A stretch of DNA of 64,000 bases from Neisseriaceae bacterium CLB008 (GTDB lineage Bacteria > Pseudomonadota > Gammaproteobacteria > Burkholderiales > Neisseriaceae): NCBI GenBank assembly GCA_041228285.1, contig CP166133.1, forward strand, positions 868,001 through 932,000, read 5' to 3'. Below, in pieces: positions 1 to 64,000 of the stretch. Within the stretch, counting starts at the first letter, position 1. The number at the start of each line of letters is the position of its first letter. The translations under genes and the position numbers were made by a program. The notes below the pieces were generated by a model. The model saw nothing but the letters and a program-made list of their open reading frames with translations. It searched no databases and was not told the origin of the DNA.

Positions 1-669
1 GACCTCAAGCGGGGTGATGCGGTAGACGCAGCGCGTGCCTTGGCTGAGGAGGTGTTGCTCGCGGCTGACGTGGGCGTTGGGCCCGACAATGTCTTGAAAA
101 AGCTGTAGTTCGGCACGGCAAAAGCCTTGACAGGCTTGAGCGGCAACGCAAATGGGGCAGTGGTCTTCGACCAAGAGCCAAGTGGCTTGATCGGCTTCAA
201 GGTGAGCCATATAGCCTTCGTCGCTGCGTATGTCGGTGAGCTGCTGGAGGCGTTCAGCAAGATCGGTGCTGGTGCAGTGCTGTTGATACAGTTTTTGGGT
301 GGCCTCGGTTTTTTGTAGGATCAACCGCTCTAGGCCTTCTTCGCCAAACAGCTGGCGAATCGATTGAATGAGCTGTTCGGTAAGCTGGGCGTGGGTGTCA
401 GGAAAGCAGCGCTGGCCAGCAGTGCTCACCACCCAGTTTTGGCGCGGTCGCCCCGCACCTTCGCTGGGCGTGTGCTGGCCGTTGATTAAGCCGGCGGCCA
501 ATAGCTTTTGAACCTGTAGGCGGGCGGCTTCGACGGTTAGGCCTAAGCTTGAGGCTAAAGCCGCCGTGGCGATGGGGCCTTTGGTTTTGATGGTAAATAA
601 AACCCGGTTGCCGCGGTGTTCTGCCACGGCGTTGGCTAAGTTTTTGCTTGTCTCATTTGAGTGGCTCAT
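1..669 (-). CDS. Winged-helix transcriptional regulator with C-terminal cysteine cluster (SufR/COG2345-like), 3' end outside window
   Basis: A continuous frame of 223 codons runs from ATG at 669 to the window edge without a stop, so the C-terminus is missing. Residues about 20-65 read as a winged helix-turn-helix followed by a GRPR wing. The C-terminal part carries Cys171, Cys174, Cys180, Cys184 and Cys214, the pattern of the SufR/COG2345 group, some members of which bind an Fe-S cluster; cluster binding here is inference. It is divergent from an MFS exporter across a perfect inverted repeat, so it probably controls that exporter and itself. No strong ribosome binding site precedes the ATG. 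Confidence 0.75.
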   Translation of the reverse strand, partial: MSHSNETSKNLANAVAEHRGNRVLFTIKTKGPIATAALASSLGLTVEAARLQVQKLLAAGLINGQHTPSEGAGRPRQNWVVSTAGQRCFPDTHAQLTEQLIQSIRQLFGEEGLERLILQKTEATQKLYQQHCTSTDLAERLQQLTDIRSDEGYMAHLEADQATWLLVEDHCPICVAAQACQGFCRAELQLFQDIVGPNAHVSREQHLLSQGTRCVYRITPLEV

Positions 670-682
670 TTAAGATGACCGA

Positions 683-708
683 ATTATCCAAGTAATTTCT
701 TGGATAAT
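683..708. promoter_or_regulatory. Perfect 10-bp inverted repeat, probable operator
   Basis: ATTATCCAAG and CTTGGATAAT are separated by six bases (TAATTT). The repeat lies 14 bp upstream of the regulator start and about 40 bp upstream of the MFS start, so one dimeric repressor could control both divergent genes. Confidence 0.6.
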
Positions 709-747
709 ACCTAAATCAACGCAGATTGTCGAATAAAGGAATCATTC

Positions 748-2163
748 ATGAGTTTGTCTAACCCGCCAGATGCGTCTTGGCGCGCCCTCTTATCGGGCCG
801 TAACGGCCTACGCAGCATTGCGCTGGCCGGCGGCGTGGCCCTACACGCGATTAATGTCTACATTGTGGTCACCATTTTGCCCAGCATCATTGCCGACATT
901 GGTGGCTTAGCCTATTACGCCTGGAGCACCACGCTGTTTGTGGTGACGTCTATCGTGGGGTCGACTTTGGCGGCCAAGTTGATTGACCAGCTTGGTCCGC
1001 GTTGGGCTTATTTATTGGGGCTGGCGGTGTTTAGCTGCGGGACTTTACTGTGTGCTTTGGCTCCGTCGATGCCGCTGCTGCTGCTGGGGCGCAGCATTCA
1101 AGGTTTGGGCGGTGGTATTTTGATGGCTTTAAGCTACGCCTTGATTCGTCTCTTGTTTGAATCGCATCTATGGGCTCGCGGCATGGCCTTGGTATCGGGC
1201 ATGTGGGGCATTGCGACTTTATGCGGTCCAGCCATTGGCGGCCTGTTTGCTCAGGGCGGACATTGGCGCTGGGCATTTTTATTTTTATTGCCGGTGGCGC
1301 TGGTGTTGGCGCTGATCGTGATGCGTGAGCTGTCGCCGCATCCGGTGAAAAGCCCGGTGCCGATCCGTATCCCTGCCTTGACCATCGGCCTCTTGGTGGC
1401 GTCGGTATTGGTGATTTCGGTGGCGAGCCTGTCGCCTGATTTAATGTGGCAAGTATTGGGTATTGTGGCGGGCTTGGCCATTGTGGTGATGGTGGGGCGG
1501 CGGGACACGCGCGCTCAGGTGAAGCTATTGCCCAGCGGTGCCTATACGCTGTCGACGCAGCTGGGCGTGGTGTATGCGATGATGTGTTTATTGGTGGCCA
1601 GCATCACCCCAGAAATTTTCGTGCCGTATTTCTTACAAACCATTCACGGCTTTAGTCCGCTGACGGCAGGCTATATGACGGCGGCGATGGCGGCGGGCTG
1701 GACGGTGGGTTCGGTGTACAGTGCGGGTAAAAACGGCCACATTGTGGCCAGCATGCTGAAGTTTGGGCCCTTAGTCATCGTGGTGGCGCTGTTGAGCCTA
1801 GCCGCCATGACGCCGCTGCTAGGCTGGCTTACTGCTACGCCACAGTTGGTGGTGTATTGCATTGCTTTAGCGGGCGTGGGCCTAGGCATTGGCATGGGCT
1901 GGCCGCACCTGCTGACTCATGTGCTTAACTCTGCGCCCAAGGGTCAAGAAGGATTGGCTTCGGCTTCTATTTCCACCATCCAGCTATACGCCACGGCGTT
2001 TGCAGCGGCTTTAGCTGGCGTGGTGGCCAACGGTGCTGGGCTGACTCAGCCAGGTGGCGTGGTTGGGGCCCAAAGCGCGGCGCTGTGGGTGTTTGTGCTG
2101 TTTGCGCTGGCGCCATCCTTGGCCTTTGTGTGGGTGCGGCGCCTGCGAGGGTTAGCCAGTTAG
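748..2163 (+). CDS. MFS drug-exporter-like transporter
   Basis: This is a 471-residue, very hydrophobic inner-membrane protein of the major facilitator superfamily, most like the DHA2 drug:proton antiporters. The loop after the second membrane segment (KLIDQLGPRW) resembles MFS motif A, and GIATLCGPAIGG resembles the antiporter motif C. ATG is preceded by AAGGA. The divergent Cys-rich regulator suggests inducible efflux. The substrate cannot be read from sequence. Transcription probably ends at the strong hairpin just downstream. Confidence 0.85.
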   Translation: MSLSNPPDASWRALLSGRNGLRSIALAGGVALHAINVYIVVTILPSIIADIGGLAYYAWSTTLFVVTSIVGSTLAAKLIDQLGPRWAYLLGLAVFSCGTLLCALAPSMPLLLLGRSIQGLGGGILMALSYALIRLLFESHLWARGMALVSGMWGIATLCGPAIGGLFAQGGHWRWAFLFLLPVALVLALIVMRELSPHPVKSPVPIRIPALTIGLLVASVLVISVASLSPDLMWQVLGIVAGLAIVVMVGRRDTRAQVKLLPSGAYTLSTQLGVVYAMMCLLVASITPEIFVPYFLQTIHGFSPLTAGYMTAAMAAGWTVGSVYSAGKNGHIVASMLKFGPLVIVVALLSLAAMTPLLGWLTATPQLVVYCIALAGVGLGIGMGWPHLLTHVLNSAPKGQEGLASASISTIQLYATAFAAALAGVVANGAGLTQPGGVVGAQSAALWVFVLFALAPSLAFVWVRRLRGLAS

Positions 2164-2177
2164 CCTACCTTGTGACA

Positions 2178-2215
2178 CCCATTAAAAAACCGGCCTAGGC
2201 CGGTTTTTTAATGGG
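2178..2215. terminator. Bidirectional intrinsic terminator
   Basis: AAAAAACCGGCC and GGCCGGTTTTTT form a perfect stem around TA, flanked by CCCATT/AATGGG. It sits between the convergent MFS and ABC ATPase genes and can stop transcription from both sides. Confidence 0.9.
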
Positions 2216-2225
2216 TTCTGAAACG

Positions 2226-2999
2226 CTAGAGTCGACCCAAAAATGCCTGCGTGCGTTCGTTTTGGGGGTTGTCGAAAAACGCATGGGCTTCGCCGCCTTC
2301 GGCGATGACGCCTTGGTCCATAAAGTACACGGTATTGGCCACTTCGCGAGCAAAGGCCATTTCATGCGTGACCACGACCATGGTCATGTCTTCTCGCGCC
2401 AAATCACGAATGGTGCGCAATACTTCGCCAGTGAGCTCAGGGTCAAGCGCAGAGGTGGGCTCATCAAACAGCAAGATTTGCGGTTCCATGGCCAAGGCGC
2501 GGGCAATGGCCACACGCTGTTTTTGACCACCAGACAGCTGAGAAGGGTAGTTGTCGCGCTTGTCCAGCAGGCCAACCTTTTCCAACAGGGCTTCGGCAAT
2601 GGGCAGTATTTCGGTGCGCTTCATGCCTTTGACCGTCATCGGTGCTTCGAGCAAATTATCCAAAACCGTCATGTGAGGGAAGAGGTTAAACTGCTGGAAC
2701 ACCATGCCAATCGAGGCGCAAATGCTGCGAATTTCCTTAGTGGGCACATAGGTGCAGTGGCCTTGTTCATCGGTGCTGACAAAGGCTCGACCATTGATGT
2801 CGATGTGGCCTTGGTTGATGACTTCCAAGTGGTTGAGGCAGCGCAGTAAAGTGCTTTTACCAGAACCTGATGGGCCGATGATGGCGATGACTTCGTTTTC
2901 ATGAATCTGTAGCGACACGCCTTTTAAGACTTTAACGTCGCCGTAGTTTTTGACGATGTTTTGCGCATTGATCATGACTTTAGTCTTCGTAGACGGCAT
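2226..2999 (-). CDS. Polar amino-acid ABC transporter ATP-binding protein (GlnQ/HisP family)
   Basis: This is the cytoplasmic ATPase of the amino-acid importer encoded with the next two genes. Walker A GPSGSGKST is at residues 42-50, the signature LSGGQKQRV at 155-163 and Walker B ILLFDE at 175-180, followed by PTSALD. ATG at 2999 has GGAGA upstream but overlaps the permease by 20 bases. An ATG at 2975 (MINAQ) would give the usual family length of about 249 residues and a 4-base gap, so the start is uncertain. It is the last gene of the operon and ends before a shared terminator. Confidence 0.9.
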   Translation of the reverse strand: MPSTKTKVMINAQNIVKNYGDVKVLKGVSLQIHENEVIAIIGPSGSGKSTLLRCLNHLEVINQGHIDINGRAFVSTDEQGHCTYVPTKEIRSICASIGMVFQQFNLFPHMTVLDNLLEAPMTVKGMKRTEILPIAEALLEKVGLLDKRDNYPSQLSGGQKQRVAIARALAMEPQILLFDEPTSALDPELTGEVLRTIRDLAREDMTMVVVTHEMAFAREVANTVYFMDQGVIAEGGEAHAFFDNPQNERTQAFLGRL

Positions 3000-3624
3000 A
3001 GCGTTTCTCCATGTATTGGAATAACCAAGTCAAAATCAAGGTCATGATGAGGTAAAAGGCAGCGGCCACGATAAACGGGGTGATGTTAAAGTCGCGTTGC
3101 ACAATATTGCGTGCCGCGCGCAGTAAGTCGTTTAAGGCCAGCACGTAGATTAACGAGGTGTCTTTGACCAAGGTGATGGTTTCGTTACTCAAGGGCGGCA
3201 GGATTTTTTTGACCATTTGCGGCAAGATGATGCGGCGCATGGTTTGCGGATAGCTCATGCCCAATACCTGGGCGGCTTCGTATTGGCCCTTGCCGATGGA
3301 CTGAATGCCGGCGCGGAAAATCTCGGCAAAATAGGCCGCATAGTTCAGCGTAAAGGCCACGATGGCGGCTAAAAAGTCAGGCAGTAAAATGCCAAACGAG
3401 GGCAGGGCAAAGTAGACGAACAGCATTTGCAGCATCAGCGGCGTACCGCGCATGACCCAAATATAGCCATTCACCAGGCGATCTAAGGATTTAAAGCGCG
3501 ACAGGCGCATTAAAGCCAGGCTTAAGCCCAGCGGTATCGACAGCAAGAGCGTCACGCCAAAAAGCTTCAGCGTGATGGTGGTGCCCTCCCAGAGGGGGCC
3601 CATAATTTGTATCAAATAATCCAT
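2980..3624 (-). CDS. Polar amino-acid ABC transporter permease (HisM/GlnP family)
   Basis: A 214-residue inner-membrane permease with about five hydrophobic segments and the EAA loop around EAAQVLGMSYPQ that contacts the ATPase. It lies between the binding-protein gene and the ATPase gene. Only one permease gene is present, so the membrane part is presumably a homodimer. The C-terminus (VYED) overlaps the ATPase start. A hairpin with T-run separates it from the upstream binding-protein gene and probably lowers its expression relative to that gene. Confidence 0.9.
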   Translation of the reverse strand: MDYLIQIMGPLWEGTTITLKLFGVTLLLSIPLGLSLALMRLSRFKSLDRLVNGYIWVMRGTPLMLQMLFVYFALPSFGILLPDFLAAIVAFTLNYAAYFAEIFRAGIQSIGKGQYEAAQVLGMSYPQTMRRIILPQMVKKILPPLSNETITLVKDTSLIYVLALNDLLRAARNIVQRDFNITPFIVAAAFYLIMTLILTWLFQYMEKRYAVYED

Positions 3625-3657
3625 GGAGGCTGTCCAGTAGTGTGAGGCTTAAAGCAG

Positions 3658-3689
3658 AAAAAAACGCTGCCTCGCGGAAGCGCTTTTTT
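3658..3689 (-). terminator. Hairpin with T-run between binding-protein and permease genes (attenuator)
   Basis: On the minus strand, AAAAAAGCGCT and AGCGTTTTTT flank a short imperfect stem. It lies 19 bases past the binding-protein stop, inside what is probably one operon. Partial termination here would give more binding protein than membrane components, a common arrangement. Confidence 0.6.
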
Positions 3690-3707
3690 CTTATTCAATA
3701 AAACAGC

Positions 3708-4499
3708 TTACTTAATGATGTCGCGACCGAACCATTTGGTGGCGATTTTAGCAGAAGTTCCGTCTGCTTTCATGTCGTCTAAGGCTTTTTGTAAGTCGGC
3801 CAATAGGGCTTCATTGTGTTTACCCACGCCGACGCCGTATTCTTCAGTGCCGAAGTTGTCTTCCAAAATGGTGTAGTCTTCTGGGTGTTTGGCCACATAG
3901 TAGCGACCCACTACTTCATCCACCACTAGGGCTTGAATGCGTTTGGTGTTTAAGTCCAGTAGGGCCACGACGTTGTCGCCGTATTTTTTCAGCTCTTTCA
4001 TGCTTTTGGCGGCGGCTTCATCGGCTTCGATGGCGTTCACGGCGCTGCTGCCATCCTGTACCCCGACCACTTTATCGGCTAAGTCGGCTTTGGTTTTGAT
4101 GTCAGAGTCGGCGTTGACGATGATGATTTGGTGGTTTTCCATATAGGGGCTGGTGAAGTTGATGTTCTTTTTGCGCTCTTCGGTAATGGTTAGGCCATTC
4201 CATAATAGGTCTACGCGCTTGCTGTTCAGCTCAGATTCTTTGGCGCTCCAGTCAATGGGCTTGAATTCAGCTTCAATGCCCATGCGGGTTGCGGCTTCGC
4301 GCGCCATGTCGATGTCAAAGCCGACCAGTTCGTTTTTGTCATCACGAAAGCCCATGGGCGGGAAATTGTCATCCAACGCCACCACGATTTTGGTGGGTGC
4401 GGCGGCTTCGGTCGGGGCCGTGCTGTCCTGTTGGCTAGGACCACAGGCGGTTAATAGGCCGGTTAGCAACGCCACGGCGGTGGTGAGTAATGGTTTCAT
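3708..4499 (-). CDS. Amino-acid ABC transporter substrate-binding lipoprotein
   Basis: A 263-residue family 3 solute-binding protein. The signal peptide ends in the lipobox LLTAC (Cys19), so it should be a periplasmic lipoprotein on the inner membrane. The mature part has typical motifs (VGFDIDMAREAA, LLWNGLTITEERK). It delivers a polar amino acid to the adjacent permease/ATPase; the exact ligand is not predictable. ATG is preceded by AAGGAAG at good spacing. First gene of a three-gene minus-strand operon. Confidence 0.9.
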   Translation of the reverse strand: MKPLLTTAVALLTGLLTACGPSQQDSTAPTEAAAPTKIVVALDDNFPPMGFRDDKNELVGFDIDMAREAATRMGIEAEFKPIDWSAKESELNSKRVDLLWNGLTITEERKKNINFTSPYMENHQIIIVNADSDIKTKADLADKVVGVQDGSSAVNAIEADEAAAKSMKELKKYGDNVVALLDLNTKRIQALVVDEVVGRYYVAKHPEDYTILEDNFGTEEYGVGVGKHNEALLADLQKALDDMKADGTSAKIATKWFGRDIIK

Positions 4500-4810
4500 C
4501 GCATTCTTCCTTTATGTCGACTTAAAAGAGTTTATTATCAGGTTGGATTTTAACGTACTTAAGACGAGCTGCCTATTGGGCGTCTGCGGGCCCTTTGGAA
4601 CAGCGTACGTAAGCGGTTAATTATAAGCCAATTGGCCCTATAAATCACGGTGGTGGCGGATAAAATGGCTGATTTGTGGCAATAAAGTACGGCAAAATGA
4701 TTTTTTGCGCTTTAGTATTTAAATATGTTCTATAAGACGTCTTTATGTTTAAAACCAAAAGGCGCACACTCAAGGATCAAGACAAGACTATTTGGGCTCA
4801 GGAGGCCGGT
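4500..4810. other. Intergenic region between divergent genes
   Basis: About 310 bases between the ABC importer operon and the dehydratase gene. It is AT-rich near 4690-4745 and must hold promoters for both directions. I see no convincing palindrome, RNA gene or riboswitch. Confidence 0.4.
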
Positions 4811-5689
4811 ATGAAGGCAATGGATTCAGGACCATTTTGGACGAAGCTGCGTAGGCAGTCTCAGGCATTTCCTTGTTTAACTCAGCCACGCTGTGTGGAG
4901 GGGCATAAAGGCAGCTTTGGCACCGTGGCGGTGCTCGGCGGCAGTGAGGGGATGACGGGCGCCGCTATTTTAGCCGGGCGCGCGGCCTTGAAAAGCGGCT
5001 GTGGCAAGGTTTACATTGGCTTTGCCCAGGCGAGCTTGCCGTTGGCCGTAGTGGATCAAGCGCCGGAATTAATGCTCAAGAGTGCCGCCGATGCGTTGCT
5101 GTTGAGTGAGGTGTCTGCTTGGGTAGTGGGCTGTGGTTTGGGATTGGGCCATCAGGCGCCCATGCTGCTGCATAAAGTCATTCACAACCCTAGCTTAAGC
5201 CCCGTGGTCTTGGATGCTGATGCGCTGACGCTATTGGCCCAGCAGCCACATCGATTGGCGGCGGGCGCAACGACGGTGTTGACGCCGCATCCGGGTGAGG
5301 CTGGCCGGCTACTGGGACAAACCACGGCGGCGATTCAGAGTGATCGAGCCGGCGCCGCAAGGGCCTTGGCTCAAATCTATGGCGCTTGGGTGGTGTTAAA
5401 AGGGCATGAGTCCATCGTCGCGTCGCCAGAAGGTGAGCTGTGGGTGAACGATAGCGGCAACGTTGGCTTGGCGACGGCAGGCAGCGGCGACGTTTTATCC
5501 GGCTTGATTGGCGGCCTATTGGCTCAGGGCTGCCCTATGAGCGAGGCGGTGCGTGCCGGCGTATGGCTACATGGCGCCGCAGCCGATTACTTAGTCAGTA
5601 GCGGTATTGGCCCGATTGGCCTCACGGCTTCGGAGTTGATCGATGCCGCTCGTTGGGTGCGCAACCACTTGCCGATTGGTTCGGCGTGA
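4811..5689 (+). CDS. nnrD: ADP-dependent NAD(P)H-hydrate dehydratase (YjeF C-terminal domain, ribokinase-like)
   Basis: Repairs hydrated NADH/NADPH (NAD(P)HX) at the expense of ADP in the family. Only the dehydratase domain is present; the epimerase (YjeF N-terminal) domain is absent. Seen motifs: GSFGTV at 34-39, LDADAL at 134-139, TPHPGE at 158-163 and AGSGDVLSG at 223-231, where the Asp is the expected catalytic base. I chose the ATG at 4811 because AGGAGG lies seven bases upstream; an ATG at 4745 in the same frame has no ribosome binding site. An acetyltransferase follows 11 bases downstream. Confidence 0.88.
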   Translation: MKAMDSGPFWTKLRRQSQAFPCLTQPRCVEGHKGSFGTVAVLGGSEGMTGAAILAGRAALKSGCGKVYIGFAQASLPLAVVDQAPELMLKSAADALLLSEVSAWVVGCGLGLGHQAPMLLHKVIHNPSLSPVVLDADALTLLAQQPHRLAAGATTVLTPHPGEAGRLLGQTTAAIQSDRAGAARALAQIYGAWVVLKGHESIVASPEGELWVNDSGNVGLATAGSGDVLSGLIGGLLAQGCPMSEAVRAGVWLHGAAADYLVSSGIGPIGLTASELIDAARWVRNHLPIGSA

Positions 5690-5700
5690 CAGGAGCCAAA

Positions 5701-6177
5701 ATGATGACGAGCATTCATATTCGGGCGGCGAAGACGATGGATCAGGAGGCCATTTATGAGCTACACCAAGATTCGGTACGGCAGCTGTGTGGGGTTGACT
5801 ACAGCAGGGCACAAATCGATTCATGGTTGGCTGGACGGCAGGCGGTGATGTATGAGCCGGCCATTGAGGCTGGGCGGCTATGGGTGGCTGAAACCGATGC
5901 GGGTTTATTGGGCTTTATTGAGGTGGATGGCCATGAAGTGACCAAGCTCTTTGTGGCGGGGCGCGGCGCACGCCGTGGCGTAGGCCACGCCTTGTTGCTG
6001 CATGCGCTTGAGGTCATGCGTGCACAGGGCGTGACGGTTGCTTATTTGGAGGCCACGCTGACGGCGGTGCCGTTTTATGAACGCCAAGGTTTTGTGGCGG
6101 GGGCACATGGGTTTTTCTCACATGGGCAAAGTCCGATTCGGCTCGAAGTGGTGCACATGATGAAGCCTTTGTCGTGA
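5701..6177 (+). CDS. GNAT family N-acetyltransferase
   Basis: A 158-residue single-domain GNAT enzyme. The acetyl-CoA loop GRGARRGVG is near residue 90 and is followed by the typical helix; FYERQGF near the C-terminus is the usual final motif. AGGAG precedes ATG at 5701, and the gene starts 11 bases after the dehydratase, so the two are probably co-transcribed. The acceptor substrate is not predictable. Confidence 0.82.
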   Translation: MMTSIHIRAAKTMDQEAIYELHQDSVRQLCGVDYSRAQIDSWLAGRQAVMYEPAIEAGRLWVAETDAGLLGFIEVDGHEVTKLFVAGRGARRGVGHALLLHALEVMRAQGVTVAYLEATLTAVPFYERQGFVAGAHGFFSHGQSPIRLEVVHMMKPLS

Positions 6178-6201
6178 TCATGCCCCCCAAGTTCTTAACG
6201 A

Positions 6202-7095
6202 TTAGCGTGTCGAGCGGTGTTTTAAGGCTTTGAGCTGGGGGCCCAGCGTCATGCCGGCTGCTGCGGCCAAAATGGCTAAGGTGCCTAGGAGCTGTATGCC
6301 ACTGAGGCGATGGCCTAGGGCTAGCCAGTCCACCAAAATCGCCACTACGGGGTAAATGAAAGACAGCGTGCCCACCAAGACGGTGGGTATTTTTTGCAAG
6401 GCGCCGTACAGCAGCGTCGACATCAGCCCTGTGTGCAGCACGCCGAGGGTGAGCAATAAACCCCACAGTGAGAAGGTGTCAGGCAGCGTGCCCAATTGGG
6501 CGAACGGCGCCAGCAGCACAATGCCGAGGCTGAGCTGCAGCAGCACAATCAGCTGCGGTGGCGTACCGGTTAGCCGTTTGGTGATCAAGGCGGCAATGGC
6601 GTAAAAGAAAGCCGCACCCAGAGCCAATCCCACCCCAAGTAAGTAATCGGTGCCGGCGTGAGCGCTGCTTTGCTTGCCGATGATGATCAGCAACATGCCC
6701 CCAAAAGCGAGGGTTAACCACGCGAGCTGAGGGCGCTTGAGGGTCTCGCGAAACAGGATGAGGCTTAATAAAACCAGCATGAAGGGCTGGGTGTGGTACA
6801 CCACGGTGGCGACGGCAATTGAGGTGTGTCGATAGGCCGCAAACAGCAAAATCCAGTTGGCGATCAGCGCCAGCGCCCCGAGTAAAATCCACGCGACTTG
6901 GTTACGGCTAAAGTATTTGGGCTGTAATAAGCCGGCATAGGCGCAGGCGGCAAACATGGCGGCAGCGCCAAAGAGGCAGCGCCAAAACACCACGGCCTGG
7001 GCCGGTAGGCCTGTTTGTAGGACAAACCAGCCAATGGTGCCAGAGATGGCCATGGCGACGCTCATTTCAATGCTGCCTCTAAGATGTGGATTCAT
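6202..7095 (-). CDS. EamA/DMT-family transporter
   Basis: A 297-residue inner-membrane protein with about ten hydrophobic segments in two EamA repeats. The late part of each repeat shows the family's pattern (TVVYHTQPFMLVLL; FIYPVVAILVDW). The family exports amino acids and other metabolites. It is divergent from an XRE-cupin regulator, a pairing common for exporters. It is convergent with the acetyltransferase, with only 24 bases between. The substrate is unknown. Confidence 0.85.
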   Translation of the reverse strand: MNPHLRGSIEMSVAMAISGTIGWFVLQTGLPAQAVVFWRCLFGAAAMFAACAYAGLLQPKYFSRNQVAWILLGALALIANWILLFAAYRHTSIAVATVVYHTQPFMLVLLSLILFRETLKRPQLAWLTLAFGGMLLIIIGKQSSAHAGTDYLLGVGLALGAAFFYAIAALITKRLTGTPPQLIVLLQLSLGIVLLAPFAQLGTLPDTFSLWGLLLTLGVLHTGLMSTLLYGALQKIPTVLVGTLSFIYPVVAILVDWLALGHRLSGIQLLGTLAILAAAAGMTLGPQLKALKHRSTR

Positions 7096-7167
7096 GTGCT
7101 GCGGCTTTCTATCAGTGGTTGAACAGGCAATATAGGGGCTGGTCTTGTGGCCCTAATCCCGTTATTA

Positions 7168-7181
7168 TTCGATATATTGAA
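7168..7181. promoter_or_regulatory. Near-perfect palindrome in divergent intergenic region
   Basis: TTCGATAT/ATATTGAA is a 14-bp palindrome with one mismatch, between the EamA exporter and the XRE-cupin regulator. A TATAGT -10-like hexamer follows at 7193-7198. Plausible operator for the adjacent regulator; not proven. Confidence 0.4.
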
Positions 7182-7243
7182 CAATAGGTCGTTATAGTGC
7201 GCCGATTGATTTTGTTCGTCAAGATGAACGTTTGGATTTTATA

Positions 7244-7822
7244 ATGAACAATGTGACTACCGGGGTGACGTCCTCGCCCCATCCCATGACTCTGCTGTCG
7301 AACGCGATTAAAAATGAGCGAGAACGGCAGCGCCTATCGATGACTGAATTGGCTAAGCGCGCCGGGATTGCCAAATCCAGCCTGTCTCAGCTAGAAGCCG
7401 GCAGCGGTAATCCTAGCTTGGAAACCCTATGGGCGCTGGCCTTGGCCTTAAACGTGCCGGTTAGCCAGCTGATTGCGCCGCCGCAGCCTCAAGTTGAGTT
7501 GATTCGCGCTGATGAGGGGGTCTCTACCGCTTCGGAACAGGCGATTTATCGTGCGACCTTATTGTCGAGCGGGCCTTCTGGTGGCCAGCGCGACGTCTAT
7601 CGACTCAATGTTCAGCCGGGCGAACCTAGGCGCTCTGAGCCGCATTGGCCAGGCACGGTAGAACATGTGTTTTTGTGCCGCGGTCGGGCCTTAGTCGGGC
7701 CGAGTGATCAGGCTGAGGTGTTGGTGGCCGGTGACTACATTCGCTACGCTGCCGATGTGGCCCACGTGTTTGAAGCCTATGAAACGGATACTTTGGCCTT
7801 GATGGTGATCGAACATGCTTGA
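7244..7822 (+). CDS. XRE-family regulator with C-terminal cupin domain
   Basis: Residues about 20-73 form a helix-turn-helix (ELAKRAGIAKSSLSQLEAG) and residues about 110-190 a cupin fold, the usual ligand-sensing layout of this family. I use ATG at 7244; an in-frame TTG at 7232 is possible, and neither has a strong ribosome binding site. It is divergent from an EamA exporter, its likely target. Its last codons overlap the start of the photolyase gene, which suggests translational coupling. Confidence 0.82.
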   Translation: MNNVTTGVTSSPHPMTLLSNAIKNERERQRLSMTELAKRAGIAKSSLSQLEAGSGNPSLETLWALALALNVPVSQLIAPPQPQVELIRADEGVSTASEQAIYRATLLSSGPSGGQRDVYRLNVQPGEPRRSEPHWPGTVEHVFLCRGRALVGPSDQAEVLVAGDYIRYAADVAHVFEAYETDTLALMVIEHA

Positions 7823-9275
7823 TCAATCATGGGCCAGCGGCCAAGAGAAGGCCTTACGGCGCCAGCTGGTTTGGTTTCGAACCGATTTAAGGGTTACCGA
7901 CCACGCCGCCTTAAGCGCAGCGATGGCTGCTGGGCCAACGGTGGCTGTGTTTGTGGTCAGCCCAGGGCAATGGCGGGCCCACGAAGACGCCGACTGTAAG
8001 GTGGATTTTTGGCGGCGTCATTTAGCGCAGCTGCGGTCGCGCTTAGCCGAACTGAATGTACCGCTACGGCTTTTGCAGGTTGATGATTGGGCGCAGGTGG
8101 CGCCGGCCATGGTCGAGCTGTGCCAGAGCCTGAACATTGCCCAGCTACACCATCAGCAAGAATATGGCGTGAATGAAGCGCGCCGAGATGAGGCCGTTGG
8201 AGAAGCTTTGATCAAAATCGGCGTTGGCCGTCTGATGCAGCAAGATAAAGGCCTGCTGGTGCCGGGCAGCGTGCTCAACCAAAGCGGTGAGCCGTTTAAA
8301 GTGTTTACCGCGTTTAAGCGGGTGGCGCTGCAGCGCTTGTCGGGCCAGATGCCTTCGATTTTACCGGTGCCCAAGCCGCAGCGGCCTTTGGGCTTGGCTT
8401 CAGATGAGGTGGGTGAGAGTATTTGGCCTGAGACTACTGAGTCGATACAGGCTTTGTGGCCTGCGGGCGAAGCCGCGGCGCAGCAGCGCTTAGATGATTT
8501 TGTGCATGCGCACGTACACGACTATCACCGTCAGCGCGACGTGCCCAGCCTACCAGGGACCAGTCAGCTGTCGCCCTATTTGGCAGCGGGCGTGCTGTCG
8601 GTGCGTCAGTGTTTGGTGCGGGCCTTGGCGGAAAACCAAGGCGAATGGGCCACGGGCTCCGAAGGGGTACAGACCTGGCTGAATGAATTGCTGTGGCGTG
8701 AGTTTTACCAACACCTCTTGCTGGCTTATCCGCGTCTGTCTATGGGGCAGCCGTTTAAGCTGCAAACCCAGCACTTGGCCTGGCGATCGGCGCCAGAAGA
8801 GCTTGCACGCTGGCAGCAGGGGCGAACCGGCATCCCGCTGATTGATGCGGCCATGCGCCAACTTTTGGCCACGGGCTGGATGCACAACCGCTTGCGCATG
8901 GTTTGCGCCATGTTTTTGAGTAAAAATTTATTGTTGGATTGGCGTTTGGGTGAGTCGTGGTTTATGCGCCATTTAATCGATGGCGAGCTGGCTGCGAACA
9001 ATGGTGGCTGGCAGTGGAGTGCGTCGACGGGCACGGATGCGGTGCCGTATTTTCGGATTTTTAATCCCGTTACCCAATCACAGCGTTTCGATCCTGATGG
9101 CGCCTTTATTCGGCAGTGGCTGCCGGAGCTCGCGGCCATTGAGGGGAAGGGCATTCACACCGGTGCCGGCAGTAATGATTTATTTGGGCCGGCTTATCCA
9201 GAGCCTATGGTGGATTTAAAAGCCAGCCGAGAACGGGCTTTGGCGGCCTTTCGGTGTTTGCCAACGGAACCATAG
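7815..9275 (+). CDS. phrB: Deoxyribodipyrimidine photolyase
   Basis: A 486-residue light-dependent repair enzyme for cyclobutane pyrimidine dimers. The N-terminal antenna domain begins LVWFRTDLRVTDH. The C-terminal FAD domain has the family blocks TWLNELLWREFYQHLL, GIPLIDAAMRQL, GWMHNRLRM and NNGGWQWSASTGTDA. The length fits class I enzymes. ATG overlaps the end of the XRE-cupin gene by eight bases, so the two are co-transcribed. A strong hairpin follows. Confidence 0.95.
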   Translation: MLDQSWASGQEKALRRQLVWFRTDLRVTDHAALSAAMAAGPTVAVFVVSPGQWRAHEDADCKVDFWRRHLAQLRSRLAELNVPLRLLQVDDWAQVAPAMVELCQSLNIAQLHHQQEYGVNEARRDEAVGEALIKIGVGRLMQQDKGLLVPGSVLNQSGEPFKVFTAFKRVALQRLSGQMPSILPVPKPQRPLGLASDEVGESIWPETTESIQALWPAGEAAAQQRLDDFVHAHVHDYHRQRDVPSLPGTSQLSPYLAAGVLSVRQCLVRALAENQGEWATGSEGVQTWLNELLWREFYQHLLLAYPRLSMGQPFKLQTQHLAWRSAPEELARWQQGRTGIPLIDAAMRQLLATGWMHNRLRMVCAMFLSKNLLLDWRLGESWFMRHLIDGELAANNGGWQWSASTGTDAVPYFRIFNPVTQSQRFDPDGAFIRQWLPELAAIEGKGIHTGAGSNDLFGPAYPEPMVDLKASRERALAAFRCLPTEP

Positions 9276-9294
9276 CAACCATGTTTGCTTCATC

Positions 9295-9329
9295 ACGGCC
9301 GGCCTATTTTTGTGCCGGCCGTTTGTTCG
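9295..9329. terminator. Intrinsic hairpin between convergent genes
   Basis: ACGGCCGGC and GCCGGCCGT form a 9-bp perfect stem with a 10-base loop (T-rich), followed by TTTGTT. It separates the photolyase gene from the end of the ABC-2 operon and probably serves both. Confidence 0.7.
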
Positions 9330-9334
9330 TCTGG

Positions 9335-10486
9335 TTATGCCTGATCGGTTTCTTGAGTGGCTGTTTCTGGTCGAATGCGGCCAAACCAGCACAGCAAGAT
9401 CAAACCCACCAGCCCCAATAGGAAAATATTGACCAAATACGGCGCCGTTTCGGCCACGCTGGCGCCCATTTGATTCAGCCGTACCGAGGCGTGAATCGCA
9501 GGGGTGCTGGGTATCAGCCAGCTAAGTGCCCGAGCCAGCCACGGCAGGCCTTCGCTCGGCCAAGAAAAGCCGCTCATGAAATACATCGGCATTGAGGTGA
9601 AGAGGATGATCTGCACGCTGCGCTCTCTTACCTTAAACCACAGCCCACAGAGTAGGCCCCAAACGATGACGGTGGGGGCATACAGCAAAATCAACAATAA
9701 GGCGCCGAGCACATTGCCGCCGCGGCCATAGTCTTGCCAAGTGAACAGCCAGCCAAAATAAAACGCCATAATGAGGGCCGATACTGAGGCGATGGCGCCG
9801 ATGCGGCCGAGCCAGGTGGTGATGTTGGCCTGCGCCGTTCGGGCTTCGAACAGCGTGCCGCTAAACAGGGCGCTGCCAATGAGTAGGGTTTGCTGCAAAA
9901 TCAGCAGCGCCACGGCTGGCACCACATAGCTGCCATAGCCTTCGCTCGGGTTGTAATAGGCCTTGGTTTTTAAGGCCAAGGGCTGAGTACTGGTGGCGGC
10001 TTGATCCAGCGACAGACCTTGGGCATTAAATTGTTTGATGGCGATGCCGGCCGATACGGTGCCGACGGCTTCGGCAAAGCCGTACAGCACTGATTTATTC
10101 AGTAAGGCATAGCTGCCGTTGCCGGCGATGGCGACGTTGGCGGCTTTACGGTGTAACACGTCGTGTTTGAGGTTGGCTGGGATCACCATATAGCCTTCGA
10201 TCTGGCCGCGCCAGAGCGCTTCTTTGGCCTCTTGTTCGCTGCCTAAACGGATCACGCTGATCTTGGGGCTGGCGTCGGCAAAGCGGATGATTTGGCGCGA
10301 TAGATTGCTGTTGTCGTAGTCCACGATGGCGGCCGGTACCTTCAGCGCCTGCTGATTGGCGTAGGGCCAGGGATAGAAAAAACCGTACAGAATGGGGGCT
10401 AAAACCACCATGAGCAGCACGCCTTGATCGCGAAATACCGTGCCTAAGGTGTGCTTAAACGTTTGCCAGAAGCCAATATTAGTCAT
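9335..10486 (-). CDS. ABC-2 type permease (YhhJ-like), second of two
   Basis: About 383 residues: an N-terminal membrane segment, a large periplasmic domain (about 30-170), then five or six C-terminal membrane segments, the ABC2_membrane_3 layout. I choose the ATG at 10486 because it overlaps the upstream stop (TAATG), giving translational coupling; an in-frame ATG at 10501 lies inside the previous gene. With the preceding permease, HlyD adaptor and TolC-like protein it should form an envelope-spanning exporter. No ATPase gene is in the operon. The substrate is unknown. Confidence 0.85.
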   Translation of the reverse strand: MTNIGFWQTFKHTLGTVFRDQGVLLMVVLAPILYGFFYPWPYANQQALKVPAAIVDYDNSNLSRQIIRFADASPKISVIRLGSEQEAKEALWRGQIEGYMVIPANLKHDVLHRKAANVAIAGNGSYALLNKSVLYGFAEAVGTVSAGIAIKQFNAQGLSLDQAATSTQPLALKTKAYYNPSEGYGSYVVPAVALLILQQTLLIGSALFSGTLFEARTAQANITTWLGRIGAIASVSALIMAFYFGWLFTWQDYGRGGNVLGALLLILLYAPTVIVWGLLCGLWFKVRERSVQIILFTSMPMYFMSGFSWPSEGLPWLARALSWLIPSTPAIHASVRLNQMGASVAETAPYLVNIFLLGLVGLILLCWFGRIRPETATQETDQA

Positions 10487-11679
10487 TAACGGCCCCCCCA
10501 TTTCTCGGGGCGATTAAGCGCCCGTTTCAGCAGCTGGCCACACACAGGTATGAAGGCGAGGCAGGCGAGGCTGAGCGCCAGCAGCGTCGGCAGGGCAAAG
10601 CTGGCTGGAGCCTGCATTTGCAGCTGCTGTACCTGCAGGCGCGCGTAGTGGGTATAGGGCAACAGCACCGCCCAAACATAGGCGCCGCCAGACATAGCCA
10701 AGAGGGGAAAGCCGGTGCCGCTAAACGCAAAGGCGGGGGCGGTGATGAAGCCGGTGCCCGAAAGCGCCATGCGTAAGGACAGGGTGAGTAAGGCCAAAAA
10801 AGCCCCGAGCAATAGCGACAATAACAGCAACAGCCATAGGCCGAGCAGCACCAGAATCCAGGCGCTTAGGCTGACGCTTTGCGGCAGTGCCGCCAGCAGC
10901 AAGACGATGATGCTGACGACGCCTAAGCTGAGGCTGGCCGGCGTCAGCTTGCCTAAAAGAGCCAGTATCAGCTGGCGCTTAGTGGGCTGGGCCGTGCCCA
11001 TAGGCGTCAGCCAGGTGGTCATGCCGTAGTCGCGCAGCTCGCGGCCGACGGTGTAGGCGCCGGCGGTTACGGCAAAAATATGCAATAGGGCCGGCATGAT
11101 CATGCTGGCTAAGAACTGTTGATAATCACTGGCCACATTAAACAAGGCCGTGGTGTTGGCCTTGATTGGTGTAAAACTATCGCTGGCCTGCTGTGGGGCT
11201 TGGCCGCGCGCGCTGCGGGCTTTGATTTGGATGCCGGCGGACACGGTGCCCACCACCGTCATGACGTCCCGCTGAATCAGGCCAGCGTGGGTGCCGAACT
11301 GGGCGTTGACGTTGAGGATGACGTCGGCGTGCTGGCTATTTTTTAAGGTTTTAGCAAGGTTGTAGGGTAGGTATACCACGGCGTAGACCTGGCCTTGGCG
11401 CAGCGCCGCTTCGGCTTCTCGGGCGTCGCTGAACTGAGCCGCCACGCTGAGGCCGGGGGAGGCATCGAGAAAGCGATTGATTTGGCGGCTGACGCTGCTG
11501 TGGTCTTGATCCCACACGCCTATGGGTAATTTATGCGGCAGCTGAGGGGAGAACAGCCACCACACGAACAGGATCGAAGCCAGCGGCAGCCACCAGATCA
11601 TGGCGAAGTCCCAGCGGCTGTGTTTGAGCCACTGCCATTCACGCTTGACGCTGTGCTGAAATAAAGAAGAAGACTTCAT
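10486..11679 (-). CDS. ABC-2 type permease (YhhJ-like), first of two
   Basis: A 397-residue inner-membrane protein of the same layout as its downstream neighbour: one N-terminal membrane segment (FAMIWWLPLASILFVWWLF), a periplasmic domain, then a C-terminal membrane bundle. The two permeases probably form a heterodimer. It starts three bases after the HlyD stop. Seven consecutive G residues lie at its very end, just before the coupled start of the next gene. Confidence 0.85.
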   Translation of the reverse strand: MKSSSLFQHSVKREWQWLKHSRWDFAMIWWLPLASILFVWWLFSPQLPHKLPIGVWDQDHSSVSRQINRFLDASPGLSVAAQFSDAREAEAALRQGQVYAVVYLPYNLAKTLKNSQHADVILNVNAQFGTHAGLIQRDVMTVVGTVSAGIQIKARSARGQAPQQASDSFTPIKANTTALFNVASDYQQFLASMIMPALLHIFAVTAGAYTVGRELRDYGMTTWLTPMGTAQPTKRQLILALLGKLTPASLSLGVVSIIVLLLAALPQSVSLSAWILVLLGLWLLLLLSLLLGAFLALLTLSLRMALSGTGFITAPAFAFSGTGFPLLAMSGGAYVWAVLLPYTHYARLQVQQLQMQAPASFALPTLLALSLACLAFIPVCGQLLKRALNRPEKWGGR

Positions 11680-11682
11680 GGC

Positions 11683-12675
11683 TTACTTTAAAGTCACCAA
11701 AACGCTCATGCCTGGGCGCATGCCGGCAATAGGCTGAGTCGGGCGGGCCTTGATTTCAAACGTTTTTAGGTCAAAGCCTTCGCTGTTGCGGGTGGCGCGC
11801 CAGGTGGCGAAGTCTGGCAAGGCTGAGCTGGCATAGACTTTAAAGGCCACCTCAGTACGGCTGCCCTTTTGCGACAGCGCTGGTAAATAACCCTTAAACT
11901 CGGTGCCGAGGGCAAAGTCGGCCAGATGGTCTTCACGCACGTTGAGGACCACCCACTGATCGTTAAGGTCTACCACGGTGACAATGGCCACGCCTTGTGG
12001 GGTGATTTCGCCTTTTTTGGCAATGACTTTAGATACTTCGCCGGCTACAGGGCTTTTTAAATTGGCTTCTTGTTCGGCGACTTCGGCCTCGTCTACCACG
12101 CCATCAACCTGCTTGGCTTGGGCGTTGGCGGCGGCAATGTCTTCGCGGCGTGCTCCTTCTAGCGCCATGTCGTACTGGGCTTTGGCGGCGCTGGCCTGGT
12201 CGCGTGAAGCGACGTAGTTGGTGTAGGCCTCATCTCGTTTCTGGCGCGACAGCAGGCCTTCGCGGGCAAGGTTGTCGACGCGTTGATAGGATTTTTGGGC
12301 CAGTTCAGCGGCGGCCTGAGCGCGGCGCCAGGCTTGCTTGGCCATTTCGATTTCCTGAGGGCGGGCACCATTTTCGGCTTTTTCAGCCACGGCGTCGGCC
12401 GCTTCACGGGCAGCTTTGGCCTGTTTGATCTTGGCGTTAATTTCCGGGCTGTCTAAGCGCATGATGGGATCGCCTATTTTTACCTGGTCGCCTTCTTTCA
12501 CCAAAATAGCCTCGACGCGCCCAGCGACTTTGGCGGCCACGTCCACTTCTTCAGCCTCCATCTGGCCTTGCAAGACGACGGCTGCCGGTCGGGCGCTGAC
12601 CCATAGGCCGATGCCGATCAAGATCACGGCCAGCACAAAGAGGCCGATGAATAAGGTGGTTTTTTTGCGAAGCAT
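11683..12675 (-). CDS. HlyD-family periplasmic adaptor (membrane fusion protein)
   Basis: About 330 residues. One N-terminal membrane anchor (residues 6-27) is followed by a lipoyl-like half motif (AAKVAGRVEAILVKEGDQVKIGD), a long Ala/Glu/Lys-rich coiled-coil hairpin (about 70-195) and a beta domain. It bridges the inner-membrane permeases to the TolC-like channel. ATG at 12675 has AAGGGA upstream; an in-frame TTG at 12696 would overlap the previous gene. It lies 17 bases after the TolC-like gene. Confidence 0.88.
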   Translation of the reverse strand: MLRKKTTLFIGLFVLAVILIGIGLWVSARPAAVVLQGQMEAEEVDVAAKVAGRVEAILVKEGDQVKIGDPIMRLDSPEINAKIKQAKAAREAADAVAEKAENGARPQEIEMAKQAWRRAQAAAELAQKSYQRVDNLAREGLLSRQKRDEAYTNYVASRDQASAAKAQYDMALEGARREDIAAANAQAKQVDGVVDEAEVAEQEANLKSPVAGEVSKVIAKKGEITPQGVAIVTVVDLNDQWVVLNVREDHLADFALGTEFKGYLPALSQKGSRTEVAFKVYASSALPDFATWRATRNSEGFDLKTFEIKARPTQPIAGMRPGMSVLVTLK

Positions 12676-12692
12676 GGTTCTATCCCTTTGGA

Positions 12693-14150
12693 TCAAGGCT
12701 TAACGCGAACGTCGGCCGAGTTTAAATACTGTACAAACTGCTCTGGCATGCCAGCGCTGCTGAGCAACATCATCAACGACTGGATGTAGTCGTTGGCGGC
12801 CTGTGCCCGTTCGGTTTTGCTTTTGGTCAGATTCACCTGAGCGTCGACGAGGTCGGATAGGGTGCTGACGCCTTCACGCAGGCCAGCTTGGCGTAGGCGT
12901 AAAAACTCCTCCGCCAGCTCGATGTTGCTGCTTAAGGCAAAATAGGCCTGACGGGCATTGTCGACCTCGCGCCAGTTTTTTTCGACGAAGAGGCTGATGT
13001 CTTCGCGCGCCTGCAGATCTGTGTATTCAGCCTGGCGAATTTGCGCCAGCCCTGAGCGTCCTGAGCTGGGTCTATCCATGCTGCTCCACAGCGCCCAGTG
13101 GACGTTGACGCCCACGATGCGGTTGGCGTTGCTGCTTTTTAGCTGCTGTTGCGCAAACACCGTCACGCTGGGTTTCCAGCGTGATTCATCGATGTGGTGA
13201 AGGGCTTCGGCTTGCTCTTTCTTGGCCGCCACCTTGGCTAGTCCAGGATGGTTGCTTAAGGCGGCGGCGATGAAGTCATCCAGCGGCGGCAGTTTTTGGC
13301 GGCTGATGAAGAGCGGCGTGCTGGGCGTAATGGGGTAATCGCTTTGCAATAGGCGCTGTAGCGCCATGCTGGCGACTTTGGCATCGTTTTGGGCTTTTTC
13401 TGCCAAGCGTTTGGCGTCTTCTAGTGCGACCTTGGTTTGTAGGCGTTCGACGCGTGCGATGAGGCCTTCATCCAGCATTCTTTGTGCGGTTTTGTCGTGC
13501 AGGCTGATGGCGCGTACGGCATCTTGGCGTAGGTTGGCCGCCATTTGGGCCAGCTGGCTGCCGAAATAGCGCGTCACCAGCTGGGTATAGACTTGGGCAT
13601 CGGCATCGCGCGCATCGGCAACGGCCTCATTGGTTTGGGCCGCGGAGAATTTCTTTGCGCCGGTGACCTTGCCGCCGGTGTAAAGGGGCCACACCACTAA
13701 GGCATTGGCCGTATTGAGGTTGCCCTTACGCTTAACGTTGACGTCGGGCACATCGATAGAAGGGGGAAGCGGTAGGCTGCCGCCGGCAATGGTATTGCCT
13801 AGGCGGTTGAGGCTAATGTCGGCATCAAGCTTGTAGTTGACGCTGTCGGCGGTCAGAAACACTGAAGGGCCGCCCAGCAAGGCCAATGATTGCTGGCGTT
13901 CACTTTTGCTTTCCACCCCAGCGGTTGCGGCCGCTAACTGCGGTGAATATTCGGTCAGCATGGCCTGCGCTTCGATAAACCCTAAGGCGCGGGCTGGGGC
14001 CGGGCCATAGGCTTGTTCGAGGGTGGTCGTGGCTGCGGTAACGGCTTCTGCTTGGGCCAGTGTCGGCCCAGTGAGTGCGCCCAAAATCAGTAAGAAAGAC
14101 AGTCTTAAACGAAAAGATGATGCAGTAGCCAAGGTCATGATGGGCGTCAT
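12693..14150 (-). CDS. TolC-family outer-membrane efflux protein
   Basis: A 485-residue outer-membrane factor with a signal peptide ending near AQAEA. The two repeated helical/barrel halves are visible; the first has QTNEAVADARDADAQVYTQLV and the second LREGVSTLSDLVDAQVNL, a hallmark of the family. First gene of a minus-strand operon continuing into the HlyD adaptor and two ABC-2 permeases, for which it should be the exit duct. Starts at 14150 or 14138 are both possible; neither has a strong ribosome binding site. Confidence 0.88.
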   Translation of the reverse strand: MTPIMTLATASSFRLRLSFLLILGALTGPTLAQAEAVTAATTTLEQAYGPAPARALGFIEAQAMLTEYSPQLAAATAGVESKSERQQSLALLGGPSVFLTADSVNYKLDADISLNRLGNTIAGGSLPLPPSIDVPDVNVKRKGNLNTANALVVWPLYTGGKVTGAKKFSAAQTNEAVADARDADAQVYTQLVTRYFGSQLAQMAANLRQDAVRAISLHDKTAQRMLDEGLIARVERLQTKVALEDAKRLAEKAQNDAKVASMALQRLLQSDYPITPSTPLFISRQKLPPLDDFIAAALSNHPGLAKVAAKKEQAEALHHIDESRWKPSVTVFAQQQLKSSNANRIVGVNVHWALWSSMDRPSSGRSGLAQIRQAEYTDLQAREDISLFVEKNWREVDNARQAYFALSSNIELAEEFLRLRQAGLREGVSTLSDLVDAQVNLTKSKTERAQAANDYIQSLMMLLSSAGMPEQFVQYLNSADVRVKP

Positions 14151-14326
14151 ATTGTAATAAATGGTTTAATCATATACAAATGAGTTGATAATGCAATAAG
14201 GCGACGGCTTTTTTATTAGGGTGTGGGCACTATTGAGCGTTGATTCAAGAGATTGATCTAAATCCTTTCTTTTAATAAGTATTAACTTTATGATAAACGG
14301 CAGATACTTTATAGGAAAGTTGAATC

Positions 14327-15133
14327 ATGAATCAGTTTGGATTAGCCGGTTGGGCGTTGGCCTTTGCCGTCAGTGGGAGTGCTTGGGCCAGCAGTGGCCA
14401 TGTGGCGATTGATGCGGCACAGGCCTATGTGGCGAAGCAGCAGGCCAAGGTAGTCGGTGCTTATGATGTAGGCCTCAAGGACTTCTTGGTGGTGAAGGTG
14501 AAAGGGCAAACGCAGGCCGGCACGTCGATGCTGCTGGTGTCTAAGGATGGCAAGCTGATGACCAATCAGATGTTTGATTTGTCATCGGGTCAAGCTAAGC
14601 CTTATTTGCGTCAGTTTGAAGCCGTGTTGAGCGGGCCAGAAATCGCCGCCTTTGTGGCTGATTTTCGGCCCGAGCAAACCATTACCTTTAAAAAAGGCGA
14701 TGGCAGCCGTGAGCTGACCGTGTTGTCCGATCCCAATTGCCCTTATTGTAAAAGCCTAGAACGCGATATTTTGGCTCATTTAGACAATGTCACCATTCAT
14801 GTTTTGATGTTTCCTTTTCTAGGCCCTGATTCAGTTGAGAAGGCCAATCGCATTTGGTGTGCGGATGATCCACAACAGGCTTGGCACAACTGGATGGTAG
14901 AGGATATTGCGCCGCCGCCTGCGCCCTCAGCTAGCTGCCGTTACGACACGGATTACGTGACGGCCAGTACGGCCCAAATGGCCATCAGCGGTGTACCGGT
15001 GGTGATCGTGCACGCCAACAGCCAAATCGTGCGCAGCGGCATCAGCCTGCCCGAGTTAACCGCTGTAATGGCTCTGCCTAAAGGCCAGTCGCGCTTACCG
15101 GGCGTCAAAGAAATCAAATTCAAACCTTTTTAA
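14327..15133 (+). CDS. DsbC/DsbG-like periplasmic thiol:disulfide isomerase
   Basis: 268 residues with a signal peptide (cleavage after AWA, near 21), an N-terminal dimerisation-like domain and a thioredoxin fold with CPYC at 138-141. A second Cys pair (178, 204) and a cis-Pro segment (SGVPVV, Pro224) match DsbC-type enzymes. AGGAAAG precedes ATG. It is convergent with the fimbrial operon and its stop overlaps that of the second chaperone. It may shuffle disulfides in the Cys-rich adhesin, which is inference from position. Confidence 0.82.
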   Translation: MNQFGLAGWALAFAVSGSAWASSGHVAIDAAQAYVAKQQAKVVGAYDVGLKDFLVVKVKGQTQAGTSMLLVSKDGKLMTNQMFDLSSGQAKPYLRQFEAVLSGPEIAAFVADFRPEQTITFKKGDGSRELTVLSDPNCPYCKSLERDILAHLDNVTIHVLMFPFLGPDSVEKANRIWCADDPQQAWHNWMVEDIAPPPAPSASCRYDTDYVTASTAQMAISGVPVVIVHANSQIVRSGISLPELTAVMALPKGQSRLPGVKEIKFKPF

Positions 15134-15915
15134 GGCATGATTGGGGGCAGGCGTCGCTCGTACGGCACGTATTGCCCCTCGTCATTGACCAAAATAAACC
15201 GCAGCGTGTGGCCTTGCTGAGGCTGTTTGGGCTTGTGTACGGGCGTGAGCTTAAAGGTTTGCTGAGCGCCGGGGCGGATGGTTTTGTCCAGCTCGGTGTC
15301 CACGCTAAACGTGGTCTGATCGCCCTGTGTGATCGCCAGGTGAGCAATATTGGCCACATAAGCGCTGGGGTTGTCGATACGCAGCGTAGGGCGGCCCTGA
15401 TCTTGAGCGAGGGTAAAGCGCAGCTGTTGCAGTTGGGCCAAAACGGCCTCGCTGCTGGCCTTTAAGCGGTTCGGGCGATACAAAATCTTCAGTTGGGTCA
15501 GCATGGCTAAGCCCACCAGATGTTCATCCTGGTTGGCCGTCGGCGTGGGCGGTACTTCTAGAATATTCAACCAATACAATTGTTCTACATGATCATTTAA
15601 GCGTTCAGGCTGGGTATTGAATACCTTGAGCTCTTTGAGCTGGCTTGGGTCTAGCTTAAACATGGCGGGCGTGGGTAAAAACGGCGCATCGGCGCGTTCG
15701 GGGGCGGCATCGGTTTCGCCCTCATTCACCCACAGCTGGACTACTACGGGAAAATGATTGGTGTTCACCAGCAGCAGCGATTGAAATGGACTGTCTTGAG
15801 GGTAGATGATGCGACTGTGGCTGGGCATCACGCCGGCTACGGCCGCCTGTACGCTTAGGCTTAAACCTAGGATGGCGGCCGCAAAACGGCTGCAGGAATG
15901 AAGCATGAAGGCCAT
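15130..15915 (-). CDS. Fimbrial periplasmic chaperone (PapD-like), second copy
   Basis: A 261-residue immunoglobulin-fold chaperone that donates a strand to pilin subunits in the periplasm. Signal peptide ends near AAVAG; the start of the mature chain (HSRIIYPQDSPFQSLLLVN) and the IFR/MFKLDP-type block are typical. AAGGAG lies at ideal spacing before ATG, nine bases after the adhesin stop. It differs greatly from the other chaperone of the operon and may be dedicated to the adhesin. Confidence 0.85.
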   Translation of the reverse strand: MAFMLHSCSRFAAAILGLSLSVQAAVAGVMPSHSRIIYPQDSPFQSLLLVNTNHFPVVVQLWVNEGETDAAPERADAPFLPTPAMFKLDPSQLKELKVFNTQPERLNDHVEQLYWLNILEVPPTPTANQDEHLVGLAMLTQLKILYRPNRLKASSEAVLAQLQQLRFTLAQDQGRPTLRIDNPSAYVANIAHLAITQGDQTTFSVDTELDKTIRPGAQQTFKLTPVHKPKQPQQGHTLRFILVNDEGQYVPYERRLPPIMP

Positions 15916-15924
15916 GATGACTCC

Positions 15925-17400
15925 TTAAGGTAGGCGCACCAAAATGGTGGCGGTGGCCTTTACTTGGCCGGGGCTAGGGTCGATATTGGGCAGCTTGGTG
16001 AGGCTGGCGGTATAGTGTTTGATGTAGCTAATGGTGCCCATGGCTGGATTATTGGCAATCTCATCGGCGCCGGCCAAAACAGGGTCCCAGCCGGCGCTGC
16101 GCATCTGTTGCAGCGAGGTGTAGCTAGGGCAATAAGACGAGCTGCCGGCGTTGACGGCTTCGCAGCCGTCCCAGCTGACGAAATTAACCCGATCTTGCTT
16201 GGCGTTGTGTAGCTCAATGCCCACCCCTTTAGCCATGTGGGGGGCATCGTATTGGTCGGAAACCAGATACTTTACGCCCTTAGTCGTCGGGTCGATGAAG
16301 CGTCCTGGCGCCTGCGCGTCTAATTGTTTGATTTGGTTGAAGGCAGCATACGAGGGCTGAATGCCTACCGCCGTGGCGTATTGATTCACCGCGCTGCTCA
16401 TCAAGCTGTCGCACTCAACCGTCACCTGAAAGTCGCGCGACACGGTTTCGCCCTGCTTCAGCTGATCCGCTGAAATAGTCGGAAAGGCCACATAAGGCGT
16501 GTTGCTGCGTAGGACACAGCTGGGGGTGTATGAGAATGTCGCAGCGGGTGGGCCGTTGAGGCCGACGGCAATTGAGCGGTCCCAAGCCCATATCTCTGAG
16601 TTGGAATCTTGTCCTAGCTTGACATTGTAGCCACCGGTGCCATAAAGGTGTAAATAGCCATTGGGCTGACCACAGCCGGCGTTCAAATTATTGATTTTGC
16701 CATAGTTGGCCGACCAAATTTCATTTGGGTTGCTGGTGGCGCTGGTGGGGATGTGGGTTTCACCAGAGGCACCGTGGCAATAGCTGGCCTTAACCTTAAT
16801 GCCGTTGGCGTCGTATTGACCACCAAAGGCATCCTGCCATTTAATCAGTTTGGCCATGACTTTAGGCACGTGCTTGAGCCGAATGACGAAACCGCCGTTG
16901 GGACGGTCTTCTTTTTGAACCGGCACTGAGGTTCGGGTCCAGAAGCGGTTAAAGACTTCGCCTGTGTCCATCATGCTTAACTCAATGGCGACGTAGGGAA
17001 ACTCGGTGGCGTAATAGCCAGGGTTGCCCGGTACTTCATAAAACCCGCCGATGCGGCTGTCGCCGTTGGTGGCGACCACCCAAGACAGCTCTTGGTAATC
17101 ACTGTCGGCGGTGCAGGTTAAAATAATGCTTTCTGCGCCAAGATTGGCCAATTTACCGTCACGAATTTGCTGATAGTTGACCACGCCCGTGGCCAGCTGG
17201 CTGCCGACAGGCTGCAAGTAGCTGCTCATGATGTTGACTCGGCCAATGCCTAATGAGGCCGTGTGTTTGTCATAGCTGGTTAAGTCATGGCCTAAAATGC
17301 CAGAGCACTTGGCCCAGCTGATATTGCTGAAAACACACAGGCTTAGGGCGGTGAGGCCAAGAAGAATGCGGCGTTTAAGGGGGTTAATGAATGGCATCAT
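15925..17400 (-). CDS. Fimbrial tip adhesin-like protein
   Basis: 491 residues: signal peptide ending SWA|KC, a large N-terminal domain rich in Tyr/Asn/Trp and Cys, and a C-terminal pilin-like domain starting near SYTPSCVLRSN and ending in the strand TATILVRLP. The two-domain layout and size suggest a tip adhesin rather than a shaft subunit. ATG at 17400 overlaps the usher stop as ATGA; a GTG at 17424 is less likely. The receptor-binding domain resembles nothing I can name, so ligand specificity is unknown. Confidence 0.75.
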   Translation of the reverse strand: MMPFINPLKRRILLGLTALSLCVFSNISWAKCSGILGHDLTSYDKHTASLGIGRVNIMSSYLQPVGSQLATGVVNYQQIRDGKLANLGAESIILTCTADSDYQELSWVVATNGDSRIGGFYEVPGNPGYYATEFPYVAIELSMMDTGEVFNRFWTRTSVPVQKEDRPNGGFVIRLKHVPKVMAKLIKWQDAFGGQYDANGIKVKASYCHGASGETHIPTSATSNPNEIWSANYGKINNLNAGCGQPNGYLHLYGTGGYNVKLGQDSNSEIWAWDRSIAVGLNGPPAATFSYTPSCVLRSNTPYVAFPTISADQLKQGETVSRDFQVTVECDSLMSSAVNQYATAVGIQPSYAAFNQIKQLDAQAPGRFIDPTTKGVKYLVSDQYDAPHMAKGVGIELHNAKQDRVNFVSWDGCEAVNAGSSSYCPSYTSLQQMRSAGWDPVLAGADEIANNPAMGTISYIKHYTASLTKLPNIDPSPGQVKATATILVRLP

Positions 17401-20033
17401 AATGGGGTTCCAGTGGGGGTGCACACGCTGTTAATCGGGATGAGGTTGGTCTGTAGCTGTGCCTTCGAGAGTTCAAAACGAGCCTGGCAGCGATTTTCTG
17501 GCCCTGAGCCCCAAACAATGCTGACGCTGTTTTGGACGCTGGGCGTGCGAATGTAGGCCTGGTTGTTTTGGCCGACGATGCCAATTTCTTGTTCGTTGGC
17601 GTCCACAACCTGGGCGCCAAATGGAACGATGGCTTGGTCTGGACGCGTCAGGTGGAGCAAGACCGGGTAGCCAGACTGAGTCGCAAAACGGATCTTCACG
17701 GCGGCGCCAGCATAGGGCGCCACCTTCATTTCACCGGCAGAAACGTCAACATGATTATTGCTCATTTCTTCGGTGCTCAGCCCGATGGCATTGTAGCGAT
17801 AGGGTGAAAGCGAGGGCACGAGGGCGTAGCCAAAGCGATCAATTTTGGCGCCCTGGCCATTGAATACCGTTGCGCCTTTAGCGCCTTTGGCTTCAATGAT
17901 GGCAAAGGCATTGCCTAAATAAGGACCTAAGGTGACGCCACCTGAGTGGACGACAACGGAGCCAATGAGGCCGGTGCCCAGCTGCCAGTAGTCTTTACCG
18001 CCAGAAAGTGTGGCCGATGCCGCGCCCAGAGCGTAGTTTTTCTGTACGTTGGCGTTGTAATAGGTCAGGTTGTCGCGCGCATCGTGGCTCACGTTGATGC
18101 CGTAGTTATAAGGTTGAGCCATTGCGCCGATGCTGTCAGAAAAGCTCAGCTGATATGAATTGCCGCTGTCTCGGTCGAAGGTGGCCGAGGAAGTCAGGTA
18201 GGCGCGGCTGATGTCTAGCGGAATGGAGAGAGACGCCGTGGTGACGGTGCGGTAGCGGCGCTCGTTACTGTCCCAGTCGCTGCTGCGTTGGCGAGAGACG
18301 CCGACGGAGAAGGAAATGTTCTTACCAAAGTTGCGGCCATAGCCGAGCTGGTATTGAATGTCTTTGTCGCGGCCGCCGCGATAGCTTTGAGCGGCTATGC
18401 TCAGGCTGAGCGAGCCCCAGCGTTGGAGTGATTGGTTGATGGAGACAGACATGCGGTCTTTGCGTAAATAAGAAGCAGATGCCCAATCGTTTTCTTCTTG
18501 GCCTTCATCGCGGTGGGCCATGCTGTAGCGCTCGTTGACGAAGTCACTGAATTCTCGAAAGCCCGCTGTTGAATAGCGGTAGCCGGCTAAGACGACGTTG
18601 GTTTGGGTGGCCTGAATGGATTTAGAGTAGGTGCCACCAAACATCCAACCGCTTTGGTTATGGCCAGGGAAATTGGCTTGAGAAAAAGCACTGTTGAGGC
18701 CAAAGGCGCCTAAATGATTGCTGTAGACGGTGGTGAGTGAACCCGACCAGTAGTCTTCGGCCACCCGTAGGCCGCCGCCTAGGGTAAAGCGATTGGTTAG
18801 GCCATATTTTAAATTCAAGTCGCCAAAGCGTGCCTTGGTCAGCAGGTCACGGGTTTCGCCAATAGAGACATCATATTTAAGCTGTTGACGACGCATGGAG
18901 TCGGGCACTGCCGAAAACGGCACGCTGAAGCTTTGGCGGCTGCCGTCAGCCTCTTCAATGGTGACGTCTAGATCGCCTTGATAATTGGTTGGATACAAAT
19001 CATTGATGCTGAATGCGCCGCTAGGGACCGAGGCTTGGTGAATAATGGCGCCATTTTGGCGCACCACCACCAAGGCATTGGTTTTGGCAATGCCCATAAT
19101 GGTGGGCGCATAGCCCTGCATCGAATTGGGCAGCATGCGCTCGTCGGTGGCCAATTGCACCCCATTAAACGGTACTGAAGTTAAGAACTCGCTGGCGCTG
19201 TGTAATTGGCCCATTTGCAACTGGCTCTTGATGCTGGGGAGGGCTCTTTGCAGGTAGCTGGCGACGTTGTGCCAGCTGGATTGGCTATGACGGTTGTCGT
19301 TGCGCCAGTTAAAGTTCGAGCGTTGGCGAAACTGCCATTTGCCTAGATTGACGCCGCCGTTGAGGGTAAGGTAAAAATATTGGCTGTTGCTTTGGTCTTC
19401 ACCGTAGTGGTTGTAACTGTGGTTCATCGAGTAGTTAAAAAAGCCCACGTTGGCGCCAGCATCGTATTCGGCCGGATCGATGTAGCCTCGTGGCTTGACG
19501 TCTAGTAAATGTTGCGGTGAGGTAAACGCTAAAGTTTGCAGCGACGTCATTTCAACTTTGGCTTCTGGAATCAAGGCCGATAGCGGCACACAGGCTTGAT
19601 CGGCGTCTATTTTGGCAAGGCTCTTGAGGTTAAAGCCAGCCTGTTTCAGCAGGGCTTCTGTCATGCATACCTGGCTTTTTTTGCCCACCATGGCGACGGT
19701 GATGCTGGTCTGGGCTGCGTACTGCTGATTCATTAAGACTTTGACGGGATAACGACCAGGCTCCACCGCATTTTTTTGACTGAGCCGATCAATCACGTCT
19801 TGTTGTACGCTGCTGCCGCGGAACATGGTGGCGTCGAAGGCGTATTCTGATTCTTCGTGCTCAGGCGGTTCTTGCTGAGCTGCGCTTTGGCTGTGCTGAG
19901 GTTGATTGATCTCAGAAGGCGCGGCGACGATTGCAGGCGGCACGACCGTTTGTGCCTGAGCCGCATAGGCGCAGACAAGGAAGGGCGTGGTGAGGACAAG
20001 ATTGAGTTTCATGGCGTCTGGTTTCAATCGCAT
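17397..20033 (-). CDS. Fimbrial outer-membrane usher (PapC/FimD family)
   Basis: 878 residues. A signal peptide is followed by the usher N-terminal domain (FDATMFRG near 50), a long beta-barrel region with an internal plug, and the C-terminal domain with paired Cys (MCTEA-type Cys early; Cys in CQARFEL and SVCTP late). It assembles and exports the pilin chain across the outer membrane. ATG at 20033 directly abuts the chaperone stop; an alternative ATG at 20012 gives a more standard signal peptide (MKLNLVLTTPF). Confidence 0.93.
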   Translation of the reverse strand: MRLKPDAMKLNLVLTTPFLVCAYAAQAQTVVPPAIVAAPSEINQPQHSQSAAQQEPPEHEESEYAFDATMFRGSSVQQDVIDRLSQKNAVEPGRYPVKVLMNQQYAAQTSITVAMVGKKSQVCMTEALLKQAGFNLKSLAKIDADQACVPLSALIPEAKVEMTSLQTLAFTSPQHLLDVKPRGYIDPAEYDAGANVGFFNYSMNHSYNHYGEDQSNSQYFYLTLNGGVNLGKWQFRQRSNFNWRNDNRHSQSSWHNVASYLQRALPSIKSQLQMGQLHSASEFLTSVPFNGVQLATDERMLPNSMQGYAPTIMGIAKTNALVVVRQNGAIIHQASVPSGAFSINDLYPTNYQGDLDVTIEEADGSRQSFSVPFSAVPDSMRRQQLKYDVSIGETRDLLTKARFGDLNLKYGLTNRFTLGGGLRVAEDYWSGSLTTVYSNHLGAFGLNSAFSQANFPGHNQSGWMFGGTYSKSIQATQTNVVLAGYRYSTAGFREFSDFVNERYSMAHRDEGQEENDWASASYLRKDRMSVSINQSLQRWGSLSLSIAAQSYRGGRDKDIQYQLGYGRNFGKNISFSVGVSRQRSSDWDSNERRYRTVTTASLSIPLDISRAYLTSSATFDRDSGNSYQLSFSDSIGAMAQPYNYGINVSHDARDNLTYYNANVQKNYALGAASATLSGGKDYWQLGTGLIGSVVVHSGGVTLGPYLGNAFAIIEAKGAKGATVFNGQGAKIDRFGYALVPSLSPYRYNAIGLSTEEMSNNHVDVSAGEMKVAPYAGAAVKIRFATQSGYPVLLHLTRPDQAIVPFGAQVVDANEQEIGIVGQNNQAYIRTPSVQNSVSIVWGSGPENRCQARFELSKAQLQTNLIPINSVCTPTGTPL

Positions 20034-20765
20034 TTATAAGCTTATTTTTTGTTTGCTGATGCCGCCTAAATCATTAATGATGTTTAGGGTCAGGGTGCCG
20101 CTGAGGGACGCAGGCTTAAGCTTGCCTAAGGGATAGCTGTGGCTGGAAAAAGGTGCCAGCATCGGTAGCTTATCTTTTAATAACAGTTGATTATTGTTGA
20201 GGCTAATGGCGTTGATGGTGACATAGTAAGGCGTGGGATTGGTGACGTGAATCATGCCTTGGCGTAATTTTTGCGGGTCGACGCGTAATTGGGCTAAATG
20301 CTGATCGTCTTGTTTGGTTAAGGCTTTGGGGCGGTAAAACAGCTTGACCGTGGTTTTAAACGTAAAAGCCAGCTGATTATTGTCTTGCGCGGCTTTTTTT
20401 TCAGCCGGAATTTGATTGAAGGTCAGATAGAACACCGACTCGCGATCCTGAGGTAGATTAGCGCCCGCTACGTGGCTTAAGCGAGCAATCATTAAATCCT
20501 TGTGCGGATCCATGCGAAAAATAGGGGGCGTCACCACAAACGGCGCTGGTGTGGTGTCAACGGCTTCGGTTTCAGGCTCTGTGGCGCTGACGCTGATTTG
20601 CATAATGCTGGGATAATCATCCTTGGATATAAAGCGCAGCGGAACCGATTGGGCTTCAGCAGGGTAGATCACGCGAGTGCCCATCAGTTGTACGGATGCA
20701 TGGGCTTGGCTAATAAGGCTTAAAGCCGTGGTGGCGGCAAAGACGACGGACAAATAGTTACGCAT
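20034..20765 (-). CDS. Fimbrial periplasmic chaperone (PapD-like), first copy
   Basis: A 243-residue two-domain immunoglobulin-fold chaperone. Signal peptide ends near AHAS; mature blocks GTRVIYPAEAQSVPL, FVVTPPIFRMDP, RESVFYLTFNQIP and KLFYRP are all typical of the family, with the Arg and Lys that anchor the subunit C-terminus. It lies between the major pilin and the usher and abuts the usher start. AGGA precedes the ATG. A hairpin between pilin and this gene probably reduces its transcription relative to pilin. Confidence 0.92.
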   Translation of the reverse strand: MRNYLSVVFAATTALSLISQAHASVQLMGTRVIYPAEAQSVPLRFISKDDYPSIMQISVSATEPETEAVDTTPAPFVVTPPIFRMDPHKDLMIARLSHVAGANLPQDRESVFYLTFNQIPAEKKAAQDNNQLAFTFKTTVKLFYRPKALTKQDDQHLAQLRVDPQKLRQGMIHVTNPTPYYVTINAISLNNNQLLLKDKLPMLAPFSSHSYPLGKLKPASLSGTLTLNIINDLGGISKQKISL

Positions 20766-20843
20766 GATAAGTAATCCTATGATGATTGCGTCGGATGAGT
20801 ATGAATATACAATAAATTGTTTATATACAATACAAAATTATGT

Positions 20844-20878
20844 AAAAGCCCCAGAAAGCTGATTGTTCTGGGGCTTTT
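20844..20878. terminator. Hairpin between pilin and chaperone genes
   Basis: AAAAGCCCCAGAA and TTCTGGGGCTTTT form a perfect 13-bp stem around a 9-base loop. In the direction of the fimbrial operon a short T-run follows, so it can act as a partial terminator after the abundant pilin message. A longer T-run is on the other strand. Confidence 0.75.
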
Positions 20879-20915
20879 TTTACCCACATTTAGATGTGCG
20901 GTTCAGAATCCCAGC

Positions 20916-21461
20916 TTATTCGTAGGTTGTGGTGTATTGAATCGCCGCTTTTACTTTGCCTTCGGTCGCTGCACCGGTGGTCTCATTGGTGTAGTGAGCT
21001 TTAAAAGGATAGTTAACGGTGTCTTCACCAGTAGGGATGGCTTTGGTCACGATGGCGGTTTCCGCACCTGCGGTGAACTCAACCGCTTGGCCGTTTTCGT
21101 CTTTGAGTTTAATGCCAGCGTTAGAGCCGTCAGTGATGAGGTTGCTTAAGTTACCGGCGTTGGAAACGTCGCCAACCGGCATCATGCGCACACCGACTTT
21201 GCTGTAGGCGTCGCTGGCGCCACAGGCCGACATTTCGAAGTTCACGTCGGCAGAGACGGTGCTGTCCGTGCCCGCAGCTAGGTCAGAAGCCGGGATGGTG
21301 AGTAGCTGTACGGTGGCGTCGGCAGAAGAGCCGTTAACGGTCACATTACAAGTAGTGTCGGTCACTTCACCCAAAAAGGTGATGGTGCCGCCGGTGCTGG
21401 CCATTGCGGCCAAAGGAAGGGCTAGAGACAGGGCTAAAAGGGTTTTCTGTAGTTTGTTCAT
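20916..21461 (-). CDS. Major fimbrial subunit (FimA-type pilin)
   Basis: 181 residues with signal peptide (cleavage after AAMAS region), then GGTITFLGEVTDTTCNV, the N-terminal block of type 1 family pilins, one conserved Cys pair (TTCNV, SACGA) and the C-terminal beta strand AAIQYTTTYE. It is the shaft subunit and the first gene of the chaperone-usher operon. ATG has AAAGG at good spacing. No other minor shaft subunit is encoded here, so the fimbria appears to have a simple composition. Confidence 0.92.
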   Translation of the reverse strand: MNKLQKTLLALSLALPLAAMASTGGTITFLGEVTDTTCNVTVNGSSADATVQLLTIPASDLAAGTDSTVSADVNFEMSACGASDAYSKVGVRMMPVGDVSNAGNLSNLITDGSNAGIKLKDENGQAVEFTAGAETAIVTKAIPTGEDTVNYPFKAHYTNETTGAATEGKVKAAIQYTTTYE

Positions 21462-21990
21462 GGTGATGCCTTTCGTAAGTTAAGTCATAATTAAATAAGG
21501 ATGTTGTTTGCTGTGTGTTTCAGCTGTTGCGTTTTGCTGAGGTGATAATAGGATATAAATGGATGCTGAAATACGGTCCATTTAGTTAAATAGGGTAAGT
21601 TTTGGTTATGTATTTTTAATTTTTGTTAACCATTTTTAGTTGTTTGGCATGATGATTTCTGTGTGGAAGAAAGGGCGGGCACGAAGATAAAGGCATGAGG
21701 CAGGGTGGCTAGGGCTGAATCGAAGAGAAGTAGCGCGTTAATTTTTGTTGGCGTTTGGTTGATTTCTGTGAAGACGATCGATTTTTTTGTATAAAATGAT
21801 GGTTGTTTGCGGCATTCTTTGTATTTTTTAAACAACGCCAGTTTGGTGTATCGGTACGCTTTATTAATAGGTCGGGGTGAGGTAGGGCAGGTGTGTACCG
21901 ACTAGATAGACGTAAAGCAGAAAGTCGAGCGAGCTCGACCATTTATGCGATAATGTGCTCGGGCATAAAGGCCTGAACAAAAGGACGTGT
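21462..21990. other. AT-rich intergenic region with divergent promoters
   Basis: About 530 bases, clearly more AT-rich than the flanks, between the divergent fimbrial operon and a lipoprotein gene. A TATTAT -10-like element on the minus strand lies near 21545. No convincing gene was seen; short frames here lack ribosome binding sites. The length suggests complex control of fimbrial expression. Confidence 0.45.
21924..21939. promoter_or_regulatory. Inverted repeat at lipoprotein promoter
   Basis: GTCGAGC and GCTCGAC are separated by GA, a perfect 7-bp inverted repeat. A GATAAT -10-like hexamer follows near 21949, so the repeat would overlap the -35 position of the lipoprotein gene promoter. 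Confidence 0.4.
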
Positions 21991-22500
21991 ATGAACCGAT
22001 TCACCACGCTTGGGCTGCTGGCGGCGATATTGAGCCTACAAGGCTGCTTGAGCATCACCCACTATGCTCAGACGCGGCCGGTTGAGGTGGTGTTGCGGTT
22101 TGACTATCAAGACGGCGAGGGGCGTGACTGGGCGATGAGCCAAGATTTTGGCTTCAGTGCCGCTCAGCAGCTACTGAATGCCCAAACCTGTCACCGTTTA
22201 ATGGGGTCGTGGCCCTGCGATCGAAGCATACGGGCCCTATACAGTGCCGAGCACGGGCCTTTAGATGAGGCCGGGCAAATCAAGGTGGTGCTGCGTTCGG
22301 CCGGTCCTATTGGTGATCATCCGACCACTTATTGTATTCAAGGGCAGGGCTATACGTTTATTCCCGGGCCGTGGCAGCCTGGGCCTTTTCAGGCCAATCA
22401 GGTGGTGCGTATTCACTATAAAATCAGCCGTAACGATCAGGCCTGCCGAGATGGACAGGGCGTGGCGCCAGCGTGGTGGCCAGGGAAAGACGTTTTTTAA
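21991..22500 (+). CDS. Small lipoprotein of unknown function
   Basis: 169 residues. The signal peptide ends in a lipobox (LSLQGC, Cys18 region), so the protein is predicted to be lipid-anchored. The rest has four or more Cys and is rich in Gln and Pro; I recognise no domain. ATG at 21991 has AAGGA upstream; a GTG at 21955 in frame lacks this. It stands alone between an AT-rich intergenic region and an EmrE-type gene. Confidence 0.7.
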   Translation: MNRFTTLGLLAAILSLQGCLSITHYAQTRPVEVVLRFDYQDGEGRDWAMSQDFGFSAAQQLLNAQTCHRLMGSWPCDRSIRALYSAEHGPLDEAGQIKVVLRSAGPIGDHPTTYCIQGQGYTFIPGPWQPGPFQANQVVRIHYKISRNDQACRDGQGVAPAWWPGKDVF

Positions 22501-22588
22501 AGTATCCTAAAAGTATCTTGGTCATGCTGATGGCGTAGGCGTTACGCAGCGAATGGCTGGGTTTTGTTGATGATGAAAAGGTTTGATG

Positions 22589-22930
22589 ATGAATCCTGTG
22601 ATGGTTTATTTAGCGTTGGGTGTGGCCATTGTGGCGGAAGTGATAGGCACGTCCTTATTGCCGCATACCAAAGAATTTACTCGTCCGTTGCCGACGGTGG
22701 TGATGGTGTTGATGTATGGCGTGGCGTTTTATCTGTTATCGCACGTGATTCGCACCGTGCCGGTCGGCATCGCTTACGCGATTTGGTCTGGTTTGGGGAT
22801 TGTGTTGATTGCGGCCGTGAATTACTTTGTGCTCAAGCAAACTTTAGACGTGCCGGCAATGATGGGTTTAGGCCTGATTATTGCGGGGGTGTTGGTGATC
22901 AATTTATTCTCGAAAAGCGTTAGCCATTGA
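22589..22930 (+). CDS. emrE: Small multidrug resistance (EmrE-like) transporter
   Basis: About 113 residues with four membrane helices. The membrane-embedded Glu of EmrE is present in VAEVIGTS (Glu17), and GIAYAIWSGLGIVLI is nearly identical to the E. coli EmrE block. It exchanges protons for cationic, lipophilic compounds as a dimer in the inner membrane. AAAAGG precedes two adjacent ATGs (22586, 22589); I use the second, which aligns with EmrE MNP. Monocistronic, ending before a bidirectional terminator. Confidence 0.9.
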   Translation: MNPVMVYLALGVAIVAEVIGTSLLPHTKEFTRPLPTVVMVLMYGVAFYLLSHVIRTVPVGIAYAIWSGLGIVLIAAVNYFVLKQTLDVPAMMGLGLIIAGVLVINLFSKSVSH

Positions 22931-23053
22931 TGGGCTTGGGGTGAGTGCACGGTGGTTTGATGGCCAACAAACCATGATTTATTCACGGTCATCAATATGC
23001 TCACATTCCTAAATGTAAAATCCACCTCGGCCACGCCCCACGGACCCACCATT

Positions 23054-23091
23054 AAAAAGCCCCTAGCGAATCGCTTCGCTAGGGGCTTTTT
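23054..23091. terminator. Bidirectional intrinsic terminator
   Basis: AAAAAGCCCCTAGCGA and TCGCTAGGGGCTTTTT form a perfect 16-bp stem with a 6-base loop, flanked by A and T runs. It serves the convergent emrE-like and symporter genes. Confidence 0.9.
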
Positions 23092-23103
23092 GACGTCTGT
23101 GCG

Positions 23104-24564
23104 TTACGCTTCTTGCGGCAAGGGCGGTACGGTGATGCGGCGCTTGTCCAAAAGAGCGACCAAGAAGAACGTCACACTGCATAAAATCCACTCTAAATAG
23201 ATCGGATGGTTGATGAAGGGCAGCGTGGTTTTAAAAAACTCAGGTACGGCCGGAATGAATTGCCAAGCGGCGAGGCCAATGATGCCCACGGCCGTGGTCC
23301 AGATGGCGCTGCTTTTACGGCACCATTGCGGCTTAAACATCAGCATCAGAAACACCAAAGTAAAGGCGGTGGTGAGGCTGAGGCCAATCATCATGGTTTT
23401 GACGATTTCTGAAGCTTGGAAGGCCAAGAACAGGGTAAAGGCGCCAATGACGGCTACTGACAAGCGGCTGATGAGGTTAAGCCGTTGCTCGCTGGCCTGA
23501 GGTGCCAGCATATTGTGGTAAATGTCGCGGGTGAATAAGGTGCTGGAGCCCATCAAAATGGTGCAGGCGGTCGAGACGTCGGCGGCCCAAAGGGCAGACA
23601 GCACGATGCCAGCGATTAAGGGCGGCAGCGACATGATGATGTGGGGCAAAGCCAGCGTCGGCATCAAGTCGGGGAATTGTACTTTGGCGACAATGCCCAA
23701 TACGGCGCAGAAAAACCCGATCGGGAAAATCAAGGCAGCGCCCCAAATATAGCCTTTTTTGGCCGTGGCCGTGTCTTTGGCGCTACAGGCAATCTGTACC
23801 GTGCCTTGGCCGCTGATGGCCTGGGTCATCATCACCACAAACCAGCCGATGAGGGTGGCCAAGGGTAAGGTGCCTTGAAGTGAAAACCAATGATCGCCTG
23901 GCGGCAGTTGGGCGGCGATATTGCTGAAGCCGCCGGCATTGGTAACGGCCAAAATAGTGGCGGCGATGATGCCAAAATAAATTAAGGCCACGCTTAGAAT
24001 ATTAGATAGGCCGCTAGACCACAGGCCGCCAATCAAGGCGATGCCGATGAACACCACGGCGCTGACCATCATGCCAGACTTAAAGCTAAAAAATTCGGGC
24101 AAGAGGGTAGATAAAATTGCACCACCGGCCAAATATTGGAGCGAGGCGATCATCATCAAAACGATTAAGATCGCCACAGCGCTGATCAGGCGGCTGGTCT
24201 TGCCAAAATAACGCTCAAACAATTCCGGCAGAGAGCTGACGTTGAGGCGGCGATATTTTTCTGCCGCGACTAGGCCCATGGCCAGCGCGCCAGCGGCCCA
24301 TGCACCGTTATACCAGCCAGCAGAGAGGCCATTATTGTAGGCACTTTCCGCCACGCCTACGGTGGAGGCGGCGCCGACGGCTAGGCCGGCCACGCTAACC
24401 GCGATCAGCGGTGTGGTCATTTTACGGCCAGCCAAGAGAAAGGCAGAGGCGCTGCCTTTGGCCAAGCGGCTAGCGTAGGCGCTGATGATGAAGAGGGCGC
24501 CAATGTAGAGGCACAAAATCAAAAAAGGGATATTGCTGAACACTGAGGCGGTGGTGGAACCCAT
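23104..24564 (-). CDS. Sodium:solute symporter (SSS family)
   Basis: About 486 residues, with around 13 hydrophobic segments. The block FLLAGRKMTTPLIAVSVAGLAVGAAS resembles the first helices of SSS proteins, and GLWSSGLSNILSVALIYFG and LSALWAADVSTACTIL match later conserved helices. It takes up a solute with sodium; the substrate is not predictable. I use ATG at 24564; an in-frame TTG at 24594 is the alternative. Monocistronic. Confidence 0.85.
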   Translation of the reverse strand: MGSTTASVFSNIPFLILCLYIGALFIISAYASRLAKGSASAFLLAGRKMTTPLIAVSVAGLAVGAASTVGVAESAYNNGLSAGWYNGAWAAGALAMGLVAAEKYRRLNVSSLPELFERYFGKTSRLISAVAILIVLMMIASLQYLAGGAILSTLLPEFFSFKSGMMVSAVVFIGIALIGGLWSSGLSNILSVALIYFGIIAATILAVTNAGGFSNIAAQLPPGDHWFSLQGTLPLATLIGWFVVMMTQAISGQGTVQIACSAKDTATAKKGYIWGAALIFPIGFFCAVLGIVAKVQFPDLMPTLALPHIIMSLPPLIAGIVLSALWAADVSTACTILMGSSTLFTRDIYHNMLAPQASEQRLNLISRLSVAVIGAFTLFLAFQASEIVKTMMIGLSLTTAFTLVFLMLMFKPQWCRKSSAIWTTAVGIIGLAAWQFIPAVPEFFKTTLPFINHPIYLEWILCSVTFFLVALLDKRRITVPPLPQEA

Positions 24565-24820
24565 AAAAAATCCGTACGTGATTGAGTCAGTCAAGAAAGA
24601 GAGTGAGTATAAATGAGGATGATTCTTTTAGCCATAACTAACTAATAAATGAAAATTGGCCGCAGATCATGTTTTTGAATTGGCTTTAATGAATTTTATC
24701 AGCAATATTATGCTATTTTTGTTTGTTGGTTGGCTGAAAAATATAGTGCTTGCTTATGGGTTGGCGTTTTAAGTGAAATCAGCGGGGGGATGTTGTCAGA
24801 AAGTGTGCCGACTCGGCATC

Positions 24821-24843
24821 AAAAAACCGCGCTGGGCGCGGTT
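24821..24843 (-). terminator. Intrinsic terminator of cueR
   Basis: AACCGCG and CGCGGTT pair around a 5-base loop, followed on the minus strand by a T6 run. It lies just after the cueR stop. Confidence 0.8.
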
Positions 24844-24848
24844 GGGCT

Positions 24849-25256
24849 TTAGTGGGTGTGATCGGCATCGGCCTGAGCCAGGCTGTTGAGGATGGGGCAG
24901 TTAGGATCGTCGCTGCCGCTGCAGTATTGCGTCCACGTCTTTAGGGTGTTGGCCATTTCCTGTAGCTGTTTGGCCTTGTCTTCGAGTAGGCTGATGTGTT
25001 CTTGAGCCAGCTTTTTAACGTCGGCGCTGGCGCGGTGCTGATCGTGCCACAGCGTCATTAAGGCCTCGATTTGTTTGAGTGAAAAGCCGAGGTCGCGGGC
25101 GCGTTTAATAAAGCTTAGGGCTGCCACGTGTCGGTCTTGATAGACACGATAATCGGCCTCGGTGCGCGGCACGTCAGGCAGCAAACCGAGTTCTTCGTAT
25201 CGGCGGATCATTTTGGCGCTTAATTGGGTGAGCGTAGCCACTTGAGAGATGTTCAT
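24849..25256 (-). CDS. cueR: CueR-like Cu(I)-responsive MerR-family regulator
   Basis: 135 residues. N-terminal MerR helix-turn-helix (MIRRYEELGLLP), dimerisation helix, then a metal loop with Cys112 and Cys120 (YCSGSDDPNC) at the same positions as in E. coli CueR; Ser77, the residue marking monovalent-metal sensors, is also present. It activates copper export/oxidation genes in the family. No copA lies beside it, and the copper oxidase cluster is 3 kb away on the other strand. A terminator follows. Confidence 0.9.
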   Translation of the reverse strand: MNISQVATLTQLSAKMIRRYEELGLLPDVPRTEADYRVYQDRHVAALSFIKRARDLGFSLKQIEALMTLWHDQHRASADVKKLAQEHISLLEDKAKQLQEMANTLKTWTQYCSGSDDPNCPILNSLAQADADHTH

Positions 25257-25476
25257 GGCTTTATTTTACAATCAATTAGCCTAAGCGCCAATATGGCTGT
25301 GATGATTCGGTTGCGGCATTTTGTCCAATGGCTTAAATGTGGCGGCAGCCTTGCTGGGACGGGCGTTAGCCGCTTTAGGGCAAGGGCGGCTAAGGCGCTG
25401 GCGTAAAATCAGCATGACAGTTTCGGTGGCGCACGCTAACATTGGGGCACGTTTTGAATCTCGAGAAAGACTGCTT

Positions 25477-27024
25477 GTGAAACAGGCCTTTGATTTTGAT
25501 GTATTGGCAACCGTAGACTTAGGGTCAAACAGCTTTAGATTGCAGATTAGCCGTAAAGAGGGCACGCAGCTGTTTGTGATTGACTCACTTAAAGAAATGG
25601 TTCGCTTTGGCGCCGGCCTGGGTAAGGATAAATACCTGACTGAAGAGTCGCAGGAGCGCGCATTGTCGTGCTTGGCTAAGTTTGGCGAACGCCTGCGTGG
25701 CTTTGCTACACCGCAGGTTAGGGTGGTGGCGACGAATACTTTTCGGGTGGCCAAAAATATCGGCCCCTTTTTAGAGCGGGCCGAAGCGGTATTAGGGTTT
25801 CCAATTGAAATCATTGCCGGGCGAGAAGAGGCACGGTTGATTTATTTGGGCGTGGCCCATACCTCCGCCGTCACTGATGACACGCGCCTGGTGGTAGACA
25901 TCGGCGGCGGTTCGACCGAATTTGTCATCGGTAATGGCCTGGTGCCACAGGTGACTGAAAGCTTGGCCTTAGGCTGTGTGTCACACAGCCTGCGGTTTTT
26001 TCCTGATGGTGAAGTGACCGAGGCTGGCGTGGCCAAGGCGGTTTGGGCGGCGCGTACCGAAGTACAGCGCATCAGCATGATGCTCAAAGACATCGGCTGG
26101 GACGTGTCCATTGGCACGTCTGGCACGGCGCGTTCTCTGAGTGCCATCTTTGAAGCCTTAGGCGATCCGCGCGGCATGATTACGCTGCCGGCGATGAAGC
26201 TACTGATGAACCAGATTGTGCGCGCAGGCAGCGTGGAGTCTGCTGCCATCATGGGCCTGAAGGCCGATCGCCTAGAAGTATTTGCCGGCGGCCTAGCGGT
26301 GATGATGGCGATTTTCGAAGAATTGGCGATTGAAGAAATGGCCGTCACCGATGCGGCGCTGCGCGATGGCGTGCTGTATGACTTAATCGGCCGTCAGCTC
26401 GACGCCGACATGCGCGACGAAACCGTGGCGCGTTTTCAAAACCGCTATCGTGCCGATGTGCATCAAGGCGAAATGGTGTCGGACATCGCTCAGCAGTATT
26501 TTGAGGGCATGGCCAAAGATCTGCCCATGCACGAAATGGGCATGTGGTTGAGTTTGATTGATTGGGCCGCCAAGCTGCATGAGATTGGTTTGAGCATTGC
26601 CCATACCGCCTACCATAAGCATTCGGCCTACATCGTTAAAAATGCCGACATGCCGGGTTTCTCGCGGCGTGAGCAAAACAAGCTGGCGGTGCTGATCTTA
26701 GGCCATCGCGGCGACATGAAAAAAATGTTGGAGCAAATTGGCAGCGATGAATACTGCTGGGCGGCGGTGCTGTCGCTGCGTTTGGCGGCCTTGTTCTGTC
26801 GCGGGCGCAAAGACGTGTGCATTCCTCACAACACCAAGGTTAAGTTTCAACTGGATAAGAAAAAGTGCACGCTGCAAATTTCCAATGCCTGGCTGGCTTT
26901 AAACCCATTAACGGTTAGCGCCTTAACTTTGGAAGAGGGGCACTGGGAAAAGATTGGCCGCGATTTTGCCATCAAGCCTTTAGGCAGCATGCCTGAAACC
27001 GATTCTGAGCTTTATGTCGACTAA
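25477..27024 (+). CDS. ppx: Exopolyphosphatase (Ppx/GppA family)
   Basis: About 515 residues from GTG at 25477, the usual family length. Phosphate-binding signatures are DLGSNSFRL near the N-terminus and DIGGGSTEF near 140; the C-terminal half is the HD-like domain. It releases phosphate from polyphosphate or converts pppGpp; sequence alone does not separate the two. The start is uncertain: GTG at 25477 follows GAGAAAG, whereas an ATG at 25414 gives 21 extra residues without a ribosome binding site. corA follows 23 bases downstream. Confidence 0.9.
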   Translation: MKQAFDFDVLATVDLGSNSFRLQISRKEGTQLFVIDSLKEMVRFGAGLGKDKYLTEESQERALSCLAKFGERLRGFATPQVRVVATNTFRVAKNIGPFLERAEAVLGFPIEIIAGREEARLIYLGVAHTSAVTDDTRLVVDIGGGSTEFVIGNGLVPQVTESLALGCVSHSLRFFPDGEVTEAGVAKAVWAARTEVQRISMMLKDIGWDVSIGTSGTARSLSAIFEALGDPRGMITLPAMKLLMNQIVRAGSVESAAIMGLKADRLEVFAGGLAVMMAIFEELAIEEMAVTDAALRDGVLYDLIGRQLDADMRDETVARFQNRYRADVHQGEMVSDIAQQYFEGMAKDLPMHEMGMWLSLIDWAAKLHEIGLSIAHTAYHKHSAYIVKNADMPGFSRREQNKLAVLILGHRGDMKKMLEQIGSDEYCWAAVLSLRLAALFCRGRKDVCIPHNTKVKFQLDKKKCTLQISNAWLALNPLTVSALTLEEGHWEKIGRDFAIKPLGSMPETDSELYVD

Positions 27025-27047
27025 TCTTAGCGAGGAAGGATGGCTCT

Positions 27048-28127
27048 ATGTCTAAAGCGCGCGTGACGGCGCAGCAGCGCGTTGGCCACCATGAAGTCGG
27101 TTTGCCGGTTCGACAGGCTACCGGCGCCATGCCAGAAGCGTTTGTGCGCCGAACCGTCTACGATCAAAACGATGTGGCCGTGACCGAATATGCGCCCGAG
27201 GTGTTTTTAAGCACGGTGGCGCCCACGGTGACCACAGGCCAAACTCAGTGGCTGCACTTTGTCGGCGTCAAGGACGGTGCGATGTTGGCCCAGATGCTGG
27301 CACCGTTTCAGATTCACCCGCTGGTGGTGGAGGATATTTTGACCCGCCAGCAGCGCCCTAAAATTGAAGAATACGAAGACTATTTGTTTTTTGCTGGGCG
27401 GGTGTTTGCCTATGAGGGCAATCGGCTGGTCGGCGATCAAGTGTATTTAATCGTGGGCGAAGGCTTTGTGCTGACGTTTCAAAATCGGCCCCTCGGGTTG
27501 TTCTCCGAAATTCACAATAGATTGATTCAAAATAAAGGCCTGCTCCGACAAGAGGACGCCGAATTTTTGGCCTATTACTTGATCGATCGCATGGTGGACG
27601 ACTGCTTCACCGTTGTCGATGAATTTTCAACAAAAGTTGAAACCATAGATAAAAGTATCTTCGCTAATCAGGCGCGTGACGATGTGCTGAAAACCATTTA
27701 TCGGCTTAAACGCGACGGCGTGCGTCTACGTAAATCGATTTATCCTCTGCGAGAGGCCTTAAGCCGCTTGGTGCGCGATGATATTTGGTTTCGTAAAGAG
27801 GCGAAAGTGTTTTTACGCGATGCCTATGACCACAGCGTTCAGCTGATCGAAACGCTAGACGCCACCCGCGACTTATTAGTCGGCATGATGGACGTGTATC
27901 TGTCCTATCAGTCTAACCAGCTGAATAAGCAAATGCGGCTACTCACCGTGATCACCCTGATCTTTATGCCGCTGACCCTAATCACGGGGATTTATGGCAT
28001 GAACTTTGACCACATGCCTGAGCTGCATTGGCGCTATGGCTATTTTGCGGTGTTGGGCGCGATGGCGATGATGGTGTCGGCGATGGTGGTGTTTTTGTAT
28101 CGCCGCCGATGGCTGTCGCCGAACTAA
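27048..28127 (+). CDS. corA: CorA-family magnesium/divalent cation channel
   Basis: 359 residues: a cytoplasmic alpha/beta and long-helix domain, then two membrane helices at the C-terminus. The GMN selectivity motif is seen in GIYGMNFDHMPE near residue 317, and the protein ends in basic RRRW. It forms a pentameric Mg2+ channel in the family. AGGAAGGA precedes ATG, and the gene is 23 bases after ppx, suggesting one transcript. Confidence 0.93.
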   Translation: MSKARVTAQQRVGHHEVGLPVRQATGAMPEAFVRRTVYDQNDVAVTEYAPEVFLSTVAPTVTTGQTQWLHFVGVKDGAMLAQMLAPFQIHPLVVEDILTRQQRPKIEEYEDYLFFAGRVFAYEGNRLVGDQVYLIVGEGFVLTFQNRPLGLFSEIHNRLIQNKGLLRQEDAEFLAYYLIDRMVDDCFTVVDEFSTKVETIDKSIFANQARDDVLKTIYRLKRDGVRLRKSIYPLREALSRLVRDDIWFRKEAKVFLRDAYDHSVQLIETLDATRDLLVGMMDVYLSYQSNQLNKQMRLLTVITLIFMPLTLITGIYGMNFDHMPELHWRYGYFAVLGAMAMMVSAMVVFLYRRRWLSPN

Positions 28128-28213
28128 TGGACGCATGAAACATTGCGCTGCATCAGCTAATACAGGCAGCTTACTCGTGTGGTTTGCCGTGTTTATGTTA
28201 TGATGTGGCTCTG

Positions 28214-28621
28214 ATGATCCCTGTGAGAGCGATTGTGCGCCTGTCTCATTTTCTACAAAAGCTAGGCTTTTTAAGCTTAACTTTACTCATGATGACGATG
28301 TTTGTCCCCAGCCTAATGGCCGGGGCGATGGCGCACGGCCCTCATTTGCCTGCTCACGAGGCCAGCATGGCCGCCATGACAGATTGCCACGAGATGGCTG
28401 CGCCCCTCGCTGACTGTTGTGACGATGCGACCACCAGTAACGGCAGCAACCCTTGTGCCATTGCCTGCCTCAGCATGGCCGGTACCTGCATGGCGCCGGT
28501 ATTGCCGATGGCGAGCCTTGATCTACCCATCACACCACCAATGGTTTTGCCCGCATGGGCTGGTGAAGAACCGTTTGCTTCTATCTCTGGCGTCCCTGAT
28601 ACGCCGCCCCCTAAAGCCTGA
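28214..28621 (+). CDS. Cys/His/Met-rich exported protein in copper cluster
   Basis: 135 residues. A hydrophobic N-terminal segment (residues about 15-35) suggests export or membrane anchoring. The following stretch has many potential metal ligands: several His and Met, then CHEMA, CC and CAIACLSMAGTC. A Pro-rich tail follows. I recognise no named domain with certainty; position before a DUF411 protein and a multicopper oxidase suggests copper binding or sensing. ATG at 28214 is my choice; an in-frame TTG at 28184 would add ten residues. Confidence 0.6.
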   Translation: MIPVRAIVRLSHFLQKLGFLSLTLLMMTMFVPSLMAGAMAHGPHLPAHEASMAAMTDCHEMAAPLADCCDDATTSNGSNPCAIACLSMAGTCMAPVLPMASLDLPITPPMVLPAWAGEEPFASISGVPDTPPPKA

Positions 28622-28682
28622 TTCTGTTTGTTTTAATACGTAATTTACAACTTATTTAATCAATCAGTATTAGGAACTCAAT

Positions 28683-29126
28683 ATGAACACTCGTTTATTG
28701 GCCCCTGCGTTGGGCTTGCTTTTGGCCGCCCTTACCCTACCTGCCGTTGCGGCACCGATTGCGGCCACCGTCCATAAAAGCCCTTACTGCGGCTGTTGCC
28801 AAGAATACATCGACTATTTGAAAAAAAATGGCTTTGCGGTCAAAGCCGTCAATCATGAGAATATGTCGATGGTACAAAAGCGCTTAGGCACGAACCAAGC
28901 GGCCAGCTGCCACACCGTTGAGGTGGGTGGCTACGTAGTAGAAGGCCACGTGCCCGTGGCGTCGATTCACAAACTTCTAAAAGAAAAACCAAAAAACCTT
29001 AAAGGCATTGCTTTACCTGGGATGCCCCTCAACTCGCCCGGCATGGGGCCTGAGAAGAAGGGCAGCTTGAAAATGGTGGCCTTAGACAAACAGGGTAAGC
29101 CTACGGGCATTTACGACGTGCGCTAA
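28683..29126 (+). CDS. DUF411 family periplasmic metal-binding protein
   Basis: 147 residues with a signal peptide (cleavage near AVAAP). The mature N-terminus has the DUF411 block VHKSPYCGCCQEYIDYLKKNG with a CGCC cluster, and ASCHTVEVGGYVVEGHVP is the second conserved block. The family is repeatedly found in copper and silver resistance loci and is thought to bind the metal. AGGAA precedes the ATG. It lies 62 bases after the Cys-rich gene and 35 before the oxidase, consistent with one operon. Confidence 0.88.
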   Translation: MNTRLLAPALGLLLAALTLPAVAAPIAATVHKSPYCGCCQEYIDYLKKNGFAVKAVNHENMSMVQKRLGTNQAASCHTVEVGGYVVEGHVPVASIHKLLKEKPKNLKGIALPGMPLNSPGMGPEKKGSLKMVALDKQGKPTGIYDVR

Positions 29127-29160
29127 GCCAAAATCAAGATCAACCAATAAAGGAAGCAAT

Positions 29161-30747
29161 ATGAAACGACGCGATTTTTTAAAATACGGCGTAGGCGCTG
29201 GTGTGGCCGCCACAGGCGTTTTTGCCTGGGCGCGCTCTGAGCGCATGAGCGGTATGGGCCATCAGATGGGCCCAATGGGTGGCATGAACCATGATATGGG
29301 CAGTATGGGTGGCATGAATCATGACATGGGCGGCATGCAGGGCATGGGCCACGGTCGACAGAACCTCATGCCGGTGAGTGCCATGGCTGCCGGCGCGCCT
29401 TTGGCGGCTTTGGCCCTGTTGCCGAACCGCAGCCGCAAGCTAGGCCTGTTTCAAGCCAAGCTAACCGCCAAGCCGGTGCGGGTGACCTTGGCCGGTGGTA
29501 AGGAGACGGAGCTATGGGCCTATAACGACAGCGTGCCTGGCCCGCAGATTGTGGTGACGGAAGGCGATCGGGTGGAGATTTTATTTGAAAATCAGCTCAG
29601 TCAGCCGACCACGGTGCATTGGCATGGGCTACCGGTGCCGTCTGATCAAGATGGCAATCCGCAAGACCCAGTGGCGCCAGGGCAGAGCCGTACCTATGCG
29701 TTTACCGTGCCCGAAGGCAGCGCTGGCACCTATTGGTATCACCCCCATCCGCACGGTCATGTATCGGAACAGGTGGCACATGGCCTAGCGGGCACTTTCA
29801 TCGTCAAGGCCAAGCAAGATCCGCTGGCGCATTTGCCTGAGCAGCATTGGCTGATTTCCGATTTACGTTTAGACGCCGACGGGCGCATCCCTGAAAACAC
29901 CATGATGGACTGGATGAATGGGCGCGAAGGCCAGTTTGTGTTGATTAATGGCCAGCGCGAGCCAAGCATTAATATCAGTGGCGAACACCGGATTCGGATT
30001 TGGAACGCCTGTGCCGCCCGCTATTTGCGTCTGCACATACCCAACTGCGAGTTTATCTTACTTGGTACTGATGGCGGCCTGCTGGAAGCGCCGCAGGCAC
30101 CGGTGGGTGAGCTGTTCTTATCGCCTGCAGATCGAGTGGAAGTGGTGGTGCGCACTCGCCAACCCGGCACGCACGCCTTGCAAAGCCTGTATTACGACCG
30201 CAGTAAAATGATGGTGCAAGAAACCCCGTATACCCTGACTTTGGGCCAGGTAACGGTGGGTGCCAAAGTGGCGGCGCTGCCGCGTAGGCTGCGCAAAATC
30301 GACGATTTGGGGCCAGTGGTGGCGCGTAAACGGGTTGAGTTCAGCGAAGAAATGGGCGGCATGGGCGGCAACCATATGATGGGGAGCGGTGGCATGGGCC
30401 AGTCGATGTTGGCCAATATGTTTAAGGTCAACGGCAAAACCTATGACATGGCGCGCATAGACCTGACCAGTAAGGTTGGTGAGGTAGAAGAGTGGACGGT
30501 GTTTAATAACTCCCACATGGACCATCCCTTCCATTTGCACGGCACGCAGTTTATGGTGATCAGCCATCGCCTGAATGACCAAACCGTAGCCGCGCCTTAT
30601 CGAGCCTATCAAGACACGGTGAATCTGCGGCCATACGAGACTATTGTGTTTAAAGTGGTGCAGCGTGACCGAGGGCTACGCATGTTCCACTGCCATATTT
30701 TGGAGCACGAAAACCTCGGCATGATGGCTAATCTCAATGTAGTGTAA
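29161..30747 (+). CDS. Met-rich multicopper oxidase (CopA/CueO type), Tat-exported
   Basis: 528 residues. Twin-arginine signal MKRRDFLKYG, then a Met/Gly/His-rich repeat region (about residues 29-63, MGGMNHDMG units), and three cupredoxin domains. The four copper-ligand motifs are all seen: HWHG, YWYHPHPHGH, HPFHLHG and HCHILEHENLGMM. It presumably oxidises Cu(I) in the periplasm. A second Met-rich patch (MGGMGGNHMMG) is near residue 400. AAGGA precedes ATG; last gene of the copper cluster, with a terminator after it. Confidence 0.92.
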   Translation: MKRRDFLKYGVGAGVAATGVFAWARSERMSGMGHQMGPMGGMNHDMGSMGGMNHDMGGMQGMGHGRQNLMPVSAMAAGAPLAALALLPNRSRKLGLFQAKLTAKPVRVTLAGGKETELWAYNDSVPGPQIVVTEGDRVEILFENQLSQPTTVHWHGLPVPSDQDGNPQDPVAPGQSRTYAFTVPEGSAGTYWYHPHPHGHVSEQVAHGLAGTFIVKAKQDPLAHLPEQHWLISDLRLDADGRIPENTMMDWMNGREGQFVLINGQREPSINISGEHRIRIWNACAARYLRLHIPNCEFILLGTDGGLLEAPQAPVGELFLSPADRVEVVVRTRQPGTHALQSLYYDRSKMMVQETPYTLTLGQVTVGAKVAALPRRLRKIDDLGPVVARKRVEFSEEMGGMGGNHMMGSGGMGQSMLANMFKVNGKTYDMARIDLTSKVGEVEEWTVFNNSHMDHPFHLHGTQFMVISHRLNDQTVAAPYRAYQDTVNLRPYETIVFKVVQRDRGLRMFHCHILEHENLGMMANLNVV

Positions 30748-30760
30748 GTCCTGCTGTACC

Positions 30761-30787
30761 AAAGCCAAGCGATTGCTTGGCTTTTTT
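30761..30787 (+). terminator. Intrinsic terminator after multicopper oxidase
   Basis: AAAGCCAAGC and GCTTGGCTTT pair around GATT, followed by T's. Confidence 0.88.
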
Positions 30788-30850
30788 GATGGCTGCTTGT
30801 CTTGGGCGCTATCGGTTCGTTGTGTGAAGGCGCATACTTCCTAATCATAG

Positions 30851-31759
30851 ATGAATCAAACCAAGGTGTTTAACGTGTCCTATTTATTGTTGGCGGCGTT
30901 TTTATGGGGAACCTCGTTTATCGCCGGTAAGTTCGCTTACGAACTGGCCGATCCTATTTTAGTGGTACAGCTGCGGCTCGTGATCGCGGCCGTGCTGATG
31001 CTGCCCATTTTTATACGCAGCTGCTGGCAAATTCCTAAGGCCTTATGGGGTCGAGTGGCCTTTTTGGCTTTTTTAACGTTTCCAGCCACCTTTCTATTAC
31101 AGTTCATTGGGCTCAAATACACCTCAGCGGCCAGCGCCGCCACCATGTTGGGCATTGAGCCACTGCTGCTGGTGATGCTGGGCCATTGGTTTTTTAATGA
31201 GCCGGCCAAGCGCCATGATTGGGCGCTGAGCCTATTGGCCTTTGTGGGCGTGGTGCTGGTGGTAGGCTTGGGCAATCGAGCGGCGGTATCGGTATGGGGC
31301 TGTTTGCTGGTATTGGCTTCGGCGGTAGTGGCCGCCATCTGGATTCATTTATCGCGTCGGCTGTTGAAAACGGTGTCGCCACAGGCTTATACGGCCGCCA
31401 CCATCGTCTTGGGTGCGGTATTATGCTTGCCGTTTACCTTATTGTTGACGCAGGATTGGCAGCTGCGCCCCAGCGCTTCAGGCATCGCCGCCTTGTTGTA
31501 TCTGGGCATCGGCTGTAGCCTGGTGGCCGGTTGGGCTTGGAATAAGGGCTTGTTGAGCGCGCCCACCAGCGTGGGAGGGATTTTCTTAGCCTTAGACCCA
31601 GTATTCGGTGTGGGGCTGGCCATGCTGCTGTTGGGCGAGCGCTTGGGTGCGACGGGGCTGCTGGGCGTGTTGTTGGTTCTGAGTGCCGCAGGGCTGTCGG
31701 TGTGGATACAGGTGCGTGCGAGCAGTACTGCGGCAGGCAAAAAAACAGCCAAGCGTTGA
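30851..31759 (+). CDS. EamA/DMT-family transporter
   Basis: 302 residues with about ten hydrophobic helices in two repeats. LLAAFLWGTSFIAGK at the N-terminus and GGIFLALDPVFGVGLAMLLLGE late in the chain are typical. It is an inner-membrane metabolite exporter of unknown substrate. It is convergent with the symporter gene, whose terminator overlaps its last codons. Confidence 0.85.
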   Translation: MNQTKVFNVSYLLLAAFLWGTSFIAGKFAYELADPILVVQLRLVIAAVLMLPIFIRSCWQIPKALWGRVAFLAFLTFPATFLLQFIGLKYTSAASAATMLGIEPLLLVMLGHWFFNEPAKRHDWALSLLAFVGVVLVVGLGNRAAVSVWGCLLVLASAVVAAIWIHLSRRLLKTVSPQAYTAATIVLGAVLCLPFTLLLTQDWQLRPSASGIAALLYLGIGCSLVAGWAWNKGLLSAPTSVGGIFLALDPVFGVGLAMLLLGERLGATGLLGVLLVLSAAGLSVWIQVRASSTAAGKKTAKR

Positions 31760-31772
31760 AAAACGCTTGGCT
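31739..31772 (-). terminator. Intrinsic terminator of the symporter gene
   Basis: AGCCAAGCGTT and AACGCTTGGCT form an 11-bp stem; a T7 run follows on the minus strand. It overlaps the 3' end of the convergent EamA gene. Confidence 0.8.
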
Positions 31773-31797
31773 AAAGGTACAACATGTGAAAAGAGGA

Positions 31798-33078
31798 TTA
31801 CTCGGTTTTGGCGGCGACGTTTGGGGCCGCCGGTTCGCTTAGCCCCATCTTGGCGGCATGACGGCGTTCAGACTGATCCACCATTTTGGCGGCGACCAGA
31901 TCGCCTGTGACGTTGCCTAGGGTGAAAATCATGTCGACCAAAACGTTGATGCCGGCGGTTAAGGCCACGATTTCAATCGGTAGGCCTGCTTGAGCAAACA
32001 CGATCGACATACCGATTAAGCCTGCGCCGGGTACGCCCGCCGTGCCCACGGCAGCCAAGGTACCAATCACCACGATGGAAATTAATTCGGGCACGCCTAG
32101 ATGCACGCCGATGATCTCAGAGGCAAACACCACGCCCACGCCCAAGCGAATGGCGGTGCCGTTCATGTTGACGGTGGCGCCAATGGGCAGGGTCAGTTTG
32201 GCAATGCGCTCGCCAATGCCGGCTTTTTCGGCCGCACGAATGGTTAGGGGTAGGGTGCCTAAGCTGCTACAGGTCACGAAGGCGGTTAATACAGCTTCTT
32301 TAATGTCACTGTAGAACTTGAATACTTTGACGCCCCATAGCTTCAAAATAATCGGATACACCACGACCATCAACACAATCACCCCGATGTAAGACGTCAG
32401 TACGAATTTGCTCAGCGCAATCACCGTGTCCATGCCTTGGCTGCCAATGGTGGCGGCGGTGATGCCGAACACGCCGATGGGGGCATATTCCAAGACACCG
32501 TTTAAAATCTTGAGGGCCACTTCGTTGGCGGCTTCGGTGAACTTCATTAAGGTGTTGCCCATTTCGCGCTGGGCTTCATCCTGAGAGTAGCGCATATACA
32601 GCATGGATAAGCCAACCAAAATGGCCACAAACACCACCGACAGAATATTGCCGTCGGCAAAAGACTTGATGATGTTGGTCGGAATCATCTCGATTAAAGT
32701 ATTTAAAAAGCTAGGACGTTCAGGCACGCTGACGCTGGCGTCGACGGGCATAGATAGGCCTGCGCCAGGATTCATGAGCTTGGCGATCACAATGCCTAGG
32801 CCGACGGCCACGCCGGTGGTCACCAAGTAAATGGGGAATACTTTGGCGCCAATGCGGCCCAGTTCTTTAGGGTCTGAGTGGTTAACGGCGACAACGAGGG
32901 AAAGAAAGATCAGCGGAATCACGACCATTTTCAATAGGTTCATGAAAATTTGGCCCAGTGGTGCCAAGAAGCTGTTGGCCGGCCCAAAGGCTAGGCCGCA
33001 AGCAAGGCCCAGCACAAAGCCCACCGTAATTTTGAGCATGAAGGATTTGCTCTTGTACCACTGCCAGAGTTTTAGCAT
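31798..33078 (-). CDS. Dicarboxylate/amino acid:cation symporter (GltP/DctA family)
   Basis: 426 residues of the DAACS family with eight helices and hairpin loops. Seen blocks are CSSLGTLP (the HP1 serine-rich tip), NMNGTA (cation/substrate site) and GTAGVPGAG (HP2). These carriers take up glutamate, aspartate or C4-dicarboxylates with Na+ or H+. AGGAG precedes ATG. It is divergent from a LysR gene that leads an aminoadipate-degradation cluster, so a glutamate-like substrate such as 2-aminoadipate is a reasonable guess, not shown. Confidence 0.88.
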   Translation of the reverse strand: MLKLWQWYKSKSFMLKITVGFVLGLACGLAFGPANSFLAPLGQIFMNLLKMVVIPLIFLSLVVAVNHSDPKELGRIGAKVFPIYLVTTGVAVGLGIVIAKLMNPGAGLSMPVDASVSVPERPSFLNTLIEMIPTNIIKSFADGNILSVVFVAILVGLSMLYMRYSQDEAQREMGNTLMKFTEAANEVALKILNGVLEYAPIGVFGITAATIGSQGMDTVIALSKFVLTSYIGVIVLMVVVYPIILKLWGVKVFKFYSDIKEAVLTAFVTCSSLGTLPLTIRAAEKAGIGERIAKLTLPIGATVNMNGTAIRLGVGVVFASEIIGVHLGVPELISIVVIGTLAAVGTAGVPGAGLIGMSIVFAQAGLPIEIVALTAGINVLVDMIFTLGNVTGDLVAAKMVDQSERRHAAKMGLSEPAAPNVAAKTE

Positions 33079-33445
33079 CGTGTGTTCTCCTGAATGAGTG
33101 TGTTTTTATTATTTTATTGTTTTGTTGGCATTTTATATGAAATATAAAATCTAATTTTGTTGATTTATTGCATTAAAAAATAAATTACGGCATATTGCCG
33201 TAGCCGCTTTTTATTGACTTAGATCAAAAGCGCCACTTAGATTAGGTTAAAACCCAGTTTCAAGACAAGCGAGCTTTATTCATGTGTTCATTCCGTTTTG
33301 GATTGCACGAATGTAGGAATCGAGATAAGCTTAACGCCGAGAAATAGCAATAAAACTAATACAATCAAATATGTATAATAAAAACCACAATAATAACAAT
33401 GAATTGACGTCATGAGCAAAAGCTTGTTGGCGTAGGAGAAACCAC
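33079..33445. promoter_or_regulatory. Divergent promoter region with AT-rich inverted repeat
   Basis: About 370 bases, AT-rich, between the symporter and LysR genes. At 33130-33150, ATTTTATAT and ATATAAAAT form a perfect 9-bp inverted repeat around GAA, about 50 bp upstream of the symporter. A long upstream stretch before LysR (33300-33440) is also AT-rich. No gene seen. Confidence 0.5.
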
Positions 33446-34381
33446 ATGAGCCGTTTAGGCATATCAAGAAAACAAGTCCCTTCTATGGCCGCGCTACAGT
33501 GTTTTGAAGCATCGGCGCGCCACCTGAGCTTCACTCAGGCCGCAGAAGAACTCCACCTCACCCAGAGCGCCGTCAGTAAACAGGTGGCGCAGCTAGAAAC
33601 CACGCTACAGACCAGCCTGTTTCGGCGCGTGCGTAAGCGCTTAAAGCTGTCGCCGGCAGGGGCACTGTATTTGCCAGAAGTGCGTAAAATTTTAGGCCAA
33701 GTCGAAGTGTCAACGCTGTATATGTTGTCCTACGGCAGCGAAACCGAAGTGCTCAGCGTAGCCGCTCACCCAACGTTTGGTGCGCGGTGGCTGATTCCGG
33801 CCCTTAAAGACTTCTACGATCTGTATCCCAATATTCACCTCGATATGCGCGACTACGTCCAACCGTTTGATTTGGCTAAGGCGGGGATCGACGTGGCTTT
33901 TTTATTCGGCAGCGGTGCTTGGCAAGGGGTGGAATGCGTCAAGGTGTTTGATGAATGGATGGTGCCGGTGTGCCACCCCGACGTGTTAAAAGGGCAGACG
34001 ATCAACAAGGCGGAAGATTTAGGCCAATACGTCTTACTACAGTGTCAGTCACGCCCAGCGTCGTGGTACACCTACTTTGCCAGCCAGTCGGTGGAGGTGA
34101 ATCGCTGCTATCAAGGGCCACGTTTTGAAACCTGGTCGGCCTGCATTCGTGCCGCCGAAGCAGGCTATGGCATGGCCTTAGTGCCTAAGTTCTTGGTGGC
34201 GGATGAGCTGCAAAGCGGTAAATTGGTGTCGCCGTGGGCGTATGAGTTGCCCAGCAATGGCGCTTACTATTTGGCCTATGAAGAGCACGCCGCCGACATG
34301 CCCAAAATCAAGAAGCTGGTGTCGTGGTTGAAAGACCACTTATTATTGCAAACTTCGCCAGAATCGGAAAAAAAGGAATAA
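33446..34381 (+). CDS. LysR-family regulator (GcvA-like)
   Basis: 311 residues. N-terminal winged helix (FTQAAEELHLTQSAVSKQVAQLE), then a two-lobed effector domain; the GcvA-like N-terminus reads PSMAALQCFEASARHLSFTQAA. AGGAG precedes ATG. It lies between a divergent DAACS symporter and a co-directional aminotransferase-dehydrogenase-dioxygenase cluster, the probable regulon. The inducer would then be a pathway intermediate, which is inference. Confidence 0.88.
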   Translation: MSRLGISRKQVPSMAALQCFEASARHLSFTQAAEELHLTQSAVSKQVAQLETTLQTSLFRRVRKRLKLSPAGALYLPEVRKILGQVEVSTLYMLSYGSETEVLSVAAHPTFGARWLIPALKDFYDLYPNIHLDMRDYVQPFDLAKAGIDVAFLFGSGAWQGVECVKVFDEWMVPVCHPDVLKGQTINKAEDLGQYVLLQCQSRPASWYTYFASQSVEVNRCYQGPRFETWSACIRAAEAGYGMALVPKFLVADELQSGKLVSPWAYELPSNGAYYLAYEEHAADMPKIKKLVSWLKDHLLLQTSPESEKKE

Positions 34382-34434
34382 TACAAAGCTTTTTTTTCGT
34401 TTGAACCTCTGCTGGGATTCTGGTCTGATAGGCA

Positions 34435-34461
34435 CTCATCGCGACATCGACGCTCGATGAG
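34435..34461. promoter_or_regulatory. Inverted repeat upstream of aminotransferase
   Basis: CTCATCG and CGATGAG are separated by 13 bases, which themselves hold GCGACATCGACGC. No T-run follows, so an operator is more likely than a terminator. It is about 80 bp before the aminotransferase start, a plausible LysR site. Confidence 0.45.
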
Positions 34462-34540
34462 CCATTAGATGACCAGAATAAAAGTACTGTGCCCTAAAAA
34501 TAAATCCGCACAGAATACCCACATCAAGAGGATTCACACC

Positions 34541-35788
34541 ATGCCAAGCAAGCAAATTAGCCCCGCTTTGTCTATTGTTCACCCCATTATGCTGTCTCAT
34601 GGCCTCAACGCCACCGTCTGGGATCAGGACGGTAAGTCGTATATCGACTTTATCGGCGGCATTGGGGTGTTGAACCTAGGCCATTGCCATCCTAAAGTGG
34701 TGGCCGCCATCACCGAACAGGCACAAAAGCTGACTCATTATGCTTTTAATGCCGTCCCTCATCAGCCTTATGGCCTGTTGATGGAGGCTTTGTCGGCTTT
34801 TATTCCCTCCTCTGTACCCTTCATGGGCATGCTCACCAACTGTGGCGCTGAAGCCACGGAAAACGCCTTGAAAATTGCCCGTATTCACACCAAACGCACC
34901 GGCGTGATTGCGTTTGATGGCGGCTTTCATGGCCGCACCTTGGCTTCATTAAACCTCAACGGTAAAGTCGCCCCTTATAAGCAAGGCCTAGGTGCGTTAC
35001 CGGGCCCGGTTTACCACATTCCTTTTCCTAGCCAAGACAATGGCGTCAGCAGCCAAACCGCTAAAGACGCATTGGCGCGCTTAATGGCGGTCGAAATCGA
35101 CATCAACGAAGTGGCGTGTATCGTGGTTGAGCCGATTCAGGGCGAGGGTGGTTTTCAATTATTAGACCCTGAGTTTGCTCAGTACCTGCGTGCATTTTGT
35201 GATCAACATGGTATCTTATTGGTGTTGGACGAAATTCAATCCGGATTTGGCCGTACCGGCACGCGCTTTGGCTTTGAACGCCTAGGCATCGAGCCTGATC
35301 TATTGCTGTTGGCCAAAAGCATTGCCGGCGGCATGCCTTTAGGCGCCGTGATGGGCAAGCCTGAGTTTATGGTGAATCTACCTAAGGGCAGCCTCGGCGG
35401 TACTTATTCAGGCAACCCTGTTTCTTGTGCGGCGGCTTTGGCCAGCATCGAAGTGATGTCTGAAGGCGATCATTTGGCCCTGTGGGGGCAACGCTATCAG
35501 GCGGCGGTTGAGCGCCATCACGCTGCTTGGCAGGCGGCCGGCATTCGCTGCGTGGGTCGCTTGACCGGCGTGGGCGCCATGCGCGGCATCGAATTGCTGA
35601 ATGACGAAGGTGGCCCTGGTACTGAAGTCTTAGCCCGTGTATTGAATCGCGCCCGCGAACGTGGCTTGCTGTTGATGCCTAGCGGCAAAAACCGCCACAT
35701 CATCCGCCTTTTGGCGCCCCTAACCATTGAGCCCGATAGGCTTGAACAAGGTTTGAGCCTGTTGGGTGAGTGTCTCGCAGGTAATTAA
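34541..35788 (+). CDS. Class III PLP-dependent aminotransferase, probable 2-aminoadipate aminotransferase
   Basis: 415 residues, fold-type I. Seen blocks are LVLDEIQSGFGRTG (cofactor-ring Asp) and LLLLAKSIAGGMPLGAV with the PLP lysine, plus TNCGAEATENALKIA. The family includes GABA and 5-aminovalerate aminotransferases. The two following genes convert 2-oxoadipate to 2-oxoglutarate, so the most economical role is 2-aminoadipate -> 2-oxoadipate, as in Pseudomonas putida lysine degradation. ATG at 34541 has AGAGGA upstream; an earlier in-frame ATG (34469) lacks one. Confidence 0.8.
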   Translation: MPSKQISPALSIVHPIMLSHGLNATVWDQDGKSYIDFIGGIGVLNLGHCHPKVVAAITEQAQKLTHYAFNAVPHQPYGLLMEALSAFIPSSVPFMGMLTNCGAEATENALKIARIHTKRTGVIAFDGGFHGRTLASLNLNGKVAPYKQGLGALPGPVYHIPFPSQDNGVSSQTAKDALARLMAVEIDINEVACIVVEPIQGEGGFQLLDPEFAQYLRAFCDQHGILLVLDEIQSGFGRTGTRFGFERLGIEPDLLLLAKSIAGGMPLGAVMGKPEFMVNLPKGSLGGTYSGNPVSCAAALASIEVMSEGDHLALWGQRYQAAVERHHAAWQAAGIRCVGRLTGVGAMRGIELLNDEGGPGTEVLARVLNRARERGLLLMPSGKNRHIIRLLAPLTIEPDRLEQGLSLLGECLAGN

Positions 35789-35791
35789 AAC

Positions 35792-38700
35792 ATGAAAATC
35801 GCGCACATTAACGTGCCCAAAGCGCCGCAGGCGGCCGTCTATCAAGCCTTCTTAAAGGCAGTGGCGGCCCACGGCTTTAAGGGCGAGATTGAACAAGACT
35901 ACGCCAAGCGTATTGTGTTCTCGACCGATAACTCAGTGTATCAGCGCTTGCCGCAGGCCACCGTGTTCCCGCGGGACACGGCTGATTTGGTGTGCCTGGC
36001 GCGTTTGGCCGCTGATTCGGCCTATACCGCCGTGGTGTTGACCGCGCGCGGTGGCGGTACGGGCACCAACGGCCAGTCTTTGACCGATGGCATCGTGGTC
36101 GACGTGTCTCGCCATATGAATCAGATTTTAACCATCGACGCCAAGGCGCGCACCGCCGTGGTGCAAGCAGGCGTGGTGAAAGATCAGCTTAACGCTGCGC
36201 TTAAACCTTATGGCCTCTTTTTTGCGCCAGAGCTGTCGACCTCTAATAGAGCCACCATTGGCGGCATGATCAATACCGACGCCAGCGGCCAAGGCAGCTG
36301 TACCTATGGTAAAACCCGCGACCACGTTTTGGGCTTAAAAACGGTTTTACTGGGTGGCACCGTCTTAGAAACGGCGGCTTTAAATGCGGCGGAATTGGCC
36401 CAGGAGCAGGCCCAGACAGGGCTAGTCGGCACGCTGTATCAAACCGTTGATGCCTTGGTGAGTGAGCACGCCGAGGCGATCGAGGCCACGTTCCCTAAGC
36501 TGAACCGCTGTCTTACGGGCTACGATTTACCGCACATTAAAGAGGATGGGGTGTTTAACCTCAATAATCTATTGTGTGGCTCAGAAGGCTCTTTGGGCTT
36601 TGTCACCGAAGCCAAGATTAACTTATTGCCCATACCGACCCATCAAATCTTGGTCAACATTCGCTATGCCGATTTTCAAGCCGCGCTACGTGATGCCAAA
36701 GCTTTGATGGCCCAGCGGCCGCTGTCGATCGAGACCGTGGATTCAAAAGTATTGCAGTTGGCTAAGGCCGATTTTGTGTGGCACAGCGTGGCCGAATACT
36801 TCCCGGATAATGCCGACGGCAGCGACACGCTGGGCATCAACCTAGTGGAGTTTTGCGGCGATGATTTGCCGGCTTTACAGGCGACGGTGGCGGCGTTTAT
36901 TCAGCATTTAGACAGCGACACCACCGTCGCCCGCCTAGGCCATACGCTGGCAGTAGGCGCTAAAGCAGTGAACACCGTATACGGCATGCGTAAGCGTTCG
37001 GTGGGGCTATTGGGCAACGTGAAGGGTGAGGTGAGACCGCAGCCGTTCGTGGAAGACACGGCGGTTCCGCCTGAACATTTGGCCGATTATATTGCCGAGT
37101 TTCGCGCCGTCTTGGATGAGGCGGGTTTGGCCTATGGCATGTTTGGCCACGTGGATGCCGGCGTCTTGCACGTGCGCCCCGCGCTAGACATGAAAGACCC
37201 CTTGCAGGCGGCTAAGGTGCGTGACATTACCGACCAAGTCGTCGAGCTGGTGCATAAATATGGTGGCGTGCTGTGGGGCGAACACGGTAAGGGCTTGCGC
37301 TCTGGCTATGCGCCTAAGTTTTTTGGCGCCGTGTATCCAGTGTTGCAGCAGATTAAAGCCTTGTTTGATCCACACAATCAGCTCAATCCAGGCAAAATCG
37401 CCACCCCCAGCAGCATGCCGAATGCGCAGCTGACTCAGGTGGATGAAGTGCCGTTTCGCGGCGACCTCGATCGCCAGATTGCAAAAAAAGTATGGTATGG
37501 CTTTCAAAGCGCCGTGCACTGTAACGGCAATGGCGCTTGCTATAACTATGACGTCAACGACGCCATGTGTCCGTCGTGGAAGGCCACGCGCGACCGCATG
37601 CATGCGCCTAAGGGGCGGGCATCTTTGGTGCGCGAATGGTTACGCCTACAGGAACAGGCAGGGGTAGACGTGTTGGCCTGTGCGCCCGACGCACAAACCA
37701 CTGGTTGGCTGGGTGCGGTTAAGGCCAACTTGGTGCGCGTGGGGCATTCATGGCGCAGCCCGCGGGCGCAAAAAGACGATTTTTCTCATCAAGTGTATGA
37801 GGCCATGAGTGGCTGCCTGTCGTGTAAGTCTTGCGCCGGTCAGTGTCCGATTAAGGTCAACGTGCCCGATTTTAAATCGCGCTTTTTATACCTATACCAC
37901 ACGCGTTATTTACGGCCGTTAAAAGACTACGCCGTCGGTGCCCTTGAATACACCTTGCCGTATTTGGCTAAGGCGCCAAAGCTGTACAACGCCGCCCTCA
38001 GTAATGGCGTGGTGGATGGCCTGATGCGTCGAGTGGTGGGCTTGGTGGACAGCCCTAAAATGAGCACGCTGCCCTGGGCCGACTTGCTGGCGCAGCATCA
38101 GGTTCAAGCCGCCACCGTGGCTAATCTGGCGCGATTGAGTGAAGCCGAAAAGGCGCGCAGCATCGTGTTGGTGCAAGACGCGTTCACCCGCTATTTTGAA
38201 ACCCCGTTGCTGGCCGATTGGATGGCCTTGCTGAAGGCTTTAGACGTGCGCATCTTTCTGTTGCCGTTCATGCCTAACGGCAAACCGCTGCACGTGCATG
38301 GTTTTTTGAGCCAGTTTAAAAAGCTGGCGCGGCGCAATACCCAAGTCTTAAACCAAGTGGCCGAAGCCGGCATCCCGCTGGTGGGGATGGATCCGGCCAT
38401 GACCTTGGTGTATCGACAAGAATATGTACAGGTATTGGACAGCAGCCTGGCGCAGCCAGAAGTGCTGCTGCCGCAAGAATGGCTGAGCCGATTGCTGGCG
38501 GCGCAGGTCAACACAGTGACGGCCGACGCCGAGCCGTATTATTTACTGGGTCACTGCACTGAAAAAACCAATGCGCCCGAAGCCGCCCAGCAGTGGGTGA
38601 GCCTGTTTGCTGCCTTTGGTTTGAAGCTGGTACCTATGGCCAGTGGCTGCTGCGGCATGTCTGGTACCTATGGCCATGAGCGCCAACATCAAGAGACGTC

Positions 38701-38878
38701 TGCCACGATTTATCAGCAGTCTTGGCAGCCGCTGGTGGCTCAGCATGGACCGTCGGGGCGCCTGTTGTCGACGGGCTACTCTTGTCGCAGCCAGGTCAAG
38801 CGAATGAGCGACCAAACATTGAATCACCCTTTACAAATTTTGTTAAAAAATGTGCAAGGCCTAAGCGCCGAAGCCTAA
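35792..38878 (+). CDS. ydiJ: FAD/Fe-S D-2-hydroxyglutarate dehydrogenase (YdiJ family)
   Basis: 1028 residues, close to E. coli YdiJ. N-terminal PCMH-type FAD domain (TARGGGTGTNGQSL near 90), FAD-oxidase C-terminal domain, then an Fe-S part with GNGACYNY...MCPS near 580, CLSCKSCAGQCP near 675 and a CCG-type segment (SGCCGMSGTYGHE). In the family it oxidises D-2-hydroxyglutarate to 2-oxoglutarate. It begins three bases after the aminotransferase stop. D-lactate is the main alternative substrate for the superfamily, but the neighbour HglS makes D-2-hydroxyglutarate. Confidence 0.88.
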   Translation: MKIAHINVPKAPQAAVYQAFLKAVAAHGFKGEIEQDYAKRIVFSTDNSVYQRLPQATVFPRDTADLVCLARLAADSAYTAVVLTARGGGTGTNGQSLTDGIVVDVSRHMNQILTIDAKARTAVVQAGVVKDQLNAALKPYGLFFAPELSTSNRATIGGMINTDASGQGSCTYGKTRDHVLGLKTVLLGGTVLETAALNAAELAQEQAQTGLVGTLYQTVDALVSEHAEAIEATFPKLNRCLTGYDLPHIKEDGVFNLNNLLCGSEGSLGFVTEAKINLLPIPTHQILVNIRYADFQAALRDAKALMAQRPLSIETVDSKVLQLAKADFVWHSVAEYFPDNADGSDTLGINLVEFCGDDLPALQATVAAFIQHLDSDTTVARLGHTLAVGAKAVNTVYGMRKRSVGLLGNVKGEVRPQPFVEDTAVPPEHLADYIAEFRAVLDEAGLAYGMFGHVDAGVLHVRPALDMKDPLQAAKVRDITDQVVELVHKYGGVLWGEHGKGLRSGYAPKFFGAVYPVLQQIKALFDPHNQLNPGKIATPSSMPNAQLTQVDEVPFRGDLDRQIAKKVWYGFQSAVHCNGNGACYNYDVNDAMCPSWKATRDRMHAPKGRASLVREWLRLQEQAGVDVLACAPDAQTTGWLGAVKANLVRVGHSWRSPRAQKDDFSHQVYEAMSGCLSCKSCAGQCPIKVNVPDFKSRFLYLYHTRYLRPLKDYAVGALEYTLPYLAKAPKLYNAALSNGVVDGLMRRVVGLVDSPKMSTLPWADLLAQHQVQAATVANLARLSEAEKARSIVLVQDAFTRYFETPLLADWMALLKALDVRIFLLPFMPNGKPLHVHGFLSQFKKLARRNTQVLNQVAEAGIPLVGMDPAMTLVYRQEYVQVLDSSLAQPEVLLPQEWLSRLLAAQVNTVTADAEPYYLLGHCTEKTNAPEAAQQWVSLFAAFGLKLVPMASGCCGMSGTYGHERQHQETSATIYQQSWQPLVAQHGPSGRLLSTGYSCRSQVKRMSDQTLNHPLQILLKNVQGLSAEA

Positions 38879-38902
38879 TTGATGAACACACTTGGAGAAC
38901 CC

Positions 38903-40306
38903 ATGTCACACACTGCCTTTTTGTCGCCCGATTTGATTCGTGCCAAATTTTCGGCCGCCATGTCGGCCATGTACCAAAACGAAGTGCCTTTATACGGCGA
39001 TTTAATGAGCTTAGTGGCCGACGTGAATCAAACCACTTTGGCGGCGAACCCTGAGCTACATGCACGATTGGCGCAAACTCAAGAGTTAGCGCGCCTAGAC
39101 GAAGAGCGTCATGGTGCCATTCGGGTGGGTACTGAGGCTGAGTTGAGTACCATTCGTCGCCTGTTTGCGGTGATGGGGATGTTCCCTGTGGGCTATTATG
39201 ATTTGGCACCGGCCGGCGTGCCGGTGCATTCAACCGCTTTTCGTGCCGTGCATGAAGACGCATTGCGCGTGAGTCCGTTTCGCGTGTTTACCTCTTTGCT
39301 GCGCTTGGAATTAATCGATGATGAGGCCACGCGTACGGAAGCAACCGCTATTTTGGCCCGCCGTAACATCTTTACCGCCGAAGCCTTGGCTCTGATCGAA
39401 CAGTGTGAGCAAGAGGGTGGTTTGAGTGAGGCCGATGCTGAGCGTTTTGTCGCTGCGGCTCTGGAGACCTTCCGCTGGCATTCCGACGCGACCGTGACCG
39501 CCGCACAGTATCAAGCCTTACATGACCAACACCGTTTGATTGCCGACGTGGTGGCATTTAAAGGCCCACACATCAATCATTTGACGCCTCGAACCGTCGA
39601 CATCGATACCATTCAGGCCCTGATGCCGCAGCGAGGCATTAATGCTAAAGCCGTGGTGGAAGGCCCGCCTCGTCGCGAGTGTCCGATTTTACTGCGTCAA
39701 ACCAGCTTTAAAGCCTTGCAAGAGCGCGTGCGCTTTACCGATCAAGCGGACGAGGGTGAGGTGGGTAGCCACACCGCGCGCTTTGGTGAGATCGAACAGC
39801 GCGGCGCGGCGTTGACGCCTAAAGGCCGTGCCCTATACGACCAGTTATTGAATGAGGCGCGTGCTGAAATTGGCGGTGCGCCGACTGAGGCTAATGCCGA
39901 TGCTTATCGCGCTAATTTGGCCAAGCATTTTGCCGCCTTCCCAGACACCTATGCCGAAATGAGGGATCAAGACCTAGCCTATTTCGCCTATTACCCAACC
40001 GAAGCTGGCTTGGCTCGATCTGGCCAATTTGCCGCTGGCAGCAGCGTGGATGATTTGATTGCCGCAGGTGCGGTGATTTACGAACCCATCGTGTATGAAG
40101 ACTTCTTACCCGTCAGCGCCGCCGGCATCTTCCAGTCTAACCTCGGTGGTGAAAGCCAGGCAGAATATGAAGGCACGTCTAGCCAAGCTCAGTTTGAAGC
40201 CTCTTTAGGTGCGCCGGTGTTTGACGAATTACGCATGTATGCCGACTCATCTGAGCGTTCTTGGGCTTTATGCCGTGAAGCGCTCAAGCTGAGCGAGGCG
40301 GTTTAG
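38903..40306 (+). CDS. hglS: 2-oxoadipate dioxygenase/decarboxylase (HglS, DUF1338 family)
   Basis: 467 residues of DUF1338. The enzyme turns 2-oxoadipate into D-2-hydroxyglutarate with O2 and Fe(II) in Pseudomonas putida. As I recall that enzyme's metal and substrate residues (His70, Arg74, His226, Glu294), this protein has His70, Arg74, His226 (in GPHINHLT) and Glu296 at matching places. ATG at 38903 has GGAGA upstream; the gene follows ydiJ by 24 bases. It completes a three-enzyme route from 2-aminoadipate to 2-oxoglutarate. Confidence 0.88.
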   Translation: MSHTAFLSPDLIRAKFSAAMSAMYQNEVPLYGDLMSLVADVNQTTLAANPELHARLAQTQELARLDEERHGAIRVGTEAELSTIRRLFAVMGMFPVGYYDLAPAGVPVHSTAFRAVHEDALRVSPFRVFTSLLRLELIDDEATRTEATAILARRNIFTAEALALIEQCEQEGGLSEADAERFVAAALETFRWHSDATVTAAQYQALHDQHRLIADVVAFKGPHINHLTPRTVDIDTIQALMPQRGINAKAVVEGPPRRECPILLRQTSFKALQERVRFTDQADEGEVGSHTARFGEIEQRGAALTPKGRALYDQLLNEARAEIGGAPTEANADAYRANLAKHFAAFPDTYAEMRDQDLAYFAYYPTEAGLARSGQFAAGSSVDDLIAAGAVIYEPIVYEDFLPVSAAGIFQSNLGGESQAEYEGTSSQAQFEASLGAPVFDELRMYADSSERSWALCREALKLSEAV

Positions 40307-40339
40307 TTTCTCTGCATCACTGTTAAGTTGAACGTTGTT

Positions 40340-40375
40340 GCCGGTCATGGGCTTTGCTCTGACCGGCTTTTTTTT
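40340..40375 (+). terminator. Intrinsic terminator after hglS
   Basis: GCCGGTCA and TGACCGGC pair around a 12-base loop and are followed by eight T's. Marks the end of the aminoadipate cluster. Confidence 0.88.
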
Positions 40376-40468
40376 GTTTGCTCAGGCTCTGCCATGACTG
40401 CTGAGTGAGGGCGTAAGCGCTTGGGTTTGTGGTATAAAGCCTGATGCTACGGACAATAGGGAGACGAA

Positions 40469-40993
40469 ATGAGCGCACGATTAGGGCTAATGCTGGGCAT
40501 GGCCTTATGCAGTAGCTGGGCGCTGGGCGCGCCAGATCCGGCCACAGCCTATCTGAGCAAAATAGTAGACCCTCTGGGTGAGGTTTGCCATTATCAAAAT
40601 CAGATAGGACAAATCATCGTGGCCGCGCGCCCGTGCGATGAAACCATTGATTACGTTAGTGATCTACACCGATTACCGTTTGCGCTGGTGTTTGATCAAG
40701 GCTGGCAGGCCTATGGGCCGAGCGGGGCGCACTTGTTTGAGGTGTTTATGTTTGACAACGGCCCAGACGAGCCGGCAGAAGGGCTGATACGCATTGAGCG
40801 AGCGGGGCGTTTGGGTTATGCAAGCGTGGCCACGGGCAAGATTATGGTGCCGCCTCTTTATCAGTGTGCGCTCCCGTTTCGCGATGGTTGGGCGCAGGTG
40901 GGTTTGCGCTGCCAAAAGGTGTATGAGCCTAGCGGTGAACATTGGTATTGGGAAGCGGATGAGTGGCTGCGGTTGCCGCATCCATCGTCGTGA
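40469..40993 (+). CDS. Exported protein with WG-repeat-like segments
   Basis: 174 residues. Signal peptide (cleavage near ALGAP). The mature part has one or two units reminiscent of WG/KWG repeats (RAGRLGYASVATGKIMVPPLYQ; FRDGWAQVGL) and three Cys. Function unknown. GGGAGA precedes ATG. It stands alone between the hglS terminator and the 111-bp repeats. Confidence 0.65.
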   Translation: MSARLGLMLGMALCSSWALGAPDPATAYLSKIVDPLGEVCHYQNQIGQIIVAARPCDETIDYVSDLHRLPFALVFDQGWQAYGPSGAHLFEVFMFDNGPDEPAEGLIRIERAGRLGYASVATGKIMVPPLYQCALPFRDGWAQVGLRCQKVYEPSGEHWYWEADEWLRLPHPSS

Positions 40994-40998
40994 GAGCG

Positions 40999-41330
40999 GC
41001 GTTTACCGTTAAGCCGTAGGGTGGGTCGAGACCCACGTGGTTTTGGTTTAGGTACGTTAAGAGTTGGCGGCGTGGGTAGGCTTCGCTTTACCCGCCCTAG
41101 GCGAGAGCAGCGTTTGCCGTTAAGTCGTAGGGTGGGTCGAGGCCCACGCGGTTTTGGTTTAGGTACGTTAAGAGTTGGCAGCCTGAGTAGGCTTCGCTTT
41201 AGCCACCCTAGGCGAGGGCAGCGTTTGCCGTTAAGTCGTAGGGTGGGTCGAGACCCACGCGGTTTTGGTTTGGATGCGTTCAGGGTTGGCGGCGTGGGCA
41301 GGCTTAGCCTTACCCACCTCGCGCGGCTTA
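40999..41330. repeat. Three tandem copies of a ~111-bp dispersed repeat
   Basis: The segment starting GCGTTT(A/G)CCGTTAAG recurs at 40999, 41110 and 41221, a period of 111 bases. Each unit has GTAGGGTGGGTCG and ACCCACG near the front and GTGGGTAGGCTTCGCTTTACCC near the back, so each can fold into two hairpins. A single related copy lies in inverse orientation at 63881-63972. The period is a multiple of three, so a frame stays open, but I consider it non-coding. The third unit reaches the end of the small basic gene. Confidence 0.85.
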
Positions 41331-41603
41331 GTGTAGAGAACGGCTGAGGCGCTCTTTTTGCTGTAGCAGCTTTTTCTTGGCGGCGGTGACCTGATTACTT
41401 AGGGCTAGGCGGCGGGCAAACGACACGCCCTGTTTTAATTCCCAGGCCAGCGCTTGATCGATGGCGCTTAGGCGCTGGTCAATGCTTTTGATTTTTAGCT
41501 TGGTGACCGTGCCCCAAAGCTTGCCCCAGCCGCTCGAGGCTTTTTTGCTGCTGCTTAATAAGCTTTTAACCTGAGTGTGGCGGTGTTGTGTCAATGTGGT
41601 CAT
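41328..41603 (-). CDS. Small basic protein of unknown function
   Basis: 91 residues, Lys/Arg/Ser-rich, mostly helical (SIDQRLSAIDQALAWELKQG; AAKKKLLQQKERLSRSLH), with no membrane segment or recognised domain. ATG at 41603 has AAGGAC nine bases upstream. It is divergent from the S24 repressor gene, separated by 170 bases, so it may be that repressor's target. Its 3' end touches the tandem repeats. Confidence 0.6.
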   Translation of the reverse strand: MTTLTQHRHTQVKSLLSSSKKASSGWGKLWGTVTKLKIKSIDQRLSAIDQALAWELKQGVSFARRLALSNQVTAAKKKLLQQKERLSRSLH

Positions 41604-41773
41604 GGTCACGTCCTTCGTTGTAAGCAGTTGCTGACGAAATAAGTCATCAAACTGTATCATTTCTAAAATAAATGTTACTATTGGTCCACAAATATTGGAC
41701 ATGACCATATTAGTACAAAATATGCGTACATGTAAGGCCTAAATTCAAATTATTGATCGAAAGTATGCAAATT
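41604..41773. promoter_or_regulatory. Divergent operator/promoter region of S24 repressor
   Basis: AT-rich region between the small basic gene and the repressor. Two direct copies of ATTGG(T/A)C lie near 41680 and 41693, forming GTCCA-N7-TGGAC, and TACATGTA is at 41727-41734. These are candidate operator half-sites. Confidence 0.4.
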
Positions 41774-42442
41774 ATGGACAAAGAAGCTGATTTTGCCGCC
41801 ATTGTGGCCAGAGTGAAGTCTTTGTATGAGGTCAATAAAGACAGCGACTTAGCCGCTGTATTGGGGGTTAACCGCCAAACGGTTTACTCCTGGAAGACCC
41901 GCAACGTCATTCCCCTCGAAAAGTGTATGCAAATTGCGACAGATCGCCAAGTCAGCCTGGATTGGATTTTATTTGGGCAAAACAGCACGGCGGTCGCTGC
42001 TGCGGCGGCCAATGATGACGATGCAGACTACGTCAGCGTGCCAATGTATGACGTCGCCGCCAGCGCTGGCTACGGCAGTTTTTTTAGCGAAGAGCAAATC
42101 GTGGACAAGCTGCACTATCTGGGCAGTTGGATTCGCGATGAAGGCCTGTACCCGAAAGATTTGGCCGTCATCACCATTGCGGGGGAAAGCATGTCGCCCA
42201 CGCTGAATACCGGCGATGCGGTGCTGGTGAATATGGCGCAAAAAAAAGGCGACGGGGTATTTTTGCTGCGCGTGGGCGATGCGCTGCGGGTGAAGCGCCT
42301 ACAGTGGCTATTGGATGGCTCAATTCGGGTGATTTCGGATAACCCGATTTACCCGCAGGAGGTTTTACAGCCCGAGGTGTTTGCTGACGAGTCGGTTGAG
42401 ATCATCGGCCTGTGTCATTCGCGCCAGGGTAAGCTTAATTAA
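41774..42442 (+). CDS. CI/LexA-like repressor with S24 peptidase domain
   Basis: About 222 residues. The N-terminus resembles phage CI-type helix-turn-helix domains (LAAVLGVNRQTVYSWKTRNVIP). The C-terminus is an S24 domain with nucleophile Ser139 (AGESMSP), Lys174 (LRVKRLQ) and a possible Ala-Gly cleavage site at 98-99, so it could self-cleave after DNA damage. No phage genes accompany it. ATG at 41774 is my choice; TTG 41753 and ATG 41765 are alternatives. A terminator follows. Confidence 0.82.
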   Translation: MDKEADFAAIVARVKSLYEVNKDSDLAAVLGVNRQTVYSWKTRNVIPLEKCMQIATDRQVSLDWILFGQNSTAVAAAAANDDDADYVSVPMYDVAASAGYGSFFSEEQIVDKLHYLGSWIRDEGLYPKDLAVITIAGESMSPTLNTGDAVLVNMAQKKGDGVFLLRVGDALRVKRLQWLLDGSIRVISDNPIYPQEVLQPEVFADESVEIIGLCHSRQGKLN

Positions 42443-42463
42443 ATCCAGCTAAGTCTGCTTGAG

Positions 42464-42502
42464 CGGTTCTGTCTTGAGGTGTTCAGGACAGAGCCGTTTT
42501 TT
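42464..42502 (+). terminator. Intrinsic terminator of repressor gene
   Basis: CGGTTCTGTC and GACAGAGCCG pair with one G-U, followed by T6. Confidence 0.82.
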
Positions 42503-42560
42503 GTGTTCGACAGGATGGGATGGGTGTTGGATAATTCATACACGTGTTGGGCTTAGACGA

Positions 42561-42588
42561 AAAAATACCCTCCGAGGAGGGTATTTTT
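42561..42588. terminator. Bidirectional terminator beside tRNA-fMet
   Basis: AAAAATACCCTCC and GGAGGGTATTTTT pair around GA, with flanking A/T runs. It lies 27 bases beyond the tRNA 3' end. Confidence 0.88.
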
Positions 42589-42614
42589 TATGGTCATCAA
42601 CGTCATGACCTTGT

Positions 42615-42691
<77 letters not shown>

Positions 42692-42845
42692 TTTGTTACG
42701 CTAAGTCTGAGTCTTGAAGCTCAAACTTTATTTATTTTTTGGTAATGGTGTGTTGCTTTTCTTTTTGGCCTAACGCCCGTCGTGATTCGACTGGGTGACA
42801 AGCGATCCTTGTGGGGGCTTGTGCTGGTTTGCTGCCAAGACGTGC

Positions 42846-42874
42846 ATAATAGGCGGTTTGCTTTTTCTTGTCAA
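42846..42874 (-). promoter_or_regulatory. Strong sigma70-type promoter for tRNA-fMet
   Basis: On the minus strand TTGACA (42874-42869) and TATTAT (42851-42846) are spaced by exactly 17 bases. Transcription would start near 42839, leaving a leader of about 150 nt before the tRNA. GCACGTC follows the -10, a fairly GC-rich discriminator. Confidence 0.75.
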
Positions 42875-42946
42875 GCGTATTTGGCTAAATATGGGGTTAA
42901 TTAACCAAATACCCGCATTGGGTGTCTGGTTTTTGCGACGGTAGCC

Positions 42947-43570
42947 CTAGGAAACGGCTTGGACGCAAAAGTCGGCAATGGCGTCGATGAGCTGGGTTTT
43001 ATCGACGGGGTGAGCGTCCGGGTTGCTGATCGGCATGATCAGGGCTTGGGTCATCGAGCCGACGATGCAGGCGGCGCTGGCGTCGACGTCGATGGAGCGA
43101 AAGTCGCCGTCTTTAATGCCTCGGTGCAAAATATTTTTGAACACGTTTCCAAACAGCAGGTGGCAGCGCATCCGTTCGGTTTCAACCGCGGCACTGTCTA
43201 AGGGTTCGGCGATGAAGGCGTAGGCCAAGCGGGAACCTGCGAGGGCGCGGCTGGTAAAAGAGACAATGGCGGCGCGCAGGCATTCGCGTGCAGACTGCGG
43301 CTGGGCGGCAATTTCATCAAGAATGTCGATTTCTAACAGAACGGCGTCGGTTAAGATTTCTACCAGCAGCTGATCTTTAGACGAAAAATAACGGTAGATC
43401 AGGCCAGTGGACACGCCTGCTTCGCGTGCAATGCCTGCGACCTGTACGTCTTTGAATCCACCCTTGGCAATGATGCGGCGGGCGGCCTGGAAAATGATCT
43501 TTCTATTCTGGGCCAGTCTGGCTTCCATCATTGAAGATCGCTTGTAGGTTGAGGTGCGTTTTTCGGTCAT
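42947..43570 (-). CDS. TetR-family regulator, probable liu operon regulator
   Basis: 207 residues. Helix-turn-helix at about 30-75 (GFKDVQVAGIAREAGVSTGLIYRYFSSKDQLL), then a TetR ligand domain. It is divergent from liuA. Betaproteobacterial liu clusters are known to use either a MerR (LiuR) or TetR (LiuQ) regulator, and position suggests the LiuQ role. A 6-bp inverted repeat in the intergenic region may be its operator. Confidence 0.85.
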   Translation of the reverse strand: MTEKRTSTYKRSSMMEARLAQNRKIIFQAARRIIAKGGFKDVQVAGIAREAGVSTGLIYRYFSSKDQLLVEILTDAVLLEIDILDEIAAQPQSARECLRAAIVSFTSRALAGSRLAYAFIAEPLDSAAVETERMRCHLLFGNVFKNILHRGIKDGDFRSIDVDASAACIVGSMTQALIMPISNPDAHPVDKTQLIDAIADFCVQAVS

Positions 43571-43627
43571 GCTGGCATTATAGTTTAAACGCTAAATATA
43601 GTACATAAAATAAATTGAAATCAAATT

Positions 43628-43643
43628 ATGAATTGCTATTCAT
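43628..43643. promoter_or_regulatory. Inverted repeat in TetR-liuA intergenic region
   Basis: ATGAAT and ATTCAT are separated by TGCT. A TATAGT hexamer with a poor -35 17 bases upstream (TTCATT) overlaps this repeat, so a bound TetR would block liuA transcription. Confidence 0.45.
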
Positions 43644-43761
43644 TTTTTTGGATTACCCCTGTATAGTGAAGAGAACGAATAGGGCAAGCGCGTCGTTAAA
43701 TGGCTACAGGCCAGACCAATGCCCAATAATGGCCAGACGATAAAGACAAAGGAGAACCATC

Positions 43762-44934
43762 ATGATGTTGCAAACATTAGATTTTGGCATGGATGAAACC
43801 ATTACCATGTTGCGCGAGAGCTTAGTAGGCTTTTGCGCCAATGAGATCGCCCCGCGTGCGGCGCAAATCGATCACGATAATGAATTTCCTGCCGACCTAT
43901 GGCGCAAAATGGGCGACCTAGGCCTATTGGGCATGACCGTCAGCGAAGAATACGGTGGCAGCGGCATGGGCTATTTGGCCCACATCGTGGCGATGGAAGA
44001 AATTTCTCGGGCTTCTGCTTCAGTAGGGCTGTCGTATGGTGCCCACTCTAATCTGTGCGTGAATCAGCTTAACCGTAACGGCAATGCCGAGCAAAAGGCC
44101 AGATATTTGCCCAAATTGGTGTCTGGTGAGCACGTCGGTGCCTTGGCCATGTCTGAGCCCAATGCTGGTTCTGATGTGGTGAGCATGCAGCTACGGGCGG
44201 AAAAAAAAGGCGATGTGTATGTATTGAACGGCTCGAAGATGTGGATCACCAACGGTGGCGATGCCGACGTGCTGATCGTGTATGCCAAAACCGATGCACA
44301 AGCAGGTGCCAAGGGCATGACGGCGTTTATTGTTGAAAAAGGCTTTAAAGGCTTTAGCCACGGCACGCATTTGGATAAATTAGGCATGCGCGGCTCCAAT
44401 ACCTACCCCTTATTCTTTGACGATTGTGAAGTCCCGGCTGAAAACGTTTTAGGCACGGTTGGTGGCGGTGTGAAGGTGTTGATGAGCGGTTTGGACTATG
44501 AGCGTGCCGTCCTCAGCGGTGGCCCCTTGGGCATTATGGATGCCTGTATGGACGTGGTGATTCCGTACTTGCACGACCGTAAGCAGTTTGGTCAGGCCAT
44601 TGGTGAGTTTCAATTGATGCAGGGTAAGCTGGCCGATATGTACAGTACCTGGTTGGCCTCTAAGGCTTTGGTGTATGCCGTTGGCCGCGCCTGCGATCAG
44701 TCCGACCACGCCCGTAGCCTGCGTAAAGACGCTGCTAGCGCCATTTTGTACTCTGCCGAAAAAGCCACTTGGATGGCGGGTGAGGCCATTCAGACCTTAG
44801 GCGGTAACGGTTACATCAATGAATATCCAGTTGGGCGCCTATGGCGTGATGCCAAGCTGTATGAGATCGGGGCGGGGACTTCTGAGATTCGCCGAATGTT
44901 GATCGGCCGTGAGCTATTTAACGAAACTGCTTGA
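43762..44934 (+). CDS. liuA: Isovaleryl-CoA dehydrogenase
   Basis: 390 residues of the acyl-CoA dehydrogenase family. The catalytic Glu is at the isovaleryl-CoA dehydrogenase position in SGLDYER (Glu247), the Gly-Leu-Asp-Tyr-Glu context typical of this enzyme rather than of medium-chain enzymes. [18 protein letters not shown] and GAGTSEIRR are C-terminal family blocks. Converts isovaleryl-CoA to 3-methylcrotonyl-CoA with FAD in leucine degradation. AGGAGA precedes ATG. First gene of the liu operon. Confidence 0.95.
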
Positions 44935-44965
44935 GTCGGTGTTTAATTGATTAATGAGGTTTGCC

Positions 44966-46573
44966 ATGAATGTTTTGAAATCCAGTATCAATCCCCGTAG
45001 CGACGAATTTCGCGTAAACGCTGAAGCCATGCAGCAGGCCCTAGCCGGCTTGAATGAGGTGGCGCACACGATTCAACAGGGCGGTGGCGAAGCCGCCTGC
45101 GCCCGCCACGAAGGTCGCGGCAAGCTATTGGTGCGTGAGCGTATTGACGTATTGCTTGATGAGGGCAGCAATTTCTTAGAGGTTGGCCAGCTGGCCGCCT
45201 GGGATATGTACGGTAATGAAGTGCCTGCGGCTGGCGTGATCACCGGCATCGGTCAAGTGCATGGCCGCCAGTGCATGATTGTGGCCAACGATGCGACGGT
45301 TAAAGGCGGTACGTATTACCCTTTGACGGTGAAAAAACACCTGCGCGCGCAAGAGATTGCCGAACAGAATCATTTGCCGTGTATTTATTTAGTGGATTCG
45401 GGCGGTGCCTATTTGCCGCTGCAGGATGAAGTGTTTCCTGACCGCGACCATTTCGGGCGTATTTTCTATAACCAAGCGCAAATGTCGGCCAAGGGCATTC
45501 CGCAAATCGCTGTAGTGATGGGCAGCTGTACCGCCGGTGGCGCCTATGTGCCAGCGATGTCGGACGAAACCATTATTGTGCGCAATCAAGGCACCATCTT
45601 CTTAGGTGGGCCGCCGTTGGTGAAAGCGGCCACGGGCGAAGTGGTCAGCACCGAAGATTTAGGCGGCGGCGACGTGCACACGCGAGTGTCGGGCGTGGCC
45701 GACTATTTGGCTGAAAACGACCATCATGCGCTTGGCTTGGCGCGCAATATTGTGGCCAACTTAAACCATGTAAAAACCCATGACTTAGACGTGAAGGCGG
45801 TACAGGCGCCGCTGTATTCTGCCGATGAGCTATATGGCGTGGTGCCTAGCGACACGCGTAAGCCCTACGATGTGCGCGAAATCATTGCCCGCATCGTGGA
45901 TGGTTCAGAATTTGACGAATTTAAGGCTAGGTTTGGCACCACGCTGGTGACGGGCTTCGCGCGGCTGTATGGCCATCCGGTCGGCATCATTGCCAATAAT
46001 GGCATTTTGTTCTCTGAGTCGGCCCAAAAAGGCACCCACTTTATTGAACTGTGCTGTCAGCGTGGCATTCCGCTGATCTTCTTGCAAAACATCACCGGTT
46101 TTATGGTGGGGCGCAAGTATGAGAATGAGGGCATTGCCAAAAATGGCGCCAAGCTGGTGATGGCTGTGGCCACGGCTAAAGTGCCTAAGTTTACGCTGAT
46201 CATTGGCGGCTCGTTTGGTGCGGGTAACTACGGCATGTGTGGCCGCGCTTATTCACCGCGTTTCTTGTGGACTTGGCCTAATTCACGCATCAGCGTGATG
46301 GGCGGCGAGCAGGCGGCCAGCGTGTTGACCACGCTTAAGCGCGATGCGATTGAGAAAAAGGGCGACAGCTGGAGCGCTGAAGAAGAGCAGGCCTTTAAAC
46401 AGCCGATTCGTGATCAATATGAGCATCAGGGCCATCCGTTTTATGCCTCGGCACGGCTGTGGGATGATGGCGTGATTGACCCGGCTCAAACCCGCCGCGT
46501 CTTGGGTTTGAGCGTGTCGGCGGCGCTGAATGCGCCGGCAGAAGCCACCCAATTCGGCGTGTTCCGAATGTAA
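44966..46573 (+). CDS. liuB: 3-Methylcrotonyl-CoA carboxylase beta (carboxyltransferase) subunit
   Basis: 535 residues of the acyl-CoA carboxyltransferase family. Two crotonase-like halves are seen, with [17 protein letters not shown] at the start, [16 protein letters not shown] and [22 protein letters not shown] later. It transfers carboxybiotin from LiuD to 3-methylcrotonyl-CoA. ATG at 44966 has GAGG upstream; an in-frame ATG at 44954 does not. Confidence 0.95.
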
Positions 46574-46588
46574 GGCGAAGGAGTCGAT

Positions 46589-47377
46589 ATGTATCAGTAT
46601 TTAGAAATCGAACGGCAAGGCCAGGTGACCCATGTGTGGCTCAATCGACCAGAGGTGGGCAATGCGTTTAATGCAGCGCTGATTGCCGAGTTAAACCAAT
46701 GTTTTACTGAGCTGAATCACGATGAGATGACGCGAGTAGTGGTGTTGGGCGGCCGCGGCAAGCATTTTTCTGCCGGTGCCGACCTGAACTGGATGAAGGC
46801 GGCGGGCGAAGCCGACTTGGCCACCAATGTGGCTGATGCAGAAGCTTTGGCGCAGATGTTGGACAGCTTGGCCCGCGTCAATAAGCCCACCATCGCCCGA
46901 GTTCAGGGCGCGGCCATGGGCGGCGGCCTCGGCTTGGCGGCGGCTTGCGACCTCTGCGTGGCGTCTGAGAATGCCGTGTTCGCAACCTCGGAAGTGCGTT
47001 TAGGGCTCACGCCAGCGACGATTAGCCCCTATGTGCTGCGCGCCATCGGCGCTCGCCAAGCCCATCGCTATTTCTTGACCGCTGAAAAAATCAGCGCTGC
47101 CAAGGCCGAGCGCATTGGTCTGGTGCATGAATTGGCGGCCACGCCTGAGGTGATTGATGAAACGGTGGCGCAGCTGTGCAGCAGCCTGCTGGCGGGTGGG
47201 CCTGTGGCGCAAGCCGCGGCCAAAGCGCTGATTTTTAGGGTGAACAACCAAACCATTGATGCACCGCTGTTGGCCGATACCGCCCAGCGTATTGCCACTT
47301 TACGTGCGGGTGCCGAAGCGAAAGAGGGCTTGAGTGCTTTTTTAAGCAAGCGTGCCCCCGCTTGGCAAGCCGAATAA
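46589..47377 (+). CDS. liuC: 3-Methylglutaconyl-CoA hydratase (enoyl-CoA hydratase family)
   Basis: 262 residues of the crotonase family. The oxyanion-hole segments are KHFSAGADLNWM and VQGAAMGGGLGLAAACDL. Hydrates 3-methylglutaconyl-CoA to HMG-CoA between LiuB/LiuD and LiuE. GAAGGAG precedes the ATG, 15 bases after liuB. Assignment to this substrate rests on the operon. Confidence 0.92.
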   Translation: MYQYLEIERQGQVTHVWLNRPEVGNAFNAALIAELNQCFTELNHDEMTRVVVLGGRGKHFSAGADLNWMKAAGEADLATNVADAEALAQMLDSLARVNKPTIARVQGAAMGGGLGLAAACDLCVASENAVFATSEVRLGLTPATISPYVLRAIGARQAHRYFLTAEKISAAKAERIGLVHELAATPEVIDETVAQLCSSLLAGGPVAQAAAKALIFRVNNQTIDAPLLADTAQRIATLRAGAEAKEGLSAFLSKRAPAWQAE

Positions 47378-47399
47378 CGTCGTCGTTTAAAGGAAGACC

Positions 47400-49427
47400 A
47401 TGTTTAATAAAATTTTAATTGCCAACCGCGGCGAAATTGCCTGCCGTGTGATCCGTAGCGCTAAAAAAATGGGCATTGCCACCGTGGCCGTGTATTCCCA
47501 CGCCGACGCCAATGCCCAGCACGTGAAGCTGGCCGATGAAGCCGTGTGTATTGGCCCTGCGCCAGCACGTGAAAGCTATTTGCAAATCGACAAAATCATT
47601 GCTGCTGCCAAGCAAACTGGCGCTCAGGCGATTCACCCTGGCTATGGTTTTTTGTCTGAAAATGAAGCCTTTGCCGAAGCCTGCCAAGTGAATGACGTGG
47701 TGTTCATTGGCCCGCCGGTGGCCGCCATCAACGCGATGGGCCTGAAAGCCACGGCCAAGGCGCTGATGGAAAAAGCTGACGTGCCGCTGACGCCTGGCTA
47801 TCACGGCAGCAATCAAGATGCTCAGTTCCTGCATCAAGAGGCCGATCGCATTGGCTATCCGCTCTTGATTAAGGCCAGTGCGGGTGGGGGCGGTAAGGGC
47901 ATGAGCCTGGTGGAGTCTTCGGATCAATTTTTAAATGCCTTAGCCAGCTGCCAACGCGAAGCCACGGCCAGCTTTGGCAACGCCGACGTGTTGCTGGAAA
48001 AATACATCAGCCGTCCACGCCACATTGAAGTACAGGTGTTTGGCGACAGCCACGGCAACTACGTGCACTTTTTTGAGCGCGACTGCTCGGTGCAGCGCCG
48101 CCACCAAAAGGTTTTGGAAGAAGCGCCTGCGCCTAACGTCAGCGATGAGCATTTGGCCGCCATGCGTGAAGCCGCCATCAATGCTGCCCGCGCCGTAGGC
48201 TATGTGGGTGCAGGGACGGTGGAGTTTATTGCCCACCAAAGCGGTGAGTTTTACTTCATGGAAATGAACACCCGCTTACAGGTAGAGCATCCGGTGACGG
48301 AAATGATCACCGGCGAAGACTTGGTTGAGTGGCAGCTGCGGGTGGCCTTTGGTGAGCCCTTGCCGAAAACTCAAGAGCAGCTGGGGATTCGCGGCCATGC
48401 GCTAGAAGCGCGGATTTATGCCGAAGATCCAGACAAAGGCTTCTTGCCGTCTACCGGCCAAATTGTCTACCTACATCGCCCTGAAACCAACGACTTTGTG
48501 CGCATCGACAGCGGCGTAGAAGAGGGCGACGTGATCAGCGCCTATTACGACCCGATGATTGCCAAACTCATTGTGTGGGGTGAAGACCGTGCCGAGGCAT
48601 TGAACCGCATGCACCGTGCTTTGGGTGAATTTAATGTTTTAGGATTAAACAATAACATCAGCTTCTTACGGCGCTTAGTGGGCTGTGCCTCATTCACTCA
48701 GGCGGATTTAGACACCGGTCTGATTGAGCGTGAGCAAACGGCTTTGTTGCCGAATACTGAGCCGGTGGCTGCCAATATTTGGGGTTTGGCCAGCTTAGGC
48801 CTGCTGCTGCAACAGCAACAAGGTTGGCAGCAGGTGGCCCAAGCCGGTGCCGATGCCCAATCGCCTTGGCATCAGGCTGATGGCTGGCGCCTGAATGGCC
48901 ACGTACGCCGTAAGCTAAACTGGCTGCATCAAGGAGAGCCGACCCAAGTCATCGCGCATTACCAAGGTCAGGGGCATTTTAATCTGTTGCTCAATGGCCA
49001 AGCGGTGACCGCGTCGGGCACGCTGAATGCAGAGGGAGAGTTGACGGCCGTCATCGCAGGGCAGCAGAAAAAAGCCCGAGTGGTGCGCCAAGGTCAGGTG
49101 CTGTGGGTGTTTGTAGACGGTGATGCCCATGCCTTTACCTATGTCGACCCTTACAGCGCCGTGTCAGAAGAGGCCGCAGGCAGCAATCATTTGGCGGCGC
49201 CGATGCCTGGCCAAGTGGTTAAAGTGTGGGTGAGTGCGGGCGATGTGGTGAAAAAAGGCGATGCCTTGATGGTGTTAGAAGCCATGAAGATGGAGCACAC
49301 GATTACCGCGCCTGCTGACGGCATGATTGAGAGCGTGCTGTTTGCGGTGACCGACCAAGTGGCCGATGGCGATGAGCTGTTGGTGTTTGCTGAAGGCGAA
49401 AAGGAAACCAGCGATGTACCTGCCTAA
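47400..49427 (+). CDS. liuD: 3-Methylcrotonyl-CoA carboxylase alpha (biotin) subunit
   Basis: 675 residues: biotin carboxylase domain ([30 protein letters not shown]-grasp loop, [15 protein letters not shown]), a middle linker domain, and a C-terminal biotinyl domain with the biotin lysine in EAMKMEH (Lys630). Carboxylates its own biotin with bicarbonate and ATP and passes it to LiuB. AAGGA precedes ATG. Its last 14 bases overlap liuE. Confidence 0.95.
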
Positions 49428-50310
49428 TAAAGTCAAAATAGTGGAGGTCGGGCCGCGCGACGGCCTGCAAAATGAGGCGCAACAGGTCAGCACCGAGGTC
49501 AAGCTGGAGCTGATCGAACGCTTGGGCGAGGCAGGATTAACCACGATTGAGGCGACGGCGTTTGTGTCGCCCAAGTGGGTGCCGCAGATGGCCGATGCCA
49601 AAGCCGTGATGGCTGGGCTTAAGCCGAAGGCGGGCGTGGCCTATCCGGTGTTGGCGCCTAATTTGCAAGGCTTTGAGGCGGCTTATGGCGCCGGCGCTCG
49701 CGAAGTGGCGGTGTTTGCGGCGGCGTCGGAAGCCTTCTCGCAAAAAAACATCAATTGCAGCATTGCCGAGTCGATCGAGCGTTTTGTGCCGGTGTTGCGC
49801 GCGGCGCAAAGCCACGGTGTGAAGGTGCGCGGCTATGTGTCCTGTGTTTTGGGCTGTCCGTACGAGGGCGAAATTGCGCCTGAGCAAGTGGCGGAAGTGG
49901 CCCAGAGATTGTTGGATTTAGGCTGCTATGAAATCAGCCTTGGCGACACCATCGGTGTGGGTACGCCGGTGGCCACCATGGGCTTAATCGACGCCGTGTC
50001 GAAACGGGTGCCGCTGCCGCAGCTGGCTGGTCATTTTCACAACACCTACGGCATGGCCATCGCCAATATTTTTGCGGCGTTACAAATGGGCGTGGCGGTG
50101 TTTGATGCGTCGGTGGCAGGCCTAGGCGGCTGCCCTTATGCTAAGGGCGCCAGCGGCAATGTGGCCACGGAAGACGTGGTGTATTTATTAAACGGTTTGG
50201 GCATCGACAGCGGCGTGGATTTGCCTTCGTTAGTCAGCACGGCACACTGGATCAGCCAAGCGCTGGGTCGAGCACCGGCCTCACACACGGCCAAAGCCCT
50301 GCTGGCTTAA
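49414..50310 (+). CDS. liuE: Hydroxymethylglutaryl-CoA lyase
   Basis: 298 residues of the TIM-barrel HMGL family: [12 protein letters not shown] at the N-terminus, a metal-binding [13 protein letters not shown], and [15 protein letters not shown] with the active-site Cys. Cleaves HMG-CoA to acetoacetate and acetyl-CoA, ending leucine degradation. ATG at 49414, inside the end of liuD, has AAGGAAA upstream, so translation is coupled. Confidence 0.95.
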
Positions 50311-50427
50311 GCCGGCTTGGGTAAGCAGCATCATAATAAAAGGCATGGCCATAAGCCGTCGCCTGACCTTAGTCCGTTGTGATGAACGGGTGTTATCTAC
50401 AAAAGAGAACAGAAACAAGGAGTCACT

Positions 50428-52095
50428 ATGAGTCAACTAAGCTATGTGAATGGTGCCAGCAGCACCCCTTTGATCGGGGTGACGGTGGGCCAATACTTTG
50501 ATGAAGCCTGTGCGCGTTACGCCGAACATGAGGCTTTGGTGGTGCGCCATCAGAATGCCCGCTTGACCTATCGCGATCTGCAAGAGCAGGTCAATACCTT
50601 GGCCTGTGGCCTGCGTCGCCTAGGCTTAGTGGCCGGAGACCGCATTGGCATTTGGTCAACCAACTGCGTGGAATGGACGTTGATGCAGTTCGCCACCGCC
50701 AAGGCGGGGCTGATTTTGGTCAACATCAATCCTTCCTATCGCCGTACCGAACTTGAATACGCCATCAATAAGGTGACCTGTCGCGCCATCGTGATGGCCT
50801 CTGCGTTTAAAGACAGCAACTATAATGACATGATCTGTGATCTGGCTCCAGAGTTGGCCGATGCAGGCTCTGGCCCGCTACAAGCACAGCGGCTGCCTTC
50901 GTTGGAGTATGTGATCAGCATCAATAACGAACCACGCTCTGGTATGTTGAATTTTGCCGACTTGATGACTGCGCCCAGTGCCGAAGAGTTAGCCGCTTTG
51001 GCCGAAGTAGGCGCGTCTTTACAGTTTGACGACCCGATCAACATCCAGTTTACCTCTGGCACCACTGGCAGCCCTAAGGGCGCCACGCTGTCGCACCACA
51101 ATATTTTGAATAACGGCTTTTTTTGTGGCGAAGGCATTAAGCTGCAGGCGCAAGAGCGGGTGTGTATTCCCGTACCGTTATACCATTGCTTTGGCATGGT
51201 AATTGGCAATTTGGCCTGTATCACTCATGGTGCGACGATGGTGTATCCGGCCGCCGTCTTCGACGCGGCCCAGACCCTTAAAACGATTGAAGAGGAGCGG
51301 TGTCACGCAGCCTATGGCGTGCCCACCATGTTCATCGCCATGTTGGATCATCCCGACTTTGGTCAATACGATTTGAGCAGTTTACGCACCGGCGTGATGG
51401 CGGGCAGTCCTTGCCCGGTGGAGGTGATGCGTCAAGTCATCGATAAAATGTATATGCGCGAAGTGACGATTTGCTACGGCATGACCGAAACCTCGCCGGT
51501 GAGCTTTCAAAGCGCGACCGACGACCCCATCGACAAGCGCGTCAGCACCGTAGGCCGCGCCCACCCTCATTGCGAAATCAAAATTGTGGATGAGCTAGGC
51601 AAAATCGTGCCGCGTGGCGTGGTCGGCGAGCTATGTACCCGCTCTTATTCGGTGATGTTGGGCTATTGGGGCGATGAGAAAAAAACCGCAGAAGCCATTG
51701 ACGCTGCTGGCTGGATGCACACCGAAGATTTGGCCGTGCTAGACGATGAAGGCTATTGCCAGATGGTCGGCCGCATTAAAGACTTGGTGATTCGCGGCGG
51801 TGAGAACCTCTATCCGCGCGAAATTGAAGAGTTCTTATACACCCATCCAGATATTTTGGATGTGCAGGTGATTGGCGTGCCTGACACCAAGTACGGTGAA
51901 GAGCTGTGTGCTTGGATTGTGGTGAAAGAAGGCCGCAGCCTGACCGCAGAAGACATTCGAGGCTTTTGTGATGGCCAGATTTCACGCCAAAAAGTGCCGC
52001 GCTACGTGAAGTTTGTGGTGGAGTTTCCGATGACCGTTACCGGTAAAATCAAAAAGTTTGAGATGCGCGAAATCATGCAGGCCGAACTAGAATAA
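50428..52095 (+). CDS. AMP-binding acyl-CoA synthetase (ACSF2/FadK-like)
   Basis: 555 residues of the adenylating superfamily: ATP loop [37 protein letters not shown] and the catalytic Lys near the end ([11 protein letters not shown]). Activates a carboxylic acid to its CoA thioester. Similar ligases accompany liu clusters of betaproteobacteria, where acetoacetate or branched acids are candidate substrates; specificity cannot be read here. AAGGAG precedes ATG; it follows liuE by 117 bases and may be co-transcribed. Confidence 0.88.
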
Positions 52096-52114
52096 GCGGT
52101 TCAGGCCAATCAGA

Positions 52115-52158
52115 CAGGCTCTAAATCACGCGTTGACGTGGTTTAGGGCCTGTTTTTT
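52115..52158 (+). terminator. Intrinsic terminator after acyl-CoA synthetase
   Basis: CAGGCTCTAAATCACG and CGTGGTTTAGGGCCTG pair with two G-U pairs, followed by T6. Confidence 0.85.
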
Positions 52159-52406
52159 ATGGGGCTTAGGCTAGGCGTGGTTAAGGCAATAGACCAGCAG
52201 CGCCGCAGCCAAATAAATAGCCTAAAGGCCAGTGTTGTCGGCCTCTGAGCACCATCGGCCAGCGTGGGATTGGCTCATGGCATGGCGAGGGTGTCGACGG
52301 CTGGGTTGCTGAATACGTCAAAAATCACGCCACAAGCGACACAGCCAGTTAAATGGGGCGTGAGGACGATTAAAGCGATGTGGCCATCTCGACATCGCAT
52401 CTAAAA
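52159..52406. other. Gene-free stretch upstream of iron uptake operon
   Basis: About 250 bases. A short minus-strand frame (about 46 codons, ending near 52190, hydrophobic C-terminus) is open but has no start or ribosome binding site; I take it as chance or decay. Nothing else was seen. Confidence 0.35.
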
Positions 52407-52425
52407 AAGAATAGTTATCATTATT
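52407..52425. promoter_or_regulatory. Fur-like box upstream of TonB receptor
   Basis: The 19 bases, read on the minus strand, match about 14 of 19 positions of the Fur consensus (core AATAATGATAA). It lies eight bases before a strong -35 hexamer, so iron-bound Fur could repress the operon. Confidence 0.65.
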
Positions 52426-52432
52426 GTTTTAA

Positions 52433-52461
52433 TTGACCGTCGGTCGGTCGGTGATTATAAT
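52433..52461 (+). promoter_or_regulatory. Promoter with tandem CGGT repeats in the spacer
   Basis: TTGACC and TATAAT are separated by exactly 17 bases. The spacer holds three tandem CGGT units (52441-52452), and GACC-GTC-GGTC (52435-52445) is a small palindrome over the -35. These look like a second operator, possibly for the TetR protein encoded at the end of the operon. Confidence 0.7.
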
Positions 52462-52492
52462 GCGATTTTTATTTCCCTAACCTGTAGCGAGA

Positions 52493-54730
52493 ATGTGCAT
52501 GAATCCTGAAAAAAAACGGCCGGCGGTTGCTGCGGCGCATGAGGGTGGGCCTAGCCCCACGGTGTCGATCTGGGCGCAGGCGGCGATGGCCGTTTGCTGT
52601 TTGAGCGCATTGAGTCAGGCTCAGGCCGAGACGGTGGGCGACAGTGCGGCGATTGCGGACATTACGGTAGAAGGGCATGGCCAAGCGCCGCGCCAAGGGG
52701 CGGTTCGAGGCTGGGTGGCAGAAACCTCGACGGTCGGCAGCAAAGCGCCTACCGATATTTTGACGTCTTCGCAATCGATTTCGGTGGTGACCCGCCAGCA
52801 GATGGACTTACAGCAGGCCAACAGCACCAGCCAGGCGTTGCGCTATACGGCTGGCGCCACCAGTGAGAAATTCGGCGGCTTTGGCGACTACATTGACCTC
52901 ACCAAAATTCGTGGCGCCGACGCTGATTATTATTTGGATGGCTTGAGGGTGATCAGCAACCCTGGCAGTTGGCTGCCGCAGGTGGACGCCTATGGTCTTG
53001 AACGGGTAGAGGTATTGCGCGGGCCGTCTTCTTCGGTTTATGGGCAGGGCACCGGCGGGGGCGTGATCAACCAGATCAGCCGTAAACCCAGCGCCGTCCA
53101 GTCGCAAGAATTAAGCCTTAGCTATGGTCGCTTTAATCGCAAACACCTCGGCCTAGACGCCACCGGGCCACTGAACGATGCCCAGACGCTGCTGTATCGG
53201 ATCACCGCCTCAGGTTTAGACAGCAAGGGCCAAGTAGAAGACACGCGCCATAAGCGTCTGTATGTAGCGCCGGCCATTACCTGGCAGCCAAATGAACACA
53301 CGGCGTGGACGGTAATGGGCAGCTACACGCAAGAGCCACATCTGCCCGATTACAACAGCCTACCGGCTGCCGTTTTGGGCCTAGACAACAGTCAATTGCC
53401 AGAAATTAACCGCCGCCGTAATTTTTCTGATCGAGATTTTTCCGCCTCTAGCCGCAAACAGCGCTCGTTGAGCTCGCTGTTACAGCATGATTTTGCCGAT
53501 GGTTGGCGCTTCACCAGCAATATGCGCTACATGACCATCGACACGGATTTACAGCGCTCAGTGGTGTACGGCTACCAAATGCAGGACGACAAGCTGATGC
53601 TGAAGGGGACGTATGAGGATTCGCCCGCCAGCGTGCGCGCCTTCTCGATGGACAACCATGTGAATGGTGAGGTGACCTTAGGCGCCACCACTCATGCGCT
53701 GCTGTTTGGCGTGGATTATGCGCGCGGAACGGTGAAAAACGCTCTGTATAGCGATGGGCCACACTTGTTTGATCCTTATGGGCCCAACTATCGGCCTGCG
53801 GTACGGCCCGACTTTGGCCCTAGCCGCCAAGCACCGTGGGCGGTGCACCAAACGTTTAACCGCTTAGGCGCCTATGTACAGGACCAAATAGCCTATCGCC
53901 AATGGCGGCTGACTTTGGGCGGTCGCTTTGACCGTTCGCGCACCGATGACGAAACCAATAGCTATTCTTTGGTGAAAACCAAGACCAAACAGGACGACCA
54001 TAAATGGAGCGGCCGTGCCGGCCTAAGCTATTTATTTGGCGACTCACTGGCGGCCTACGCCAGCTATGCCACTTCGTTTGACCCACTATTGGGCAGTGAC
54101 TACAAAGGCTCGGCCTTTGTGCCGATTGAAGCCAAGCAACGTGAAGTAGGGCTGAAGTATCACCCTGAGGGCAGCAAAACCATGCTCAGCGCTGCGCTTT
54201 TTCAGCTCAATCAAACCAACGTCAAAACCAGTGACGCCGAACACCTAGGCTTTAATAAGCAAGCCGGTGAGGTGCGCACCCGCGGCCTTGACCTACAGGC
54301 CACGCTGGCTCTAACCCGTCAGCTGAACATGATGGCCAGCTACACCTATCTGGACAATGAGTTGATTAAAGACACCAAGTTTGAAGGCAATAGCCTGGTG
54401 CAAACGCCGCAGCACAGCGGTTCGGTGTGGTTGGATTATCGCATCGGCAGCGGCGTGGCCCAAGGTTTACAAACCGGCGTGGGCATGCGCTATCTGGGCA
54501 GCAGCTACGGCGACCCGAGCAATCGTTTTAAAGTCCCTGCGGTTACGCTCTGGGATTTAGCGCTGAATTACGACCTAGGTCATGTGCGCACAGAGTGGGC
54601 CGGCGCCAGCGTGGCGTTGAACGTCAGCAACTTAACCAATAAAGACTATGTGGCCAGCTGTACCTCGGCTATGTATTGCTTCATTGGCCAAGACCGCACC
54701 GTCAGCGCTTCGCTGCGCTATCGGTGGTAG
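52493..54730 (+). CDS. TonB-dependent siderophore-type receptor
   Basis: About 745 residues. Signal peptide ends near AQAET; a plug domain follows (TSSQSISVVTRQQMD, LERVEVLRGPSSSVYGQGTGGGVINQISRKP), then a 22-strand-type barrel ending ASLRYRW. It takes an iron complex into the periplasm using TonB energy; the ligand is not predictable. Starts at 52493 and 52499 are both possible. Preceded by a Fur-like box and promoter; first gene of an operon with a complete ABC importer and a flavin monooxygenase. Confidence 0.93.
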   Translation: MCMNPEKKRPAVAAAHEGGPSPTVSIWAQAAMAVCCLSALSQAQAETVGDSAAIADITVEGHGQAPRQGAVRGWVAETSTVGSKAPTDILTSSQSISVVTRQQMDLQQANSTSQALRYTAGATSEKFGGFGDYIDLTKIRGADADYYLDGLRVISNPGSWLPQVDAYGLERVEVLRGPSSSVYGQGTGGGVINQISRKPSAVQSQELSLSYGRFNRKHLGLDATGPLNDAQTLLYRITASGLDSKGQVEDTRHKRLYVAPAITWQPNEHTAWTVMGSYTQEPHLPDYNSLPAAVLGLDNSQLPEINRRRNFSDRDFSASSRKQRSLSSLLQHDFADGWRFTSNMRYMTIDTDLQRSVVYGYQMQDDKLMLKGTYEDSPASVRAFSMDNHVNGEVTLGATTHALLFGVDYARGTVKNALYSDGPHLFDPYGPNYRPAVRPDFGPSRQAPWAVHQTFNRLGAYVQDQIAYRQWRLTLGGRFDRSRTDDETNSYSLVKTKTKQDDHKWSGRAGLSYLFGDSLAAYASYATSFDPLLGSDYKGSAFVPIEAKQREVGLKYHPEGSKTMLSAALFQLNQTNVKTSDAEHLGFNKQAGEVRTRGLDLQATLALTRQLNMMASYTYLDNELIKDTKFEGNSLVQTPQHSGSVWLDYRIGSGVAQGLQTGVGMRYLGSSYGDPSNRFKVPAVTLWDLALNYDLGHVRTEWAGASVALNVSNLTNKDYVASCTSAMYCFIGQDRTVSASLRYRW

Positions 54731-54734
54731 GGCC

Positions 54735-55898
54735 ATGGCTGCTTCAACGTCTTTAATCAGCCGTCGGCAGCTGCTGCTGGGCTTGCTGGCCAGCGGCGTG
54801 CTGTTGGCGGCGCCTGGCCTTGAACGCCCGAAAACAGCCGAGCGGACCGTGGTGGACATTGCTGGGCGTACGGTCAGCCTTACTCGGCCGATTAAACGCA
54901 TTTTGCTCGGTGATGGCACCTTGGCCTATGCGATGGCGCTCTTGTGCCCAGAGGACCCGTTTGGCGCCGTGGTTGGCTGGGGCAGCAACTTTCGGGCCGC
55001 TGATTATGATGGCTATGAGGCTTATCGGCGGCGGTTTCCGCAGCTGGCCGATATTGTGCGTTTCCCGTCTACGTCTCGAGACGCCATCGGCAATGAGCTG
55101 GCCTTGTCCTTAGAGCCGGACGTGGTGGTGATGAACTTAAGTTCGCGTGGCGCCGTTGAGGCCTCAGGTTTGATGGCTTTATTGGCCAAGCTGGGGGTGG
55201 CGCTGGTGTTTGTGGATTTTAGTACGCAGATTTTTCACCACAGCGCCCGCAGCATTGAGATTCTGGGCACGTTGTTTGGCCGCAGTGAGCAGGCGAAGGC
55301 GTTTCTGCGCTTTCGAGCCGAGCAGCTGGCGCGCGTGTTTCAGCCTTTAAAAGGGATTCAACATAGGCCGACGGTGATGTTAGAGCGTGCTGCGGGGCTG
55401 TACGAAGACTGTTGCCTGAGCTATGGCGAGGGCAATTTTGGCGCACTGGTGACGGCCGCTGGCGGAGACCATCTGGGCAGCCGCTTTATTCAGGGCACGT
55501 TTGGCACCCTGCATCCCGAGCAAGTCATCGCCTCTGAGCCTGATGTGGTCTTGGTCACCGGCGCCAATTGGTCGCTGTATGCCCCCACCGGTGACTGGGT
55601 AAACCTAGGGCCAGGCGCTGATCCGATTGAGGGTCAGGCGCGGCTACAGCGGCTGATGCAGCGCCCAGCCTATCGAACCCTACAGGCGGTTCAGAACGGG
55701 CGGGTACACGCCATTTGGCATCCGTTTTACGATAATCCCTATCATTTTGTGGCCTTGCAGCAGCTGGCGAAATGGCTGCATCCAGAACGATTTCAGGACT
55801 TAGACCCTGAAGCCACCTTTATTGAATTACACCAACGCTTTTTGCCGATTCCCTATCAACCGGGCTATTGGCTGAGCTTGAATGGAGCCTCTGTATGA
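54735..55898 (+). CDS. Iron-complex ABC transporter substrate-binding protein (FecB/FhuD-like), Tat signal
   Basis: 387 residues. ATG at 54735 opens a signal with SRRQLLLGLL, a twin-arginine pattern. The mature chain starts with the typical TVVDIAGRTVSLTRPIKRILL block and is a class III (FecB) binding protein for an iron complex. Tat export suggests folding or loading in the cytoplasm, uncommon for this family. It starts five bases after the receptor stop and overlaps the permease start. Confidence 0.87.
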   Translation: MAASTSLISRRQLLLGLLASGVLLAAPGLERPKTAERTVVDIAGRTVSLTRPIKRILLGDGTLAYAMALLCPEDPFGAVVGWGSNFRAADYDGYEAYRRRFPQLADIVRFPSTSRDAIGNELALSLEPDVVVMNLSSRGAVEASGLMALLAKLGVALVFVDFSTQIFHHSARSIEILGTLFGRSEQAKAFLRFRAEQLARVFQPLKGIQHRPTVMLERAAGLYEDCCLSYGEGNFGALVTAAGGDHLGSRFIQGTFGTLHPEQVIASEPDVVLVTGANWSLYAPTGDWVNLGPGADPIEGQARLQRLMQRPAYRTLQAVQNGRVHAIWHPFYDNPYHFVALQQLAKWLHPERFQDLDPEATFIELHQRFLPIPYQPGYWLSLNGASV

Positions 55899-56968
55899 GT
55901 GAATCTGAAACCACGGTGGCGACGCCTTCTTTAACGGCTGGCCGAACGCTGTATCAGCGTTTGGCCCAGCGCCGACTATGGCTGTTGGCGCTGATTGGTT
56001 TATTGACCGTGATCAGCTTTGGCTTGGACTTAAGCCTAGGTCAAGCCCGTTATCAGCCTTGGACGGTGCTGTCGGCGCTGTGGGATGCCAATGCAGCCCC
56101 TACGGTACAGGCCGTGCTGTGGGACATTCGTCTGCCGGTGGCGCTCACGGCCCTCATCGTGGGCGCTAGCCTGTCGGTGGCGGGGGTGGAGATGCAAACG
56201 GTGTTGGGCAATCCCTTGGCCAGTCCGTTTACCCTTGGTCTGTCTGCTGCGGCCAGCTTTGGCGCAGCGCTGGGCCTGGTGTTGGGCGTGAGCATTTTGC
56301 CTGCTGCGTGGGTGGCGTATGCGATTCCCGTTAACGCGTTTTTAATGTCGATGCTGGCGGCGTTGTTTATTCATTATTTGAGCCGCCGGCGGGGGGTGAC
56401 AACGGAAATGGTGGTGCTATTGGGCACCACGCTGGTGTTTACCTTTACCGCCATGCTGGAGGCGTTACAGTATGTTGCACCGGATCAGGCGCTGTCGGCG
56501 GTGGTGTTTTGGACCATGGGCAGTCTGGCCCGCACCAATTGGCCTAAGCTTGGGTTGATGAGCGTGGTGTTGCTGGCGGTGTTGTGGGCGTTTGCGCGCC
56601 AGGCCTGGGCTTTAACCGCTCTGCGTTTGGGCGAGGGCCGCGCCGCCAGCCTCGGCATTCCGGTGGCGAGGCTGCGCCTACAGGGCATTCTATTGGGCAG
56701 CCTGCTGGCGGCCGTGTGCGTGTCGTTTGTGGGCACCATTGGCTTTGTGGGGCTGGTTGGCCCACACATCGCCCGCATTTTAGTGGGCGAAGACCAGCGC
56801 TTTTTATTGCCAGCGTCGGCTTTGTGCGGTGCCTGCATGCTGTCGGCCGCCTCCGTTTTAAGTAAGACGCTGCTGGCGGGGCAGACTTTGCCGATCGGCA
56901 TCGTCACGTCCTTAGTGGGCGTGCCGCTGTTCTTTACCCTGATCTTGCGCACGAGGAGATCGTCATGA
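55895..56968 (+). CDS. FecCD-family iron-complex permease
   Basis: 357 residues with about nine or ten membrane segments: DIRLPVALTALIVGASLSVAG, NPLASPFTLGLSAAASFGAALG and TIGFVGLVGPHIARILVGEDQRFLLP are the standard blocks. Forms a homodimer that imports the iron complex handed over by the binding protein. ATG at 55895 overlaps the preceding stop (ATGA) with GGAG upstream. Confidence 0.92.
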   Translation: MSESETTVATPSLTAGRTLYQRLAQRRLWLLALIGLLTVISFGLDLSLGQARYQPWTVLSALWDANAAPTVQAVLWDIRLPVALTALIVGASLSVAGVEMQTVLGNPLASPFTLGLSAAASFGAALGLVLGVSILPAAWVAYAIPVNAFLMSMLAALFIHYLSRRRGVTTEMVVLLGTTLVFTFTAMLEALQYVAPDQALSAVVFWTMGSLARTNWPKLGLMSVVLLAVLWAFARQAWALTALRLGEGRAASLGIPVARLRLQGILLGSLLAAVCVSFVGTIGFVGLVGPHIARILVGEDQRFLLPASALCGACMLSAASVLSKTLLAGQTLPIGIVTSLVGVPLFFTLILRTRRSS

Positions 56969-57756
56969 GCCTGCTGGAAGTCACACATTTGTCGATGGCG
57001 TTTGGGCAGCGAACCATTTTGCGCGACGTCAGCTTTGGGCCCTTGCCTGGCGGCTGCGTGACCGCCTTGTTGGGTTCGAATGCGGCCGGTAAGTCGACGC
57101 TGTTGCGGCGTTTAGCCGGCGAGCTGAAGGGTGAGGGGGCGGTGACGGTATTGGGCCAGCCTTTAGCCAGCTGGCCAGCCCATCACCCGCATCGTCCTGC
57201 CCATGTGCCGCAAGACCTAGCCATGGGCTCGTCGCTGCGGGTGTTTGAGGCCGTGCTTTTGGCCAGCAAGCAAGGCGGTGCTTGGCGCGTGGCCGAGGAA
57301 GAGCTGGATCAGGTCACGCAGCTGTTGGCGCTGCTGTCGATTGAGGCCTTGGCCGACCGAATGCTGGCCACCCTCAGTGGCGGCCAGCGACAGCTGGTGT
57401 CGATTGCGCAAGCGCTGATACGGCAGCCGCGGGTGCTGCTGTTGGATGAGCCCACCAGCGCCTTAGATTTACAAAATCAATATGAAGTTTTGGCGTTGCT
57501 GCGGCGCTTGGCGCAGTCGCAGCAAATGTGCGTGGTGATGGCGATTCACGACCTCAATCACGCCCTGCGTTTTGCCGACCATGCCGTGGTGTTACACCAA
57601 GGCTTAGTCGCTGCTGAAGGTGCGCCCAAACAGATATTAACCCCGAGCTTATTGGCGCAGGTATATGGCGTGCATGCGCGCTTAGAAACCTGCGCTCAAG
57701 GGCAGCCGTATTTAGCCGTAGATGGTTCGATTCGGGCCCCTCAACCCTTGCTCTAG
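56965..57756 (+). CDS. Iron-complex ABC transporter ATP-binding protein
   Basis: 263 residues. Walker A GSNAAGKST (around 36-44), signature LSGGQRQLV and Walker B VLLLDEPTSALD followed by the His of AIHDLNHALRF. Powers the FecCD permease. ATG overlaps the permease stop (ATGA) with GAGGAG upstream. The monooxygenase gene starts 10 bases downstream. Confidence 0.92.
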   Translation: MSLLEVTHLSMAFGQRTILRDVSFGPLPGGCVTALLGSNAAGKSTLLRRLAGELKGEGAVTVLGQPLASWPAHHPHRPAHVPQDLAMGSSLRVFEAVLLASKQGGAWRVAEEELDQVTQLLALLSIEALADRMLATLSGGQRQLVSIAQALIRQPRVLLLDEPTSALDLQNQYEVLALLRRLAQSQQMCVVMAIHDLNHALRFADHAVVLHQGLVAAEGAPKQILTPSLLAQVYGVHARLETCAQGQPYLAVDGSIRAPQPLL

Positions 57757-57765
57757 GAGGCACTG

Positions 57766-59079
57766 ATGCAGGTAGACAAAAAAATGATTTTGCTGGCTTT
57801 GCCTAGCTTACACGCCGGCGCCTGGCGCCACCCTGAAGCCGAGCCAGGCTTTCATGCCGACTTTAAACACTTAAAATGGCTGGCGCAAACCTTAGAACGC
57901 GGCTGTTTTGATGGTCTGTTTCTGCCGGATACCTTGGCGCTGCGGGCCGCACCGTTAGAGGCCTTGGTACGCGGCCACAGCGTGGCCACGCTAGACCCTT
58001 TAACCGTGCTGCCGGCCTTAGCGGCCGTCACCGAACATTTGGGCCTGATCGGCACGGCCAGTACCACCTATAACGAGCCGTATATGCTGGCTCGACGGCT
58101 GGCCTCTTTAGACCACATCAGTGGCGGGCGCGCCGCTTGGAATTTAGTCACGTCCAGCAATGCCAATGAAGCGGCTAACTTTGGTCGTGACGCGCATATG
58201 GACCATGCCGAACGCTATCGGCGTGCGCGTGAGTTTATGACGGTGATGGATGGATTGTGGGACAGCTGGGCGGCCGATGCATTTTGTCAGGATGCGGCCA
58301 GCGGCGTGTATGTTGATGCGACCAAAATGCAGGTGCTCAACCATCGCGGCGCTTATTTTCAGGTGAAAGGCCCATTAAACGTGGCGCGCCCGGTGCAGTC
58401 TCGTCCCGTGGTGGTGCAGGCAGGCGCCTCTGAGGCTGGGCGTCAGATCGCGGCCGAAACCGCTGAAGTGGTGTTCACTTATCAGACCGATTTACCGTCG
58501 GCTCAGGCGTTTTATCAAGACATGCAAGCACGAACCGCTGCCGTTGGGCGGCCCGCGCTTAAAATCATCCCTGCCGTGTTTGTGGTGTTGGGCGCGACAG
58601 CCGCGGAGGCTCAGGCCAAACGACGGGCGTTAGATGATTTAGTCGATGACCAAAGCAGTATGGCGACGCTGTCGATTGCCTTGGGCCATGATGTGTCAGA
58701 GTATGACCCGCAAGGGCCATTGCCAGCACTGCCGCCGAGTAATGCGAGCAAGAGTGGGCGTGATCGTTTGGTGGACATGGCCAAGGCAGAAGGCTTAAGC
58801 ATCATTGAATTAGCGCGACGGGTCGGCGGCTATCATGGGTTGGCCATGGTCGGCACGGCCACCCAAGTGGCGGATGAGATGGCGCAGTGGCTAGAGGAGG
58901 GCGCGGCCGATGGCTTTAACGTGATGTTTTCACATCTGCCCGGCGGCGCCAGTGAGTTTGTGACCCAAGTGGTGCCTGAGCTACAGCGTCGTGGTTTACT
59001 GCGCACCCACTATGAAGGCCGTACGTTTCGCGATCGTCTTGGTTTGGCCACGCCTGCTGTAGGCTATAGCCGCAGCTAA
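57766..59079 (+). CDS. NtaA/SnaA/DszA-type flavin-dependent monooxygenase (LLM class)
   Basis: 437 residues of the bacterial luciferase-like family. GCFDGLFLPDTL near 45, TASTTYNEPYMLARRLASLDHISGGRAAWNLVTS near 105, and FNVMFSHLPGG near the end are the NtaA-group blocks. Members oxidise nitrilotriacetate, EDTA or sulfur heterocycles with reduced FMN from a partner reductase. No reductase gene is nearby. AGGAGG precedes ATG. As the last gene of an iron-complex uptake operon, it may break down the imported chelator to release iron; this is inference. Confidence 0.85.
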   Translation: MQVDKKMILLALPSLHAGAWRHPEAEPGFHADFKHLKWLAQTLERGCFDGLFLPDTLALRAAPLEALVRGHSVATLDPLTVLPALAAVTEHLGLIGTASTTYNEPYMLARRLASLDHISGGRAAWNLVTSSNANEAANFGRDAHMDHAERYRRAREFMTVMDGLWDSWAADAFCQDAASGVYVDATKMQVLNHRGAYFQVKGPLNVARPVQSRPVVVQAGASEAGRQIAAETAEVVFTYQTDLPSAQAFYQDMQARTAAVGRPALKIIPAVFVVLGATAAEAQAKRRALDDLVDDQSSMATLSIALGHDVSEYDPQGPLPALPPSNASKSGRDRLVDMAKAEGLSIIELARRVGGYHGLAMVGTATQVADEMAQWLEEGAADGFNVMFSHLPGGASEFVTQVVPELQRRGLLRTHYEGRTFRDRLGLATPAVGYSRS

Positions 59080-59083
59080 AGGC

Positions 59084-59701
59084 TTAGGGCAGCAGCATGC
59101 GCAAGCAGCTTTGCGCCAAGCTGTCGGCAAAGGCGTCGGCGTCGGCGTCTTGGGTGGCGATTAAGTCATCGGTGGCGCCGTGAACGCCGGAGTAAATCAT
59201 GAGGGCCACCAGCCGCGGCTGTGGCGGCGCCCACGCGCCCGCTTGGCTGCCGCCTTCAATGATGGCCAAGAGCTGATCGAGAATGGCGTTCTTGGCTGGA
59301 TTAGCACGATCGTGGTGATGGTGGTTGATGTAGACGATGTCGTGGATGTGGTAGGTCTCAGCGTAGGTGGTCACATTGCTGTGGACCCACTGGCGTAGCT
59401 TGCCGACCCAATCATCATCGTCGCATTGCGCCATGGCCGCGGCCAAACGTTCGATAAAGCGTTCGGTGTAGCGCTGGCCTAACGACACCAATAGGTCGTT
59501 TTTAGACGAAAAATAGTGATAGAACGTGCCCTTGGCTACGTCGGCCGCAGTCACAATGTCGTCAATCGTGGTGGCGTCCACGCCCTGTGCCAGAAAGAGG
59601 TTCTCGGCGGCGTTCATGAGCTCTTCTAGGCGCACATGGGCGGGCTTGGTACGAGGACGTTTGGGGGCTACTTGGGCGTTGGTCTGCGGCATAGGGCTCA
59701 T
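59084..59701 (-). CDS. TetR-family regulator, convergent with iron uptake operon
   Basis: 205 residues. N-terminal helix-turn-helix (ATTIDDIVTAADVAKGTFYHYFSSKNDLL), ligand domain with a run of His and Asp (YINHHHHDRANPAKN). Its stop is four bases from the monooxygenase stop on the opposite strand. It may sense the chelator or its breakdown product and bind the CGGT-repeat promoter at 52433-52461; this is a guess from position. A second ATG at 59692 is possible. Confidence 0.85.
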   Translation of the reverse strand: MSPMPQTNAQVAPKRPRTKPAHVRLEELMNAAENLFLAQGVDATTIDDIVTAADVAKGTFYHYFSSKNDLLVSLGQRYTERFIERLAAAMAQCDDDDWVGKLRQWVHSNVTTYAETYHIHDIVYINHHHHDRANPAKNAILDQLLAIIEGGSQAGAWAPPQPRLVALMIYSGVHGATDDLIATQDADADAFADSLAQSCLRMLLP

Positions 59702-59891
59702 TCTGTATTGGCATAGGTGCTTAAGTCTAAGCCAAAGTGGGCTATGCGTCTATGCTTGATCGGAACCTAGGCGCAACTGCTAACCTAGCGTTTTCGGTGT
59801 CTGCCCACGGCGTGTCGGCATGAAGACCTGATGCTGAGGCGCGAGATGAAGATAAAGCGGCTTCTTCGTGGTGGCTAAGCGCTGGCGTGGC

Positions 59892-60491
59892 CTAATCGAG
59901 CGCGGCAAATAGCTTCTGATAAATTTCTCGCACGATCTGCTGCTTTTTTTGATTGTATGCGGCGACGGTGGCGACATGGTGCCGTGACTGCATTTTGGCC
60001 TCGGCATAGCGAGCACAATCTTCAGGATGCTGTATGAGCCATTGTTTAAACAGTTGGTGGCGCCAGTGTTCGGGACAGTGGGGCCCAAATACATGCAGAT
60101 TCACCCTCGGCTGAGCTAGCCGTAACATTCGATGCTGATACCAAGAAGGTTCTCTGACGGTTAACTCATAGCCTAATTCGGTTAAGGCGGGGACATATTG
60201 CACTTCTAAATGTGGATTGGGCACGATTAAATCAATGTCTATGACGGGTTTAGCGGCCAAGTGGGGCACGGCGGTTGAACCCACGTGGGCAATGGTTAAG
60301 GCAATATCGCCCAACGCTGCCGAAATTCTTTGGCCCTGTGTCGCAAACAGATGCGGCCAGTGAGCGTCATAAGGCACCACTTCAATGCATTCAGGCTCAG
60401 GCTGCCCGTGCACCCAAGGGTTTTCATCGGGTGCTGACGCGATAAAGGTTTGAATGTCGCGTTTTTCTGTCGTGGTCCATATTTTGGGCAT
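59892..60491 (-). CDS. GrpB/UPF0157 family protein (nucleotidyltransferase-like)
   Basis: 199 residues. HVGSTAVP (69-76) and KPVIDIDL (81-88) are the GrpB signatures resembling the nucleotidyltransferase active site (G-S, D-x-D). The molecular function of the family is not settled. ATG at 60491 has AGGA nine bases upstream; an in-frame start at 60578 lacks one. Monocistronic. Confidence 0.85.
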   Translation of the reverse strand: MPKIWTTTEKRDIQTFIASAPDENPWVHGQPEPECIEVVPYDAHWPHLFATQGQRISAALGDIALTIAHVGSTAVPHLAAKPVIDIDLIVPNPHLEVQYVPALTELGYELTVREPSWYQHRMLRLAQPRVNLHVFGPHCPEHWRHQLFKQWLIQHPEDCARYAEAKMQSRHHVATVAAYNQKKQQIVREIYQKLFAALD

Positions 60492-60681
60492 AGGTGATCC
60501 TGTTAGTCGTAGGCGGTTTGGGCGGGTGTGGCGAGATTGATGAGCAGGCCAAAGCCAGTACGAGTAGGGCTGCGCCACCGCTGCTTGGCCTCATCGTCGA
60601 GCAGAATCTCGGGTTTGGGCAAGGCTTACCATAAAAATATAGACTATTTGATCGGTTTTTGCTACTGTGCATGCTAATCAT

Positions 60682-60697
60682 TAGACTAGTCGGTCTA
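60682..60697. promoter_or_regulatory. TetR/NemR-type palindrome upstream of acetyltransferase
   Basis: TAGAC and GTCTA are separated by six bases, inside a longer near-palindrome (ACTAG-TCGGT-CTAGT). The form TAGACY-N4-RGTCTA resembles boxes of NemR-like TetR regulators. It is about 27 bp before the acetyltransferase start; no TetR gene is adjacent. Confidence 0.5.
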
Positions 60698-60723
60698 GTT
60701 TTAATCAAGAATGAGACAGAAGC

Positions 60724-61173
60724 ATGATTCACATTAAAGAGATTAGCAAAGACAATTGTCTAGACGTAGCCGAGCTGACGGGGAATAAAGATGGGGTGGC
60801 GACCGTATTCGAGGAATACGTATGCTGTAACGCCCTGTCCATCATGGAGGCTCAGTATTTCCCTGGTTTAGTGCCTAAAGCCCTTTATGCAGACGAGCAG
60901 TTGATTGGCTTTTTTATGTATGAGCGTACCGAGGACAAGCCTGAGCATGCTGAAATTTGGCGGTTTATGCTGGACCATAAATTTATCGGCCGCGGCCTTG
61001 GTCGGGCATCATTTGCGGCCATCTTGACCTATTTAAAAGAGGCGCAGTACCAAACCATCGACATCATGCTAGAGGATGAAAACCACATTGCCAAAAGTCT
61101 GTATACCTCTTTTGGCTTTGAATTCAATGGCCGAATCGAAGATGACGAGCATTATTATTCATTAGTTGTTTAA
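60724..61173 (+). CDS. GNAT acetyltransferase (spermidine/diamine N-acetyltransferase-like)
   Basis: 149 residues. IGRGLGRASFAAIL is the acetyl-CoA loop near 90 and AKSLYTSFGFEFNGRIEDDEHYYS at the end is like the SpeG/PaiA group. Polyamine acetylation is a possible role, not certain. Preceded by a TetR-type palindrome. Convergent with the HAD phosphatase, with overlapping stops. Confidence 0.78.
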   Translation: MIHIKEISKDNCLDVAELTGNKDGVATVFEEYVCCNALSIMEAQYFPGLVPKALYADEQLIGFFMYERTEDKPEHAEIWRFMLDHKFIGRGLGRASFAAILTYLKEAQYQTIDIMLEDENHIAKSLYTSFGFEFNGRIEDDEHYYSLVV

Positions 61174-62213
61174 AGGGTGGCCATGCAGTGGTTCGCGCCC
61201 ATTAATTGCTGGTGAGCGATCAGTAGCCAGCCATCATGAGCGCTCACCGGTAAGTAGGCCGCGGCCTGTTGGACCGCTCGTTGCGCCTGCATGATGTGCA
61301 AACGCTGTACGGCACATGCGCTGCGATCGATGAATAAACGCAGGCCGCCACGTTTGAGGTCGGTGGCGTCGAACAGCATCGGCCCATCGCTGTCGGGGGT
61401 ATCGCCTGCGACTAAGATGGGCTGACGGACGGCGTCGATGTGGGTTTTAATGGCGGCGACCTTGCCTTCGGCCCAGGTCAGCGGCGCTAATAGCTGGGTA
61501 GTCAGGTGATGCTGGTCTAGGTTTTCGGTACGATAGCTGCCGGCGGCCATGCGCTGCCGCGCAGTGGTGACGTCGCCAGTATGTGGATCGCGTAACAAAG
61601 TGGTGACGCCGATGACGTGCTCTGCTGGGACGTGATAACCATATTGAGGATCGGCCAGTAACATGCGTACGGCTTCTTCGAGGCCGGCGCTGACAATGTA
61701 GACGGCGATGCCGTGCTGTTGTAGCGCCGCAATGAGCTGCTGCATGCCCAAAACCATGCGTGGGGGGTGGCTTAAGCCTGATTGGGCGTTGCCGTTTAGC
61801 CAGGTGCGCACCGGCAGGGCTTGGCCAGCAGCGAGCATAGCGTCTAGGCTGGCCTTGAGCTGACCTAGGCTGAGGCCGGCAAAGCTTTGGGCAATCCAAG
61901 CGTAGCCAATATTGGCGTCGAGGGCGCACAAGCGAGTGTAATAGCTGTAGAGGCTTTCTGGCTCAGCACCTATTGAGTTTAAAAAAGGCAGTAGCTTTAA
62001 TTCGGCTGCCAGCGTGTCTTGGCTGATCAGGCCTTGTCGTTCTAAATAGGCCAGCAGCGGTTCGGTTAAGTCGTGCTGATAGCAGGTTTGGTCGGCGTCA
62101 AATACGGCGTATTCACCTTGATGCGCGTGGCGCTGGATCAAGGCGCACAGGCGCGTGGCGGCGTCCTCAGGCCAGGCGGATAAATCCATCTGCGTTGTGG
62201 GCGTGGTCGACAT
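61170..62213 (-). CDS. HAD-superfamily phosphatase (phosphorylcholine phosphatase/phosphoserine phosphatase-like)
   Basis: 347 residues. HAD motif I is FDADQTCY (Asp39-x-Asp41-x-Thr43), followed by an LLAYLE helix as in PchP-type enzymes; motif II SAGL and motif III/IV with GDTPDSDGPML. Pseudomonas PchP is periplasmic, but no signal peptide is visible here, so this copy looks cytoplasmic. Substrate unproven. Stop overlaps that of the convergent acetyltransferase. Confidence 0.8.
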   Translation of the reverse strand: MSTTPTTQMDLSAWPEDAATRLCALIQRHAHQGEYAVFDADQTCYQHDLTEPLLAYLERQGLISQDTLAAELKLLPFLNSIGAEPESLYSYYTRLCALDANIGYAWIAQSFAGLSLGQLKASLDAMLAAGQALPVRTWLNGNAQSGLSHPPRMVLGMQQLIAALQQHGIAVYIVSAGLEEAVRMLLADPQYGYHVPAEHVIGVTTLLRDPHTGDVTTARQRMAAGSYRTENLDQHHLTTQLLAPLTWAEGKVAAIKTHIDAVRQPILVAGDTPDSDGPMLFDATDLKRGGLRLFIDRSACAVQRLHIMQAQRAVQQAAAYLPVSAHDGWLLIAHQQLMGANHCMATL

Positions 62214-62301
62214 GCTGGTTCCAAGGCAAGGGTGAGTGACTCAGATTAGCACAGTGATGTGTCAATTTGATGATGGCTTAGCCTTGTGCCAAGCTTCAGA
62301 A

Positions 62302-62778
62302 TCATTTTGGCATGTTTGATCGTTTCGCGTCGGGGTGAGGTAAGGCTAGGGTGAGCGTAGGATAGGGTTTGCCGGCGCCATCGAGGGCTTGCCTGCTGAT
62401 TTGGCGACAGCCATAGTGTCGGTAAAAGCCAACGGCCTGCTCGTTTTGTTCGTTGACGTCTAGCGTGGTGGCGGCTAAATTTGCCACCGCAAAATCCAGC
62501 AGCAAGGTGCCAACGCCGTGGCCGCGTGCCTGCGCATCAATGAACAGCATTTCCACGCAGCCGTCTAAGACACCGACAAAGCCGACGATGCGTTCTGTTT
62601 TTGTGTCAACGGCTTGATACAGCGTCACCGCTGGAAAATACACCGGTATCAGCTGCTGTTTGATTTCGGCATAGTCTTCAGGTTTTAAAAAATGATGGGT
62701 GGCCAATACTGAAGTGGACCAAATAGTGGCCAGTTCTGTGTAGTTTGCCGCTAGGGCGGGTTGGATGTGAATAGTCAT
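62302..62778 (-). CDS. GNAT family N-acetyltransferase (YjaB-like)
   Basis: 158 residues. Acetyl-CoA loop QARGHGVGTLLL near 80 and GFYRHYGC near 125 are the family blocks. I use ATG at 62778, just past the MerR stop at 62790; an earlier start would overlap it. Probably co-transcribed with the upstream MerR gene and thus under its control. Confidence 0.8.
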   Translation of the reverse strand: MTIHIQPALAANYTELATIWSTSVLATHHFLKPEDYAEIKQQLIPVYFPAVTLYQAVDTKTERIVGFVGVLDGCVEMLFIDAQARGHGVGTLLLDFAVANLAATTLDVNEQNEQAVGFYRHYGCRQISRQALDGAGKPYPTLTLALPHPDAKRSNMPK

Positions 62779-62789
62779 GGTGAGCGTGT

Positions 62790-63752
62790 TTAGGGTGAGT
62801 TGGTAAAGGTTTGGTTTAGCCAGGACTGCCAAGTGTCAGCGCGGGCTGGATTTAGGCATAAGCCCTGTTGTAAGCGTGGTTCAGCCAAAAAACCGTGCAT
62901 GATTTGCCGAGTCAATGCTTCATCGCCTTGACCTAGGGTGAGGCACCAATGCCGCCATGCATGATGGCAGCTGGCAGGGTCGAGCTGATGGTGCGTCACC
63001 TGGTGTAAATCAGCCAAGATGTTTGGCCAAGCAGACAGGGCTTGAGCATGAGTGTGATTTAAGCAGGCTGTGGCTGCTGGCGTCAGCTGTGCTTGCCATA
63101 AGAGCCGATGCTGCTGAGCCCATTGAGCGCGAATGGTGTCGGCATGAGGCCGATCCAGCTGTGCAAAGGCGGTGAGGTTTGGATTGTGCCAAAGATGGTG
63201 ATGGCACAATAAGCTGGCATCGGTTAAGGCCTCAAAGCTGGCAACCAAGTCCCAAGCCGTGTTTTGTGTCTCATGAGCCAGCAGCTGTTGCCAGCGTGCA
63301 CTTTGGTTCAGGTGGGATTCATACAAGGCCAGCGCATCAAAAGCATCGGTGGCGTGCCATTGGTCCGAGAGGCGGATCAAATCAGGGTTAAGGGCCCAGT
63401 CTATCCAGGAAGGCTGTTGGTTGTTGGCTATTTTGCTGATCACACTCTGCAATCTAGTGTGCACCGTTTGCAGCTGGGATAAACGTTGATCTAGCAGCGC
63501 TAGATGTTGTTTGAGGTGGGGCAAAATATCGTCAGGATAGTCGGCCAAGGCCTGTTTGACTTCATCTAGCGACATGCCCACTTGGCTCAAACACACGATT
63601 TGCATTAAGCGCTGCACGTTTTGGGTATCATACAGCCGATAGCCACCGTCGCTGCGCCTTGCTGGCTTCAGGAGGCCAATTTGCTCGTAATGATGTAGTG
63701 TTCTGACGCTGATGTTAGCGAGCTTGGCTAATTCACCCACTTTCCAGTGCAT
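62790..63752 (-). CDS. MerR-family regulator with large C-terminal effector domain (TipA/BltR-like)
   Basis: 320 residues. MerR helix-turn-helix (KVGELAKLANISVRTLHHYEQIGLLKPARRSDGGYRLYD), a coiled-coil, then about 200 residues rich in His, Trp and Gln; no metal Cys, so it likely senses an organic ligand. AAGGA precedes ATG. Its own promoter (63782-63812) has the 19-bp MerR spacer, so autoregulation with its acetyltransferase partner is likely. Confidence 0.9.
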   Translation of the reverse strand: MHWKVGELAKLANISVRTLHHYEQIGLLKPARRSDGGYRLYDTQNVQRLMQIVCLSQVGMSLDEVKQALADYPDDILPHLKQHLALLDQRLSQLQTVHTRLQSVISKIANNQQPSWIDWALNPDLIRLSDQWHATDAFDALALYESHLNQSARWQQLLAHETQNTAWDLVASFEALTDASLLCHHHLWHNPNLTAFAQLDRPHADTIRAQWAQQHRLLWQAQLTPAATACLNHTHAQALSAWPNILADLHQVTHHQLDPASCHHAWRHWCLTLGQGDEALTRQIMHGFLAEPRLQQGLCLNPARADTWQSWLNQTFTNSP

Positions 63753-63781
63753 GTCTGTTCCTTCTGGTGTTCAATAGGCTC

Positions 63782-63812
63782 ACTATAAAGGCTAACGTAA
63801 CGTTAGTGTCAA
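63782..63812 (-). promoter_or_regulatory. MerR-type promoter with 19-bp spacer
   Basis: On the minus strand TTGACA and TATAGT are separated by 19 bases. The spacer holds CTAACGT-T-ACGTTAG, a perfect 7-bp inverted repeat. This is the textbook architecture for MerR-type activation by spacer distortion. Confidence 0.92.
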
Positions 63813-63880
63813 GCACCGAGTTTTATGATCCTATCAGCCCTTGGCTTGAGTATTTGGCTTGGGATGGTTTATTCACCATC

Positions 63881-63972
63881 GCGTAGGGTGGGTAAAGCGA
63901 AGCCTACCCACCGCTCTTAACGTCCCCCTGCCTACATTTAAAATCCGCGTGGGTCACGACCCACCCTACGCT
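63881..63972. repeat. Dispersed repeat copy, inverse orientation
   Basis: Ninety-odd bases. Read on the minus strand it begins GTAGGGTGGGTCGTGACCCACG and ends GTGGGTAGGCTTCGCTTTACCCACC, like the 40999-41330 units. The two ends (GTAGGGTGGGT and ACCCACCCTAC) are inverse complements, so the whole element can fold on itself. It lies outside genes. Confidence 0.85.
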
Positions 63973-64000
63973 TAAGGGCCTACGCTGTGGACGTAAATCA

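Follow-up and report, generated by a model that had tools for sequence, protein, structure and literature searches.

The window analysed here is a stretch of 64 kb from the genome of Neisseriaceae bacterium CLB008, which consists of a single contig of 3.26 Mb. The genes and sites of interest are the following (positions are those of the window):

52407..52425, strand not assigned: Fur-like box upstream of the promoter, 14 of 19 positions matching GATAATGATAATCATTATC on the minus strand
52433..52461, plus strand: sigma-70-type promoter TTGACC-17-TATAAT, 11 of 12 consensus positions
52433..52450, plus strand: predicted TetR-type operator TTGACCGTCGGTCGGTCG over the -35 box, 18 bp, matrix score 27.6 bits
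52493..54730, plus strand: TonB-dependent siderophore receptor, plug plus barrel, TIGR01783 365.9 bits (cut-off 223.5)
54735..55898, plus strand: periplasmic binding protein with twin-arginine signal, PF01497 (Peripla_BP_2), N-terminus MAASTSLISRRQLLLG containing the twin-arginine motif
55895..56968, plus strand: FecCD-type permease, PF01032 267 bits, ATGA overlap with the binding protein gene
56965..57756, plus strand: FecE/BtuD-type ABC ATPase, PF00005, ATGA overlap with the permease gene
57766..59079, plus strand: FMN-dependent (luciferase-like) monooxygenase, proposed to cleave a chelator, member of the TIGR03860 NtaA/DmoA family over its whole length
59084..59701, minus strand: TetR-family repressor gene, convergent on the operon, PF00440

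The five genes on the plus strand (52493-59079) form one tight unit. The start codon of the monooxygenase gene is preceded by AGGAGG and lies 9 bases past the stop codon of the ATPase gene. All operon genes were assigned at the family level with scores above the curated cut-offs. The genes were thus found where a first-pass annotation, made from the sequence alone, had placed them, and the tight spacing with ATGA overlaps that it described was seen at the binding protein/permease and permease/ATPase joins. With a receptor, PF01497, PF01032 and PF00005 in one unit, the locus is a FecCD-type TonB-dependent siderophore uptake operon. Among solved structures the nearest to the receptor were the enantio-pyochelin receptor, FoxA, CntO and FhuA, and the top relative of the binding protein was 6b2x, an iron/siderophore binding protein (259 bits). 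No equivalog model reached its cut-off for either protein (FhuA, 497 bits against 803; ferrichrome/ferrioxamine binding protein, 205 against 374), and homology therefore does not reveal the ligand. As the first-pass annotation had observed, no flavin reductase gene adjoins the operon; there are at least five PF01613 flavin reductases elsewhere in the genome.

The monooxygenase scored 528.3 bits against TIGR03860 (cut-off 279.7), which makes it a member of this family. In a comparison with the PDB the best scores were obtained with NtfO1-NtfO2 chain B (332 bits), BdsA/DszA (319 bits) and YtnJ/CmoJ (316 bits), whereas NTA monooxygenase (280 bits) and EmoA (208 bits) followed behind; NtaA and EmoA are therefore not the nearest solved members. 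The initial description of the enzyme as a nitrilotriacetate-type monooxygenase holds for the family and fails for the closest relative, and judged from these scores 'nitrilotriacetate-type' is best taken as a family label only. NTA and EDTA monooxygenases cleave C-N bonds, DszA/BdsA and CmoJ cleave C-S bonds. The protein has no signal peptide and is predicted to be cytoplasmic. A structure model (pLDDT 76), computed from an alignment without three rows from plasmid records, had a fold like those of CmoJ, BdsA, NTA monooxygenase and EmoA and indicated no substrate. The genes of orthologues with 69-74% identity either belong to the same operon or adjoin ros clusters (see below). In the phylogenetic tree the operon monooxygenases formed one clade (support 100/100), distinct from relatives with 56-61% identity. 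The trees of the monooxygenase, the binding protein and the receptor agreed in their well-supported groups: three Pseudomonas, two Halomonas and three Erwinia-type sequences. The sister clade at 56-61% identity was found in sulfur-scavenging loci (L086/L088), in Variovorax with CysB and TauD near a family 2A encapsulin/cysteine desulfurase and in Paraburkholderia with TauABC.

The complete operon, with the same gene order and the convergent TetR gene, was present in Oceanimonas baumannii, P. viridiflava, P. flavescens, P. aegrilactucae, Halomonas llamarensis and one further Halomonas-family genome, with protein identities of 64-79%. The operon proteins of Pseudomonas, Halomonas and Oceanimonas were each 61-79% identical to those of the window. 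Since the same five genes occur in the same order in these three groups, the arrangement is not due to chance. Within the Neisseriaceae the operon was found in 2 of 83 genomes, both of the window species, and an identical monooxygenase is encoded in a MAG called Neisseriaceae bacterium. Two congeners (G006 and G007) do not have the operon. In G007 the genes of the left flank are kept (proteins about 90% identical) and those of the right flank differ, so this genome was rejected as a clean empty site. The genes to the left of the operon (window positions 47400-52095) are leucine-degradation (liu-type) genes, which are syntenic in G007 and are followed there by molybdoenzyme-type genes. Elsewhere the operon is rare. 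The only carrier among 369 genomes of the class was that of the window; two carriers each were found among 399 genomes in one sample of the genus Pseudomonas, 37 in a sample of the genus Erwinia, 250 of the Halomonas family and 395 of the order to which E. rhapontici belongs. Carriers so rare and scattered mean that the gene set has spread horizontally, and the window species will have acquired it in this way.

The survey of genomes for co-occurrence of these genes, suggested in the first-pass annotation, gave a uniform answer. Every genome matched by the binding protein at an identity of at least 60% also had the adjoining monooxygenase gene. Genomes G000, G005, G452, G457, G455 and G1040 were found with the binding protein as the only query and also have the monooxygenase; G456, G459 and G451 were found with the monooxygenase as the only query and also have the binding protein. 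Homologous operons lacking the enzyme, which the first-pass annotation had named as evidence against its reading, were not encountered; only systems with about 48% identity are without it. Eight Halomonadaceae genomes contain such a paralogous binding protein-permease-ATPase set. There was no monooxygenase gene in the seven of these loci that were read for it (L059-L065), nor was the operator present in the Halomonadaceae paralogue loci. These matches and the alphaproteobacterial binding-protein matches, being free of the monooxygenase, were rejected as belonging to a different system. On the alphaproteobacterial plasmids (L027, L028 and L030) the related binding protein, permease and ATPase genes are accompanied by a gene for a SAM-dependent methyltransferase, which replaces the receptor and the monooxygenase.

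In E.rhapontici (L067), E.persicina (L070) and Pseudomonas sp. WS 5079 (L068/L069) the genes of the receptor, the binding protein and the monooxygenase lie directly beside a biosynthetic cluster. This cluster codes for an adenylate ligase, a thioesterase, a CysK-like PLP enzyme, an allene-oxide-cyclase-like protein, a NikD-like FAD oxidase, a KS-AT-ACP polyketide synthase and a Glu/Leu dehydrogenase-type protein. NikD is a picolinate-forming oxidase, and the FAD oxidase of the cluster (RosE) scored 397 bits against it in Erwinia and 130 bits in Pseudomonas. The cluster is rosA-G. Its product, proferrorosamine A, is L-2-(2-pyridyl)-1-pyrroline-5-carboxylate. The rosA-G genes were reported to make this Fe2+ chelator in E.rhapontici P45 and to be present in all examined strains of E.persicina and E.rhapontici (PMC9650351). 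The proposed route uses picolinate, one malonyl unit and O-acetylserine, with spontaneous closure to the dihydropyrrole, and the product prefers Fe2+ over Fe3+ (PMC11481915). For rosA-G these two papers refer to Born et al. 2016, which is cited here through them. The named cluster does not include the uptake and monooxygenase genes, and a literature search that covered neither Born et al. 2016 nor Vande Woestyne et al. 1991 yielded no paper giving them a function. The Erwinia cluster lacks permease and ATPase genes, and its binding protein and monooxygenase genes overlap; in Pseudomonas WS 5079 all five operon genes are present and run convergently to ros. These different gene arrangements in two lineages indicate that the association between ros and uptake genes has been kept through rearrangement.

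The NtaA/EmoA analogy, by which the first-pass annotation had linked the enzyme to synthetic chelators, is not supported by this comparison. DszA/BdsA and CmoJ stand closer to the enzyme than EmoA does, and the cluster with which the genes are linked is that of a natural chelator, proferrorosamine; degradation of NTA or EDTA was therefore rejected as the main reading.

The operon and the ros clusters also have a predicted operator in common. The operator matrix was built from 11 sites, all from other genomes (TTGACYGNCRGTCRGTCR). When the 64 kb window was searched with this matrix, the site at 52433 scored 27.6 bits and the next separate site 12.0 bits; no site of comparable score was found upstream of the window's own TetR gene. 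In 828 kb of loci, sites of at least 18 bits were located at the promoters of uptake operons, exporter genes, rosA and the Erwinia binding protein-monooxygenase genes, or next to TetR genes. None was found outside the ros/uptake regulon in these 828 kb, and none in the loci of the paralogues with about 48% identity. All carriers have the operator at the uptake promoter, and producers have it at the rosA, exporter and TetR/exporter promoters as well. The sites of the matrix were chosen by eye upstream of operons, which makes their own scores circular; this does not apply to the window site, to the rosA site and several TetR/exporter sites, or to the absence of further sites. The TetR of the window was 65-72% identical to the TetR proteins of non-producer loci, 57% identical to the one encoded beside rosA in Pseudomonas WS 5079 and 43-45% identical to those of Erwinia-type loci. 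With TetR and operator common to the operon and the rosA-G clusters, the operon belongs to the proferrorosamine (ros) regulon. The window TetR is, as far as these comparisons can tell, the conserved regulator of the ros/uptake regulon and an orthologue of the TetR of the ros cluster. The common operator at the ros, exporter and uptake promoters suggests that synthesis, export, and uptake together with the monooxygenase make up one regulon.

The Fur-like box upstream of the promoter was one of three equally good matches in the 64 kb window and hence is suggestive only. The corresponding position in orthologues also had 14 of 19 matches in Erwinia and Enterobacterales and was weaker in Pseudomonas. 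A search with the strict Fur consensus allowing up to 3 mismatches gave no match.

The common operator bears on two other explanations. One of them is that the operon transports another siderophore, hydroxamate or pyochelin-like, and that its association with ros, seen in a few genomes, came about secondarily. The nearest named receptors (FhuA, FoxA, CntO and the enantio-pyochelin receptor) and the nearest named binding protein model, that for ferrichrome/ferrioxamine, would fit it. We think it improbable, however, because every equivalog score stayed far under its cut-off and because two unrelated lineages show the operon connected with ros genes through operator and TetR. The other is that the monooxygenase acts on an unrelated substrate, for example an organosulfur compound, and merely has the promoter in common with the uptake genes. 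Its closest relatives outside the operon clade are encoded near CysB, TauD and TauABC genes, and the solved structures closest to it include DszA/BdsA and CmoJ. Such a substrate is nevertheless hardly credible, since the position of the gene inside one transport operon is conserved across families and the TetR operator is kept even where the monooxygenase gene is apart from the permease genes.

RosF was present in only 3 of the 10 carrier genomes tested. It was absent from the window species and from 6 of the 9 other carriers, all of which have the monooxygenase. A genome-wide search of the window genome with RosF as the only ros query gave a best match of 34%, located in a different NRPS/PKS cluster. 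The window organism would hence be a user and not a producer of the chelator. A biosynthetic role in this organism was rejected on the same grounds, the PKS match being part of an unrelated NRPS/PKS siderophore-type locus. That locus lies outside the window (G000:C1, about 1480000-1512000; L025, L026) and has its own TonB receptor, a thioesterase and exporters, as well as an adenylate ligase, an isochorismatase-like protein and a SIP reductase-domain protein; its product is probably a catecholate-type siderophore. In an Enterobacterales MAG (L012:5900-6400) the ros cluster is replaced by a rosG remnant of 70 residues with 94% identity, and the receptor, the binding protein, the monooxygenase and the exporter are all intact. 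By this remnant the MAG appears to be a producer lineage turned user. In two non-producer Pseudomonas (L006:4016-5470 and L007:12131-13585) the gene of the regulon's DHA2-type exporter is retained and is preceded by the same operator.

That carriers without rosF keep the monooxygenase argues that the enzyme belongs to uptake or use of the chelator and is not needed only for its synthesis. An enzyme tailoring proferrorosamine during synthesis, or modifying the imported chelator without destroying it, and kept by non-producers through descent, would account for its being encoded next to ros genes in each of the three genomes found to have rosF. We regard this as unlikely, if somewhat less so than a transporter for another siderophore: the monooxygenase is intact and 70-74% conserved in non-producers of several families, always together with the uptake genes, and in the published pathway rosA-G alone give the product (PMC11481915).

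Taken together, these data suggest that the operon probably allows non-producers to take up the Fe(II) complex of a chelator that other bacteria make, proferrorosamine A or a closely related pyridine-pyrroline compound, and that subsequent oxidative destruction of the ligand frees the iron. In the presence of the chelator or its complex TetR would leave the operator over the -35 box, and low iron would probably add relief from Fur. The TonB receptor, the Tat-exported binding protein and the FecCD/ATPase pair would then carry the Fe(II) complex into the cytoplasm. There the luciferase-like monooxygenase, supplied with FMNH2 by a reductase encoded elsewhere, would oxidize the ligand, which would let go of the iron. 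Ferric siderophores are unloaded by reduction of the iron. Ligand destruction is proposed here because the metal is already Fe(II), and reductive release is thus not available. We would put at about even the chances of the more specific proposal that the monooxygenase is the iron-release enzyme, cleaving the ligand of Fe(II)-proferrorosamine so that iron is released by neither reduction nor hydrolysis, and that the operon moves among non-producers as a piracy module with its own TetR sensor. Of the earlier suggestion that an imported ferric chelate is broken down oxidatively, the outline is plausible and is strengthened by the comparison of genomes; the ferric part is not upheld, the ligand most likely being a natural ferrous one.

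Several observations count against this reading. The closest solved relatives of the receptor bind ferric ligands, and the nearest relatives of the enzyme outside the operon look like organosulfur oxidases, whereas proferrorosamine is sulfur-free. As the Erwinia cluster has no permease and ATPase genes, import into the cytoplasm would require another transporter there. By analogy with enterobactin producers, which have Fes, producers with a ligand-destroying enzyme would also have to avoid a futile cycle.

The main rival is detoxification, which would leave an identical picture in the sequence. It assumes that the chelator harms cells by depriving them of iron, that import delivers the iron, that the main task of the monooxygenase is to destroy free chelator in the cytoplasm, iron being released without its help, that TetR senses the chelator as a toxin and that the exporter, where non-producers retain it, works alongside. 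The TetR gene and the DHA2-type exporter with the same operator in the non-producers P. flavescens and P. viridiflava are consistent with it, as is the inhibition of E.amylovora by the compound, according to published work as cited in PMC9650351. On the other hand, the enzyme is encoded by the last gene of an uptake operon and by a gene overlapping that of the binding protein in Erwinia, which ties it to import, and there is no exporter gene beside the window operon. Detoxification seems to us a real but minor possibility.

No description of how iron is removed from ferrous siderophores was found in the literature searched. If the operon oxidizes its ligand, siderophores can be unloaded in a third way, for which it supplies a defined gene, a regulator and a substrate that can be tested. 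Release of iron by ligand oxidation would also offer a function for genes lying unnamed beside the known proferrorosamine cluster and imply chelator piracy by bacteria of several families.

The system proposed here, siderophore uptake with a ligand-destroying release enzyme, can be compared with four known ones. It is like the proferrorosamine A system of Erwinia rhapontici/persicina in its orthologous TonB receptor, binding protein, monooxygenase and TetR and in its operator, but the window genome lacks rosF and has a complete FecCD/ATPase pair. FhuBCD, BtuCDF and YiuABC represent the same kind of FecCD uptake, with the same families and the same binding protein, permease, ATPase order; the window operon adds the monooxygenase and TetR control, both of which are missing from the tested paralogues with about 48% identity. 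NtaA, EmoA, DszA and CmoJ (TIGR03860) resemble the window enzyme in the full-length family match, in the fold and in needing no reductase of their own in cis. The window enzyme differs from them in being nearer to BdsA/DszA and CmoJ than to the NTA and EDTA monooxygenases and in being encoded in a FecCD-type operon with a TonB receptor. Siderophore esterases of the Fes/IroE type free iron in the cytoplasm by breaking up the ligand after import. The logic proposed for the window operon is alike, with an O2-dependent flavin enzyme in place of hydrolysis and a ferrous in place of a ferric complex, and the monooxygenase would thus do by oxidation what the esterase Fes does for enterobactin.
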